Source: an uncultured Solirubrobacteraceae bacterium
GTDB taxonomy: Bacteria > Actinomycetota > Thermoleophilia > Solirubrobacterales > Solirubrobacteraceae
Direction of reading: 5' to 3'
NCBI GenBank assembly: GCA_902806205.1
Contig: CADCVR010000080.1
Coordinates: 1-52,321, forward strand
Length of the DNA stretch: 52,321 nt
Positions 1 through 52,321 of this stretch are shown here, one piece after another (position 1 is the first letter of the stretch; each line of letters begins with the position of its first letter). A model generated the notes under the pieces. It saw only the letters and a program-made list of their open reading frames with translations. It was not told where the DNA came from and ran no database searches. The translations under genes and the position numbers were made by a program.

Positions 1-2
1 CC

Positions 3-422
3 GGCTGCGTCGGCGACGCCCCGCCGGGTGCAAGCAGCCCGACGACCCCGGATCGGCCGGCCACCGCCCGCGCCGCGCCGCGCGCGATCGCCCCACCGCC
101 GCCCGCCGCGGTCGCACCTCCGCGGCTGGAGCCCGCCCGCTGCCCGGCCGGCGCCGCACCGGACTGCACCGCCCACACGGGAATCGTGCTTTCCATCGAG
201 TCCGACGACCCCGACGGGGACGGCGACCTCCACGTCATCGCCACCGGCGGCTCGGTCAGCGGTCCGGGCGTCACCGTCTTCGACGTCTCCGGCGGCCTCC
301 GCCCGGCCCGGGACCCGCGGCCCGGTGACCGGGTCACCGGCGCCGGACCGGTTCATCGCGGCAGCTTCGGCCAGCGCCAGATCGAGGTCACGACCTTCCG
401 GGTGGCTCCCGTGGCGACGTAG
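3..422 (+). CDS. C-terminal part of a secreted or lipoprotein-like unknown protein (runs in from left edge)
   Basis: The frame is open from base 3 to the TAG at 420-422 and gives at least 139 residues; the start lies at or before the window edge. The first visible residues (GCVGD) could be the cysteine of a lipoprotein signal, but the preceding hydrophobic stretch is outside the window. Residues 8 to 50 form a Pro/Ala/Arg-rich linker. From about residue 60 there is a compact Gly/Asp/Val-rich stretch (LHVIATGGSVSGPGVTVFDV) that reads like a small beta domain, followed by DRVTGAGPVHRG and a final RQIEVTTFRVAP. I do not recognise a family and infer no function. A start inside this frame at 186 is possible but less likely, because the frame continues well upstream. 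Confidence 0.55.
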   Translation, partial: GCVGDAPPGASSPTTPDRPATARAAPRAIAPPPPAAVAPPRLEPARCPAGAAPDCTAHTGIVLSIESDDPDGDGDLHVIATGGSVSGPGVTVFDVSGGLRPARDPRPGDRVTGAGPVHRGSFGQRQIEVTTFRVAPVAT

Positions 423-555
423 CCGCCGGATCCGAGGCGGGTGCGACGCTCGCGGGCCCGGCCGCCGGGTCATCCCGCGGACGCCTCGGCGCCATCTGTC
501 GTCGCTCACCGAGACGATCCCTCAAGGACGCTCCTCATTCGGCCGAACGGTGGGT

Positions 556-1632
556 ATGGCCACGACCGTGGACGCCCGCCCAGCCGCGGATGCGGATAGA
601 TCTGCGCAGCTCAGGATCATGGAGCGAGCCGCCGCGACCGCGCGCGAGATGCTGGGGATGGACATGTCCTACATCGCCGACACCCGCGCGGGTCTGCAGG
701 ACTACATCTGCGTGACCGGCGACGCGGCGTCGTTCTCGGCCGCGGTCGGAGAGGCAGTCCCGCTCGAGGGCACCTACTGCGAACTGCTTCTGGGCGGAAG
801 GCTCGACAACCTCGTCCGGGACTCCAGTCGCGAGCCCCTCGTCGCTGATTTGCCGATCACCGTGGACGGCGGGATCGGGGCCTACATCGGCGTTCCCATC
901 GTGCTCTCCGGTGGCGAGACGTACGGGACGTTCTGCTGTCTGAACCACGAGCCGCTGCCGGAGCTTCGAGCCCGCGACGTCCGGTTCCTTCGAGTTCTGG
1001 CCCAGCTCGTGGCAGACCAGCTCGACGAGGAGCACCGCCTTCGGGAGGTCCGCCGTCTCGAAGTCGCTGCGGGCAGCGTCGGGGCGCTGCTCGCCGCCCT
1101 CGCGGCCCGCGACGGCTACACCGAGGAGCACTCGACCGCCGTCGTGGAGCTGGCGCTCGTGGTGGGGCGCCACCTCGGCCTCGACAGCGCCGCGCTGGCC
1201 GATCTCGAGTACGCGGCCCTGCTCCACGACATCGGCAAGCTGGGCGTCCCCGACGCGGTGCTCCGTAAGCGGGGGCCCCTCACCGCCGAGGAGTGGACGG
1301 AGATGCGCCGCCACCCCGAGATCGGTGAACGCATCATCGCCTCGATGCCCGCGCTGTCGCATCTCGCCCCCGTCATCCGCGCCGAGCACGAGCGGTGGGA
1401 CGGCGGCGGTTATCCGGACGGCCTCGCCGGCGAGCAGATCCCCCTCGCGTCGCGCATCGTCCTGGCCTGCGACGCCTACCACGCCATGACCTCCGATCGC
1501 CCGTACCGAGCCGCGCTGTCACCCGGCGAGGCAGCCGCGGAGATCGAGCGCAACGTGGGCACCCAGTTCTGCCCTCTGGCCGCCTCGGCGGTGCTCTGCG
1601 TCGTCGCGAGCCCGCTCCCTGAAACGACCTGA
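556..1632 (+). CDS. GAF domain plus HD-GYP domain signalling phosphodiesterase
   Basis: A 358-residue protein. Residues about 20 to 165 look like a GAF sensor domain (GAYIGVPIVLSGGETYGTFC). Residues about 175 to 345 form an HD-GYP domain: HDIGKLGVPD at about 223, HPEIGERI near 257, EHERWDGGGYPDGL near 280 and the DAYHAMTSDRPYR segment that follows GYP in active members. HD-GYP proteins hydrolyse cyclic di-GMP or related dinucleotides through a di- or tri-metal centre; the signal sensed by the GAF domain is unknown. No membrane segment is seen, so it is probably cytoplasmic. The ATG at 556 is preferred because the homologous region starts just after it; a GTG two codons upstream is in frame, and the longer upstream frame is Arg/Pro-rich and unlikely to be translated. 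The usual GTQFDP motif reads GTQFCP here. Confidence 0.9.
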   Translation: MATTVDARPAADADRSAQLRIMERAAATAREMLGMDMSYIADTRAGLQDYICVTGDAASFSAAVGEAVPLEGTYCELLLGGRLDNLVRDSSREPLVADLPITVDGGIGAYIGVPIVLSGGETYGTFCCLNHEPLPELRARDVRFLRVLAQLVADQLDEEHRLREVRRLEVAAGSVGALLAALAARDGYTEEHSTAVVELALVVGRHLGLDSAALADLEYAALLHDIGKLGVPDAVLRKRGPLTAEEWTEMRRHPEIGERIIASMPALSHLAPVIRAEHERWDGGGYPDGLAGEQIPLASRIVLACDAYHAMTSDRPYRAALSPGEAAAEIERNVGTQFCPLAASAVLCVVASPLPETT

Positions 1633-1698
1633 GCCGCCACGCTCTCCGGCGCCAATCGGTGGGACCGGATCGGGGTCCCGCCGGTACGCTCTGCCCCC

Positions 1699-1785
1699 GG
1701 AGGGGTGGCAGAGCGGCTGAATGCGCCAGTCTTGAAAACTGGAGTGGGTTCACGCCCACCGCGGGTTCGAATCCCGCCCCCTCCG
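1699..1785 (+). tRNA. tRNA-Ser (anticodon TGA)
   Basis: A class II tRNA can be folded directly. The acceptor stem GGAGGGG at 1699-1705 pairs with CCCCTCC at 1778-1784. The anticodon stem is CCAGT/ACTGG with loop CTTGAAA, giving anticodon TGA. A long variable arm follows (GTGGG/CCCAC), and the T arm is GCGGG-TTCGAAT-CCCGC. The discriminator is G1785, as expected for serine, and CCA is not encoded. It reads UCN serine codons, mainly UCA and UCG. It lies just upstream of ppc and 8 kb from serS. Confidence 0.97.
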
Positions 1786-1827
1786 CTGCCTGCGCCGAAC
1801 GGTCACGTGCCGGTCGCCGACGTTTCG

Positions 1828-1833
1828 TAGTCT
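1828..1833 (+). promoter_or_regulatory. putative -10 box of ppc (leaderless-type)
   Basis: TAGTCT ends 6 nt before the ppc ATG, and no purine-rich Shine-Dalgarno precedes the start. Transcription would begin about 6 to 8 nt downstream, at or next to the ATG. The same arrangement recurs before several other genes in this window. Confidence 0.5.
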
Positions 1834-1839
1834 CGGACG

Positions 1840-4620
1840 ATGGCCAGCACAACGGAGGAGCTCGAGAGGCGGTCGGCGGCCGGCGCGACGCGGACCTTCG
1901 CCGACGACGAGGCGCTGCTCGGCGCCGTGCTCGAGCAGATCATCCGGGCCACCGAGGGCGACGAGATGCTGGCCCTGCACGAGCAGACCGTCGACCTCGG
2001 CCGCCGGCTGCACGCCGGGGATGCGTCCGCGGCCGACGAGCTGGCCGAGCTCGTGGCGGAGCTGTCGCTGCACGATCTGCAACTGCTCATCCGGTCGCTC
2101 TCGGGCTGGTGCCAGCTGATGAACCTGGCCGAGGACAGCGAGCGTATCCGGCGCCTGCGTACCCGCGAGCTGCTGGACGCGCCGTCGCCGCGCCGCGGCT
2201 CCCTGGGCGACGCGGTGCAGCTGCTGGCCAACTCCGGCGTGAAGGCCGAGGAGCTGGCCGAGCTGCTGGGGGGCGCGGAGATCCGGCTCGTCATGACCGC
2301 GCACCCGACCGAGGCGCGCAGGCGCGCGACGGTGGCCAAGCAGGCGCGCATCTTCGCCGAGCTGCGGACGCTGGACGAGCGCCGGCTGACCGGGGGCGAC
2401 GTCGCGATGGCGCGCGAGCGGCTCGGCACCACGGTCCAGGAGCTCTGGGGCACCGACGAGGTCCGCACTGTCTCCACCACCGTCGACGACGAGGTGCGGG
2501 CGGGCCTCGTGTACTTCACCTCCACCCTCGCCGAGATCGTCCCGACGATCTACCGCGAGATGGAGCGCGCCGTGGCCGAGGAGTTCCCTCAGAGCACGAC
2601 GCGGATCCCCGCGCTGCTGACCTTCGGCTCGTGGATCGGCGGCGACCGCGACGGCAATCCCAACGTCACCTCCGAGGTGACCGCGCAGACGCTCGAGGCC
2701 AAGCGGACGGCGTGCCTGCGCTTCCTGCAAGACCAGGCCAACCTCCTGGCCACCCGGATCTCGCTGTCCGGCCGCCTGGCCGGGGAGCCCGACGAGCTGG
2801 CGTCGCTCCTCGCCGACGGCGACGAGCGCTTCCCCAACCTGGCGCGTGACCTTCGCCGGCGGTTCCCCGAGTCGCCGTACCGCCGGGTCTTCGCGCTCGT
2901 CGCACGCCGGCTGCGCGCCGCCCGGCGCGGCGAGCCGGAGGGCTACGCCCAGCCTTCCGAGCTGCTCGACGACCTGCGCGCCGCCGACCGCGCGCTGCGC
3001 CGGACCGGCAACTCGTTCGTGGCCGACGGCGAGCTGCACGACCTCATCCGCCAGGTCGAGGTCTTCGGCTTCCACTTCTCGCGGCTGGACATCCGCCAGC
3101 ATGCGGACCGTCACCGCGCCGCCCTTGCCGAGATCCTCACCACGCTCGATGTCGAAAAGAGCTACGCGGAGCTGCCCGAGGAGCAGCGGGTGGCACTGCT
3201 CGCCCGCACGATCGCCGACCGGCGGCCGGTCATCCCCTCCGACATCTCGGGCTTCTCCCCCGAGACGCAGGAGGTGGTGAGCACCTTCAGGATGCTGGCC
3301 TTGCTGCTCACCGGCGCCCACGCCGACGCGGTGCAGTCCTACATCGTCTCGGGCACCGCGGGACCCGCGGACCTGCTCGAGGTGCTGCTGTTGATGAAGG
3401 AGAGCGGCCTGTCCCAGGCAGGCGGCGAAGGCGCGATGCTGCGCATCGTCCCGCTGTTCGAGGCGGGTGACACGCTGGCCGGTGCGGCGGAGACGATGCG
3501 CACGCTGCTCTTTGAGCCCGTCTACCGCGCGGCGTTGCGTTCCGTGGGCGACGAGCAGGAGGTCATGGTCGGCTACTCGGACTCCAACAAGGACGTGGGC
3601 TACGTCGGCGCGGGCTGGGGGGTGTACCGCGCGCAGCTGCAGCTCGCCGACCTCCTGCGCGAACGCGGCGTCGCGTGTGCCTTCTTCCACGGTCGCGGCG
3701 GCGCCGTGGGGCGCGGGGGTGGACCCAGCAACGTGGCGATCCTCGCCCAGCCCGCCGGCACCGTGGACGGCCGGCTGAAGGTCACCGAGCAGGGTGAGGT
3801 CCTGTCGGCCAAGTACTCCAGCACCGAGATCGCGCATCGCGAGCTGGAGCTGACGGCCAGCGCGGTGCTGGCCAGCACCCGCCTGTGGCGCTCGATCGGG
3901 CAACCGCCACGTCTCGCGGCGTACGAGGAGGTCCTCGAGGAGATGGCGCGGTGCTCGTCGGTGGCCTATCAGGAGCTCGTGTACGGCGACCCGGCCTTCG
4001 CCTCGTTCTTCCACGCCGTCACGCCCGTCGACGAGATCTCGCGCTTGCAGCTCGGCTCGCGGCCGGCCAAACGCCGCAGCGGGCAGCGCATCGAGGACCT
4101 GCGCGCGATCCCGTGGGTGTTCTCCTGGACCCAGTCGCGGGTCATGCTGCCCGCCTGGTTCGGCTTGGGAATCGCGCTCGAGGCGGCGCGTGAGCAGGTG
4201 GGCATCGACCTGCTGCGCGACATGGACACCGACTGGCCGTTCTTCGCCGCGCTGCTCTCCAACGCCGAGATGGCGTGCTCGAAGGCGGACATGGTCATCG
4301 CCGGCCGGTACGCCGGGCTCTGCGAGAACGACGACGTGCGCGAACGCATCTGGCCCGTGCTGGAGCGCGAGTTCGAGCGCACCTGCCGCGAGCTGATCCT
4401 CGTCAACGGCGGGGAGCGCCTGCTCGACCGCGAGCCCGTGCTGCAACGCACGATCGAGCGGCGCAAGCCCTACGTGGATCCATTGTCGTTCATCCAGCTC
4501 GAGCTTCTGCGCCGCCTGCGCTCCGGTGCCGGTGAGTCCGCGAAGTCCGACGAGGAACTCGCGCGGGCGAGCTTCCTGGCCATCAACGGGATCGCCGGGG
4601 GGCTGCGGAACACGGGGTGA
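1840..4620 (+). CDS. ppc: phosphoenolpyruvate carboxylase
   Basis: A 926-residue full-length PEP carboxylase, which adds bicarbonate to PEP to give oxaloacetate and refills the TCA cycle. The signatures are in order: VMTAHPTEARRR at about 152 with the catalytic histidine, RDGNPNVT near 270, GYSDSNKDVGY at about 578 and FHGRGGAVGRGGGP at about 617. The IPWVFSWTQSRVMLP segment and the C-terminal NGIAGGLRNTG are also present; the conserved C-terminus is the effector and active-site closing region of the family. Length matches the bacterial enzyme. The ATG at 1840 is preceded by a TAGTCT box 6 nt upstream and no Shine-Dalgarno, so a leaderless mRNA is likely. It seems monocistronic, with a hairpin terminator 34 nt after the stop. 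Confidence 0.98.
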   Translation: MASTTEELERRSAAGATRTFADDEALLGAVLEQIIRATEGDEMLALHEQTVDLGRRLHAGDASAADELAELVAELSLHDLQLLIRSLSGWCQLMNLAEDSERIRRLRTRELLDAPSPRRGSLGDAVQLLANSGVKAEELAELLGGAEIRLVMTAHPTEARRRATVAKQARIFAELRTLDERRLTGGDVAMARERLGTTVQELWGTDEVRTVSTTVDDEVRAGLVYFTSTLAEIVPTIYREMERAVAEEFPQSTTRIPALLTFGSWIGGDRDGNPNVTSEVTAQTLEAKRTACLRFLQDQANLLATRISLSGRLAGEPDELASLLADGDERFPNLARDLRRRFPESPYRRVFALVARRLRAARRGEPEGYAQPSELLDDLRAADRALRRTGNSFVADGELHDLIRQVEVFGFHFSRLDIRQHADRHRAALAEILTTLDVEKSYAELPEEQRVALLARTIADRRPVIPSDISGFSPETQEVVSTFRMLALLLTGAHADAVQSYIVSGTAGPADLLEVLLLMKESGLSQAGGEGAMLRIVPLFEAGDTLAGAAETMRTLLFEPVYRAALRSVGDEQEVMVGYSDSNKDVGYVGAGWGVYRAQLQLADLLRERGVACAFFHGRGGAVGRGGGPSNVAILAQPAGTVDGRLKVTEQGEVLSAKYSSTEIAHRELELTASAVLASTRLWRSIGQPPRLAAYEEVLEEMARCSSVAYQELVYGDPAFASFFHAVTPVDEISRLQLGSRPAKRRSGQRIEDLRAIPWVFSWTQSRVMLPAWFGLGIALEAAREQVGIDLLRDMDTDWPFFAALLSNAEMACSKADMVIAGRYAGLCENDDVRERIWPVLEREFERTCRELILVNGGERLLDREPVLQRTIERRKPYVDPLSFIQLELLRRLRSGAGESAKSDEELARASFLAINGIAGGLRNTG

Positions 4621-4653
4621 TCCGGTCGCGACGCCGACAAGCGCTTCGAGCAT

Positions 4654-4682
4654 CAGAGCGGCCCGGCGGGGAAACCGCTCTG
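4654..4682 (+). terminator. hairpin downstream of ppc
   Basis: CAGAGCGG (4654-4661) and CCGCTCTG (4675-4682) form a perfect 8-bp stem around a 13-nt loop, 34 nt after the ppc stop. Only a short TCTTC follows, so it lacks a classical U-tract, as is common in high-GC actinobacteria. Confidence 0.5.
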
Positions 4683-4728
4683 TCTTCGAACAGACTGCCG
4701 AGGCCGCGACGGCGTCAGACTCGAGCGC

Positions 4729-4950
4729 ATGTGGATCGAGTCCTTCCCGGGTCGCACGTTGCGAGAAGCGTGGCTCTACCTCACACCCGACGAGGCCCGG
4801 GAGCTGCGGGGCGCGCTCGACGCCTGGGCCGCCGACGACCCGGTCGGCTCCGAGTGGCGCACGCAGATCACGGACTCCGACCGCCAGCTCACGCTCCTGG
4901 TCAGCCCCGACGTCGGAACCGAAGCCTTCCCGCGCCGGTTCCACATCTAA
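4729..4950 (+). CDS. small unknown protein (73 aa)
   Basis: A 73-residue soluble protein starting MWIESFPGRTLREAWLYLT. It contains TPDEARELRGALDAWAADDP and ends in VSPDVGTEAFPRRFHI. The composition looks like a genuine protein with an amphipathic helix followed by beta segments, and there is no membrane segment or signal peptide. CAGACT lies 7 nt before the ATG, a near match to the TAnnnT boxes seen at other starts. Family not recognised. It lies between ppc and another small unknown gene on the same strand, with gaps of 108 and 58 nt. Confidence 0.6.
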   Translation: MWIESFPGRTLREAWLYLTPDEARELRGALDAWAADDPVGSEWRTQITDSDRQLTLLVSPDVGTEAFPRRFHI

Positions 4951-4990
4951 GTCGTTCACGACACTCCCCGACGACGCCCGCAGCGCGCGA

Positions 4991-4996
4991 TAGGCT
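4991..4996 (+). promoter_or_regulatory. putative -10 box of the 5009 gene
   Basis: TAGGCT lies 12 nt before the ATG at 5009, leaving room for a leader of only about 5 nt. No Shine-Dalgarno is seen. Confidence 0.45.
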
Positions 4997-5008
4997 GGCC
5001 CGACCGAG

Positions 5009-5350
5009 ATGAGCGAGAGCCTCAGCCACGACGCGGTCGTCGCCGCACTCCAGGAGCGGCTGGGTGACTACTGGACGGTCACGGTGCGATCTGCGACCCC
5101 CGACGCACCGCTCATCGCCATGTTCAGCGGCGCCCTGCAGAAGGCCGAGCCCAAGGACGACGCTCCGCCCGGTGAGACGGACTTCGTCTGGTACGTCGGT
5201 GAGGGCAACAGCACGTTCGGTGCGTTCACCATTCCGCTGCAGGGCTTCCGCAAGGCGCAGTGGGAGCCGACGCACAAGGGCCCGAGCCTCATGGTCCAGT
5301 CCTCCAACGTGCTCATCGCGCTGTTCCCGCGGTCCGCCCGCGAGGAGTGA
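5009..5350 (+). CDS. small unknown protein (113 aa)
   Basis: A 113-residue soluble protein. The N-terminus (HDAVVAALQERLGDYWTVTV) predicts a helix leading into beta strands, and the middle is acidic and hydrophilic (KAEPKDDAPPGETD). The C-terminal part (FVWYVGEGNSTFGAFTIPL, then SSNVLIALFPRSAREE) looks like a small alpha/beta fold. No signal peptide, no membrane segment and no family recognised. It converges with the TauE-type permease gene, and a shared hairpin lies between them. Confidence 0.7.
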   Translation: MSESLSHDAVVAALQERLGDYWTVTVRSATPDAPLIAMFSGALQKAEPKDDAPPGETDFVWYVGEGNSTFGAFTIPLQGFRKAQWEPTHKGPSLMVQSSNVLIALFPRSAREE

Positions 5351-5366
5351 CCCCCGGCGATAGGCG

Positions 5367-5398
5367 GCCGCTTGCCGGCCTTGTGCGTTTCAAGCGGC
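5367..5398. terminator. bidirectional hairpin between convergent genes
   Basis: GCCGCTTG (5367-5374) and CAAGCGGC (5391-5398) form a perfect 8-bp inverted repeat with a 16-nt loop that includes TTGTGCGTTT. It sits just after the plus-strand stop at 5350 and overlaps the stop codon of the minus-strand permease gene, so it could end transcription from both sides. Confidence 0.45.
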
Positions 5399-6178
5399 GG
5401 GCGGCCCGCCGAGCAGCAGGGTGTCGACGAGCAAGAACGTCGCGACAAGACCCACGACGACGGCGAACGCCCGGCCGAGGGTCGCCTGCGGGAGGCGCTG
5501 GGCGACCACGGTGCCGGTCAGGGCCCCGGCGGCGGTCGCGACCGCCAAGGAGGCGGTGACGGGCACGTCGATGTCCGCGTCTGCGACGAGGTGGCTGGCC
5601 AGCGCCACCAGGCCGGAGAGCGTGATGATCACCAGCGAGGTGGCGACCGCCCGCCGGAAGCAGACGCCGAGCCACACGGCGAGGACGGGGACGATGAGAA
5701 AGCCTCCGCCGACGCCGAAGAAGCCGGTGAGCACGCCGACGAGCGCACCGGCGACGACGATGCGGCCCGGCGGAGCGGCGGGGCAGCCGGCGACCAGGTC
5801 GTCGGTGGGGGTGCCGGCGCGGTGCCACGTGGCGCCGGCCGCTGCGAGCATCACCGGGACGAAGCCCAGGATGAGCGTCTTCGGGCCGACGGCGGTGTTG
5901 GCGACCGTGCCGAGGACGCTCCCGGCCGCGGCCGGGGCGCTGAAGGTCAGCGCGATGCGCCAGCAGACGTGGCCACGGAGCGCGAGCGCGCCGGCGCCGA
6001 TGCCGGCCGCGATCGCGACGACGATCAGCGACGCGGTCGAAGCCCGCCCGACGCCCGCGCCCAGGACGTAGACCAGGACGGGAAGCGCCAGAATGGCCCC
6101 GCCGCCGCCGACGGTTCCCACCACCAGGCCGATCACCAGCCCGAACGGGATGGCGAGCAGCTCCGGAGCGATGTGCAT
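5390..6178 (-). CDS. TauE/SafE family permease (sulfite/anion exporter-like)
   Basis: A 262-residue integral membrane protein with about eight hydrophobic segments. It has the two Gly-rich half repeats typical of TauE/SafE (GTVGGGGAILALPVLVYVLG near residue 25 and GFFGVGGGFLIVPVLAVWLG near 155). Family members move sulfite, sulfonates or other small anions; the substrate here cannot be read from sequence. The ATG at 6178 opens directly into the first membrane segment. A longer in-frame start at 6232 would add a charged extension and is less likely. A central loop (about residues 115-130) contains a Cys-Pro pair. No sulfur-metabolism gene lies next to it. Confidence 0.85.
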   Translation of the reverse strand: MHIAPELLAIPFGLVIGLVVGTVGGGGAILALPVLVYVLGAGVGRASTASLIVVAIAAGIGAGALALRGHVCWRIALTFSAPAAAGSVLGTVANTAVGPKTLILGFVPVMLAAAGATWHRAGTPTDDLVAGCPAAPPGRIVVAGALVGVLTGFFGVGGGFLIVPVLAVWLGVCFRRAVATSLVIITLSGLVALASHLVADADIDVPVTASLAVATAAGALTGTVVAQRLPQATLGRAFAVVVGLVATFLLVDTLLLGGPPAA

Positions 6179-6301
6179 GCGCTGGGAGGATCCTGGAAAA
6201 TGGTCAGACCCGGGCCGCCGCACGTCGAGCACCAGAACCGGCCCGGCCGCACCCCCGCAGGTTCACCAAGACTGCGCCCCGCCCTGGGTAGGAGCTTCAC
6301 C

Positions 6302-7894
6302 GTGTTCCGCCCGGCGGTCAAGACGAAGCGCTCGGGCGAGTCCGTCAAGACGATCGTCGTGGGAGCCGGCCACAACGGGCTGGTCTGCGCCTGCTACCTG
6401 GCACGGGCCGGCCATGAGGTCCTCGTCCTCGAGCAGTCCGACAAGGCCGGCGGCGGATCGCGGACCGACGAGACGGTGCCGGGCTTCCGCTTCGATACGC
6501 ACTCGGCCGCGCACAACATCATCAACATGACATCGATACCGCGCGAGCTCGACCTCCCGGCGGCGGGCCTCGAGTACCGCGAGATGGATCCGTTCGCGGT
6601 GGCGATCTTCGAGGACGGACGGCGGGTGCGCTTCCACCGCTCCGTCGAGCAGACCGTCGCCTCGATCGCCGCGACCGACCCCCGGGAGGCCGAGCGCTAC
6701 GGGGTGTTCATGCAGGACGCGCTGCCGCTCGTGGCCAGCGCGACCGTGGGGCTCCGGGGCGGTGGAATCGACCGCCGGGCCGTCGGGCGGCTCGTCCGCA
6801 ACGCGCCCGGCATCCTACGGCTCGTGGGCCGTCGCCGGCTCGGGCTGGCCGGCGAGCTGCTCGGCTCCTACGAGCGGGTGCTCACCGCCAACCTCGGCTC
6901 CGACCTCACGCGCGGACCCGTCGGCGCCTTCGCCGCGCACGCGGGCGCGAGTCCGCTGCAGGCGGGCGGCGCCTTCTTCGGCCTGTGGCAGGCGGCCTAC
7001 CACCTCTACGGGCAGTGGCACGCCGCCGGCGGCTCGCAGGGGCTCATCGACGCGCTGGAGCTCCGGCTGCGGTCCCAGGCCGGCACGGTCCGCTGCGGCG
7101 CACCCGTCGCCCGCATCGAGCGGGCCGCGGGTCGCGTCCGCGCGGTCGTCCTCGAGGACGGCGAGCGCCTGGAGGCCGACGCGGTCGTGACCGCCATCGA
7201 TCCGCGCTCCGCGCTCCTCGGGCTGCTCGACCCGCCGCTGGGCGGCCGGGCCGGCGCCGACCTGCGCAGCGCGCACTCCGCCAACAGCGTCCAAGCGCTC
7301 GTGCACGTCGCGACGAGCCGGCTGCCGCCCTACCGCGACGCCCTGCCCGGCGACTGGAACGGCCTGCAGAGCTACGTCGACTCCCTGGAGGCGCTCGGCC
7401 GGTCCTTCGCCGCCGCCGACGCCGGCCGCCTGCCGCCGGCGCCGGCCGCCGCCTACGCGTTCACGCCCTCGGCCATCGACGACGCGCTCGCCCCGCCCGG
7501 CCACCACACGGTCTACCTCGCGTGCCCCGCGGCGCCCTTCCGGATCGACGGCGGGTGGGACGCCGCCGGGCCCGCGCTCGTCGCGGATCTCCTCGACCAG
7601 GTGGAGGCGCGCGCGCCGGGGTTCCGGGACTCGATCCTCGCCACGGCGATCCAGACCCCGGAGCAGATGGAGCGCCGCCTGCGCTGGCCGGGGGCACACC
7701 CCATGTACCTGGACGTCACGCTCGACCAGCTCGGCCCGCTGCGCCCCACCGCGGCGCTGGCCGGCCACCGCGTCCCGGGGATCGGCGGCCTCTACGTCAG
7801 CGGCGCGGGCACCGCACCGGTCGGCGGCGTCGCCGGGGCACCCGGCCGCGCCGCCGCCCGGGCGCTGCTGGATGACCTCAACCGGGCCGCGTAG
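6302..7894 (+). CDS. FAD-dependent phytoene desaturase-like oxidoreductase
   Basis: A 530-residue protein of the CrtI/amine-oxidase superfamily. The N-terminal Rossmann motif is VVGAGHNGLVCACYLARAG (about 19 to 37), followed by VLEQSDKAGGGSRTDE. The C-terminal FAD motif is GIGGLYVSGAGTAPVGGV, and a typical WHAAGGSQGLIDAL segment precedes the substrate half. Relatives include carotenoid desaturases and PYROXD2-like proteins; no carotenoid genes are nearby, so the substrate is open. The start is GTG at 6302, chosen because GGAG lies 8 nt upstream and the FAD motif follows at the usual distance. It converges with the ArsR-like regulator gene, with only 4 nt between stops. Confidence 0.88.
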   Translation: MFRPAVKTKRSGESVKTIVVGAGHNGLVCACYLARAGHEVLVLEQSDKAGGGSRTDETVPGFRFDTHSAAHNIINMTSIPRELDLPAAGLEYREMDPFAVAIFEDGRRVRFHRSVEQTVASIAATDPREAERYGVFMQDALPLVASATVGLRGGGIDRRAVGRLVRNAPGILRLVGRRRLGLAGELLGSYERVLTANLGSDLTRGPVGAFAAHAGASPLQAGGAFFGLWQAAYHLYGQWHAAGGSQGLIDALELRLRSQAGTVRCGAPVARIERAAGRVRAVVLEDGERLEADAVVTAIDPRSALLGLLDPPLGGRAGADLRSAHSANSVQALVHVATSRLPPYRDALPGDWNGLQSYVDSLEALGRSFAAADAGRLPPAPAAAYAFTPSAIDDALAPPGHHTVYLACPAAPFRIDGGWDAAGPALVADLLDQVEARAPGFRDSILATAIQTPEQMERRLRWPGAHPMYLDVTLDQLGPLRPTAALAGHRVPGIGGLYVSGAGTAPVGGVAGAPGRAAARALLDDLNRAA

Positions 7895-7898
7895 ACGT

Positions 7899-8543
7899 TC
7901 AAGAGCCCGGGTCCGCGCCGCGCCGCGCACCCGCCGGCCCGCCGCTGGGCGGGTCAACGCTGGGCTGGTCGGAGAAGCGCTGGGCCTCGAAGAGCATGAG
8001 CACCGCGCCGACGTTCGCCGGCGGCGGGGCGCCCTCCCCGCCGGCAAGGCGCTCGGCCGCCTGCGCGGCGACCGACTCCATGCTGGCCAGCAGCGTCGAG
8101 AAGGCGTCCGACAGCTCCTTCCACCCGCGCTCGTCGAGCTTGAGCGCGGTTCGGGAGACCACCGCCTCGCCGCGATCGAAGCCACCCGCCGCCGCGGCGA
8201 TGCGGCAGTAGTCGAGGATCTGCAGGAGCGTCGCGTCGGTCATGGCCTGCTTGGTGACCGGTGACGCGTTCTCCCAGGCCTCGCCGGAGACCCGGGGCCG
8301 CGGGACGGCCTTGTAGTGGTGCTCCACGGCCCCGCGGCGCGGCGTCGTGCCCACGTCCTCCAGCAGCCCGAGCTCGTGCAGGGTGCGTACGTGGTAGGCG
8401 ACGGTCCCGAGGGAGGCGCCGAGCTTCTTGGCCAGCTGCACCGGAGACGAGGTCTCCTCTTCCAGCAGCGCCAGGATGCGAACTCTCAGTGGATGGCCCA
8501 GCGCCTTGAGGTAGCGCGGGTCATCGATGCTGGTGATGGTCAT
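7899..8543 (-). CDS. winged-helix (ArsR-like) transcriptional regulator
   Basis: A 214-residue protein. The N-terminal 85 residues form a winged helix: YLKALGHPLRVRILALLEE, then SPVQLAKKLGASLGTVAYHV as the recognition-helix region and LHELGLLEDV leading into the wing. The rest is helical with a long C-terminal domain of unknown ligand. No metal-binding Cys pair is visible, so it is not a classical metal sensor. The ATG at 8543 is preferred over the upstream start at 8594 because GGAAGG sits 3 nt before it in CACGGAAGGCTCATG. The unusually AT-rich stretch just upstream (8555-8580) is a likely promoter or operator region. Its target is unknown; the convergent FAD oxidoreductase and the divergent exported protein are the neighbours. 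Confidence 0.87.
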   Translation of the reverse strand: MTITSIDDPRYLKALGHPLRVRILALLEEETSSPVQLAKKLGASLGTVAYHVRTLHELGLLEDVGTTPRRGAVEHHYKAVPRPRVSGEAWENASPVTKQAMTDATLLQILDYCRIAAAAGGFDRGEAVVSRTALKLDERGWKELSDAFSTLLASMESVAAQAAERLAGGEGAPPPANVGAVLMLFEAQRFSDQPSVDPPSGGPAGARRGADPGS

Positions 8544-8718
8544 GAGCCTTCCGTGTGAACAATCGACCGTTTTGGTTGCCTGAGTGTGTTCCATCGGCGC
8601 GCCGGGCGCGAAGGTTGACCCCGTTTTGTCGGCGCCGACCTCCGGCGGCCAGGCCGACGTGCGCGGAGCCTGCCGTCAAGCGGCTCGTCGCCGCCCACGG
8701 CTTGGGATCATCCGTCCG

Positions 8719-9411
8719 ATGCTCCACCGCCCACTTCTCCCTCTCGCGCTGCTGTGCGCCGCACTCTGCGTCGCCACCCCCAGCGCCGTGGCCGCTGGTC
8801 GGGGCGACGCGCGCGCCTTCGCCAAGGCGACCCTGGCCTTCGACCTCGCGCGCGGGAACGCCATCGGCCGCGCCGAGCGCCGCGGCGACACGCGCCGGCG
8901 CAATGCACTCGGTTGCCTCGACACGCTGCGTGCCGCGCCGGCCGAGCGCCGCGAGGAGCTCTTCGGTCTCTACGTCGCCTGGGTGAGCGCGGGGTACTTC
9001 GCCGAGGACGAGCCGATCTTCACCCGCTGGGTGCGCTCGCTCAAGCGGGTCTCCACCTCCGACCCAGCGCTGCGCCGGGCGCGGATCAGCCTCGGCCGCC
9101 AGCTCGAGGTCGCTCGCAGGACCTACGGGCAGGGCCGCCGGTTCTGCTCACCCGTGGTGGCGTGGGCGCAAGCGGGCTGGTCGGACGCGGCCACCCCGGC
9201 TCCCGTGCGGCGGCTGCGAGAGCTCAAAGCCCGCGCGGGCTCCGCGCGCCCGGCCGCCGGCGTCAACGCCGCCGCCGGCGTGCTGCGCTCGAGCGGCGGC
9301 GAGGGCGGCAAGCTGGCGGCCTCCGTCCTGCGGGAGGGGATCGACGAGCCCGACGAGCGGGTGATCCAGGGCGACGACCCGATCGTCGCCCTGCTCGCCG
9401 ACGGCATCTGA
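8719..9411 (+). CDS. exported unknown protein (230 aa)
   Basis: A 230-residue protein with a clear Sec signal peptide: MLHRPLLPLALLCAALCVA and a likely AVAAG cleavage site near residue 27. The mature part is rich in Ala and Arg and mostly helical, with two conserved-looking cysteines (NALGCLDTL and RRFCSPVVAW) that could form a disulfide. I recognise no family or active site. The ATG at 8719 was chosen because it opens straight into the signal peptide; the frame is open further upstream without a plausible start. It is divergent from the winged-helix regulator gene across a 175-bp gap. Confidence 0.78.
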   Translation: MLHRPLLPLALLCAALCVATPSAVAAGRGDARAFAKATLAFDLARGNAIGRAERRGDTRRRNALGCLDTLRAAPAERREELFGLYVAWVSAGYFAEDEPIFTRWVRSLKRVSTSDPALRRARISLGRQLEVARRTYGQGRRFCSPVVAWAQAGWSDAATPAPVRRLRELKARAGSARPAAGVNAAAGVLRSSGGEGGKLAASVLREGIDEPDERVIQGDDPIVALLADGI

Positions 9412-9460
9412 TCTGAGAAGCTGTTGCATGACGAGCAGTGCGCGGAGGACACCGCCTGGC
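9412..9460. repeat. 49-bp intergenic stretch resembling 45243-45291
   Basis: Aligned without gaps, this stretch matches 45243-45291 at 37 of 49 positions, starting with an identical TCTGAGAAGCT. Both copies begin at the end of an upstream gene. Its nature is unknown. Confidence 0.35.
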
Positions 9461-9482
9461 AGGGCCCGAGCGGCAGCTGCCG

Positions 9483-10739
9483 TCAGTCCAGCGGCTCGAG
9501 CCGCCTAGGGGCGCCGTGGGCCGCGAGCACCTCGGGCAGCACGACCGATCCGTCGGCGCGCTGGCCGTTCTCCGTCAGCGCGATCAGGGTGCGCCCCACG
9601 GCCACGGCGGTGCCGTTGAGCGTGTGCACCACGGCGGGCCTGCCCGTCGCCTCGCGGAAGCGCACGTTGAGTCGCCGCGCCTGGAAGTCGGTGGTGTTCG
9701 ACGTCGAGGTGAGCTCGCGGTACTGCCCCTGACCCGGGAGCCAGGCCTCGCAGTCGTACTTCTTGGCGGCGCTCGCGCCGAGGTCGTCCACCCCGATGTT
9801 CACGACGCGATAGGGAATCCGCAGCTCGGTGAGGATCTCCTCCTCGATCGCGAGCAGCCGCTCGTGCTCCGCGGCGCTCTCGTCGGGGTGGACGAAGCTG
9901 AACATCTCGACTTTGTCGAACTGGTGCACGCGGAAGATGCCGCGCGTGTCGCGGCCCGCGGTGCCCGCCTCCCGGCGAAAGCACGGGGAGAAGCCCGCGT
10001 AACGCCGCGGGAGGGTCGCCGCGGCGAGGATCTCCCCCGCGTGCAGCGAGGCGAGCGCGACCTCGCTCGTCCCCGCGAGGTACAGCTCGTCGGCGGGCAG
10101 GTGGTAGATCTGCTGCTCGGTGTCGGGCAGGAAGCCCGTGCCGTAGAGCGCCTCCTCGCGCACGAGGACCGGCGGGACGACGGGCTCGAAACCGTGCCGC
10201 TCGAGCTTGCGCAGCGTCCACTGGACCAGGGCGAGCTCCAGGAAGACGAGATCTCCGCGCAGGTAGGCGAACCGGGAGCCGCTCAGGCGCGCGCCGCGCT
10301 CCATGTCCACGCGCGCGCCTGCGAGGGCCAGGTGGTCCTGCGGCGAGAAGTCGAGCACCGGGACCTCGCCGACTTCGCGGATCACCTCGTCCGCAGGAGC
10401 AGCCGTGGGGTCGGGGATGTTGGGCAGCAGCGCGAGCGACGCCAGCAGCCGGCGGTCGGCGTCGGCGGCCTGCGCGGTCCGCAGCTTGACCTCCGTGGCG
10501 AGCTCGCGTGCGGCCGCGATCGCCGCGCCCGCGTCCTCGCCGGCGTTCTGCGCGGCGGCGATCGCCCGGGCGTCCTCCTTCTGCCGCGCCCGGAGTGTCT
10601 CCGCGGCCTCGGTGGCGCCGCGGCGCTCGGCGTCGAGCGCCAGGAGGGCGTCCACGGCGCCCGGGTCCACGTCGCCGCGACGGGCGAGCCCCTCGCGCAC
10701 GGCGTCGGGGTCGGAGCGGATCAGCCGGAGATCGAGCAT
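9483..10739 (-). CDS. serS: seryl-tRNA synthetase
   Basis: A 418-residue class II aminoacyl-tRNA synthetase that charges tRNA-Ser with serine. The N-terminal 100 residues form the usual long antiparallel coiled-coil arm that binds the long variable arm of tRNA-Ser. The catalytic core has the TSEVAL substrate loop near 225, motif 2 (FRREAGTAGRDTRGIFR) at about 250 and motif 3 (LNGTAVAVGRTLIALTENGQ) at about 370. Length is normal. The ATG at 10739 is preceded by TAGGCT 9 nt upstream and no Shine-Dalgarno. A cognate tRNA-Ser gene lies at 1699-1785 in the same window. Confidence 0.98.
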   Translation of the reverse strand: MLDLRLIRSDPDAVREGLARRGDVDPGAVDALLALDAERRGATEAAETLRARQKEDARAIAAAQNAGEDAGAAIAAARELATEVKLRTAQAADADRRLLASLALLPNIPDPTAAPADEVIREVGEVPVLDFSPQDHLALAGARVDMERGARLSGSRFAYLRGDLVFLELALVQWTLRKLERHGFEPVVPPVLVREEALYGTGFLPDTEQQIYHLPADELYLAGTSEVALASLHAGEILAAATLPRRYAGFSPCFRREAGTAGRDTRGIFRVHQFDKVEMFSFVHPDESAAEHERLLAIEEEILTELRIPYRVVNIGVDDLGASAAKKYDCEAWLPGQGQYRELTSTSNTTDFQARRLNVRFREATGRPAVVHTLNGTAVAVGRTLIALTENGQRADGSVVLPEVLAAHGAPRRLEPLD

Positions 10740-10748
10740 CGGCGCCGG

Positions 10749-10754
10749 AGCCTA
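10749..10754 (-). promoter_or_regulatory. putative -10 box of serS
   Basis: Read on the minus strand, TAGGCT lies 9 nt before the serS ATG, so a leader of only a few nt or none is expected. The sequence just upstream carries CAACAGTCTCC, which resembles 34228-34247. Confidence 0.5.
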
Positions 10755-10839
10755 GGAGACTGTTGGAATGTCCGCGCGGTCGCGTGGAGCCGCGTCGGGC
10801 CGTGAGGGCGGTTCTCGGGAGCCGGGGACGGCCGGCGGA

Positions 10840-11259
10840 CTACCGGGCGCTGTCGCGCGCCTTGTTCTCGTCGTCGGTCCGGTTCTTCTGCGCCTCCACG
10901 CCTGAGTACTTCGCGAGGAACGCCGCGACGTCGGCCGCATCCTTGCCCACGACGATGTTCTCGGGCATGATCGCGCCCGAGTACCCGCCGTTGCGGAGTG
11001 CGTAGAGGACGTTCTCGTCTGTCACCTTGCGCACGTCGAAGTTCGGGCCGTCGACGCGCTCGCGGTCGGTGAGGTCCGAGGTGCTGCCCTCGCCGCTGAC
11101 CGTGCCGAGCGTGTGGCAGCCGTTACAGCGCTGCGTGAACAGCTCGGCGCCACGCTTGACCGCGGCGGACTCGTTCGCCGGGAGGCCGCTCGAGTCGCCG
11201 CAAGCCGTGACCGCCACGGCGGCGGTGAGGGCGACAGCAGAGGTGAGAACCCGGCGCAT
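10840..11259 (-). CDS. c-type cytochrome lipoprotein
   Basis: A 139-residue single-haem cytochrome c. A lipoprotein signal (MRRVLTSAVALTAAVAVTAC) puts the lipidated cysteine at residue 20. The haem motif CNGCH lies near 45, and the methionine ligand is probably in YSGAIMPENIV near 100, as in class I cytochromes. It would be anchored outside the membrane and pass electrons in the aerobic chain. The ATG at 11259 is chosen because TATGCT sits 10 nt upstream; the alternative ATG at 11274 would lie at the predicted transcription start. It is divergent from a cupredoxin lipoprotein gene and 1.5 kb from the complex I genes, so the two could be redox partners. Confidence 0.92.
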   Translation of the reverse strand: MRRVLTSAVALTAAVAVTACGDSSGLPANESAAVKRGAELFTQRCNGCHTLGTVSGEGSTSDLTDRERVDGPNFDVRKVTDENVLYALRNGGYSGAIMPENIVVGKDAADVAAFLAKYSGVEAQKNRTDDENKARDSAR

Positions 11260-11269
11260 GACGGCGCAG

Positions 11270-11275
11270 AGCATA
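11270..11275 (-). promoter_or_regulatory. putative -10 box of the cytochrome c gene
   Basis: TATGCT on the minus strand lies 10 nt before the ATG at 11259, with no Shine-Dalgarno between them. Confidence 0.45.
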
Positions 11276-11299
11276 CGAAACGGCCATCATGACGGGGTG

Positions 11300-11710
11300 A
11301 TGCCTCCCGCTCCACGCGCCATCCTCGCCCTGCTCGGCGCGGCGGCACTGATCGCGGGCTGCGGTGGCGGTGCCCCCGATCCGGTGACCGACCGCGACGC
11401 GACGCTGCAGTTGCGACTCGACGAGTACCGCATCATCCCCGCGGCGATCAAGGTCCGCTCCGGCCGGATCCGCATCGTCGCGCGCAACCGCGGCGTGCTG
11501 ACCCACAACGTGAAGGTCGAGGAGGCCACCAACCGGGAGGGCGCGACGCCGATCGACTACGGCGGGACAGCGACCATGCAGCCGGGGCAGAGTGCTCCGG
11601 GCGTCACCCTCCGCCTCTTTCCGGGGCGCTATCGCCTCGTGTGCACGATCGGCAACCACGAGAACCTCGGGCAGTACGCCGAGCTCCAGGTCACCGCGGC
11701 GGACTCGTAG
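11300..11710 (+). CDS. cupredoxin-like lipoprotein
   Basis: A 136-residue protein. The lipobox is LIAGC near residue 22, so it is a membrane-anchored lipoprotein. The remaining 110 residues look like a plastocyanin-type beta sandwich: EYRIIPAAIKVRSGRIRI, then LTHNVKVEE with a candidate copper histidine near 69, and the C-terminal copper loop CTIGNHENLGQY with Cys115 and His120. Most members have Met five residues after the second His; here that place is Gln125, as in stellacyanins. A role as a copper electron carrier or copper binder is inferred. The flavin reductase gene follows after 4 nt, and the cytochrome c gene is divergent. Confidence 0.82.
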   Translation: MPPAPRAILALLGAAALIAGCGGGAPDPVTDRDATLQLRLDEYRIIPAAIKVRSGRIRIVARNRGVLTHNVKVEEATNREGATPIDYGGTATMQPGQSAPGVTLRLFPGRYRLVCTIGNHENLGQYAELQVTAADS

Positions 11711-11714
11711 GCCC

Positions 11715-12191
11715 ATGGCCGTCGATCCCCTCGCGTACCGCGCGGCCATCGGCCACTTCGCCACCGGGGTGGCGGTGGTCACCTGCGACGGGCCCGGCGG
11801 CCCTTCGGGCCTGACGACGAACGCCGTCTCGTCGCTCAGCCTCCAGCCGCTGCTGCTGCTCGTCTGCTTCGACAACACGTCGCGGACGCTCGGGGCAGTC
11901 CGCGGCGCGGGGCGCTTCGCGGTCAACGTGCTGCGCGCGGGCCAGGAGGAGCTCGCGGCCGTCTTTGCCTCCAAACGCGTCCAGGCCGAGAAGTTCGAGG
12001 CCGTCACCCATCGCATCGAGCACGCGGTCCCGGTCCTCGACGACGCGCTGGCCTGGATCGCGTGCGACGTCGACGAGCTGCACCCCGCCGGCGACCACAC
12101 GATCGGGATCGGCGCCGTGACCGCGGTCTGGAGCGCTCCGGGGGAGCCCGAGCCGCTCTTGTTCTACCGCGGGTCCTTCGCCGCGCCCTGA
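11715..12191 (+). CDS. flavin reductase domain protein (HpaC-like)
   Basis: A 158-residue protein of the FMN-binding split-barrel flavin reductase family. It starts with the typical YRAAIGHFATGVAVVT, followed by GPSGLTTNAVSSLSLQP, NTSRT and GRFAVNVL, and ends with the usual PLLFYRGSF. Such enzymes reduce FMN or FAD with NAD(P)H for a partner monooxygenase, or act as flavoproteins themselves; no monooxygenase gene is adjacent. The ATG at 11715 follows the cupredoxin stop by 4 nt, so the two are probably co-transcribed. Confidence 0.88.
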   Translation: MAVDPLAYRAAIGHFATGVAVVTCDGPGGPSGLTTNAVSSLSLQPLLLLVCFDNTSRTLGAVRGAGRFAVNVLRAGQEELAAVFASKRVQAEKFEAVTHRIEHAVPVLDDALAWIACDVDELHPAGDHTIGIGAVTAVWSAPGEPEPLLFYRGSFAAP

Positions 12192-12226
12192 GCGGGCCTG
12201 ATCGAATCGCCCGATCGTCGCGCGAG

Positions 12227-12661
12227 CTAACCCGTCCCCGCCGCGCGGAGCGCGAGGAACGCCACGACGAGCGCGGCGACGGCCATCACGCCGAGCTCCC
12301 TGCGAAGGATCTGGCGCACGACGGAGTGCTGTTCGGCTTCGGGCCGGCCGGCGAGCGCCGCGGCGCTCGGGAGCCCCCGGGCGTCGAGCACCGTCTGCGC
12401 GCTGGCGATGCGCAGCTGCTCGGCGACGACGTTGACCGCGACCGGCAGCGCCGCGTAGAGCAGGAACAGCCCGTCCTCGGGCCCGTCCCCCACGGCCGCC
12501 AGCACCGCGGAGTAGAGCGCGAAGACGACCGCGATCGCCTGCGCGGCGCGCAGCGCCGGCCAGAACCGGCGCGTCGGCTCCACCCGATACCAGCGTAGGG
12601 CGCCGTAGAGGCCGACGCCGAGGTTCACCGCGGCGGTCGCGAGGGCGAGGGCCAGGGTCAA
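12227..12661 (-). CDS. small membrane protein of unknown function
   Basis: A 144-residue protein with about four hydrophobic segments ([53 protein letters not shown] and a C-terminal [14 protein letters not shown]). A helical cytoplasmic loop ([20 protein letters not shown]) separates the third and fourth. The start is set at TTG 12661 because GGAG lies 8 nt upstream and the membrane segment begins at once. An ATG at 12721 is in frame but would run into the nuoA promoter region. Family not recognised. It is divergent from the complex I operon, with 68 bp between starts. Confidence 0.65.
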
Positions 12662-12714
12662 CCCGTCGACTCCAGGCGAGCCTCGGTGGGTGGCACCGGG
12701 TCGCAAGTCCGCGC

Positions 12715-12720
12715 TATACA
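12715..12720 (+). promoter_or_regulatory. putative -10 box of the nuo operon
   Basis: TATACA, followed by T, lies 9 nt before the nuoA ATG, and no Shine-Dalgarno separates them. No convincing -35 is seen. This suggests a near-leaderless start of the long nuo transcript. Confidence 0.35.
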
Positions 12721-12729
12721 TGTCATCTG

Positions 12730-13092
12730 ATGCTGCGAAGCTACCTGCCCGCCATCGTCTTCCTCGTCCTCGGCGGAGGTATCGGCGTGGTGTTCGCCTG
12801 CCTCAACCGGCTGCTCGGCCCCAGCCGCAAGAAGGTCCGCAAGAGCACCGACGACCCGTACGAGTGCGGCCTGCCGTCGGAGGTGCAGCAGGGCTTCCGC
12901 TTCGGGATCAGCTTCTACCTGATCGCGATGCTGTTCATCCTCTTCGACATCGAGACGATCTTCCTGTACCCCGTGGCCGTGCAGCTGCGGGCGTTCGGAA
13001 CGTTCGCCCTGATCGAGATCGGCGTGTTCATCTTCCTGCTGATGGTGGCCTTCGTGTACGTCTGGAGAAGAGGAGCGCTCGAATGGAGGTGA
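12730..13092 (+). CDS. nuoA: NADH-quinone oxidoreductase subunit A
   Basis: A 120-residue membrane subunit of complex I with three membrane helices. The family core is clear: DPYECGLPS near 44, then [20 protein letters not shown] with the acidic loop residues, then FLYPVAV. It sits next to NuoH and NuoJ at the quinone-site junction. It is the first gene of the cluster and overlaps nuoB by 10 nt. No Shine-Dalgarno precedes the ATG. Confidence 0.97.
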
Positions 13093-13787
13093 CCCGCCAG
13101 AAGGTGGGCGGAGGTGAACGCCCGTCCCCGGAGTCGATGCGGGACTTCCGCTCGCGCCAGCTCACCGCGCGGCAGCTGCTCACGGGTGACCTCGAGGGTG
13201 CCGAGCTCGAGGAGCACGCCGAGAGCGGCATCCTGACCACCACGATGGAGCGGGCCGCCAAGTGGTCGGCGGGCAACGCCTTCATGCCCGCGACGTTCGG
13301 CCTGGCCTGCTGCGCGATCGAGATGATCAGCACGGTCGCCGCCCGCACGGACATCGCCCGCTTCGGCTTCGAGGCGTTCCGCGCGTCCCCGCGCCAGGCC
13401 GACCTGCTCATCCTGTCGGGCCGCGTGTCGATCAAGATGGCGCCCGTCGTCCGCCGCATCTACGACCAGATGCTCGAGCCCAAGTGGGCGATCGCGATGG
13501 GCGCGTGCTCTTCGTCGATGGGCGTCTTCAACAACTACGCGATCGTCCCGGCCGACAAGTTCATGCCCGTCGACGTCCACGTGCCCGGCTGCCCGCCGCG
13601 CCCCGAGGCGCTGCTGCACGGCATCCTCAAGCTCCGGGCGATGGTCCACGACGACCCCACGCTGGGCTGGCGCGAGCGCCACGGCGCCGAGCGCACGATC
13701 GAGGTGCTTCCCGACGAGGGTGAGGCGCTGCGCCGGCAGTTCGCCGAGAACGTGCCGGGCGCGACGGAGCACGGGCAGAATGCCTGA
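13083..13787 (+). CDS. nuoB: NADH-quinone oxidoreductase subunit B
   Basis: A 234-residue subunit that holds the last iron-sulfur cluster, N2, which hands electrons to quinone. The cysteine ligands are in place: the adjacent pair in GLACCAIEM (76, 77), GACSSSMG (about 141) and VPGCPPRPE (about 170). The N-terminal 50 residues before [11 protein letters not shown] are a hydrophilic extension, and so is the C-terminal tail (TEHGQNA). The start lies inside the nuoA end, which implies translational coupling, and the end overlaps nuoC by 8 nt. Confidence 0.97.
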
Positions 13788-14289
13788 TGCGACGGGCCTC
13801 GAGCTCCTTGCGGGCGAGATCGGCGACGCCGCGCCCGACGCGATCCTCGGCACCCTGCACTTCCGCGGCCAGGCGACCCTCCTCGCGCATCCGCGCCATG
13901 TCCGCTCCGTGCTCGAGCGGCTCCGCGCCGCCGGGTACGCGAACCTCATGAGCGTGCACGGGGTCGACTACTACCCGGAGGAGCCGCGGCTCGGGGTCAT
14001 CTATGAGCTGCTCGACCGCGGGCGCCGCGACCGCGTCCGCGTGAAGGTCCGCGTGCACACCGAGGATCCGCACGTGCCGTCGGTCACTCCGGAGTGGCCC
14101 ACGGCCAACCACCACGAGCGCGAGGCCTACGACATGTTCGGCGTCGTCTTCGACGACCACCCGGACCTGCGGCGCATCCTGATGCCAGAGGACTACGAGG
14201 GCCACCCCCAGCGCCGCGACTTCCCCGTCGGCGGCGAGCCCGTCATCTTCACCAAGGACGCTGGCACCCGGCAGGACTACACCCAGTGA
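13780..14289 (+). CDS. nuoC: NADH-quinone oxidoreductase subunit C
   Basis: A 169-residue peripheral-arm subunit (30-kDa type). Family signatures are [20 protein letters not shown] and the C-terminal [20 protein letters not shown], then [20 protein letters not shown]. It contacts NuoD and does not carry cofactors. It is separate from nuoD rather than fused as in enterobacteria. The ATG lies inside nuoB (8-nt overlap). A 36-nt gap with a micro-ORF separates it from nuoD. Confidence 0.96.
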
Positions 14290-14302
14290 TAGGAGCCTGT
14301 CC

Positions 14303-14329
14303 ATGAACCCACGCGACCCGGCCGCATGA
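14303..14329 (+). CDS. 8-codon micro-ORF between nuoC and nuoD (putative)
   Basis: AGGAG at 14291-14295 lies 7 nt before ATG 14303, which opens the frame MNPRDPAA and stops at TGA 14327-14329. That stop overlaps the nuoD ATG (14326-14328) in an ATGA junction, the same junction used between most nuo genes. The nuoD start has no Shine-Dalgarno of its own. The simplest reading is that ribosomes load on the micro-ORF and restart at nuoD. Translation is inferred from the arrangement only. Confidence 0.4.
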   Translation: MNPRDPAA

Positions 14330-15600
14330 GCGCGATCGACGCATCCCGCCCGACGTCGGCCTACCGCGAGATGGAGGCGAGCGTCGAGCTGTCGCCGCTG
14401 AAGACCCCGCCCGCCGTGGACGGTGCCGCGCCCGACCAGGAGCTGCTCACCCTGAACATGGGGCCGCACCACCCGGCCACCCACGGGGTGCTGCGGCTGC
14501 TCGTGACGCTGGAGGGCGAGGTCGTGCGCGACCTCAAGCCGATCATCGGCTACGTCCACACGGGCATCGAGAAGACCGCCGAGGACAAGGCGTACTGGAA
14601 GGCCATCCCCGTCGTGGAGCGGATGGACTACCTCGCGTACTTCTTCAACGCCTACGCCTTCTGCGGCGCGACGGAGACCCTGCTGGATCTGGAGGTGCCC
14701 AAGCGCGCGCAGTACCTGCGGGTCATCCACATGGAGCTCAACCGCATCATGAGCCACCTCGTGTGGCTCGGCACGAGCGCGCTGGACCTCGGCGCCATGT
14801 CGATGCTCTGGTACTCCTTCCGCGAGAAGGAGCTGATCCTCGACCTGTTCGAGTACTCCACCGGGGCGCGCATGCACACGCGCTACTTCCAGGTCGGGGG
14901 CGTCATCGAGGACGTCCCCGCCGGCTGGGCCGAGAAGGTCCTGGAGTTCTGCGCGCTCATGCCCGGGCGCGTCGACCAGTACGGCGACCTGCTCAACAAG
15001 AACGAGATCGTGCTTCAGCGGCTGCGCAACGTCTGCCCGCTCTCCGAGGAGGAGCTCCTCGCGCTCGGCGTCACCGGCCCGCTGCTGCGCGCCTCGGGCA
15101 ACCCGTGGGACCTGCGCAAGGCGATGCCGTACTGCTCCTATGAGGACTTCGACTTCAAGATCCCCGTCGGCACCGAAGGGGACAATTACGACCGCTTCGC
15201 CGTGCGCATGCAGGAGATGAAGGAGTCGGTGAAGATCATCGAGCAGGCGGTGCACGCCCTGCCTCAGGGGCCCGTCATGGTCGACGACCGCAAGGTCGCC
15301 CTGCCGCCGCGCCATGAGCTGGCCACCTCGATGGAAGCGCTGATCCACCACTTCAAGCTCGTGACCGAGGGCTTCCGCGTGCCGCCCGGCGAGGTCTACT
15401 TCCCGGTCGAGGGGCCGCGCGGCGAGTACGGCTGCTTCGTGCGCTCCGACGGCTCGAGCAAGCCGGCCCGCGTCCACATGCGCGATCCCTCCTTCGTGAA
15501 CCTGCAGGCGACCAACGCCATGGTCAAGGACTCCTACATCGCCGACCTCATCGCCACCCTGGCGATGATCGACCCGGTGCTCGGCGGGATCGACCGATGA
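14326..15600 (+). CDS. nuoD: NADH-quinone oxidoreductase subunit D
   Basis: A 424-residue subunit of the 49-kDa family, which forms the quinone-binding cavity with NuoB and NuoH. Signatures are NMGPHHPATHGVLRLL near 44 with the quinone-site His region, then IGYVHTGIEKTAE, ELNRIMSHL and the C-terminal segment ending DPVLGGIDR. The N-terminal 40 residues are a variable leader. The start overlaps the stop of an upstream 8-codon frame. The stop overlaps the nuoE ATG (ATGA). Confidence 0.98.
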   Translation: MSAIDASRPTSAYREMEASVELSPLKTPPAVDGAAPDQELLTLNMGPHHPATHGVLRLLVTLEGEVVRDLKPIIGYVHTGIEKTAEDKAYWKAIPVVERMDYLAYFFNAYAFCGATETLLDLEVPKRAQYLRVIHMELNRIMSHLVWLGTSALDLGAMSMLWYSFREKELILDLFEYSTGARMHTRYFQVGGVIEDVPAGWAEKVLEFCALMPGRVDQYGDLLNKNEIVLQRLRNVCPLSEEELLALGVTGPLLRASGNPWDLRKAMPYCSYEDFDFKIPVGTEGDNYDRFAVRMQEMKESVKIIEQAVHALPQGPVMVDDRKVALPPRHELATSMEALIHHFKLVTEGFRVPPGEVYFPVEGPRGEYGCFVRSDGSSKPARVHMRDPSFVNLQATNAMVKDSYIADLIATLAMIDPVLGGIDR

Positions 15601-16286
15601 GCCACGGGACCCAGGAGGAGCCGGCGCCGACGGGCGACCTGACGCTCGGCCAGCACGTCGGCTCGGGCGAGGTGCCGCGGTATCAGGGCGGCTCGCGCAC
15701 CCCGGGCTGGGACGACGCGGTCGACCTGACCAAGGACCCCGCCGTCATCCCCGACCCGGCGACCGTCCACGTGCCCGAGGAACTGCGCGCCGAGATCGAG
15801 GCGCACATGGCCAAGTACCCCGACGAGCGCTCGGCCGCCATCCCTGCGCTGATGGCCGCCCAGAGGCGCCACGTCTGGTGCTCCCCGGAGGCCATCGAGC
15901 AGGTTGCCTGCGTCATGCGCCTGACTCCGGGCTATCTCGTGGCCGTCGCGAGCTTCTACGACATGCTCGAGACCAGCCCGGTCGGTCGCCATCGGGTGTA
16001 CGTCTGCACGAACATCTCCTGCTCGCTGCGCGGTGCCGACGCGCTGCTGGAGAGGGTCGTGGAGGAGGTCGGCGACGACCCCGACTTCAACGTGCGCAGC
16101 TTCGAGTGTCTCGGAGCGTGCGACATCGCGCCGATGGCCTCCGTCGACGACGTCTACGTCGGTCCGGTGGAGCTCGACGACGTGCCGGCGCTCATCGGAC
16201 AGGTCCGGTCGGGCGCCGAGGTGCTCCCGGAGAAGCAGATCCTCCGTCGCAAGTCCGTCGACCCGAACGCGGGGAGCACCTCATGA
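15597..16286 (+). CDS. nuoE: NADH-quinone oxidoreductase subunit E
   Basis: A 229-residue thioredoxin-like subunit (24-kDa type) with the 2Fe-2S cluster N1a near the NADH site. The four ligands are Cys137 and Cys142 in CTNISC and Cys171 and Cys175 in CLGAC. A hydrophilic N-terminal extension of about 55 residues precedes the first family helix (VPEELRAEIEAHMAKYP), making it longer than the usual 160-170 residues. The start overlaps nuoD and the end overlaps nuoF, both as ATGA. Confidence 0.97.
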   Translation: MSHGTQEEPAPTGDLTLGQHVGSGEVPRYQGGSRTPGWDDAVDLTKDPAVIPDPATVHVPEELRAEIEAHMAKYPDERSAAIPALMAAQRRHVWCSPEAIEQVACVMRLTPGYLVAVASFYDMLETSPVGRHRVYVCTNISCSLRGADALLERVVEEVGDDPDFNVRSFECLGACDIAPMASVDDVYVGPVELDDVPALIGQVRSGAEVLPEKQILRRKSVDPNAGSTS

Positions 16287-17593
16287 GCAGCGCCATCCTC
16301 TTCAAGGACATCGACGAGCCCGGCCTGGGCACGCTCGCGGTGTACCAGCGCCGCGGGGGCTACGGCGATGTCCTGCGCAAGGGCCTCTCCATGCCGCGCG
16401 AGGCGCTGGTCAACGAGCTCGTGGAGTCCGGGCTGCGGGGCCGCGGCGGCGCAGGCTTCTCCATGGGCAAGAAGGCGTCGTTCATGCCCAAGGGAGGCAT
16501 GGACAAGTACCTCGTCTGCAACGCCGACGAATCCGAGCCCGGCACCTTCAAGGACCGCGAGCTCATGACCAAGAGCCCGCACATGCTCATCGAGGGCATG
16601 ATCCTCGCGGCCTACGCGGCCGGTGCGACCAAGTCGTTCATCTACATCCGCGGCGAGTACGCCCAGCAGGCGGACATCCTGGACGCGGCGGTCGCCGAGG
16701 CATACGCCGACGGCCTGCTCGGGGAGAACATCCTGGGGTTCGACTTCTCGCTCGAGCTCGTCGTCCACCGGGGCGCGGGCGCCTACATCTGCGGTGAGGA
16801 GACGGGCCTGCTCGACTCCCTGGAGGGCAAGCGCGGCAATCCGCGCCTCAAGCCGCCGTTCCCCGCGAACCAGGGCCTCTACCAGGGCCCGACGCTGATC
16901 AACAACGTCGAGACGCTCATGACGATCCCGCACATCCTCGGGATGGGCGCGGCGAAGTACGCCGAGATCGGCGTGGAGAACTCGACGGGCACGAAGCTGA
17001 TCTCCGTGTCGGGCCACGTCAAGCGCCCGGGCAACTACGAGATCGAGCTCGGGATGAGCGCCCGGGAGATCATCTACGGGCTCTGCGGCGGCATCGAGGG
17101 CGACCACGAGGTCAAGCTCTGGTTCCCGGGCGGCTCGTCCTCACCCGTCCTGACCTCAGACGACCTCGACCTCGGCTACGACTTCGACTCGCTCGCGAAG
17201 GCCGGCTCCATGCTGGGCTCGGGCGCGATCATCGTCGTCGACGACCAGACGTCGGTCGTGGAGGTCTGCCTCAAGCTCGCGAAGTTCTACCGCCACGAGT
17301 CGTGCGGCAAGTGCACCCCGTGCCGCGAGGGCACCCAGTGGACCGTGAAGATGCTCGAACGCATGAAGTCCGGCACGGCGACACCGATGGACCTCGACAT
17401 CATGGCCTCGGTGCAGGAGCAGATCACGGGCCACTGCCTGTGCGTGCTCGGCGACGCGATGGCGATGCCGGTCGGCTCGATGATCGCGAAGTTCCGCCCG
17501 GAGTTCGAGGAGTACATCGAGGCCGCGCGCGAACGGGCCGAACGCGAGCTGGTCGCGTCCCTGGACGCCGGGCTCGTAGGATCCGCCACGTAG
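16283..17593 (+). CDS. nuoF: NADH-quinone oxidoreductase subunit F
   Basis: A 436-residue subunit that binds NADH, FMN and the 4Fe-4S cluster N3. The glycine-rich NADH loop is SGLRGRGGAGFSMGKK near 50, and the FMN region is VCNADESEPGTFKDRE near 78 plus GAGAYICGEETGLLDSLEG near 165. The cluster motif SCGKCTPCREG lies near 340, with the fourth cysteine in the GHCLCVLGD segment. Length is typical. ATGA overlap with nuoE; nuoG starts on the base after its stop. Confidence 0.98.
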   Translation: MSSAILFKDIDEPGLGTLAVYQRRGGYGDVLRKGLSMPREALVNELVESGLRGRGGAGFSMGKKASFMPKGGMDKYLVCNADESEPGTFKDRELMTKSPHMLIEGMILAAYAAGATKSFIYIRGEYAQQADILDAAVAEAYADGLLGENILGFDFSLELVVHRGAGAYICGEETGLLDSLEGKRGNPRLKPPFPANQGLYQGPTLINNVETLMTIPHILGMGAAKYAEIGVENSTGTKLISVSGHVKRPGNYEIELGMSAREIIYGLCGGIEGDHEVKLWFPGGSSSPVLTSDDLDLGYDFDSLAKAGSMLGSGAIIVVDDQTSVVEVCLKLAKFYRHESCGKCTPCREGTQWTVKMLERMKSGTATPMDLDIMASVQEQITGHCLCVLGDAMAMPVGSMIAKFRPEFEEYIEAARERAERELVASLDAGLVGSAT

Positions 17594-20140
17594 ATGCCGC
17601 GCCCCGAACGCAAGCTCATCACGTTCTCGATCGACGGCCGCGAGGTCGAGGCGCCCGCGAACATGATGCTCGTCGACGCCGCCAAGTTCGGCGACGTCGA
17701 GATCCCCGTCTTCTGCTACGAGCCCAAGCTCGGCGCGCCCGTGGGGGCCTGCCGCATGTGCCTCGTCGACATCGAGGGCATTCCCAAGCTCCAGACGGGC
17801 TGCTCGACCCCCGTCAAGGACGGCATGGTCGTCCACACGCAGACCCGGCGGGTCAAGGACGCGCAGCAGTCCGTGGTGGAGTTCCTGCTGATCAACCACC
17901 CGCTCGACTGCCCCGTCTGCGACAAGGGCGGCGAGTGCCCGTTGCAGGACGTGTCCTTCGGCTGGGGCGGCGGCATGACCCGCTTCGTCGAGCCCAAGCG
18001 CCACTTCAAGAAGCCGCTGGAGCTCTCGCCGCTGATCGCGATCGACCGCGAGCGCTGCATCCTCTGCTACCGCTGCGTGCGCTTCTCCCAGGAGCTCAGC
18101 GAGGACTACCAGCTCGTGCTGCACGAGCGCTCGGCCGCGACGTTCGTCGGCACCTTCGACGGGCATCCCTACGTCGCGCCGTTCAGCGGGAACATCCTCG
18201 AGCTGTGTCCCGTCGGCGCGCTGACCTCCATGCCGTACCGCTTCCGCGCGCGGCCCTGGGACATCGAGAACGCGGGCTCGGTCTGCACGCTGTGCCCCGC
18301 GCAGTGCAACGTCGCCTTCACGGTTCGCGACGACCGCGTGCTGCGCGTCCTGGCGCGCGAGAACGAGGAGGTCGACGACGGCTGGCTCTGCGACAAGGGC
18401 CGCTTCGCCTACCAGTCGATCCACGCGGAGGAGCGCGTCGTCGCGCCCATGGTCCGCGAGGACGGCGTGCTGCGCGAGGTCACCTGGGAGCGTGCGCTGG
18501 AGGCGGCCAAGGCGGCGCTGGGCGGCGCTCAGGGCCGGATCGCGGGCCTGGCCGGCGGCGAGACGACCAACGAGGAGGGCTTCCTCCTCCAGCGCCTCGT
18601 GCGCGACGTGCACGGCTCCCCCCACGTCGACTCCGGCGCGGGGCTGGATCGCTCCGGGCTGCTCGCCCTGGGCGACCCGGGGCTGCAGGCGACCGTGGCA
18701 GACCTCGAGTTCGCCCACACGGTCCTGGTGCTCGGCACGGAGCCCGTCGACGACGCGCCGATCCTGGACCTGCGGCTGCGCAAGGGCGTGCGCCGCAACC
18801 GCGTCAAGCTTGCGGTGGCGACGTCGCGTCCCTCGTCGCTGGACCCGAACGCCACGCTCGCGGTCCGCTACGCGCCCGGAGCCGAGGCCGCCTTCGTCAC
18901 CGCGCTCAGCGCCGCGTTCTACGGCGGCGCCGTCGACGAGCCCGCGCAGGCCGCGGGGGCCGACGCCGGCGCCGTCCACGAGCTAGCGACGCTGCTGCGC
19001 ACGAGCGGCGGCGACCAGCCCGGCGACGTCGTGGTGCTCTACGGGCAGCGGGTGCTCGCCGAGGGAGAGGCGGTCACGGCGCCGCTGCTGAAGCTCGCGG
19101 GCGCCCTCGGCCTGTCGGGTCGCCCGGGCGCGGGGCTGCTCGGCGTTCCCACCGCGACGAACGGCCGGGGGCTGCGCGAGGCGGGCGTGCTGCCCGACGC
19201 GGGGCCCGGCCTGACCGCGGTCCCCTCCGCCGGGCACGGCGCCACGGGCATCGCCGAAGCGACCGCCGCGGGCGAGCTCTCGGTCCTCTACCTCCTGCAC
19301 ACCGACCCCCTGCGCGACGAGCCGCAGCGCGCGGTGTGGGAGCGCGCGCTGGAGGCGGCGACGCACGTCATCGCCCACGCGGGCTTTCTCACCGAGACGA
19401 TCCGGGAGCACGCGACCGTCGTGTTCCCCGCGGAGTCCTACGCGGAGAAGGAGGGCACCCTCGTCCATCCCGACGGTCGCCTTCAGCGCCTGCGCCCCGC
19501 GATCGGGCGGCCCGCCGGCGTGCGCGCGGCGTGGCAGGTGCTCGACGAGCTCGCGCGTTCCGCGGGCGCCGAGCACGGCGTCCACACCGTGCACTCGGCG
19601 ACGCAACAGCTCTTCGCCGCCGTGGCGTTCTACGCCGGGCTGAGCGTCGACGCGATCGGCGCCAAGGGCGTGCGCTGGTGGGAGGACGACGCGCGCGCCG
19701 CGGCGTGGCCGCAGGAGAGCGGGCTCCGCGCGGCCATCAGCGACCTCGTGGCCAAGACGCCGTTGTCGAGGACGCCGGACTACGAGGAGGCGCCGACCCC
19801 CTCCGGGCTCGGGGCAGCCGACGGCGCGACGAACGGTGCGCTCCGGCTCGGCACGTACCAGTCGATCTGGGCTGCGGCCGAGGTCGAGGCGTCACCGGCG
19901 CTGAAGTTCCTGCACCCGCACCAGCGCGTCGAGCTGTCGCCGGCGGACGCCGCGCGCCTGGGCATCGAGCACGGCGAGCACGTGACGGTCGGCAGCGCCG
20001 GCGCCACGGTCGAAGCGGTCGCGCACCTGCGCAACGAGTCGCCCGCCGGCAGCGCGTTCCTGCAGAGCGGCATCCCCGAGGACGCGGCCAACGTCCTGCA
20101 GGGGCCCCTCGTCGAGATCCGGAAGGCCACGCCCAAGTGA
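17594..20140 (+). CDS. nuoG: NADH-quinone oxidoreductase subunit G
   Basis: An 848-residue subunit that carries the electron wire. The N-terminal 2Fe-2S ferredoxin domain (N1b) uses VPVFCYEP-type spacing with GACRMCLVD and TGCSTPV. N5 uses HPLDCPVCDKGGECPLQD, and N4 uses CILCYRC with ELCPVG. An extra 4Fe-4S site of the N7 type is present (CTLCPAQC, then WLCDKGRF), which many complexes have lost. The C-terminal part is the molybdopterin-oxidoreductase-like domain without a visible cofactor site. The ATG directly follows the nuoF stop. The end overlaps the GTG of nuoH. Confidence 0.97.
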   Translation: MPRPERKLITFSIDGREVEAPANMMLVDAAKFGDVEIPVFCYEPKLGAPVGACRMCLVDIEGIPKLQTGCSTPVKDGMVVHTQTRRVKDAQQSVVEFLLINHPLDCPVCDKGGECPLQDVSFGWGGGMTRFVEPKRHFKKPLELSPLIAIDRERCILCYRCVRFSQELSEDYQLVLHERSAATFVGTFDGHPYVAPFSGNILELCPVGALTSMPYRFRARPWDIENAGSVCTLCPAQCNVAFTVRDDRVLRVLARENEEVDDGWLCDKGRFAYQSIHAEERVVAPMVREDGVLREVTWERALEAAKAALGGAQGRIAGLAGGETTNEEGFLLQRLVRDVHGSPHVDSGAGLDRSGLLALGDPGLQATVADLEFAHTVLVLGTEPVDDAPILDLRLRKGVRRNRVKLAVATSRPSSLDPNATLAVRYAPGAEAAFVTALSAAFYGGAVDEPAQAAGADAGAVHELATLLRTSGGDQPGDVVVLYGQRVLAEGEAVTAPLLKLAGALGLSGRPGAGLLGVPTATNGRGLREAGVLPDAGPGLTAVPSAGHGATGIAEATAAGELSVLYLLHTDPLRDEPQRAVWERALEAATHVIAHAGFLTETIREHATVVFPAESYAEKEGTLVHPDGRLQRLRPAIGRPAGVRAAWQVLDELARSAGAEHGVHTVHSATQQLFAAVAFYAGLSVDAIGAKGVRWWEDDARAAAWPQESGLRAAISDLVAKTPLSRTPDYEEAPTPSGLGAADGATNGALRLGTYQSIWAAAEVEASPALKFLHPHQRVELSPADAARLGIEHGEHVTVGSAGATVEAVAHLRNESPAGSAFLQSGIPEDAANVLQGPLVEIRKATPK

Positions 20141-21186
20141 ACGCACTGCCGTCAGTTCTCGGGGTGGTCGACTACTACGAGCCGTGGTGGGTGCAGATCA
20201 TCAAGTCGGTGGTGTTCTTCGCACTCGGCCTGCAAATGGTCCCCGTCATCCTGCTCGCCGAGCGCAAGCTCCTCGGCCGCTTCCAGGGTCGCCCGGGCCC
20301 GAACCGCGTCGGTCCGTTCGGCGCGCTGCAGCCCCTCGCCGACATCGGCAAGCTCGCGTTCAAGGCGGACTTCCGCCCGCGCACCTCGATCGGCTGGCTG
20401 TTCGCGCTCGCGCCGATCATCTCGATCGTGACCGCGGCGGCCGCCTTCAGCCTGATCCCGTTCGGCGACACCGTCGACATCGGCGGTACGAAGGTCGGCC
20501 TCTACGGGGTCGACGTCTCGATCGGGCCGCTGTACCTCTTCGCGTTCGGCGCCGTCGCCTTCTACGGGATCATGCTCGGCGGCTGGGCGAGCGGCTCGAA
20601 GTACTCGTTCCTCGGCGCGATGCGCGCCGCGGCGCAGCTCATCTCCTACGAGGTCTCCCAGGGGCTCGCGCTGCTCGGCGTGATCATGACCGCGGGCACG
20701 CTCTCGCTGACCGAGATCGTCAACGCGCAGGAGGGCATGTGGTTCATCGTGCCGCAGTTCGTCGCCTTCCTGATCTTCCTCGTGGCCGGCTTCGCGGAGA
20801 CCAACCGCGCGCCCTTCGACCTGGTGGAGGCCGACGCCGAGCTCGTCGGGGGCTACAACACGGAGTACGGGGGTGCCCGCTTCGCCTCGTTCTTCTTCGC
20901 GGAGTACCTCAACATCCTCGTGGTGGCCGGGATCACCACCACCGTCTTCCTCGGCGGCTGGCTGTTGCCCTTCGGCATCGACCCGCCTCACTGGGTCGAT
21001 CCCATCGTCGTGCTGTCGAAGATGATGGCCTTCGTCTTCTTCTTCGTCTGGATCCGCGCGACGCTCCCGCGCCTGCGCTACGACCAGCTCATGAGCTTCG
21101 GCTGGAAGATCCTCCTGCCGCTGGCCACCCTGAACGCGTTCGTCACGGCGATCATCGTCGTGCTTCACGACAACGGAACGATCTGA
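20137..21186 (+). CDS. nuoH: NADH-quinone oxidoreductase subunit H
   Basis: A 349-residue membrane subunit with about eight helices that links the quinone site to the proton pumps. Signatures are [20 protein letters not shown] near 43, [12 protein letters not shown] and the acidic loop [20 protein letters not shown] near 225, with the family [11 protein letters not shown]. The GTG start at 20137 overlaps the nuoG stop (GTGA). The much longer open frame upstream of it in the same phase is only a shadow of nuoG. Confidence 0.97.
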
Positions 21187-21187
21187 C

Positions 21188-21721
21188 ATGGACTGGACTC
21201 CTGAAGACGACCAGCTCGTCGTCGTGCGCGGGCCCAAGCCCGGCGGCGCCGGCGGGGCGTACCGCATCTTCGGCGAGACCCTGCGGGGGTTGAAGACGAC
21301 CTTCGCGCGCGCCGTGGAGGGCCACCACACGATCGCCTACCCCGAGGAGAAGGTGCCGGTGTACCCCCGCTGGCGGGGGCGCCACCGGCTGCACCGCTTC
21401 GAGGACACGGGCCTGGAGAAGTGCGTGGGCTGCTCGCTGTGCGCCGCCGCCTGCCCGGCGGACTGCATCCGGGTCGTCGCGGCGGAGAACACGCCCGAGC
21501 ACCGCGTCTCCGCGGGCGAGCGCTATGCGTCGGTCTACGAGATCAACCTCTCACGTTGCATCTTCTGCGGCTACTGCGAGGTCGCCTGCCCGTTCGACGC
21601 GATCACGATGGGCAACGACTACGAGCTCTCGGACTACCACCGCTCGGACCTCATCTTCACCAAGGAGATGCTCCTGGCCGAGCCCCTCGAGCGCAGCCCG
21701 ATCCGCGCCGAGGGCGAGTAG
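21188..21721 (+). CDS. nuoI: NADH-quinone oxidoreductase subunit I
   Basis: A 177-residue ferredoxin-like subunit with two 4Fe-4S clusters (N6a and N6b). The motifs are [16 protein letters not shown] at about 79 and [16 protein letters not shown] at about 124. The N-terminal amphipathic segment ([18 protein letters not shown]) is typical for membrane contact. It starts 1 nt after the nuoH stop. It is the last gene of the first nuo block; an antisense gene follows. Confidence 0.97.
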
Positions 21722-21760
21722 CGCGCTCCGGCTACGTGCAGGGCCGGCTGCGGGCGGAGC

Positions 21761-23260
21761 TCATCCCCGCGCGCGCGCCAGCCAGCCCCGCGCGGCGACG
21801 ATCGTCGCCCAGCCGCCGATGCCGGCGGCCGCCGCGGCGAAGCCGAACATCGGGACGACGTAGCGCCAGTCGTGGACCGCGGTGAAGACCGGGCCGAGCA
21901 GCCCGCATACGGCAAGCGGCGCGAAGAGCAGCGCGGCGCGGCGCTCGGGCCCGCGCGCGGCCGGGACGGCGACCAGCAGGAGCGCGAAGACCGCGGCGAA
22001 GACGAGCGGCGGCGGTCGGGTCGTCGCTTCGAGGCCTGAGAAGAACCCGACGCCTCGGCGCTGGAAACCCGTCCTCGGCCAGCCGGCGGCGATGATCGGC
22101 GCGAAGAACGGGTCGCGTTCGGTGCTCGCCAGCAGCGGCGGGTATCCCGCGGCCGTCTGCCCGAAGCCGAACGCCGTCTGGCCGGGCAGCCCCGGGTCGA
22201 TGCCGGGATCGACCAGGCGGCGCGACTCGAAGGCGACGGCCCGCAGGTAGGTGAGCGGCTGGCCCAGGATCGCGGCGCGGCTCCACCGGGCGATCAGCGT
22301 GGCGCCCTCTGGAGGCAGGGCGGCCGCGATGCCGCCGACCCCGTAGGCGTTGACCGCCGGTGACGCTCTGAAGATGTAGGCGTCATGACCGGCGCGCTTC
22401 TCGATCGGCGTGGTCTCGCAGAGGAACCGCGTGCCGGCGGGCGGCGTGAACTTCGTGCAGTCCGCCCACGGCGCGACGCGCCCGTAGACGTTCATGACGC
22501 CGTTGCGGGTGAAGCCCGCGCGGCCGGTCTGCCGCTCGTGCTCGGCGCGGAACAGGCCGAGGGCGACGAGCGCGACGACGACGGCCGGAAGCACCGCCCG
22601 CCAGCGCCCCCACCAGCCTCCGTGCGCGAAGAACGCCAGCCAGGCCAGCAGCACCGGGGCGAAGAACACGCTCGGCAGTCGCACGAGCATGCCGGCGGCG
22701 AACAGCGCGCCGGCGGCCAGGCTCCACAGTCCCTGCGCAGGCGCGCCGCGCGCGGTGACGACGCGCACCACGGCATAGACGCACGCGGCGAGGAGGGACG
22801 TCCACAGCGCCTCGCTCAAGATCGCGTGCTCGAAGAGGATCTGCGCGCCGCCGAGCAGCACGACGGCGGCCGCGGGTAGCGCGGCCCAGCGGCTGCGCAC
22901 GCCGGCACGTCGGGCAGCGCCGTACAGCAGCCCGGCGGTGGCCAGGCCCAAGCCGTGCTGGAGCATCACGACGAGGAACAGCTCGTCGCTGACCCCGGAG
23001 GCCACGCGCAGGAAGAAGCCGTAGCCGATGATCCGCAGCGGGTCGAAGAAGACGCCGTTCGGGTCGGTGGCGTCGATCAGGTAGGCCGCCGTATCGGGAT
23101 AGCCGAGGAACCCCGGGCGGTCCTGCCGGACGAGCCAGACGCGCAACGCCGCGCCGGCGCTCATGAGCGCCGTCAGGACCCACAGAGCAGGGCTGCGGCG
23201 GAAGACCGCCAGACGCGTGCGAACCGTCTCGCCCAGGCGGTGAGTGGCAAGCGCACGCAC
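21761..23260 (-). CDS. GT-C-like polytopic membrane protein (putative glycosyltransferase)
   Basis: A 499-residue membrane protein with about ten hydrophobic segments. The first periplasmic loop carries GYPDTAAYL with an acidic residue, followed by RIIGYGFFLRV, QHGLGLATAGLLYGAARRAG and FEHAILSEALWTSLLAACVY. This pattern is seen in GT-C fold, lipid-linked sugar transferases of the PMT/ArnT type. A large extracellular domain with two cysteines (DCTK and LCETT) sits between residues 255 and 330. Substrate and activity are unknown. The start is GTG 23260, without a clear Shine-Dalgarno. Its gene lies antisense inside the complex I cluster, between nuoI and nuoJ, which is unusual. Confidence 0.78.
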   Translation of the reverse strand: MRALATHRLGETVRTRLAVFRRSPALWVLTALMSAGAALRVWLVRQDRPGFLGYPDTAAYLIDATDPNGVFFDPLRIIGYGFFLRVASGVSDELFLVVMLQHGLGLATAGLLYGAARRAGVRSRWAALPAAAVVLLGGAQILFEHAILSEALWTSLLAACVYAVVRVVTARGAPAQGLWSLAAGALFAAGMLVRLPSVFFAPVLLAWLAFFAHGGWWGRWRAVLPAVVVALVALGLFRAEHERQTGRAGFTRNGVMNVYGRVAPWADCTKFTPPAGTRFLCETTPIEKRAGHDAYIFRASPAVNAYGVGGIAAALPPEGATLIARWSRAAILGQPLTYLRAVAFESRRLVDPGIDPGLPGQTAFGFGQTAAGYPPLLASTERDPFFAPIIAAGWPRTGFQRRGVGFFSGLEATTRPPPLVFAAVFALLLVAVPAARGPERRAALLFAPLAVCGLLGPVFTAVHDWRYVVPMFGFAAAAAGIGGWATIVAARGWLARARG

Positions 23261-23312
23261 CCCCGGGATCCTGACGATTCGCGCGCGTCGAACCGCGGAC
23301 CGGCGATCGCGT

Positions 23313-23424
23313 GGGCACCCGGCGGGCTCCGGGATGACGGCTCCCGCCAGTTATTGGGCGCCGGGCGGGCTCCGGGATGACGGCTCCCGGCAGGTTTGGG
23401 CGCCAGGCGGGCACCCGTCAGGTT
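23313..23424. repeat. tandem repeat, 42-43 bp unit, with hairpin core
   Basis: Unit 1 (23313-23355) and unit 2 (23356-23397) share GGCGGGCTCCGGGATGACGG and the CTCCCG that follows. Unit 3 (23398-23424) is a shortened copy starting GGGCGCCAGGCGGGC. Unit 2 contains CCGGGA-TGACGGC-TCCCGG, a perfect 6-bp stem with a 7-nt loop; unit 1 has a 5-bp version. It lies between the divergent GT-C-like gene and nuoJ. Confidence 0.75.
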
Positions 23425-23443
23425 CTCCCACCCGCCGCGTGCA

Positions 23444-23449
23444 TAGACT
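23444..23449 (+). promoter_or_regulatory. putative -10 box of the nuoJ-nuoN block
   Basis: TAGACT lies 10 nt before the nuoJ ATG and no Shine-Dalgarno follows. It suggests that the second half of the complex I cluster has its own promoter, as expected when an antisense gene separates it from nuoI. Confidence 0.5.
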
Positions 23450-23459
23450 GCCGTTGCCC

Positions 23460-24203
23460 ATGGCCGAAGTCGTCTTCTTCCTCGCCGCGATCGGTGCTCT
23501 GGCCGGCGCCGTGGGGACCGTCGCGGTGCGAAACCCGTTCTACTCGGTGCTCGCGCTGGTCATGCACCTGCTCTCGCTCGCCCTGCTCTTCCTCCTGCTG
23601 CGCAGCGAGTTCGTCGCTGCGGCCCAGGTGGTCGTCTACGCCGGCGCGGTCATGGTGCTCTACATGTTCGTGGTCGCCTACGTCGGCGGGACGTCGATGC
23701 CACTCGGCCCCGGTGGCACACGCTCGATGCGGATCGGGTCGATCGTCTTCGCCGGCGTGCTCTTCGTCGAGCTTGCGATCGCGATCCTCGGGACCGGCCT
23801 CAAGGCCCTGGGCACGGAGGGCGCGCCGTACGAGCCGGGCTTCGGGACCCCCGCGCGCATCGGCGAGCTGCTGTTGACGAAGTTCCTGCTGCCCTTCGAG
23901 ATCGCGTCGTTCCTGCTGCTGATCGCGGCCGTCGGCGCCGTGACGCTCGCGCGGCGCCGGGGCGGACTGCACGACGCCGAGGAGCAGCGGATCACGCCGC
24001 TGGACCTCGTGCGCCCGGTCAGCACGGGCACCATGGCCGAGGCCGTCGGCACCCGCACGAACGCGACGACGCGGGAGCGCACCGGCCTGGAGTACGGCGG
24101 TCACAGCGGGCGTGCGGGCCCCGAGGACGGCGACGACGGCGAGCGCACGGGCCTCGAGGCCGGTGTCGCCCCGGGCGGCGACACGGGTCCGGAGGATCGC
24201 TAG
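23460..24203 (+). CDS. nuoJ: NADH-quinone oxidoreductase subunit J
   Basis: A 247-residue membrane subunit with five helices in the first 175 residues. Family signatures include [20 protein letters not shown] and [20 protein letters not shown] (the pi-bulge helix region). About 70 hydrophilic residues follow the last helix, with the short repeats ERTGLE (twice) and GPED (twice). Usual NuoJ proteins end soon after the last helix, so this tail is an addition. The ATG at 23460 opens the first helix; in-frame upstream codons cross the tandem repeat and are not expected to be translated. nuoK follows after 49 nt. Confidence 0.95.
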
Positions 24204-24252
24204 TGGTCCGTCCTGCGAAGCCTCGCACGATGACCGCCGGGACGAACCACTG

Positions 24253-24552
24253 ATGGCGATCGAGTGGTACCTGATCGTCTCCGCACTGATCTTCTCGATC
24301 GGCGCCGGCGGCGTGATCACCCGCCGCAACCCGCTCGTGGTCCTGCTCTGCCTCGAGCTCATGCTCAACGCCGCCAACCTCGCGCTGATCGCCTTCTCGC
24401 GGATGCACGGCAACGGCGACGGCCAGATCTTCGCGATCATCGTGATGGTCGTCGCGGCCTGCGAGGTATGCATCGGGCTCGGCGTCATCGTCGCGATGTA
24501 CCGCCGGCGGCTTCCCATCGACGTCGACGAGCTCCGCGAGCTCCAGGGCTGA
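24253..24552 (+). CDS. nuoK: NADH-quinone oxidoreductase subunit K
   Basis: A 99-residue membrane subunit with three helices. The two buried glutamates of the family are visible, in [14 protein letters not shown] near residue 36 and [20 protein letters not shown] near 72. Length is exactly typical. It lies between nuoJ (49 nt) and nuoL (12 nt). Confidence 0.97.
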
Positions 24553-24564
24553 GAGCGGACCACG

Positions 24565-26565
24565 ATGGAGACCACCGCCTGGCTCGTCCTCGCCTTCCCG
24601 CTGGCGGGCGCGATCCTCATCGGGCTCCTGGCCCAGCACGTACCGGCCAAGCTCACGGGCTACCTGGGGACCCTCGCGATCGGCGGCGCGTTCGTCTCCG
24701 CGGTCCTGACCTTCCTCTCGTTGCAGGGCCGCGAGGAGGAGGCGCGGCAGGTCGTCTTCGTCGGCTGGGACTACGCGCGCAGCGTCGGGGTCGACGCGCA
24801 GATCTCGATCCTCGTGGATCCGCTCAGCGTCCTGATGATCCTCGTGGTCTCGGGCGTCTCGACCTTGATCCACCTGTACTCCGTGGCCTACATGGAGAGC
24901 GACCAGGGCTACGCGCGCTTCTTCGCGTACCTGAACTTCTTCGTCTTCTCGATGCTGCTGCTGGTCCTCGCCGGGAACTTCATGCTGCTCATCGTGGGCT
25001 GGGCGTTCGTCGGCGCGGCCTCCTACCTGCTCATCTCGTTCTGGTACCGGCGCACGACCGCGACGAAGGCCGGGATCAAGGCGTTCGTCATCAACGTCGT
25101 CGGGGACGTCGGGCTGGTCCTCGGCACCTACTTCATCTTCAAGCACACCGGGACGCTCGACTTCCTCGGCACGTTCGACTCCGTCGAACGGGACTTCGAG
25201 GGGTCCACGGGGGACCTCACCGCGGGCTGCCTGCTGCTGCTGGTCGGCGCCTTCGCGAAGTCCGCGCAGATCCCCCTGCACACCTGGCTCCCCGACGCGA
25301 TGGAGGGCCCGACGCCCGTCTCGGCGCTCATCCACGCGGCGACGATGGTCACCGCGGGCGTCTACCTCATCGCCCGCATGCACCCGCTCTTCGAGCAGGC
25401 GCCGGCGGCGGCCGACACCGGCGCGATCATCGGCGCGGTGACCCTGCTGGTGGCGGGCACGATCGCGATCGTCGTCACCGACCTCAAGCGCGTCATCGCC
25501 TACTCGACGATGTCCCAGATCGGCTACATGATCATGGGCGTCAGCGCGGGGGCCTACGTCGCCGGCCTCTTCCACCTCATGACCCACGCCTTCTTCAAGG
25601 CGCTGCTGTTCATGGCGGCCGGGTCGGTCATCGCCGCGATGGGCGGCCGGCAGGATCTCGACAGCATGGGCGGCTTCCGCAAGGCGATGCCGTACACGTT
25701 CGCCTGCTTTTGCATCGGCGGCCTGGCCCTGGCCGCCGTGCCGCCGTTCTCCGGCTTCTTCTCCAAGGACGAGATCCTGCTCGACCTGGGGGCGGAGGGC
25801 GGCTGGCACTGGGTGCTCTACGTCGCGGGGTACGTCGGCTCGTTGCTCACCGCGGTCTACACGTTCCGCCTGATCTTCCGCGCGTTCTTCAACGATCCCG
25901 TGCCCGAGGCGCAGGAGCTCATGGACGGCCATCTGCACCACCCGGCCGAGGCCGCGAACCCGGCGACGGGCGAGACGGAGGACACCGACGTCGGTTTCCC
26001 CGGCGCGGACCACCACATCGCCGAGCAGTCGCCGTTCATGCGCGTCGCGATGGGCATCCTCGCCCTGGGGGCGATCGTGGGTGGCTTCATCCAGATCCCG
26101 AAGGTCACCCATGGCCTGGAGTCGTTCCTCGACCCGACGTTCGCCCGTTCGGAGATCGAGGTCGAGCCGAGCGACGGGCTGATCTACTTCGGGCTGGTGC
26201 TCGGGGCGGTGCTCGGCCTGCTCGGCATCGCGATCGCCTACCGGATCTGGGTGCAGAAGCCCGGAACGAGCGCGGCGATCCAGGCGCGCCTCTCGGTGCT
26301 GCACAAGCTGTTCTCGAACAAGTGGTACTTCGACGAGCTCATCGAGCTGGTCGTCGTGCGGCCGCTGAGCTGGTTCGGACGCTTCGGCCAGCAGACGTTC
26401 GAGCGCATCTTCGTCAACGGCGCGCTCGTCGGCGGGACCACGGGCCTCGTACGCGCGGGCTCGGCGGCCGTCCGCGCCGTGCAGTCGGGCTACCTGCGCT
26501 CCTACGCGGCCCTGCTCCTCGGCGGCCTCGCGGTCGTCGGCTTCTACTTCCTGCTCCAGGCGTGA
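24565..26565 (+). CDS. nuoL: NADH-quinone oxidoreductase subunit L
   Basis: A 666-residue antiporter-like proton-pumping subunit. It has the core 14-helix fold and the C-terminal lateral helix that clamps NuoM and NuoN. Signatures are VGWAFVGAASYLLISFWYRR, the lysine helix AKSAQIPLHTWLPDAMEGPTP and DLKRVIAYSTMSQIGYM. An acidic, His-rich loop (around residues 450 to 485, containing HLHHPAE and DHHIAEQ) precedes the C-terminal helices. It overlaps nuoM by 4 nt (GTGA). Confidence 0.97.
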   Translation: METTAWLVLAFPLAGAILIGLLAQHVPAKLTGYLGTLAIGGAFVSAVLTFLSLQGREEEARQVVFVGWDYARSVGVDAQISILVDPLSVLMILVVSGVSTLIHLYSVAYMESDQGYARFFAYLNFFVFSMLLLVLAGNFMLLIVGWAFVGAASYLLISFWYRRTTATKAGIKAFVINVVGDVGLVLGTYFIFKHTGTLDFLGTFDSVERDFEGSTGDLTAGCLLLLVGAFAKSAQIPLHTWLPDAMEGPTPVSALIHAATMVTAGVYLIARMHPLFEQAPAAADTGAIIGAVTLLVAGTIAIVVTDLKRVIAYSTMSQIGYMIMGVSAGAYVAGLFHLMTHAFFKALLFMAAGSVIAAMGGRQDLDSMGGFRKAMPYTFACFCIGGLALAAVPPFSGFFSKDEILLDLGAEGGWHWVLYVAGYVGSLLTAVYTFRLIFRAFFNDPVPEAQELMDGHLHHPAEAANPATGETEDTDVGFPGADHHIAEQSPFMRVAMGILALGAIVGGFIQIPKVTHGLESFLDPTFARSEIEVEPSDGLIYFGLVLGAVLGLLGIAIAYRIWVQKPGTSAAIQARLSVLHKLFSNKWYFDELIELVVVRPLSWFGRFGQQTFERIFVNGALVGGTTGLVRAGSAAVRAVQSGYLRSYAALLLGGLAVVGFYFLLQA

Positions 26566-28190
26566 CCCTCCACCTCTCCCTCCTGCTCTGGCTCCCGGCG
26601 CTGGCCGGCACGCTCGGCCTCCTGCTGCCCGGGCGGCTGACCGCGCGGGCGCTCGCGCTGCTCGGCTCCGCCGGGGCGCTCGGCTACGCGATCAGCGCGG
26701 TGATCGACTTCGATCGTCGAGCGGGGGGATTGCAGTACGTCACCGACGAGACGTGGATCCGCACGCTCGGCATCCACTACAAGCTCGGGATGGACGGGGT
26801 CAACCTGTTCCTCGTGCTGCTGGCCGCGGGGCTGTTCACCGCCTCGATGCTGTGGGCGGCGAGCCGGGAGTGGGAGCGCCCCAAGCTCTTCTTCTTCCAC
26901 ATGGGCGTCGGCCACACCGCCGTGCTCGGCGCGCTGCTGGCCCAGGATCTCGCGCTGTTCGTCGCGTTCTTCGACCTCATGCTGATCCCGTTCTTCTTCC
27001 TGACGGGGATCTGGGGGCCGGCGCGGACGCGCGTGACGGCGGTGACCAAGCTCGTCATCTACACGCTCGTCGGCTCGCTGCTGATGTTGAGCGCCGCCAT
27101 CGCGACCGCGGTGCTCGCCGCCGAGCAGAACGGCACGGAGCTCTCCTTCGTGCTCAGCGACCTGCAGAAGCTGCGCCTCGGCGCGGGCACGCAGGACTGG
27201 ATCTTCTTGTTCTTCGCGGCGGCGTTCCTCGTGAAGATGCCGATGTTCCCGGTCCACGGCTGGATGCCCGACGGGTACCGCAACATGCCGCTCCCCGTGC
27301 TCGCCGTCTTCTCCGGCGTGCTGAGCAAGGTTGCGGCCTACGGCTTCCTGCGGATCGCCCTGCCGCTGTTCCCCGACGCGGCCGTCCAGTTCCAGGATCT
27401 CATGCTGCTCATCGCGCTGGCCTCGATCCTCTACGGCTCGGCGATGGCGTTCACCACGACCGAGGCGCGGCTGATCCTCGGCTACTCGTCGATGGCGCAG
27501 CTGGGCTTCATCGTGCTCGGCATCTTCGCGCTCAACGACCGGGGCGCGCAGGGCGCGGTGCTGCAGGCCTTCAACCACGGCCTGGTCGTGGCCCCCGCGT
27601 TCTTCGTCCTCGCGCTGCTGGCCGCGCGGGCCGGTGGCTCGGAGGACATCCGTGACATGGGCGGCGTCGCACTGCGCGCCCCCGTGCTGGCGGTGCTCTT
27701 CTTGATCGTCGCGCTGGCGAACCTCGCGATGCCCGGCTCGGCGAACTTCGTCGGCGAGTTCTACATCCTGCTCGGGGTGTTCCAGGACAAGCCCGTCTAC
27801 GCGATCCTCGCGTTCACCGGCGTCGCGCTGGCGAGCGTCTACACCCTGCGGCTGTTCATCCGGGCGATGCACAATCGCGTCGGGCCGCGCGTGGAGTCCT
27901 CCGACCTGAAGGTCGCCGACGGCCTGGTGCTCGTGCCGCTCGTGCTGGCGATCCTCGCCGTCGCGCTGTACCCGCAGCTGCCGCTGGAGAAGGGCGAGAA
28001 GACGGTGGTGGCCTCGGTCGCCGCGGCGCGCGACCTCGCCGGCCCGCCGGCGGCGATCGGCGCGACCCCGGTCGCGCAACCACCGAAGCCCGTCAGCGGG
28101 GCCGCCGCCTGGATGGAGGCCGCCGCCGCCGCCGAGGCGGCCGCCGCCGCCGGTGGCGCCCCGGGAGTCGAGGAGGAGCCCGCGCCATGA
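26562..28190 (+). CDS. nuoM: NADH-quinone oxidoreductase subunit M
   Basis: A 542-residue antiporter-like subunit. Signatures are FFDLMLIPFFFLTGIWG near 140 with the essential-Glu region shifted to this loop, VKMPMFPVHGWMPDGY near 225 and ARLILGYSSMAQLGFIVLG. The C-terminus ends in a tail of about 60 residues after the last helix. The tail is very rich in Ala and Pro, with runs of AAAAAEAAAAAGG and an acidic EEEPAP end, and is not part of the family core. The start is GTG 26562, overlapping the nuoL stop; the end overlaps nuoN as ATGA. Confidence 0.96.
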   Translation: MTLHLSLLLWLPALAGTLGLLLPGRLTARALALLGSAGALGYAISAVIDFDRRAGGLQYVTDETWIRTLGIHYKLGMDGVNLFLVLLAAGLFTASMLWAASREWERPKLFFFHMGVGHTAVLGALLAQDLALFVAFFDLMLIPFFFLTGIWGPARTRVTAVTKLVIYTLVGSLLMLSAAIATAVLAAEQNGTELSFVLSDLQKLRLGAGTQDWIFLFFAAAFLVKMPMFPVHGWMPDGYRNMPLPVLAVFSGVLSKVAAYGFLRIALPLFPDAAVQFQDLMLLIALASILYGSAMAFTTTEARLILGYSSMAQLGFIVLGIFALNDRGAQGAVLQAFNHGLVVAPAFFVLALLAARAGGSEDIRDMGGVALRAPVLAVLFLIVALANLAMPGSANFVGEFYILLGVFQDKPVYAILAFTGVALASVYTLRLFIRAMHNRVGPRVESSDLKVADGLVLVPLVLAILAVALYPQLPLEKGEKTVVASVAAARDLAGPPAAIGATPVAQPPKPVSGAAAWMEAAAAAEAAAAAGGAPGVEEEPAP

Positions 28191-29803
28191 ACGGACGCAA
28201 GCTCGAAGGCCCCGCGATCGACTTCGCGGGGCTCTCCCCGCTTCTCGCGCTGCTCGGCGGCGCGGTGGTCGTGCTCATGGTCGGCCTGCTGCGCGGACGC
28301 GCCGCCCGTGAGCACGGAGTTCCGGCTCTTTCCTTCGCGACGCTGGCCGCCTCGCTCGGCCTGACGATCTGGCAGCTCGACTCCTCGGAGGAGCTCGTCG
28401 CGGGCGCGCTGGCCATCGACGGCCTGGGCACCGTGCTGAACATCCTCTTCGTCAGCGCCGGCATGGCCACCGTGCTCTTGTCGTGGCGGGCACTGGCGCC
28501 GCGCGAGTCGGCCCACGGCGAGTTCCACGCGCTGCTGCTGACCTCCATCGCGGGCATGGTGGTGCTGGCCTGGTCGACGAACCTCGTCACCGTCTTCCTC
28601 GGACTCGAGCTGCTCTCCATCCCGCTCTACGTGCTCTGCGCGACCGAGATGCGCCGCGCGACCTCGCTCGAGTCGGGGCTGAAGTACCTCATCGTCGGCT
28701 CGCTCGGCTCCGCCGTCTTCCTCTACGGCTTGGCGCTCATCTACGGCGCGACGGGGTCGACCGACTTCGCGGGGATCGCGGAGGCCAACTCCGCCGTCGG
28801 CCTCAGCAGCGACCCGCTGATGCTCACGGGCATCGCCTTGAGCGTCGTGGGCCTGGGCTTCAAGGCTTCCGTGGCGCCCTTCCACCAGTGGACGCCCGAC
28901 GTGTACGAGGGCGCGCCGACCCCGGTCACGGCCTTCATGGCGGTCGCGACCAAGGCCGCGGCCTTCGGGATCTTCCTGCGGCTCTTCGACGTCGCCCTGA
29001 TCGACTCGGCCACCGCCTGGGCTCCCGCGCTCGCAGCACTGGCGACCGTGACGATCATCGCCGGCAACGTCGGAGCGCTCGGTCAGTCCTCGCTGAAGCG
29101 CATGCTCGCGTACTCGTCGGTCGCGCAGGCGGGCTACATGCTCGCGGGCGTCGTGGTGACCTCCGGGCTCGGCGTGCGCGCGACGGTCTTCTACCTCGCC
29201 GTCTACCTGGTGATGAACCTCGCTGCGTTCGCGGTCATCATCGCCCGCGAGCGCGAGACGAGCCTCGGGGACGACCTCGCGGCCGTGGAGGGCATCGGGG
29301 CCACGCGCCCCGTCCTCGCCTGGCCCATGACCATCGCGATGCTCTCGCTCGCCGGCATCCCGGCCACGGGGGGCTTCATCGGGAAGTTCTTTTTGATCGA
29401 CGCGACCGTCGACGGCGGCTACGCCTGGCTCGGCTTCGTCATCGTCATCGGCTCGATGATCTCGCTGGCGTACTACCTGCGGGTGATCGCCGCGATCTGG
29501 ATGCGCGACGCTCCGGCGGTCGCGCAGTCGACTCCCGTGCCGGCCGGCCCGCGGCCCGCGCTGGCCGGCGGCTCGCCGGAAGGCGACGCCGGGCCGGGCT
29601 CGGTCGCGCTCGGCGCCGAGAGCCCACCTGCCCAAGCCGGCGCGGTCGTCTACGGCGGCGAGCCCGGGGGCGGCAAGGCGCACTGGGAGGTCGCGCTCGT
29701 CGCGGTCCTCTGCGCCGCGCTGACCGTCGCGGCCGGTGTCGTCCCCCAGCCGCTGTTCGACCTCGTGCAGCGCTGCGGCGACGCGTTCACGAACCTCGTC
29801 TGA
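28187..29803 (+). CDS. nuoN: NADH-quinone oxidoreductase subunit N
   Basis: A 538-residue antiporter-like subunit and the last gene of the cluster. Signatures are FLGLELLSIPLYVLCATEMR near 145, the lysine helix GFKASVAPFHQWTPDVYEGAP near 223 and SLKRMLAYSSVAQAGYML. Between the penultimate and last helices lies an inserted stretch of about 55 residues rich in Pro, Gly and Ala (including TPVPAGPRPALAGGSPEG). The ATGA overlap with nuoM suggests coupling. A GCGAGC/GCTCGC hairpin follows the stop. Confidence 0.96.
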   Translation: MNGRKLEGPAIDFAGLSPLLALLGGAVVVLMVGLLRGRAAREHGVPALSFATLAASLGLTIWQLDSSEELVAGALAIDGLGTVLNILFVSAGMATVLLSWRALAPRESAHGEFHALLLTSIAGMVVLAWSTNLVTVFLGLELLSIPLYVLCATEMRRATSLESGLKYLIVGSLGSAVFLYGLALIYGATGSTDFAGIAEANSAVGLSSDPLMLTGIALSVVGLGFKASVAPFHQWTPDVYEGAPTPVTAFMAVATKAAAFGIFLRLFDVALIDSATAWAPALAALATVTIIAGNVGALGQSSLKRMLAYSSVAQAGYMLAGVVVTSGLGVRATVFYLAVYLVMNLAAFAVIIARERETSLGDDLAAVEGIGATRPVLAWPMTIAMLSLAGIPATGGFIGKFFLIDATVDGGYAWLGFVIVIGSMISLAYYLRVIAAIWMRDAPAVAQSTPVPAGPRPALAGGSPEGDAGPGSVALGAESPPAQAGAVVYGGEPGGGKAHWEVALVAVLCAALTVAAGVVPQPLFDLVQRCGDAFTNLV

Positions 29804-29819
29804 GGCGCAGGGTCGACCA

Positions 29820-29844
29820 GCGAGCGCCGGGCGACGCGGCTCGC
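29820..29844 (+). terminator. hairpin after nuoN
   Basis: GCGAGC (29820-29825) and GCTCGC (29839-29844) form a perfect 6-bp stem with a 13-nt GC-rich loop, 17 nt after the nuoN stop and just before the promoter box of the next gene. There is no U-tract. Confidence 0.3.
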
Positions 29845-29851
29845 GGGCGGG

Positions 29852-29857
29852 TACGCT
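29852..29857 (+). promoter_or_regulatory. putative -10 box of the ThyX-like gene
   Basis: TACGCT lies 11 nt before the ATG at 29869, with no Shine-Dalgarno between them. Confidence 0.45.
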
Positions 29858-29868
29858 GAGCGCCCGGC

Positions 29869-31458
29869 ATGCGCTACCCCGACGACCAGCTCAGCCCGGA
29901 AGAGCGCGACCGGCTCCGCCCGTACGTGACCCACCTCGACGGGCCGGTCTTCGCCCTGGTCAACCTGCCCGAGACGGTCAAGGGCGCCCTCTTCGCCCGG
30001 TACTCGCGTTACGCCGGAACGCTGCGGCGCCTGCTGCTCGACGAGTTCGCCGACTCGCTCGATCCCGACGCCGCGCCGTTCGACCCGGGCACGGGCTCCC
30101 GCGCGGAACGGCTCTACGAGCGGATCTTCCTCGGCTACGGTGACGACTCGGTCGCCCAGCTCGGCGGTGCGCACGTCGCCTGCGAGTGGAGCTCGAACGT
30201 CCTCACCAAGGTGCTGCAGCGCCCGCGGCTGGGCGCCTACCTCGAGCAGTCCACGCGCTACATCGCCTACGACGGTGACGTCCGGGGCCTGGGCTACCGG
30301 TACTTCCGCGACCCCGAGCTCGGGCCGGGCTACGAACAGTCGATGAACGCGATCTTCGACATCTACGCCCAGTGCCTGCCGATCGTGCGCGCCTGGGTCG
30401 ACGGCTCCTTCCCGGGCGAGGCAGGCGCGGCCCGCGACCGCGCGATCGCCGCCAAGGCGCTCGACCTGCTGCGCGGCCTGCTGCCCGCGGCCTCCCTCTC
30501 GCACATGGGCATCTACGCGACGGGCCAGACCTACGAACAGCTCATCCTGCACCTCCTCGCCCACCCGCTGCCCGAGGCGCGCGCGTGCGGCGAACGGATC
30601 CTCGAGGCCGTCCAGGGCGTGATGCCGAGCTTCGTCGCCCGCGTGGGGCGGCCCGACCGCGGCGGCGAGTGGATCGACTACCTGCGCCGGCGCGACCAGG
30701 CGGCGGAGTCCTGGGTCGCCCGGCTCGGACTCGACCGCCCCGCGGGCGACCCCGACGCACGCCCGAGCGTGCGCCTGCTCCACGTCGACGGTGACGAGGA
30801 GGCGCTCCTGGCCGCGCTGCTGTTCGAGGCGGCCGGCGTGTCGGAGGAGGACTCGGCGCTACGGCTGACCGCGCTGAGCGCCGACGAGCGTCGCGCGCTG
30901 CTGAGCGACCTCGTCGGGACGCGGGCGAACCGTCGCCACCGGCCGGGGCGCGGCTACGAGGCGCTGCGATACCGCTTCGAGATCGTGTCGGACTACGGCG
31001 CGTTCCGCGACCTGCAGCGCCACCGCATGCTCACCGTGCAGTGGCAGCGCCTCTCCCCCGACCTCGGCGCGGGGGTGCCCGAAGAGGTCGATCTCGCCGG
31101 CTGCGGAGAGAAGTACCGCCGCGCCCTCGAGCTCTCCGAGTGGGAGTACCGTCGCCTGGCCGGCGCGGGACACGGGCGTCGCCTGGCGAGCTACGCGCTG
31201 TGCCTCGGCTTCCGCATCCGCTACGTGCTCGACCTCAACGCGCGCGAGGCGATGCAGCTCATCGAGCTGCGCTCGGGCGTCGAAGGCCATCCGAGCTACC
31301 GTGCGGTCGCGCACGAGATGCACCGCCAGATCGCCGCGGTCCATCCCGCGGTCGCGGCGACGATGAGCCACGTGGACTCGAGCGCGGAGCCGCGGCTGGA
31401 GCGCATCCTCAGCGAGATGCGAAGCCAGGCCAAGCGCGACGGCGCCGGGACGGCGTAG
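29869..31458 (+). CDS. tandem ThyX-like (FAD-dependent thymidylate synthase family) protein
   Basis: A 529-residue protein, over twice the length of ThyX (about 220-250). It seems to hold two ThyX-like domains. Domain 1 (about 30-270) has QRPRLGAYLEQSTRYI near 119, which keeps the dUMP-side EQSxRY part of the ThyX motif but replaces the His of RHR by Pro. Domain 2 (about 300-510) has LQRHRMLTVQWQRLSP near 383, which keeps RHR but lacks EQSxRY. It also keeps the later NAR-type helix (LNAREAMQLIELRS) near 455. Classical ThyX makes dTMP from dUMP with FAD, NADPH and methylene-tetrahydrofolate. Whether this protein is active is unknown. It seems monocistronic, with a promoter box just upstream, and converges with the PQQ-type dehydrogenase gene. 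Confidence 0.8.
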   Translation: MRYPDDQLSPEERDRLRPYVTHLDGPVFALVNLPETVKGALFARYSRYAGTLRRLLLDEFADSLDPDAAPFDPGTGSRAERLYERIFLGYGDDSVAQLGGAHVACEWSSNVLTKVLQRPRLGAYLEQSTRYIAYDGDVRGLGYRYFRDPELGPGYEQSMNAIFDIYAQCLPIVRAWVDGSFPGEAGAARDRAIAAKALDLLRGLLPAASLSHMGIYATGQTYEQLILHLLAHPLPEARACGERILEAVQGVMPSFVARVGRPDRGGEWIDYLRRRDQAAESWVARLGLDRPAGDPDARPSVRLLHVDGDEEALLAALLFEAAGVSEEDSALRLTALSADERRALLSDLVGTRANRRHRPGRGYEALRYRFEIVSDYGAFRDLQRHRMLTVQWQRLSPDLGAGVPEEVDLAGCGEKYRRALELSEWEYRRLAGAGHGRRLASYALCLGFRIRYVLDLNAREAMQLIELRSGVEGHPSYRAVAHEMHRQIAAVHPAVAATMSHVDSSAEPRLERILSEMRSQAKRDGAGTA

Positions 31459-31490
31459 CCGCGACCCGCAGGCGACGGCGACGAGCGGGC

Positions 31491-32669
31491 TCAGGGGTTC
31501 GTCAACCGCAGGATGCGGTCGTCGTCGTCGGTCGGGGAGCCGCGGCCGTCGCGGTTGGAGGTCGTCACCCAGAGGGAGCCGTCGGGCGCGGCGGCGGGGG
31601 AGCGCAGCCGGCCGTAGTCACCGTCGAGAAGCCTCTGCGGCTTTCCTGCCGAGGCGCCGTCGAGCGGTATCTTCCACAGTCGGCGGCCGGCGAGCGCGCC
31701 GACGAAGAGGTCCGAGCCGACGATCGCGGCGCCGCTCGGCGAGGACTCCGACGTGCGCCAGACGACCTTCGGGGAGACGAAGCGCCCGCCGCCGGTGCCG
31801 CGGCCCTCGACCCTCGGCCAGCCGTAGTTCTTGCCCTTGACGATGAGGTTGACCTCGTCGAACGTGTTCTGCCCGAACTCCGGCGCCCACAGGCGGCCGG
31901 CGCGGTCGAACGCCAGGCCCTGCACGTTGCGGTGCCCCAGCGACCAGACGGGTGAGCCGCGGAACGGGTTGCCGCGCGGGATCGAGCCGCTCGGGTTCAG
32001 GCGGAGGATCTTCCCGTTCGGGCTCCTGCGGTCCTGCGCACTGGACGTGTTCCCCGCGTCGCCCGTGGCGACGTAGAGCTTGCCGTCGGGCCCGAACGCG
32101 AGGCGCCCGCCGTTGTGGATCGATGCCGCCTCGATGCCCGAGAAGATCACGCGCGGCCGCCGGCCCAGCTCGAATCGGGCGACGCGGTTGTCGCGACTGG
32201 TCGTGTAGTACGCGTAGACGAGCTTGTCCTTGGCGTAGTTCTTCGAGACGGCGAGGCCGAGCAGCCCGCCCTCCCCGGCGCCGGTGTCCACGCCCGGCAC
32301 ACGCATCACGACCCTGGCGCTTCCGCCGTCCTCGGGAACGCGGAGGATGCGGCCGGTCGTCCGCTCGGACACGAGCGCGTCGCCGCCGGGGAGGAACGCG
32401 ACGCCCCACGGGACCCGGAGCTTGGTGGCGATCACCCGCGGCCCGGAAGCCTGGGCCGCCCGGGCGGTCGGGCGCTCGGCGGCAGCCTCCTCCGCCGAAC
32501 CGGTGACCGGCTCCTCGACCGTCGGGCGGTCGGCGGTCGACTCCGGCGCGGCGCCGGTGGCGGGCTGCTGGGCTTCCGCGGCCGAAGTGGGTTCGCTCGT
32601 GCCTCCGCAGGCGCCGAACGCGGTCGCGCCGAGGAGGGCGAGGGCCACGGCGGTGGTGCGTCGGAGCAT
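31491..32669 (-). CDS. PQQ-dependent soluble sugar dehydrogenase-like lipoprotein
   Basis: A 392-residue protein. A lipoprotein signal (MLRRTTAVALALLGATAFGAC) is followed by about 55 low-complexity residues rich in Ala, Glu, Pro and Thr. A six-bladed beta-propeller of the glucose/sorbosone dehydrogenase family comes next: VPWGVAFLPGGDALVSER, GEGGLLGLAVSKNY, IHNGGRLAFGPDGKLYVATG with the catalytic His, GHRNVQGLAFDRAGRLW with the substrate-side Arg, and GKNYGWPRVEG. Such enzymes oxidise aldoses outside the membrane with PQQ and pass electrons to the respiratory chain; the exact sugar is unknown. The ATG at 32669 is preceded by TACCGT 6 nt upstream. Confidence 0.88.
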   Translation of the reverse strand: MLRRTTAVALALLGATAFGACGGTSEPTSAAEAQQPATGAAPESTADRPTVEEPVTGSAEEAAAERPTARAAQASGPRVIATKLRVPWGVAFLPGGDALVSERTTGRILRVPEDGGSARVVMRVPGVDTGAGEGGLLGLAVSKNYAKDKLVYAYYTTSRDNRVARFELGRRPRVIFSGIEAASIHNGGRLAFGPDGKLYVATGDAGNTSSAQDRRSPNGKILRLNPSGSIPRGNPFRGSPVWSLGHRNVQGLAFDRAGRLWAPEFGQNTFDEVNLIVKGKNYGWPRVEGRGTGGGRFVSPKVVWRTSESSPSGAAIVGSDLFVGALAGRRLWKIPLDGASAGKPQRLLDGDYGRLRSPAAAPDGSLWVTTSNRDGRGSPTDDDDRILRLTNP

Positions 32670-32675
32670 GCGCTG

Positions 32676-32681
32676 ACGGTA
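32676..32681 (-). promoter_or_regulatory. putative -10 box of the PQQ dehydrogenase gene
   Basis: TACCGT on the minus strand lies 6 nt before the ATG at 32669, matching the leaderless spacing seen at ppc. Confidence 0.45.
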
Positions 32682-32772
32682 GCTCCGGTTTCTAAGCGCA
32701 AGCTGCGAATCGGGTGACGGGATGGCGCCATGATCCGCCCGCCCGCCGGCGCGTCGGATCCGCTTTCCGCCT

Positions 32773-33963
32773 CTACCGATCGCCCACGACGCCGGCGAGC
32801 ACGTCCACGAGCCGGCGGACGACCGGCTCTGGTGCATAGCTCCCGGCGGTCGCGGCGGCTTGGCGCCCGATGCGCGAGCGCAGCGCCGCGTCGTCGGTGA
32901 GGCGCAGCAGCGCCGCGCCGAGGGCTTCCGGGTCATTCGGCGGCACGAGGAGGGCGTTCTCACCCCGGGTCATGAACTCCTCGTACCCACCGCCGGAGGT
33001 GCCCACGACGGCGCAGCCGAGAGCCATGGCCTCGAGGGCGGCCAGGCCGAACGCCTCCCACAGCGAGGGCACGGCCACGACGTCCGCGGCGGCAAGGATC
33101 GTGAAGAGCTGCTCGGGAGGTTGCGCACCGAGCAGGTGCACCCGGTCGGCATTGGCGCCGGCGATGGTCCGCAGGTGCTGGCTCATCGGCATCTGCCGGA
33201 AGGCGCAATCCTCCCCCGCCACCACCAGCCGCGCACCGGGATGGACACGCCAGACCTCGTTCATGGCGGCCGCCAGGACGTGAACGCCCTTGCGGGCTTC
33301 CAAGCGACCCGAGAACGCGACGACGGGACCGTCCGAGCCGGGGTAGCCCGGCGGCAGGAGCCCTTCGGCGGCCAGCCGGCGCACGCGTTCGACGTCGATG
33401 GTGTTCGGCACGACGAAGCTCGGCAGCCGCTCGATGTCCCACAGTTCCCGCGCCCAGCGCAGAATGGAGGAGGAGACCGCGACGAGGGCGTCGGAGTGCT
33501 CGGCCTGGACGCGCTCGCGTCGCTGCTGGCGGGCGTCGCGCATGCGCACGGGAAGGGGTCGCCACGAGGGATCGATCCTGGAGATCTGCTCCAGCGAGGT
33601 GGTCAGGTTCGTCACGAACGGGGGCCGTTTCGGGCAACGGGCCGTCCACCACCCGTCGCCGCGCCACTCGGGAGCGTAGATGACGTCGACCGGGTCGAGC
33701 CGCGCCACCCGCTGCAGGACGGCCATCCCGCCGACGTGGGTGTTGACCGGTCCGCGCAGCGGGATGGTGGCCGGGGCGACGAGGTGGACCGCGGCGCCGT
33801 CGACCTCGGTCCGGCGTGCCCGCCCGGCGGCCCACCCGATGACGACCTGCACGTCGTGGCCCTGACGGACGAGCTCGCGCGCCGTCGTCCTGTAACGATG
33901 GCCGATCCCTCCGGCGCGCACCGTCAGCCCCTCGAACTCGGGCGTGAGCAGGCAGATTCGCAT
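32773..33963 (-). CDS. glycosyltransferase family 4 protein
   Basis: A 396-residue GT-B fold glycosyltransferase. The N-terminal domain has MRICLLTPEF and the Gly-rich AGGIGHRYRTTARELVRQGH acceptor-side loop. The C-terminal domain has VAFSGRLEARKGVHVL, then VHLLGAQPPEQLFTILAAAD and the nucleotide-sugar motif PSLWEAFGLAALEAMALG with its EX7E glutamates. It is probably a cytoplasmic retaining transferase that builds a cell-surface glycan; donor and acceptor are not known. The ATG at 33963 has a weak GGTGAT upstream. No other polysaccharide gene is close. A 469-bp gene-free stretch separates it from the antiporter gene upstream on the same strand. Confidence 0.92.
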   Translation of the reverse strand: MRICLLTPEFEGLTVRAGGIGHRYRTTARELVRQGHDVQVVIGWAAGRARRTEVDGAAVHLVAPATIPLRGPVNTHVGGMAVLQRVARLDPVDVIYAPEWRGDGWWTARCPKRPPFVTNLTTSLEQISRIDPSWRPLPVRMRDARQQRRERVQAEHSDALVAVSSSILRWARELWDIERLPSFVVPNTIDVERVRRLAAEGLLPPGYPGSDGPVVAFSGRLEARKGVHVLAAAMNEVWRVHPGARLVVAGEDCAFRQMPMSQHLRTIAGANADRVHLLGAQPPEQLFTILAAADVVAVPSLWEAFGLAALEAMALGCAVVGTSGGGYEEFMTRGENALLVPPNDPEALGAALLRLTDDAALRSRIGRQAAATAGSYAPEPVVRRLVDVLAGVVGDR

Positions 33964-34432
33964 GGATCACCGAACCCGACGCGGCGCCTGCGCCGCCCGG
34001 TCGATCGCCCCCGTGCGAACGCCGCGGGGCGCGTACAGACCGATCGCCGCGACTGTCCGCTCGGTGGTGACGCCCTCTGGCCGTCTAGGGCTGTACCCCC
34101 GTGCGGTCGCATGGTGTCGCGCCCCTGCGAGGCGCCGGGCGATGACGTGGCGGATTCCTGGCCGGATCTGCGAGTCGTCGTACGGCGGACGGTGCGCGCC
34201 GGGTGGGGTCCTGCGACCGCGCGGATAGTTCAACAGGCTCCTAGGGCTTTCCCGTCCAGGGCGTTCTTCGCCGGGTTCGTCGACCCGACTCAGTGTGGTA
34301 CACCGCGGCAGGCTTCGCGCCGGTGCCGTCCCCTCGTCTTCGGGCGGGCGTGGAGCCGTCTGCCTTTTGCTTGACGATTTCGTCCGGTGGCAGTCTCTCT
34401 CCACGGGTGCCTTCGCCAACCGGGAGTTGGCG
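33964..34432. other. 469-bp stretch without a recognisable gene
   Basis: I find no credible coding frame here: the open frames lack family-like composition and starts. It holds GTTCAACAGGCTCCTAGGGC at 34228-34247, related to the serS upstream region, and a GCCAAC/GTTGGC hairpin at 34415-34431. GC content appears slightly lower than in the flanking genes, for example around 34360-34410. It may contain the promoter of the glycosyltransferase gene, but no clear box is placed near its start. Confidence 0.5.
34415..34431 (-). terminator. hairpin just after the antiporter gene
   Basis: GCCAAC-CGGGA-GTTGGC is a perfect 6-bp stem with a 5-nt loop, one base beyond the stop codon of the minus-strand antiporter gene. 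No U-tract is seen. Confidence 0.35.
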
Positions 34433-36208
34433 TCAGGTCGCCAGCGCGCCGATGACTTCGCGCCACCAGGAGCGCTCTGCTTCCTCGTCGGCCCGACTGA
34501 GGCGCCGACGCGCGGCCTGCTGCACGGCCTGCGCGGAGCCCGCCGCCACCGTCGTGCCGATGTAGGCCCAGCGGCCGTCGGCAAGGACGACGAGCGAGCC
34601 GGGGCGATCGCGGCGTGTGCGCACGCGCTCGGCGACCGCCACCGGTCCGACGTGGTCCGGGCGGGAGGCGTCGCCGTCGGCCTCCCTCCAGGGGCGCTCG
34701 GAGAAGATCAGCGAACGGCGCGCGGGGCGCGGCCGGGGCATGACCTCCAAGGGACCCTCGCGCCACCGCTGCAGCAGCCCGCGGAACTCCACGGCGACCT
34801 CCTGACGAACGAGGACGTGGAGCCGGTCGCCCGCCTCGACGCGGGTCGAGCCGCGCGGCGGAATCGCCTGGTGGCCGCGGATGATGACGTTGAGCAGCGC
34901 CTCACGGGGCATGCCGAGCTCGCGCACCAGGCGCCCGACGGCGGCGTCGCCGGCGCGCACGCCGAACTCGATGACCTCCGCGCCCAGGCGCCGCGTGGAC
35001 CCCTGGTCGGTGAGCACCGCGGGCAGCGCCGCCTCGTTCGTCGTGACCTTGAGCCGGGCGGCGACCCACTCGAAGGTCGTGCCCTGGATCACCGTGGAGA
35101 CGAGCACGGCGAAGAAGACGACGTTGAAGAACAGCAGGCTGCCCTCGAGGCCCGCGATGAGCGGGAAGGTCGCGAGCACGACGGGGACGCCGCCCCGCAG
35201 GCCCGCCCAGGAGAGCGCGACGGTCTCGGCCGGACTGAAGCGCGAGCCGAGCGTGCCGACGACCACGCCGACCGGCCGTGCGACCACGAGCAGCAGCGCG
35301 GTGATCGCGAGGCCCTCGAGCGCGACCCCCGGCAGCTGGGACGGGAAGACGAGCAGACCGAGGCTGACGAACAGGACGATCTGCGCGACCCAGGCCAGGC
35401 CGTCGTGGAAGGTCTGCACCGTGCGGGCGGCGGGCGAGTTCGTCGAGCCGATCGCCAGGCCGGTCAGATAGACCGCGAGGAAGCCCGAGCCGTGGAGGAA
35501 CTGCCCGGCGCCGAACGCGGTCGCGGCCGCCGCGATCGAGGCGACGGGGTACAGGCCGGCCGTGGAGAGCGAGACGTTGCGCAGCGCCCACGCCGCACCC
35601 TGCCCGACCAGCACGCCGACCGCGGCGCCGACGCCCATCTCGATCACGAACTCCTGGAGGAGGTCCACGGCGCCGTAGTCCGGGCGCTCGATCCACTCGA
35701 TGAAGCCCAGGACGAGCAGGATGGCGACGGGGTCGTTCATCCCCGCCTCGCCCTCGAGCGTGTGCGCGACGCGCTGGCGCAGCGTCGAGCCGCGGAGGAT
35801 CGAGAAGATCGCGGCGCCGTCGGTGACCGCCAGGATCGAGCCGAGCAGGAAGCCCTCGAGCCAGCTCAGGTCGAGAATCACCGCCGCCCCCGCCCCCGTG
35901 ATCAGCGCGGTGACCAGCGTGCCGACGGTCGCGAGGCCGAGGGCAGGCTTCAACACCCGGCGGATCGGCGACCAGCCGGACGCGAGGCCCCCCTCGAAGA
36001 GGATCAGCGCGAGGGCGACGACGCCCACGTCGCGGGCGAGCTCGTAATCGGAGAACGCGATGAGACCCGTGGCGTCGCTGCCGAGCAGCATGCCCAGGGT
36101 GAGGACGAGCAGCAGGCCGGGCACGCGGAGGCGCCCCGCGAGCTGGGAGGCCAGCAGCGCGAAGATGAGCATGCCGCCGAGGGCAAGCAGGAGACGGCCG
36201 TCGTCCAT
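34433..36208 (-). CDS. cation/proton antiporter (CPA1, NhaP2/CvrA-like) with TrkA-C domain
   Basis: A 591-residue membrane protein. The first 390 residues form a 12-13 helix Na+/H+ exchanger domain. It has LILFEGGLASGW near 75, TDGAAIFSILRGS near 130 and the ion-site signature LEGEAGMNDPVAILL near 155. A cytoplasmic TrkA-C (RCK_C) domain follows at about 400-490 (ALLNVIIRGHQAIPPRGSTR, then EAGDRLHVLVRQ). An unclassified basic tail of about 85 residues ends the protein. Relatives exchange K+ or Na+ for protons, gated by the RCK_C domain. ATG 36208 is preferred because AGGAG lies about 10 nt upstream; ATG 36217 sits only 1 nt from the same AGGAG. Confidence 0.9.
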   Translation of the reverse strand: MDDGRLLLALGGMLIFALLASQLAGRLRVPGLLLVLTLGMLLGSDATGLIAFSDYELARDVGVVALALILFEGGLASGWSPIRRVLKPALGLATVGTLVTALITGAGAAVILDLSWLEGFLLGSILAVTDGAAIFSILRGSTLRQRVAHTLEGEAGMNDPVAILLVLGFIEWIERPDYGAVDLLQEFVIEMGVGAAVGVLVGQGAAWALRNVSLSTAGLYPVASIAAAATAFGAGQFLHGSGFLAVYLTGLAIGSTNSPAARTVQTFHDGLAWVAQIVLFVSLGLLVFPSQLPGVALEGLAITALLLVVARPVGVVVGTLGSRFSPAETVALSWAGLRGGVPVVLATFPLIAGLEGSLLFFNVVFFAVLVSTVIQGTTFEWVAARLKVTTNEAALPAVLTDQGSTRRLGAEVIEFGVRAGDAAVGRLVRELGMPREALLNVIIRGHQAIPPRGSTRVEAGDRLHVLVRQEVAVEFRGLLQRWREGPLEVMPRPRPARRSLIFSERPWREADGDASRPDHVGPVAVAERVRTRRDRPGSLVVLADGRWAYIGTTVAAGSAQAVQQAARRRLSRADEEAERSWWREVIGALAT

Positions 36209-36322
36209 TGCTGGCATTCTCCTGTGTCAGGGCTCCCGACGGCCCGGCCCCGCCTCTGCTCGCTCGCTTCCCTGGGCCCGGGGTGTCAGGATCACTCGTC
36301 GGGAGCAGCCTTCCAGGAGCTC

Positions 36323-37342
36323 ATGGACCGCCCGCCTCGCCCACGTCCCCCCGCGCGCCCCTCGGCGCAGACGTTCCTTCGCCGCCGAGTGACGGCCGTC
36401 GCCGTACTGCTCGTCGGCGGCTTCACGCTCGTGCGGCTCGTCGGCGCGGTGCTCGGCGGGGACGGCGAGCAGCGGGCGACGGCCGCCCGCGGAGCGGAGG
36501 CACGACCGGCCTCCGACCAGGCGCAGGCCGCGACGCGTCCGCGCCCGAAGGCGACGCAGCTGCCGGGCGGCGGACGGACGTTCTTCCCCGACCGACGCGT
36601 GGTGGCCTTCTACGGCAACCCGGCCGACGACGAGCTCGGCGCGCTCGGCATCGGCACCCCGGACCAGGCCGCGCGAAGGCTCAAGCGCGTGGCCAGGAGC
36701 TACGAGCGCAAGTCACGGCCGGTGCTGCCCTGCCTCGAGCTCATCGCGACGGTCGCGGCGGGCTCGCCCGGCGACGACGGCAAGTACCGCATCCAGGCAC
36801 CGGAGAAGACGATCGACCGCTACCTGCGCGCGGCGCGCAAGGCCGGCGCCGTGCTCCTGCTCGACGTGCAGCCCGGGCTCGCGACGTTTCCCGAGGAGGT
36901 GCGCCGGCTGAAGAAGTGGCTCGTGCAGCCCGACGTCGGCCTCGCCCTGGATCCCGAGTGGCGCATCCAGCCCGGGCAGGTCCCCGGGAACGTGATCGGC
37001 TCGGTCAGCGCCCAGGAGGTCAACGCCGTGAGCATCGACCTCGCGGCGCTCGTGCGCGAGCGCAACCTGCCCGAGAAGCTCTTCGTCATCCACCAGTTCA
37101 CGAACGACATGGTGGCCGACAAGGAGAAGGTCAAGATCCGCAAGGGCCTGGCGACGGTCTTCAACGTCGACGGCTTCGGCGCTCCGGCCAACAAGATCTC
37201 GAAGTACCGCGAGTTCACGAAGTCCACGCCGAAGGGCGCCCACGACGGCTTCAAGGTGTTCTTCCGCGAGGACACCAACCGGATGCGTCCCGCGGCGGTC
37301 ATGGCGCTTCAGCCGCCGCCGGACATCATCGAGTACGAGTGA
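36323..37342 (+). CDS. exported or membrane-anchored unknown protein (339 aa)
   Basis: A 339-residue protein. An Arg/Pro-rich N-terminus leads into one hydrophobic segment (VTAVAVLLVGGFTLVRLVGA, about 24-43), so it is a signal anchor or exported protein. A linker of about 50 residues follows. The remaining domain of about 250 residues starts RRVVAFYGNPADDELGALG. It contains RPVLPCLELIATVAAGSPGD, AVLLLDVQPGLATFPEEV, VGLALDPEW and FVIHQFTNDMV. The regular strand-then-acidic pattern (LDV, ALDPEW) resembles a TIM-barrel hydrolase fold, but I do not know the family or substrate. The ATG at 36323 has AGGAG 3 nt upstream. It overlaps the convergent Nudix-type regulator gene by 34 nt. Confidence 0.8.
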   Translation: MDRPPRPRPPARPSAQTFLRRRVTAVAVLLVGGFTLVRLVGAVLGGDGEQRATAARGAEARPASDQAQAATRPRPKATQLPGGGRTFFPDRRVVAFYGNPADDELGALGIGTPDQAARRLKRVARSYERKSRPVLPCLELIATVAAGSPGDDGKYRIQAPEKTIDRYLRAARKAGAVLLLDVQPGLATFPEEVRRLKKWLVQPDVGLALDPEWRIQPGQVPGNVIGSVSAQEVNAVSIDLAALVRERNLPEKLFVIHQFTNDMVADKEKVKIRKGLATVFNVDGFGAPANKISKYREFTKSTPKGAHDGFKVFFREDTNRMRPAAVMALQPPPDIIEYE

Positions 37343-38010
37343 GGCGCGACGCGCTTGCGGCGCCCCGAGCCCCACGCAGGCCGCTGCGAGACGAAGCGGT
37401 AGAGCGCCGCGGGCCGGCCCGGCCCGGCTGAGCGCTGCTCGCCCGTCGCCTCGACGAGCCCCGTCGCCTTGAGGTCGCGCGCAAAGGTCGCCGGGTCGTA
37501 GTCCACCTTGGCGATGGCGGCGTAGACCGCGCGTGCCTGCGACAACGCGAAGCTCGCGGGGAGGGCGCCGGCCGCGACGTTCGACCACCACAGCTTGCCC
37601 TCCACCCGCTCGACGGCGGTGCGCAGGATGCGGCGGTGGTCGTGGGCGAGCGGGTGACGGCCACGCGCGGGCAGCCAGCGAGCCCGCTCGGACTCGACAT
37701 CGGCGGGAACGAGCACGAGGTGGGCGACGGTCGGGATCCAGCCACGCGCGTCGCGCCCGGGCGCCGCGAAGGTGGCGAGCTGCTCGAGGCCGGGGCGGTG
37801 CAGGCCCGTCTTCTCCCGGAGCTTGCGCCGCGCCGTGTCCAGTGGGTCCTCCTCCGGGCCGACGAAGCCGCCGGGCAGCGCGGGCGGGCCGTCGCCGGGG
37901 TCGGTGACCAGAACGCTGAGCACGCCGCTGCGGACGGCCAGCACGACGACGTCGACCGCGAGAGCGACGGGTGCGGGGTAGCCCTCGGAGTTCGTCGCGG
38001 TCCAGAGCAC
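37309..38010 (-). CDS. NrtR-like regulator (Nudix domain plus winged helix)
   Basis: A 233-residue protein. The N-terminal 130 residues are a Nudix fold (VDVVVLAVRSGVLSVLVTD, then LPGGFVGPEEDPLDTARRKL). Its Nudix box is degenerate: the REUxEE core reads RKLREK, so hydrolysis is unlikely. The C-terminal 70 residues are a winged helix ending in the NrtR-like GRPAALYRFV. NrtR proteins repress NAD-metabolism genes and release DNA on binding ADP-ribose. The GTG at 38010 is chosen because TACGTT lies 7 nt upstream; a TTG at 38019 is also in frame but would lie inside that box. The gene is divergent from the SPFH/NAD-kinase-like pair, with a palindrome between them. Confidence 0.85.
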   Translation of the reverse strand: MLWTATNSEGYPAPVALAVDVVVLAVRSGVLSVLVTDPGDGPPALPGGFVGPEEDPLDTARRKLREKTGLHRPGLEQLATFAAPGRDARGWIPTVAHLVLVPADVESERARWLPARGRHPLAHDHRRILRTAVERVEGKLWWSNVAAGALPASFALSQARAVYAAIAKVDYDPATFARDLKATGLVEATGEQRSAGPGRPAALYRFVSQRPAWGSGRRKRVAPHSYSMMSGGG

Positions 38011-38017
38011 TGAAGCC

Positions 38018-38023
38018 AACGTA
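38018..38023 (-). promoter_or_regulatory. putative -10 box of the NrtR-like gene
   Basis: TACGTT on the minus strand lies 7 nt before the GTG at 38010. The palindrome at 38045-38057 would then sit over the -35 region, a good place for self-repression. Confidence 0.45.
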
Positions 38024-38044
38024 CCGCGGCCGCCGGAACACCGA

Positions 38045-38077
38045 GACCATTTTGGTCAGTACGACGACAAGATGGTC
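38045..38077. promoter_or_regulatory. palindrome and repeated half-site, putative NrtR-like operator
   Basis: GACCA-TTT-TGGTC (38045-38057) is a perfect inverted repeat. A second TGGTC at 38073-38077 lies 20 bp after the first TGGTC, about two helical turns, on the same face of the DNA. The region separates the divergent NrtR-like and SPFH genes. TAGGCT at 38098-38103 may be the -10 box of the SPFH gene. Binding is inferred from position only. Confidence 0.5.
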
Positions 38078-38147
38078 GACAGTCGGCCATGGGTTCGATA
38101 GGCTGCGTTATAGGCAGAGTGCCCAAAATATTCCCCGGGAGATCGCC

Positions 38148-39155
38148 ATGGCCGAGATCGTCAAGTACCCCATCGTCAACCACCTTCGCTCCGCACCGAC
38201 CCTGCACGTCCTGCACTACCGCAAGGGCAAGCTCGTCGGCGCGGGCCCGGGCCTGGCGTTCTGGTTTCGCCCGCTCCACACCGCGGTCGCCGAGGTGCCC
38301 GTCGACGACCGTGAGCTCCCGTTCCTCTTCCGCGCCCGCAGCGCGGACTTCCAGGAGCTCACCGTCCAGGGCGCCATCACGTTCCGCGTCGCCGACCCGG
38401 CGCTGCTCGCCCGCCGCGTCGACTTCACGATCGAACTCGACGACGGCCGCTGGAACCAGGCGCCGCTCGACCAGGTCGCGGGCCTGCTCACCCAGCTCGC
38501 GCAACAGTTCGTGATCGACGAGCTCGTGCGTCTCGACGTCCGGCGCATCCTCGCCGACGGCGTGGCGCCCGTCCGCGATCGCATCGCGGCCGGGCTGGGC
38601 GGTGAAGTGGCGCTGGGCGAGCTCGGGCTCGAGGTCGTCGCGGTGCGTGTGGCGGCGGTCACCCCGACGGCGGAGCTGGAGAAGGCGCTGCGCCAGCCGA
38701 CCCGCGAGGCGATCCAGCAGCAGGCTGACGCCGCGACGTTCCAGCGCCGCGCCGAGGCCGTCGACAAGGAGCGCGCCATCGAGGAGAACGAGCTGCGCAA
38801 TCGCATCGAGCTCGCGCGGCGCGGCGAGCAGCTCGTCGTCCAGGAGGGCACGAACGAGCGGCGGCGGGCGGAGGAGCTGGCCGCCGCCGCGCAGATCCGG
38901 GCGGCCGCCGACGACGAGCGGGGGCGCCTGGAGGCGCACCGCGAGGCCGACACGACAGACGTCGTGCAGGCAGCTCGACTGCGGGCCGAGCGCGAGCGGG
39001 CGCAGATCCAGGCCGCGATGGGAGCTGAAGTCCTGGCCGCCCTGGCGCTGCGCGAGCTCGCCGGACAGGTCGGCCAGATCGAGCATCTCACGGTCACTCC
39101 CGATCTGCTCACCGGCATGCTGGCGCGCCTCACCGCGAACGGCGTGGAGGGCTGA
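38148..39155 (+). CDS. SPFH/band 7 domain protein
   Basis: A 335-residue protein. Residues about 10-175 form an SPFH (band 7) domain: LHVLHYRKGKLVGAGPGLAF, then RSADFQELTVQGAITFRVAD and a stomatin-like DVRRILADG segment. Residues about 180-300 are a charged Ala/Glu/Arg-rich coiled coil (EAIQQQADAATFQRRAEAVD, ERERAQIQ), typical of ring or cage assembly. No N-terminal membrane helix is seen, unlike classic stomatins, so it may assemble peripherally or in the cytoplasm. The ATG at 38148 has GGGAGA upstream. The NAD-kinase-like gene follows after 4 nt, so the two are surely co-transcribed, and the NrtR-like regulator gene is divergent. Confidence 0.88.
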   Translation: MAEIVKYPIVNHLRSAPTLHVLHYRKGKLVGAGPGLAFWFRPLHTAVAEVPVDDRELPFLFRARSADFQELTVQGAITFRVADPALLARRVDFTIELDDGRWNQAPLDQVAGLLTQLAQQFVIDELVRLDVRRILADGVAPVRDRIAAGLGGEVALGELGLEVVAVRVAAVTPTAELEKALRQPTREAIQQQADAATFQRRAEAVDKERAIEENELRNRIELARRGEQLVVQEGTNERRRAEELAAAAQIRAAADDERGRLEAHREADTTDVVQAARLRAERERAQIQAAMGAEVLAALALRELAGQVGQIEHLTVTPDLLTGMLARLTANGVEG

Positions 39156-39159
39156 AGCG

Positions 39160-40047
39160 ATGCTGCCGCGATGCGTGCTGGTCGAGCGGCCGACAGAGTA
39201 CGCCGACCTCCTGGCGCGCCACGGGACGCGCCAGGCCGCGTGGTTCTTCCTCGAGCAGCGGGGGCTCGAGCCCGGGGAGGTGGAGCGCCGGCACCTCGCG
39301 CACGCCGAGACGCGCGCGGCGGTGCTGGCGGCGGTGCCTCTCGAGTGGCGCACCGCGTCCATCACCCGCGCCGAGCTCGACCGGTTCCTCTTCGCCCCCG
39401 ACGACGTCGTGGTGGTTCTGGGGCAGGACGGGCTCGTCGCGAACGTCGCGAAGTACCTCGCCGGCCAGCCGGTGATCGGCTTGAACCCGGATCCCGACGG
39501 CGCAGGAGGCGTGCTCGTCCGCCATCCGCCGCGAGCGGCGGGCGACCTGCTGGCCGACGTCGTGGCCCAGCGCGCGGCGATCGAGCGGCGCACGATGGCC
39601 GAGGCCCTCCTGGACGACGGACAGCGGCTGCTCGCCCTCAACGAGGTCTTCGTCGGCCACGCCAGCCACCAGTCCGCCCGCTACACGCTCACCGCGCGCG
39701 GCCGCAGCGAGCGCCAGTCGTCCTCCGGCGTCATCGTCACCACGGGCACCGGCGCGACGGGCTGGGCGGCGAGCATCAGCCGCGAGCGCCCGGAGCCGGT
39801 TGCGCTCCCCGCCCCCGCTGACGGGCGCCTCGCGTTCTTGGTGCGCGAGGCGTGGCCCAGCCCGGCGACGGACACCACGCTCACCCAGGGCCTGCTCGTC
39901 CCGCCCGACGCGCTCGAGATCACCTGCGAGCTCGGCCGGGGCGGCGTCGTGTTCGGCGACGGCATCGAGTCCGACCGCCTCGAACTCGCCTGGGGGCAGC
40001 GCCTGCGCGTGCGGACCGCCCGCGAGACGCTGGCGCTGGTGACCTGA
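39160..40047 (+). CDS. NAD kinase-like protein
   Basis: A 295-residue protein of the NAD kinase/diacylglycerol-kinase-like superfamily. The motif order is kept: VVVLGQDGLVANVAKYL near 84 (the GGDGT place, here GQDGL), PVIGLNPDPDGAGGVLV near 104, LNEVFVGHASHQSARYTL near 158 (the NE motif) and SSGVIVTTGTGATGWAASI near 188 (the DGxIxxTPTGSTAY place). The C-terminal beta region (FGDGIESDRLELAWGQRLRV) also fits NAD kinases. The first 70 residues (ERPTEYADLLARHGTRQAAW onward) lack a clear match. Whether it phosphorylates NAD is uncertain given the altered GGDGT. It is coupled to the SPFH gene. Confidence 0.82.
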   Translation: MLPRCVLVERPTEYADLLARHGTRQAAWFFLEQRGLEPGEVERRHLAHAETRAAVLAAVPLEWRTASITRAELDRFLFAPDDVVVVLGQDGLVANVAKYLAGQPVIGLNPDPDGAGGVLVRHPPRAAGDLLADVVAQRAAIERRTMAEALLDDGQRLLALNEVFVGHASHQSARYTLTARGRSERQSSSGVIVTTGTGATGWAASISRERPEPVALPAPADGRLAFLVREAWPSPATDTTLTQGLLVPPDALEITCELGRGGVVFGDGIESDRLELAWGQRLRVRTARETLALVT

Positions 40048-40069
40048 GGGGGCTTGGCGCAACGTGACC
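40048..40069. repeat. left inverted repeat flanking the DUF559 gene
   Basis: GGGGGCTTGGCGC, four unmatched bases, then TGACC. It matches the reverse complement of 40987-41008 at 18 of 22 positions, with the outer 13 identical. It starts on the base after the stop codon of the NAD-kinase-like gene. Confidence 0.8.
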
Positions 40070-40090
40070 GCCTTTGTGGGTCGTTTTACG

Positions 40091-40981
40091 TCAAGCCAGC
40101 CGCTGGAGGAGGTCCTCAGCGGCGAGGAGGTCGCCGGGGTCGAGGTCGCGCCAGACCAGCCGCAGGGTGTCGACGCCGTGGCGCTTCAGCGCGCGGTCGC
40201 GCAGGCGATCCGCCTCGAAGTCGTTGCGGCGCGTGTGGTGCGCGCGGGAGTCGAGCTCGACGACCAGCTTCGCGTCGCGGTACCAGCAGTCGACGAGGAC
40301 GCCATGGACGCGGACGTTGCGCTGGTCGGGGTGCGGCACCCCGTGAAGCTCGCAGTAGCGAACGTAGCGCCGCTCCATCTCCGAGCGGGTGTGGGCGTCC
40401 TCGCCGTGGATGAGCCGGTGAGTGCGTCCGGCGCCCGCCCGACCGGTGAGCCGCTGCGCCGTGACGACGAGTCGCCCCCTCGGGAGTGACGGAAGCTGGT
40501 CGGCGACCCGGCGCAGCTCGTCGTAGGCGAGGTGGTCGGCGAGGTCGATCACCGTGCGCACGCGGTCGGTCACCCGCAGCAACCCGTAGGCGACGACATC
40601 GCGGTGGTCGAGGTGACGGGTGCGATGGACGACGACGTCGCCGCGGCTGCGGACGCCGTCGCCCGGCACGCTCAGGTGGATGTGCGGCGAGCCGCGCTCG
40701 GTGATCCAGCCGTAGAACGCCGCTGCCGACTCGTGCGACAGCGCCGCGCCGTCGCCGGCCCACCACACCGCGGCGAGGAACCGCGCGCGCCGAGAGATCG
40801 CGCGGTGACCGAGCGCGTAGACGCCGGGGTGGAGTGCGAGCAGGCGCCCGTTGTTGACCAGTCGCCGGACCTGCCGCTGGTGATAGCCCAACGCCATCAG
40901 GTCGCTGCGACGTACGAGCCCCTCCTGACGCTCCGCCTGCGCGACGACCTCGACCCAGGGCTTGGCAGTCTGTGACCGCAT
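40091..40981 (-). CDS. AbiEi-like winged helix plus DUF559 (Vsr-like nuclease fold) protein
   Basis: A 296-residue protein. The N-terminal 55 residues resemble the AbiEi antitoxin winged helix (QEGLVRRSDLMALGYHQRQV, then RLLALHPGVYALGH). A middle domain (to about 190) contains LSHESAAAFYGWI and HIHLSVPG. The C-terminal 95 residues match DUF559, a restriction-endonuclease-like fold related to Vsr: an early Glu in EMERRYVRYC, VLVDCWYRDAKLVVELDSRA with D and ExD, then HHTRRNDFEADRLRDRAL. It is probably a DNA-binding protein with a candidate nuclease site; the function is unknown. ATG 40981 is preferred, but an in-frame TTG lies at 41002. No cognate AbiEii toxin gene is adjacent. Inverted repeats flank the gene. 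Confidence 0.85.
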   Translation of the reverse strand: MRSQTAKPWVEVVAQAERQEGLVRRSDLMALGYHQRQVRRLVNNGRLLALHPGVYALGHRAISRRARFLAAVWWAGDGAALSHESAAAFYGWITERGSPHIHLSVPGDGVRSRGDVVVHRTRHLDHRDVVAYGLLRVTDRVRTVIDLADHLAYDELRRVADQLPSLPRGRLVVTAQRLTGRAGAGRTHRLIHGEDAHTRSEMERRYVRYCELHGVPHPDQRNVRVHGVLVDCWYRDAKLVVELDSRAHHTRRNDFEADRLRDRALKRHGVDTLRLVWRDLDPGDLLAAEDLLQRLA

Positions 40982-40986
40982 CTCTG

Positions 40987-41008
40987 GGTCATTAGGCGCC
41001 AAGCCCCC
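40987..41008. repeat. right inverted repeat flanking the DUF559 gene
   Basis: The reverse complement reads GGGGGCTTGGCGC, CTAA, TGACC, matching 40048-40069 at 18 of 22 positions. It lies directly upstream of the DUF559 gene start, so it could be an operator as well as an element end. Confidence 0.8.
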
Positions 41009-41036
41009 AAGCTCGCCCCCCGCCGACGCGCCAGGA

Positions 41037-42593
41037 TCAGCCCTTCGCCGCTGCCTCCTCGGCCTGGCGCAGCTCGATCCGACGGATCTTTCCCGTGAGC
41101 GTCTTGGGCAGGTCGGCGACGAACTCGAGCTTGCGCGGATAGGCGTAGGCGCTCAACCGGCCGCGAACGTGGGCGCGGATCTCCTGGGAGAGCTCGTCGG
41201 TCGGCTCGTGGCCGGCCGCCAGGACGATGAACGCCTTGACGACGTGACCGCGGCGCTCGTCGGGAGAGGCGACCGCGGCGGCCTCGGCCACGGCGGGGTG
41301 CTCGAGGCAGGCGCTCTCCACCTCGAAGGGGCCGATCCGGTACCCCGCGGCGATGATGAGGTCGTCGGCGCGGCCCTCGTACCAGTAGTAGCCGTCCGGG
41401 TCGGCGGAGGCCGCATCGCCCGTGTGGAACCAGGTTCCGCCGAACGCGCGCTCGGAGTCCTCGGGGCGGTTCCAGTAGCCCAGGGGGTAGTGCGGGTTGG
41501 AGCGCGCGCGCAGGCAGATCTCGCCGCGCTCACCCGGGGCGGCCACCGGGTTCTCGTCCTCGTCGAGGATCTGCATGTCCCAGCCCGGAACGGGCTTGCC
41601 CATGGAGCCCTCGCGCACCTCCATGCCGGGGTAGTTGGCGACCATGGGGTAGCTCTCGGTCATCCCGTAGTAGTCGAGGACCGTGATGCCGTACTGCTGA
41701 CGAAACCAGCGGATCGCCTCCGGGTTGAGCGGCTCGCCGGCCGAGCAGACGATCCGGAACTTCTGCGGGTACTTCGCGCCCGCGTCGGTGATCGACATCA
41801 TCGAGCGCATCGCCGTCGGCGTCGTGAAGACGTTCGTCACCCCGTGGCGGCAGAGGAAGTCGAGCTGGCCGCGCGGGTCGAAGCCCGCCTCGCGCTGGAG
41901 GACGTACTGCACGGCGCCCATCCGCCACGGCCCGAGCAGCGGCGCGATGCCGGCGGCCCACGCCCACTCCCCCATGCCGTGGAAGGGCTCCTCGTCGCGC
42001 ACGTCGTGGCTCCAGAGGAACTCCGTGTGGGCCAGCAGGTAGCGGTGCGCGTGGACGATGCCCTTCGCCTGCCCGGTCGTGCCGCTCGTGTAATAGAGCT
42101 GCGCCGGGTCGTCGCAGCTCGTGTCCTGCATGAGGTGCTCGGCGGAGGCCCCCGCGAGCAGCTCCGGGTCCAGCACCAGGACGTTGGCGCGGCCTTCGAA
42201 GCGCGGGGCGTTCACGGCGTCGGTGACGAGCACCTTCGGCGTCGAGTCGTCCAGGCGGTAGGCGATCCCGTCGTCGCCGTAGAGGACGCTCAAGGAGAGC
42301 AGGAGCGCTCCGAGCTTCCAGGTGCCGAAGAAGATCGCCGCGGTCTCGGGCGTCGGCGGGAGGATCACCGCGACGCGGTCGCCGCGCTCGACCCCCGCCT
42401 CACGCAGCACGTGCGCGGCCTGGTTGGCGAGATCCTGCAGCTCGCCCCACCGGACGTCGCGGCGCGCGCCGTCCCAGCGCTCCCAGACCATCGCGAGCTT
42501 GTCGCGCGGGTGCTTGTCGCAGACGTCCTGGGCGATGTTGTACCGCGCCGGAACGTCCCAGGAGAACTCTGCTCGGGCCTTCTCGTAGTCCAT
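41037..42593 (-). CDS. medium-chain acyl-CoA synthetase-like AMP-forming ligase
   Basis: A 518-residue ANL-superfamily enzyme that activates a carboxylic acid to its CoA thioester through an acyl-AMP. Motifs are LYYTSGTTGQAKGIVHAH near 167, DYYGMTESYP near 310, GTWFHTGDAASADPDGYYWY near 390, GRADDLIIAAGYRIGPFEVE and the C-terminal catalytic lysine region LPKTLTGKIRRIELR. The AGYRIGPFEVE form and overall length fit the medium-chain (MACS) subgroup better than acetyl-CoA synthetase. The substrate is not determined. The ATG at 42593 starts MDYEKARAEF, as in relatives; an upstream in-frame extension lacks family character. The DUF559 gene follows on the same strand. Confidence 0.92.
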   Translation of the reverse strand: MDYEKARAEFSWDVPARYNIAQDVCDKHPRDKLAMVWERWDGARRDVRWGELQDLANQAAHVLREAGVERGDRVAVILPPTPETAAIFFGTWKLGALLLSLSVLYGDDGIAYRLDDSTPKVLVTDAVNAPRFEGRANVLVLDPELLAGASAEHLMQDTSCDDPAQLYYTSGTTGQAKGIVHAHRYLLAHTEFLWSHDVRDEEPFHGMGEWAWAAGIAPLLGPWRMGAVQYVLQREAGFDPRGQLDFLCRHGVTNVFTTPTAMRSMMSITDAGAKYPQKFRIVCSAGEPLNPEAIRWFRQQYGITVLDYYGMTESYPMVANYPGMEVREGSMGKPVPGWDMQILDEDENPVAAPGERGEICLRARSNPHYPLGYWNRPEDSERAFGGTWFHTGDAASADPDGYYWYEGRADDLIIAAGYRIGPFEVESACLEHPAVAEAAAVASPDERRGHVVKAFIVLAAGHEPTDELSQEIRAHVRGRLSAYAYPRKLEFVADLPKTLTGKIRRIELRQAEEAAAKG

Positions 42594-42703
42594 GGGCCAT
42601 CGTCGCACGGTCCCGGGCAGCGGGGTGGAAATCCGCGCGGCCCGGCCGACTGCCGCGATCGGCCCCCGATGGACGCTCGACCGACGTGGCACGATGCGCT
42701 TCG

Positions 42704-44485
42704 ATGGCCGCCGGTCCCCGACTCTCACCCCAGACGGTGCCTGCGCCACCGCGCTGGGCACGGGCGAGCGGCCCCGAAGGTCGCGCCGGCTCCGAAGAGG
42801 TCGAGCTCTACCAGCGCACGTACACGACGCTGCTGCGCTCGAGTGGGGAGACGCGCCTGCGGATCCTCGAGTCGAGTCACAAGGCGATGCAGAGCTCGCT
42901 CCACCCGCTGGCCGACAGTGACGAGCTCGATCTGGGCGCCTTCCTCTACGCCACCCAGCGCCTGCCCGTGGCGATCGCCGGTGCGCGCGTGGTGATCATG
43001 GGCCAGGAGGCCGAGCTGTTCGAACGCGCGGGCATCGGGCCGCTGAGCGAGTGGCCGACCCTCGAGGCGGCCGCGCGCCGGCGGCGCTGGTTCGAGGAGC
43101 CCGACCACGACGGCACCTGGGCGGTGCTGCTCGCCTCCGCGTCGGATCTCGACGACTTGATCCCGACCCTGGTCGCCTATCAGATCGAGTGGAACAAGCT
43201 CCGCCGGCGGCTGCGCGGCGTGGGCTGGCCGCGCGTGCAGGGCTTGCCGGGCGCGGAGGAATGTGCACGGATCCTGGGGGGCGCCGGGGACGACTGGACG
43301 CGGCTGCAGGAGGTGTGGGGCACGTCGTACGCCGAGCGCCTGGGTGACGTGGCCGCGCGCGGGCTCTCGCTGCGGGTGCGGATGCTCGGCGGCTCGCAGG
43401 TCGGCTACGCGCGGATGACCCGGCGCTGGTGGGCGCCCGTCCGCGAGCAGCTCGAGCGGGAGCACCTGCGCGACGCGCCGATGTACGTCGTCTCGAGCAA
43501 CACCCACTCGCTGGTGAACCTCGTGAGCGGCGACGCGCAGGCTCGGGAGAAGGAGCTCGTCGCCTGGGTCGACCGCGACGGACCCGATGACCTGAAGGCC
43601 GAGCTCGCGAGCTTCCGCTCGGGTGCCTCACAGGGCTCGTGGGAGAACTTCCTCTACTTCGCGGCCAGGGACTTCTACGCGGCGGGCGACGACGACGGCG
43701 AGCGCCGCGTCGCCGAGCAGGACGTCGGGATCACGCACCTGAGCTCGCGCACCGCGCTGCGCGTCGCCGCGCAGGTGCTGCCGCTCTCGGGCCTGGACCC
43801 GACCCGCTTCGACGGGCGCCTCGGCCCGGTCGACCGCGCCCGGCTGGCCGCCTCGGACGCGGTGATCGTCAACGTCGACTACCCGCTCGGGGTCGCGGCC
43901 TACAACATCCTGCGCGAAATCACCCAGGACCGCGACACGCTGCGCGGCGTCTACGTGCTCGGCAAGGCGGCGACGCTCAACGCAGACGTGGGCGACGTCA
44001 TGCTCTCCAACGTCGTCTTCGACGAGCACTCGCAGACGACGTACTGGCTCGACAACGCGTTCGGCATCGAGGACATCACGCCGTACCTGCGCTTCGGCTC
44101 GGGCCTGGACAACCAGCGTGCGGTGACCGTCAGGTCGACGTTCTTGCAGAACCGCGGCTATCTCGACCGCTATTACCGTGAGGCCTACACGGTCGTGGAG
44201 ATGGAGGCCGGCCCGTACTGCAACGCGATCTACGAGCTGACCGACCCGGACCGGTACCCCGTCGGCGAGCAGGTGAACTTCTCCAAGCTGCCCGTCGACT
44301 TCGGCATCATCCACTACGCCTCGGACACGCCATACACCCAGGCGCGCACGCTCGGCGCGCGGGGGCTCAGCTATTACGGCATGGACTCCACGTACGCGTC
44401 GTCGATCGCGATCCTGCGGCGGATCCTGCGCCAAGAGGGTGCATTGCCGGCTCCCGCCGGATACGATGGGAACCAGGAGATCTGA
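42704..44485 (+). CDS. unknown 593-aa protein with nucleoside-phosphorylase-like C-terminus (DUF6909-like)
   Basis: A 593-residue cytoplasmic protein. The N-terminal half is helical (QRTYTTLLRSSGETRLRILE, and a run of Trp/Arg-rich helices around 110-230). The C-terminal 230 residues resemble a nucleoside phosphorylase-type fold: AVIVNVDYPLGVAAYNIL, GVYVLGKAATLNADVGDVML, VVEMEAGPYCNAIYEL with the ME signature, and a final LGARGLSYYGMDSTYASSIA. From memory it resembles the DUF6909 family; I could not verify that. No function is known. The first 35 residues are low-complexity; GTG 42686 is an alternative start. It is divergent from the acyl-CoA synthetase gene, and a 60-codon gene follows after 1 nt. 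Confidence 0.75.
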   Translation: MAAGPRLSPQTVPAPPRWARASGPEGRAGSEEVELYQRTYTTLLRSSGETRLRILESSHKAMQSSLHPLADSDELDLGAFLYATQRLPVAIAGARVVIMGQEAELFERAGIGPLSEWPTLEAAARRRRWFEEPDHDGTWAVLLASASDLDDLIPTLVAYQIEWNKLRRRLRGVGWPRVQGLPGAEECARILGGAGDDWTRLQEVWGTSYAERLGDVAARGLSLRVRMLGGSQVGYARMTRRWWAPVREQLEREHLRDAPMYVVSSNTHSLVNLVSGDAQAREKELVAWVDRDGPDDLKAELASFRSGASQGSWENFLYFAARDFYAAGDDDGERRVAEQDVGITHLSSRTALRVAAQVLPLSGLDPTRFDGRLGPVDRARLAASDAVIVNVDYPLGVAAYNILREITQDRDTLRGVYVLGKAATLNADVGDVMLSNVVFDEHSQTTYWLDNAFGIEDITPYLRFGSGLDNQRAVTVRSTFLQNRGYLDRYYREAYTVVEMEAGPYCNAIYELTDPDRYPVGEQVNFSKLPVDFGIIHYASDTPYTQARTLGARGLSYYGMDSTYASSIAILRRILRQEGALPAPAGYDGNQEI

Positions 44486-44486
44486 G

Positions 44487-44669
44487 ATGAGCACCCCGGC
44501 CCAACGCGAGCAGGCCAAGCGGGAAGAGAAGCTGGACTCGATGAAGGAGCAGATCGAGGACGGTTCGCTCACCGTACGGCAGATGACCGACGAGGAGAAG
44601 GCGAAGTTCGCGCCGAAGAACCCGCCGAAGGAGCCGCGCACGCCGCGGCGCCGCCGCCCGCCGCGGTAG
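44487..44669 (+). CDS. small charged unknown protein (60 aa)
   Basis: A 60-residue hydrophilic protein. A helical first part (QREQAKREEKLDSMKEQIED) is followed by GSLTVRQMTDEEKAKF and a basic Pro/Arg tail (PRTPRRRRPPR). AGGAG lies 7 nt before the ATG, inside the end of the previous gene, and the start comes 1 nt after its stop, so co-translation is likely. The tail suggests nucleic-acid or acidic-surface binding, but this is only a guess. Confidence 0.7.
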   Translation: MSTPAQREQAKREEKLDSMKEQIEDGSLTVRQMTDEEKAKFAPKNPPKEPRTPRRRRPPR

Positions 44670-44755
44670 CCGTCCGCCGAGGCCCCGACCCCGGCGATCG
44701 TCGAGCCGTCTCGACGTCGGGGATCGATCGACCATCCGGGTGCGACGATGAAGCG

Positions 44756-45247
44756 GTGACCGACCCCCTCGTCTCGCCGCGGCCCGAGCCGTCGCGACGC
44801 CTCGCCGACCAGGCGCGCGCGCTGTGGACGATCGGAGCCCTCGGGTGGGCGCTGCCGCTGGCGATCGGGGCGCCCGTCCTGCTCGGAAACCTCGACGGGA
44901 TACCCCGCGGACTACGCGCGCTCGCGATCGTCGCGGCGCTGGGAGTCGCGGTGCTCGGGGTTCTCGTGGTGCCGCAGCTGCGCTGGCGGCGCTGGCGCTG
45001 GGACGTCCGCGACGAGGAGGTCGACCTGCGTCACGGCGCGTTCTCGGAGGTTCGCACGATCGTGCCGATGGCCCGCGTCCAGCACGTCGACGTCCGCCGC
45101 TCGTTCCTCGCGCAGCGCCTGGGCACCGCCGACCTCGTCGTCCACACGGCCGCGGGCCAGACGATGATCCCGATGCTCCCGGAGGGGTCTGCCGTCGAGG
45201 TGCGCGACCGGATCGCCGATCTCGCGCGCACTCCCGATGAGCTCTGA
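44756..45247 (+). CDS. bacterial PH (bPH2) domain membrane protein, YdbS-like
   Basis: A 163-residue protein with two membrane helices (IGALGWALPLAIGAPVLLG and LRALAIVAALGVAVLGVLVV), followed by one bPH2 domain: WRWDVRDEEVDLRHGAFSEV, then VPMARVQHVDVRRSFLAQRL and LVVHTAAGQTMIPMLPEG. It is the short partner of the YdbS/YdbT pair known from Bacillus, where the pair gives resistance to a membrane-active bacteriocin; whether that holds here is unknown. The GTG at 44756 is the first plausible start. The three-domain partner gene follows 102 nt downstream. Confidence 0.85.
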   Translation: MTDPLVSPRPEPSRRLADQARALWTIGALGWALPLAIGAPVLLGNLDGIPRGLRALAIVAALGVAVLGVLVVPQLRWRRWRWDVRDEEVDLRHGAFSEVRTIVPMARVQHVDVRRSFLAQRLGTADLVVHTAAGQTMIPMLPEGSAVEVRDRIADLARTPDEL

Positions 45248-45291
45248 GAAGCTCTTCCCCAGAGAGCGGTGCGCCGAGGAGACCGGCTCGC
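45243..45291. repeat. 49-bp stretch resembling 9412-9460
   Basis: It shares 37 of 49 positions with 9412-9460, including TCTGAGAAGCT at the start and GAGGA, ACCG later. It begins at the stop codon of the preceding PH-domain gene. Confidence 0.35.
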
Positions 45292-46913
45292 GGCAGCGGA
45301 GCGCATCCGCCGGCCCCACGAAGGCGACCAGCCTGCGAAGGGCCATCGGATGAGCCCCGAGATCCACGATCCGGCTCCCTCGCCGGACCGCTCTGATGTT
45401 CCAACAGCTTCAGAGCCGCCGGGGGCGCCGGCGGCGCCCGACGCCGATCTCGCGGCGGCGTTCGCGACCCCGCGGCGGCTGCACGTCGCCGCGGCGGTGA
45501 CCAACGCGGTGACGGCGCTGCGCGGGCTGGCGTTCCCGCTGCTGGCCGTGGTCTTCGTCGGTGGCAGCGGAGGCGGCCTCGGCCGGGCGGCGACCTTCGC
45601 CCTGCTCGGCGCGCTCTTGTCGCTCGTGACGGGGTTCGCGAGCTGGCGCGCGACGAGCTACGAGCTCACGAGCGGCGCGCTGCGCCTGCGCAGCGGCGTC
45701 TTCTCCCCCGACGACACGGTCATCCCCGTGGCCCGGATCCAGGCGATCGACACGGTCCAGGGTCCCGTCCAGCGCCTGTTCGGCGCGCTCGAGCTGCACG
45801 TGCAGACGCCGGGCGGCGGCGCCGACGGCGAGATCATCCTGACCGCCGTCGCTCCCGCCGAGGCGCAGGCCCTCCGCGCCGCGCTGGGACACGCCGAGCC
45901 CGCGGCACCCGCCGCGCGGCGACGGCTCGGCGCCGGCCCCCTGCTGCTCGCGGCGCTCACCGCGCCGCAGTTCGGCGTCGTGCTGCCCGTCGTCGGCGCG
46001 GTGTTCGCCGGCGCCGACGACGTGCTCGGTGACGTGCTCGAAGAGGATCTCTTCGCCCGCGTCAACAGCCCGGGCGAGCTCCTCGTCATCGTGGCGGTCC
46101 TGCTCGCCGCGACGTTCCTCGTCTCGTTCCTGGCAGCCGTGGTCGCCTTCGCGGGCTTCGAGGTCGAGCGTGACGGCGACCGGCTGCGGATCCGGCGCGG
46201 GCTCTTCCAGCGGCGCGCCGCGAGCGTCCCCGTGGCGCGCATCGACGGCGTCGCGATCGTCGAGGGGCTCCTTCGCGCACCGTTCGGACTGGCCACGCTT
46301 CGCCTGGAGACGGCGGGGTACCGCAAGGAGCAGTCAGCGGCGCGGACGCTCTTCCCCCTCGTGCGCGTCCGCGACGTCCCCGCGCTGCTGGCCGAGCTGG
46401 TGCCCGGGCTCGACGGGAGCCCGCCGGCGCTTGACCGCCCGCCGGCACGGAGCGTGCGCCGCTACGTGTTGCCGCCGGCACTCGCGGGCACCGTGCTCGG
46501 CGCCGCCGTCGCCGTTACGACCGGGGGTGCACTCGGGTGGCTCGCGGTCGGTCTCCTGGCGGCGATCGGCGGCGTCCACGGGCTGCTCGGCCAGCGCACG
46601 GCGGGCTTGCACCTTGGCGCCGATCGCCTCGTCGTGCGCGCCCGAAGCGGCACGGCGCGCGTGACGCTGCTCGCGCGGCGCCGGCGGCTGCAGGAGGTGA
46701 GCGTGCGTCGTACCCCGCTGCAGCGCCGCGCCCGCCTGGCGACCTTCGGCGTGGCGCTCGGCTCCGGCCGCCGTGCGCGCGTGCGCCACCTCGAGTCCGC
46801 GGGCGCCGACGCGGCCCAGGCCGCGCTGCGGCCCGGCGGTTCAGGCGCCGTGTCGCTCGTGAGCACGGAGGGCTGCGGCCGCGCGACCGCGGCGCCGGAG
46901 CGCGAGTACCGCC

Positions 46914-48911
<1,998 letters not shown>

Positions 48912-48942
48912 GGGTCTCCTTGGTCTGGTGCGTATCGTCGGA

Positions 48943-50577
48943 TCAGACCGTGGCCGGAGCCCGGTCGGGAACCTGCGTCGGCGCGAGGACCGAGCCCTCC
49001 GCGCCGAGCCCGGTCTCCGAGCGGACGTAGAGCTCGTCGAAGGAGCGCTCGCTCGTCGTCTCGTCCTTGCCGAGCATCGTTCCCAGCCAGCAGCCGAAGA
49101 ATCCGAGGGGGATTGAGATGATGCCCGGGTTGGCCAGGTCGTAGAACCCCAGCAGGCCGCCCTCGGCGTCCGCGCCGGGCCACACCTTCGGCGAGATGAT
49201 CACGAGGAAGATCGACGAGATCACCCCGAAGGCCACGCCCGTCACCGCTCCCGCCGTGTTGAAGCGCCGCCACGTCAGGGCGAGCAGGAGCGCCGGGAAG
49301 TTCGCGCTCGCCGCCACCGCGAAGGCGAGGCCGACCATGAACGAGACGTTCAGACCCTCACCGCCGATGATCGCGATGGCGATCGCGATGGCGCCGATGG
49401 CCGCCGCCGCGATCCGGGCGACGGTGACCTCCTCCTTGTCGCTCTGCGGCTTGCCCTTGCGGACGATGCTCGTCCAGATGTCGTGGGCGACCGCGCCCGA
49501 CGCACTCAAGACGAGCCCGGCGACCACCGCGAGGATCGTGGCGAAGGCGACCGCCGCGATCACCGCGAGGAACAGGTCGCCACCGAAGGTGCCCTCACCG
49601 CCGCCGAGGAACTGCGCGAGGTTCGGCGCCGCGAGGTTGCCGCCCGTGCCCGCCGCCTCGACTCCCTCCTGCCCCAGGAAGGCGCGGGCGCCGAAGCCGA
49701 TGAACGTCGTGAGGATGTAGAAGCCGCCGATGATGAACATCGCCACCACCACCGAGCTGCGCGCGGCCTTGCCGTCGGGCACGGTGAAGAAGCGGATGAG
49801 GATGTGCGGCAGGCCGGCCGTGCCGAGCACGAGGGCGATCCCGAGCGAGACCGTGTCGATCGGGCTCGACAGGAACGTCCCGGGCCCGAGCGAGAACGTG
49901 CTCTCCGGGGTCGTGTTCCGCTCGGCGCGGTTGAACAGCTCGACCGGGTTGAAGCCCACCTTGCCCAGCACGAACAGCGACATGATCGTGATGCCGACCA
50001 TGAGCAGGCAGGCCTTGATGATCTGCACCCAGGTGGTGGCGAGCATCCCGCCGAAGATGACATAGCAGAGCATGAAGACGCCCGTGAGCAGCACCGCCAC
50101 GGAGAAGTCGAAGCCGACGAGCGCCTGGATCAGCACCCCCGCGCCGACCATCTGCGCGATGAGGTAGAACGCCGCGACGGTCAGGGTCCCGGCCGCCGCC
50201 GCGGTGCGCGCCGGCCGCTCGTTCAGCCGGAACGACAGCACGTCGGCGATCGTGTACTTGCCCGCGTTGCGCATGCGCTCGGCCAGCAGGAACATCACGG
50301 TCAAAAACGCGACGAGGAAGCCGACGGAGTAGAGGAACCCGTCGAAGCCGAAGATGAAGATCAGCCCGGCGATGCCGAGGAACGACGCGGCGCTCAGGTA
50401 GTCGCCCGAGATCGCCAAGCCGTTCTGGAAGGCGGTGATCGAGCGGCCCGCGGCGAAGAAGGAATCCGAGCCCGTCATCCTCTTCGAGGCCCAGTAGGTG
50501 ATCGCGAGCGTGAGCCCGAGGACGAACGCGAAGATGATCAGCGCTTCGACGTTCACGGAGGCGGCCAGGACGCTCAT
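48943..50577 (-). CDS. actP: cation/acetate symporter (SSS family)
   Basis: A 544-residue sodium:solute symporter with about 13 membrane helices. Typical segments are FFAAGRSITAFQNGLAISGD with the SSS loop, YLSAASFLGIAGLIFIFG, ERMRNAGKYTIADVLSFRLN, TAGLPHILIRFFTVPDGKAA and the Gly-rich GAVTGVAFGVISSIFLVIIS. The best match is the ActP acetate permease group, supported by the adjacent acs and DUF485 genes. Related permeases for propionate or pyruvate cannot be excluded. ATGA overlap with the DUF485 gene; acs starts 31 nt downstream. Confidence 0.94.
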   Translation of the reverse strand: MSVLAASVNVEALIIFAFVLGLTLAITYWASKRMTGSDSFFAAGRSITAFQNGLAISGDYLSAASFLGIAGLIFIFGFDGFLYSVGFLVAFLTVMFLLAERMRNAGKYTIADVLSFRLNERPARTAAAAGTLTVAAFYLIAQMVGAGVLIQALVGFDFSVAVLLTGVFMLCYVIFGGMLATTWVQIIKACLLMVGITIMSLFVLGKVGFNPVELFNRAERNTTPESTFSLGPGTFLSSPIDTVSLGIALVLGTAGLPHILIRFFTVPDGKAARSSVVVAMFIIGGFYILTTFIGFGARAFLGQEGVEAAGTGGNLAAPNLAQFLGGGEGTFGGDLFLAVIAAVAFATILAVVAGLVLSASGAVAHDIWTSIVRKGKPQSDKEEVTVARIAAAAIGAIAIAIAIIGGEGLNVSFMVGLAFAVAASANFPALLLALTWRRFNTAGAVTGVAFGVISSIFLVIISPKVWPGADAEGGLLGFYDLANPGIISIPLGFFGCWLGTMLGKDETTSERSFDELYVRSETGLGAEGSVLAPTQVPDRAPATV

Positions 50578-50924
50578 GAGCGCCGCCCCTGCTCACGGCC
50601 GGCGTCCAGGGCGACCTGCGCGGCCTTGGCCGCCAACGGGTCGTACACGTTCTGCGCGCGCTTGAGGTACATCAGGCCGAGCACCGCGACCATGACGAAC
50701 TGGGTCAGGGCCAGGCAGTAGCCCACGGTCAGGCCCTCATAGACCGATGAGGCCATGAAGTCCTTGGCGTAGCCCGCCAGCAGGATGAAGCCGAAGTACC
50801 AGGAGAGGAAGAAGATCGTCCCGGGGACGACGAAGCGTCGCCGGGCGGCGATGAGGTCGCGGAACTCGGGCGACTGCTCGGCCGCCTTCCAGTCGATCCG
50901 CGAGTCGCGGGACGGGTCGGACAT
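50574..50924 (-). CDS. DUF485 membrane protein (YjcH-like)
   Basis: A 116-residue protein with two membrane helices (PGTIFFLSWYFGFILLAGYA and LALTQFVMVAVLGLMYLKRA) preceded by FRDLIAARRRFV. This is the DUF485 partner that accompanies actP in many bacteria; its exact role in transport is not settled. GGAGGAG lies 6 nt before the ATG. It is the first gene of the DUF485-actP-acs operon. Confidence 0.94.
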   Translation of the reverse strand: MSDPSRDSRIDWKAAEQSPEFRDLIAARRRFVVPGTIFFLSWYFGFILLAGYAKDFMASSVYEGLTVGYCLALTQFVMVAVLGLMYLKRAQNVYDPLAAKAAQVALDAGREQGRRS

Positions 50925-51054
50925 GGCTCTCCTCCACTCGGGACGGGGATTGGTGGCGAGGCTATTCCCGGCGCGGCCGCGGGTCGAACGGGGGCCGTTT
51001 CAGCAATGTCAGCAGCCGTTCGTCACCCAGGACGACGGGGTCGCGGAGCGAGCG

Positions 51055-52020
51055 CTAGCGGCGCTTGCGCTTGCGCTTCTTCGCAGCGGGGGCCGACCGT
51101 CCGAAGGCGTCGTGCTCAGCCTCGGACGGCGCCTCGGGGGACGCCGATCCCGCCTCCTGCTGCGGTTCGGCGCTTCCGCGCGCCGCGCGCTCCTTCTGCT
51201 CGCGCAGGACCTGCTGGCTCGGCCACGGCTCGGCGCGGCCCGTGCGCCACGCCGGCGGGACGGCGCGGACGCGCCCGAGGATGAGCAGGCCGAGCGCGAC
51301 GAGCCAGAACGACTGGACGATCGCGGGCGGCCCGAAGATCGCGGGCAGGACGAGCAGCGCGCCGACGATGCAACCCAGGATGCCGATGAAGCGCGTGAGC
51401 AGCCCGACGCGCATCGCGTTGAGCGAGACGAGCAGGACCGCCGCGGCCGTCGCGAGCTGACCCAGGCCGACGAAGCCCTGGGCGACCGCGATCCCCGTGC
51501 CCGCGCGCAGCGCGTCGTGCGCGCCGAGCGTCGAGAACCGGCCGTCGGAGACGTAGCTGCTCGCGTTGAGGACGGCGCTGGTGGCGGAGATCATCGGCCC
51601 CAGCCCGTAGAGGATCGGCCCGACCAGCGCGAGGTAGAGGACGAAACGCGGCGTCTCCGGGCGGCGCGCCTGCGTGGCGCGGAAGAGGTACCCGAGCACG
51701 AAGGCGGTGAGCATCGTCCCGATCGCGCCCAGCGCGGTGACGGCGAGCAGCTCGAAGGCGTGGTCGTCGAACCACATCGCCGACTCGGTGAGCAGACCCT
51801 GGCGGCCGCCGGGAAGCGGCTGGCCGAGCGCGTCACGGAGCCCGTCGGTCAGCACGACGCTCGGCGAGTCGCGGAACGCGAGGTTCGTGTAGACGAACGT
51901 CGCGAAGAGCAGGACGCCCGCGACGACGGCGGCGGAGCCGGCGCGAGAGCGCTGCTCGGCCTCCCAGGCGAGCGTCTCCTCCGCCGGCGGGCCGGCGGGG
52001 ACGGCGGAGGCCGCCGCCAT
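51055..52020 (-). CDS. multi-pass membrane protein of unknown function
   Basis: A 321-residue protein with about seven hydrophobic segments (AAVVAGVLLFATFVYTNLAF, ELLAVTALGAIGTMLTAFVL, FVLYLALVGPILYGLGPMIS, and further segments to about 250). A soluble C-terminal tail of about 75 residues follows, rich in Glu, Ala and Pro and ending in a basic KKRKRKRR. The loop between the first two helices (GLRDALGQPLPGG) is extracellular or periplasmic. I recognise no family for certain. Its ATG overlaps the stop of the small upstream gene (ATGA), so the two form a pair. A 130-bp gap separates it from the DUF485 operon; I see no clear terminator in it. Confidence 0.8.
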   Translation of the reverse strand: MAAASAVPAGPPAEETLAWEAEQRSRAGSAAVVAGVLLFATFVYTNLAFRDSPSVVLTDGLRDALGQPLPGGRQGLLTESAMWFDDHAFELLAVTALGAIGTMLTAFVLGYLFRATQARRPETPRFVLYLALVGPILYGLGPMISATSAVLNASSYVSDGRFSTLGAHDALRAGTGIAVAQGFVGLGQLATAAAVLLVSLNAMRVGLLTRFIGILGCIVGALLVLPAIFGPPAIVQSFWLVALGLLILGRVRAVPPAWRTGRAEPWPSQQVLREQKERAARGSAEPQQEAGSASPEAPSEAEHDAFGRSAPAAKKRKRKRR

Positions 52021-52229
52021 CAGGGGTCCTCGCGGCCGGCGCCGACGCGGCGCTGATCGGGCTCGGGGCCGCTACGGCGGACCGGGACGTAGGTGTCGGG
52101 CTGGCCACGGTCGACCCAGCGCGAGAAGCGGTCGCCCACCGCCAGCAGGAGGTTCAGGCCGGGCTCGGCGACCCGCAGGCCGGCCTCGATGCGCCGGCGC
52201 CACACGAGCTGGTTCGGGGTCGGCGCCAC
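52020..52229 (-). CDS. small unknown protein (69 aa)
   Basis: A 69-residue protein starting at GTG 52229 (MAPTPNQLVWRRRIEAGLRV). A helix AEPGLNLLLAVGDRFSRWVD could lie on the membrane surface, and the C-terminal 25 residues are Arg/Pro/Asp-rich. TAGCAT lies 7 nt before the GTG. It ends in an ATGA overlap with the following membrane protein gene, which suggests a functional pair. No family recognised. Confidence 0.65.
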   Translation of the reverse strand: MAPTPNQLVWRRRIEAGLRVAEPGLNLLLAVGDRFSRWVDRGQPDTYVPVRRSGPEPDQRRVGAGREDP

Positions 52230-52236
52230 CCGGCGG

Positions 52237-52242
52237 ATGCTA
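52237..52242 (-). promoter_or_regulatory. putative -10 box of the 52229 gene pair
   Basis: TAGCAT on the minus strand lies 7 nt before the GTG start at 52229, with no Shine-Dalgarno between them. Confidence 0.45.
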
Positions 52243-52321
52243 GCCGCCCGGGGCGGAAGCGCGCCCGGGCGGGCCGGACGCCGCCCACCGCCGCCGGCCG
52301 GGCCGCGGCCCCGCGGGTACG

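What the first reader, a model, noticed from the sequence alone, without database searches (positions are those of the whole stretch)
37309..40047. NrtR-like regulator divergent from an SPFH protein plus NAD-kinase-like protein
Seen: a Nudix/winged-helix gene faces a two-gene unit (4-nt gap) of an SPFH coiled-coil protein and an NAD-kinase-fold protein, with a palindrome between them. Known: NrtR regulators sense ADP-ribose and control NAD metabolism; SPFH proteins build membrane or ring scaffolds. Inference: a self-contained unit in which an NAD breakdown signal relieves repression of an NAD(P)-related enzyme held on an SPFH scaffold, perhaps as a stress or anti-phage response to NAD depletion. 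I know of no described function for this trio.
Basis: partly seen in the sequence, partly recalled or inferred. Interest (0 to 1): 0.72.

Follow-up and report, generated by a model that had tools for sequence, protein, structure and literature searches.

The report
NAD-kinase/SPFH pair under ADP-ribose-type repressor
A three-gene unit, found in at least six bacterial phyla and apparently not described before, pairs an unusual NAD kinase with a ring-forming SPFH scaffold protein and places both under a repressor of a type known to sense NAD breakdown, which suggests that bacteria rebuild their NADP supply on a scaffold when NAD is being consumed.

Summary
The trio (37309-40047) is a conserved module. 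In 79 of 79 testable related loci, spread over Actinomycetota, Planctomycetota, Myxococcota, Acidobacteriota, Pseudomonadota and Chloroflexota, an SPFH gene lies directly upstream of the kinase gene. An NrtR-like gene is adjacent in about three quarters.

The kinase has the NAD-kinase fold, closest to human mitochondrial NADK2, with the catalytic motifs largely kept, but it scores below Pfam's cut-off. The SPFH protein has an SPFH domain plus a 116-residue helix, like HflK or stomatin, and no membrane helix.

The control region carries paired 21-bp palindromes (window: 38050-38070, 38108-38128). Each lineage has its own version, strongly concentrated at these promoters. In five genomes where the regulator gene lies elsewhere, the same operator sits before SPFH-kinase, before a distant NrtR gene, and before the NAD-salvage gene pncB. 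Some genomes extend the operon with nadA or with pncB plus a PncA-like gene.

Best reading: an NrtR-type, ADP-ribose-relieved module for NADP supply, probably with the kinase on an SPFH ring. Regulation is well supported; kinase activity is likely; the scaffold role is inferred. I found no support for an anti-phage role.

The parts
37309..38019 (-). NrtR-like repressor: Nudix sensor domain with degenerate Nudix box (LPGGFVGPEEDPLDTARRKLREKTGL) plus C-terminal winged helix; start codon uncertain (TTG 38019 or GTG 38010)
   Evidence: Pfam NrtR_WHD 6.1e-14, NUDIX 7.2e-9; best solved relatives MutT/Nudix-WHD proteins, AraR and NadQ; only NrtR_WHD match in the genome; Nudix boxes compared
38050..38070 (.). 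operator 1, TTTTGGTCAGTACGACGACAA (8-5-8 pseudo-palindrome)
   Evidence: phylogenetic footprinting; among the best two sites in the genome
38108..38128 (.). operator 2, TTATAGGCAGAGTGCCCAAAA
   Evidence: 1 mismatch to the pattern of the relatives
38076..38104 (+). possible SPFH-kinase promoter lying between the two operators: TCGACA - 17 nt - TAGGCT
   Evidence: read by eye by comparison with TTGACY-17-TANNNT at the same place in L011, L012 and L014; the sigma-70 scan found nothing, so this is inference
38148..39155 (+). SPFH (band 7) protein, 335 aa: SPFH domain about 1-173, single long helix 175-290, no membrane helix
   Evidence: Band_7 1.2e-15; AlphaFold2 pLDDT 88; HflK/C, stomatin, erlin, prohibitin, vault by fold; hydropathy maximum 1.62 over 19 residues
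39160..40047 (+). NAD-kinase-fold protein, NADK2-like, 295 aa; motifs GQDG (88-91), LNE (160-162), SSSGVIVTTGTGATGW (187-202), C-terminal FGDGIE (265-270)
   Evidence: AlphaFold2 pLDDT 92.7; human NADK2 structures best by VIA-align, Z 25.8, and by profile, E 2.4e-18; conservation

Best explanation
The three genes form a self-contained, ADP-ribose-type-regulated NAD(P) module. The NrtR-like protein binds two 21-bp operators that overlap or bracket the promoter and represses both itself and the SPFH-kinase operon. When NAD is being broken down or turned over, ADP-ribose (the known NrtR ligand) binds the Nudix domain and relieves repression. The kinase, an NADK2-type enzyme, then phosphorylates NAD(H) to NADP(H), restoring the NADP pool next to the separate housekeeping NAD kinase. 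The SPFH protein most likely assembles into a ring or cage through its long helix and concentrates, positions or regulates the kinase, possibly at the membrane. Shown here: conserved adjacency, operators and their regulon, folds, and retained catalytic motifs. Inferred: ligand identity, kinase substrate, physical SPFH-kinase complex.
For: SPFH lies upstream of the kinase in 79 of 79 testable loci and in all 20 strong hits of a 396-genome phylum sample. An adjacent NrtR-like gene is divergent in 34 loci and co-directional in 22 of 80, with 5 more further off. Each lineage has its own operator at this promoter: within the promoter regions 69, 49, 30 and 6 sites for the four patterns, against 6, 14, 4 and 1 in the rest of 1.41 Mb (the patterns overlap in part). 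In actinobacteria the sites are tandem, mostly 33-34 bp apart, with TTGACG in site 1 and TATCGT in site 2 at promoter spacing. In 5 of 5 genomes of genus g87 the operator recurs at a distal NrtR gene and before pncB; pncB of other genera has none. Operon extensions: reg-SPFH-kinase-nadA in L044, SPFH-kinase-pncB-isochorismatase (PncA-like) in L078, an NrtR-pncB pair near the trio in L031. Kinase fold and NADK2 affinity. SPFH and kinase distances correlate at r = 0.87. A canonical NAD kinase is encoded elsewhere in the genome.
Against: No ligand, substrate or complex was tested. The kinase is below Pfam's NAD_kinase cut-off (19.5 against 25.5) and its GGDG motif reads GQDG. The correlation of distances also contains shared ancestry. 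About a quarter of loci lack an adjacent regulator, and 12 of those also lack a recognisable operator, so NrtR control is not universal. No fusion of SPFH and kinase was seen.
Confidence: 0.6

Rival explanations
1. The kinase-fold protein phosphorylates something other than NAD+ (for example NADH preferentially, ADP-ribose, NMN or another nucleotide that appears when NAD is degraded), so the module detoxifies or signals rather than making NADP.
For: Divergent from all curated NAD-kinase models; GGDG replaced by GQDG, and the residue after it is an invariant L where canonical kinases usually have T or N; the genome already has a canonical NAD kinase; a PARG-type ADP-ribose glycohydrolase stands before the pair in L069.
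Against: The D and NE residues of the catalytic motifs and the TGTG(A/S) motif are retained, and the fold match to NADK2, an NAD(H) kinase, covers the whole protein at Z 25.8; co-regulation with NAD synthesis and salvage genes fits NADP supply directly.
Confidence: 0.2
2. The SPFH protein is the main actor (a membrane-domain or chaperone-like scaffold for membrane stress) and the kinase merely supplies NADPH locally or regulates it; NAD breakdown is only the alarm signal.
For: SPFH proteins organise membranes and proteases (HflK/C-FtsH, stomatin, flotillin; fold matches); an aromatic GLAFWF segment near the N-terminus is nearly invariant.
Against: No membrane helix, no NfeD-type or protease partner recurring near the pair, and the co-regulated or co-transcribed extra genes are NAD enzymes, not membrane genes.
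Confidence: 0.15
3. An anti-phage or anti-toxin system that rebuilds NADP after NAD depletion by an effector.
For: The logic fits (ADP-ribose is a product of NADase attack); related NrtR/Nudix regulators sit in ADP-ribosyl-hydrolase conflict systems (PMC9503650); patchy presence (6 of 61 relatives).
Against: No PADLOC match for the trio; none in phage records or viral contigs (narrow patterns); immediate neighbours show no recurring defence family, at most 2 of 72 for any model; the tree is largely vertical within Actinomycetota.
Confidence: 0.07

Closest known systems
NrtR regulators of NAD biosynthesis (for example MsNrtR of Mycolicibacterium smegmatis, PMC6800001; Shewanella NrtR, PDB 3gz5)
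   Same: Nudix plus NrtR-type winged helix; autoregulation; palindromic operator; targets in NAD metabolism; degenerate Nudix box RKL-EK in the window's protein, like the solved 3gz5 chain
   Different: Paired operators of other sequence (MsNrtR site is GTTTTCGA-N7-TCGAAAAC); main target is an SPFH-kinase operon rather than nadABC; below NCBIfam's NtrR cut-off (102 against 400 bits)
Human mitochondrial NAD kinase NADK2 (PDB 7r4j, 7r4l, 7n29)
   Same: Whole-length fold match, Z 25.8, rmsd 2.7 A over 278 residues, 22% identity; NxDPERxEG and SSGLxxxTGTG motifs
   Different: Bacterial, 295 aa against about 390-400 in the solved human chains, GQDG instead of GGDG, genetically tied to an SPFH protein
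Canonical bacterial NAD kinase (NadK/PpnK)
   Same: Same fold (Z up to 22.9); D, NE and TGTG-type motifs
   Different: Below Pfam and all NCBIfam cut-offs; separate from the canonical gene in the same genome
SPFH/band-7 ring proteins (HflK/C, stomatin, erlin, prohibitin, vault shoulder)
   Same: SPFH domain plus long helix, which in solved relatives lines up side by side into rings or cages
   Different: No N-terminal membrane helix; partner is a small-molecule kinase rather than a protease or NfeD protein
ARG-centred Nudix/WYL-regulated conflict systems (PMC9503650)
   Same: Nudix-type repressor thought to sense ADP-ribose; overlapping range of phyla
   Different: No ADP-ribosylglycohydrolase, phosphatase or chaperone genes recur around the trio; that paper does not mention SPFH or NAD kinase

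Membership tests
NrtR family | Nudix domain fused to NrtR-type winged helix | tested here: met
   NUDIX 7.2e-9 and NrtR_WHD 6.1e-14, both above cut-off
NrtR family | palindromic operator at its own and target promoters, targets in NAD metabolism | tested here: met
   paired 21-bp sites; pncB and a distal NrtR gene carry the same site in five genomes
NrtR family | ADP-ribose binding relieves DNA binding | not testable with these tools
   known for characterised NrtR proteins, not tested for this one
NCBIfam NF050029 (NtrR equivalog) | score above the curated cut-off of 400 bits | tested here: not met
   102 bits: not an ortholog of that curated group
NAD kinase superfamily | two-domain NAD-kinase fold | tested here: met
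   model pLDDT 92.7, NADK2 Z 25.8, bacterial NadK Z up to 22.9
Canonical NAD kinase (Pfam PF01513, NCBIfam equivalogs) | curated score cut-off | tested here: not met
   19.5 against 25.5 bits; about 30 bits or less against NCBIfam cut-offs of 211 or more
Canonical NAD kinase | GGDG catalytic motif | tested here: not met
   reads GQDG, sometimes GPDG; the D is nearly invariant, with one GQSG seen
NAD kinase superfamily | NE motif and TGTG nucleotide-binding motif | tested here: met
   N161, E162, G196 and G198 invariant, T195 and T197 at least 90%, in 41 sequences
NAD kinase superfamily | NAD+ to NADP+ activity | not testable with these tools
   needs an enzyme assay
SPFH / band 7 | Pfam Band_7 above cut-off and SPFH fold with long helix | tested here: met
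   58.5 against 23.6 bits; HflK/C, stomatin and erlin fold matches
SPFH / band 7 | membrane anchoring by N-terminal helix (as in HflK/C; not shared by all SPFH proteins) | tested here: not met
   maximum 19-residue hydropathy 1.62 in the window protein, 1.74 over 38 homologues; monotopic association not excluded
Known anti-phage systems (PADLOC) | match of any of the three proteins | tested here: not met
   no match at E up to 1

The most novel reading that the evidence does not exclude
A bacterial NAD(P) metabolon: an NADK2-type kinase housed on or in a soluble SPFH ring or cage, induced by the NAD breakdown product ADP-ribose, and representing a bacterial branch related to the mitochondrial NAD kinase of eukaryotes.
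Probability: 0.35. Interest if true: 0.88.

Novelty: new variant of a known kind. Interest (0 to 1): 0.7.

Why it matters
It assigns a testable function to hundreds of unannotated or misannotated gene pairs (one is labelled sugar kinase in Rhizobium). It adds a second, inducible NAD kinase to NAD homeostasis in many bacteria, links SPFH scaffolds to a metabolic enzyme for the first time as far as I could find, and points to bacterial relatives of the mitochondrial NAD kinase, whose closest prokaryotic relatives were reported unresolved (PMC6675116).

Tried and rejected
Chance neighbours: rejected by conservation across phyla. Fusion proteins of any two of the three: none. A larger conserved operon: clustering of ORFs about 6 kb either side found nothing recurring beyond the trio except same-genus synteny; NAD genes turn up only in individual loci. 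A defence island: not supported, though the PADLOC test of neighbours had no background rate and used crude gene calls. Viral contigs: no relative, but the pattern search was narrow. The sigma-70 scan found no consensus promoter in the window; the promoter I name is read by comparison only. An alternative adjacent regulator in loci without NrtR: varied genes, no common one. Literature: no held paper joins SPFH with NAD kinase or NADK; the main NrtR regulon paper (PMC2330246) is not held, so prior mention there cannot be excluded. Two extra near-perfect sites in G083 (L186) lie at unrelated-looking genes and were not counted. For L064 a GTSN motif suggested a NAPRTase neighbour, but Pfam found none.

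Full report
What is there. The window holds a regulator gene (37309-38019, minus), an SPFH gene (38148-39155, plus) and a kinase-like gene (39160-40047, plus), with 4 nt between the last two. Pfam gives NUDIX plus NrtR_WHD for the first, Band_7 for the second, and a sub-threshold NAD_kinase match for the third. The genome has three Band_7 genes, three PF01513 matches, two of them over the cut-off and the best a separate canonical NAD kinase, and no other NrtR_WHD gene.

Conservation. In 61 genomes from the relatives, six carry the kinase at strong scores, so presence is patchy. In the five besides our own the SPFH gene is adjacent, and in four the regulator is divergent, at 64-72% identity. 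A scan of one genome per species found at least 436 relatives, of which 80 loci were kept. Every locus with DNA upstream of the kinase (79) has the SPFH gene upstream on the same strand, usually within a few nucleotides, once about 1 kb away. A phylum sample of 396 genomes gave 20 strong hits, all with SPFH. The NrtR-like gene is divergent in most Actinomycetota (34 loci) and co-directional and first in the operon in most loci of other phyla (22); 5 lie further off and 19 have none. Annotated examples exist on plasmids: in Rhizobium etli p42f, NUDIX RHE_RS26555, SPFH RHE_RS26550 and 'sugar kinase' RHE_RS26545.

Operators. Aligning the divergent intergenic regions showed two copies of TTATCGTC-N5-GACGATAA, mostly 33-34 bp apart, in actinobacteria from many families. 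The right half of the first copy contains TTGACG and the left half of the second TATCGT, at promoter spacing, so a repressor bound to both would cover both promoter elements (inference from sequence). The window's own lineage uses TTTTNGKC-N5-type sites, here at 38050-38070 and 38108-38128, and these are the best pair in the genome. Planctomycetes, myxobacteria and others use ATATATGC-N5-GCATATAT before the regulator; gammaproteobacteria use TTAGTGTA-N5-TACACTAA. In the four of six genomes where the ATATATGC pattern matched at all, sites occur only at one contig position each. Over 1.41 Mb of fetched DNA, sites fall in the promoter regions 69, 49, 30 and 6 times against 6, 14, 4 and 1 times elsewhere; the first two patterns overlap in part, so these are not independent counts. 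Of 61 loci with an adjacent regulator, 56 have such a site; of 21 without, 9 do.

Link to NAD metabolism. The same operator occurs before SPFH-kinase, at the start of a distant NUDIX-NrtR_WHD gene, and before pncB, the nicotinate phosphoribosyltransferase gene. pncB genes of other genera lack it. In a gammaproteobacterial genome the operon continues into nadA. In a Caulobacteraceae genome it continues into pncB and an isochorismatase-family gene that looks like pncA. In a myxobacterial genome an NrtR-pncB pair lies about 5 kb upstream. In a planctomycete a PARG-type gene takes the regulator's place.

The proteins. The kinase model (pLDDT 92.7) matches NAD kinases over its whole length. The human mitochondrial enzyme NADK2 is best by VIA-align (Z 25.0-25.8) ahead of bacterial enzymes (up to 22.9), and also by profile (E 2.4e-18 against 3.1e-8); Foldseek's E-value order puts Pseudomonas NadK first, with NADK2 higher by TM-score. 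The aspartate of GQDG, the NE pair and the TGTG motif are retained, so activity is likely, but curated models miss the family. The SPFH model has an SPFH domain and a 116-residue helix and matches HflK/C, stomatin, erlin, prohibitin and vault proteins; there is no membrane helix. Kinase and SPFH distances correlate at r = 0.87, which shared ancestry alone could also give. The regulator's Nudix box is intact in most actinobacterial relatives (34 of 43 divergent) but degenerate in the window's lineage and most co-directional ones (23 of 26); short or truncated reads are counted as not intact. So some family members may hydrolyse their inducer while the window's is probably a pure sensor (inference).

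How it most likely works. NrtR proteins are known to be released from DNA by ADP-ribose (established knowledge; PMC9503650 cites it). Here that would switch on an NADK2-type kinase and its SPFH partner when NAD is being consumed, alongside NAD salvage where pncB is co-regulated. Shown: adjacency, operators, regulon, folds. Inferred: ligand, substrate, physical complex.

Defence. The trio has no PADLOC match, the phage records no relative, and the neighbours no recurring defence family. The kinase tree puts the window with Solirubrobacterales inside an almost entirely actinobacterial group. I therefore rate the anti-phage reading low.

Novelty. No held paper joins SPFH with NAD kinase, and a paper on NADK evolution reports no consistent prokaryotic sister for the eukaryotic enzymes (PMC6675116). 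The main NrtR regulon paper could not be read. I call it a new variant of a known kind: an NrtR regulon with a new enzyme subfamily and a new type of partner.

Noticed in passing
window 40091-41002 (-): Gene convergent to the kinase gene with an AbiEi-type antitoxin HTH domain and a DUF559/REase-like domain; no conserved linkage to the trio was seen.
   Followed up: partly
window 37309-37342: The regulator's 3' end overlaps the 3' end of the upstream plus-strand ORF by 34 bp (tail to tail), if both stops are right.
   Followed up: no
window 34433-36217 (-): Potassium/proton antiporter (NCBIfam PRK05326 family).
   Followed up: no
L186: 4070-4090 and 10509-10529: Two near-perfect TTATCGTC-N5-GACGATAA sites in one g87 genome (G083) before genes unrelated to the trio; possibly another regulator family with a similar site.
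   Followed up: partly
L187: about 4072-4989; L188: about 4372-5130: A second NrtR paralogue in g87 genomes with its own site TTATAGTC-N5-GACTATAA at its start.
   Followed up: partly
L069: 7847-8857: PARG-type ADP-ribose glycohydrolase directly upstream of SPFH-kinase in a planctomycete, in place of the regulator.
   Followed up: partly
L132: 5980-6918 (R. etli p42f, RHE_RS26545): Member of this kinase family annotated as sugar kinase; 42 of 62 plasmid matches are Rhizobium.
   Followed up: yes
L079: 9690-11237: C5 cytosine DNA methylase just downstream of the trio in one unclassified genome.
   Followed up: no
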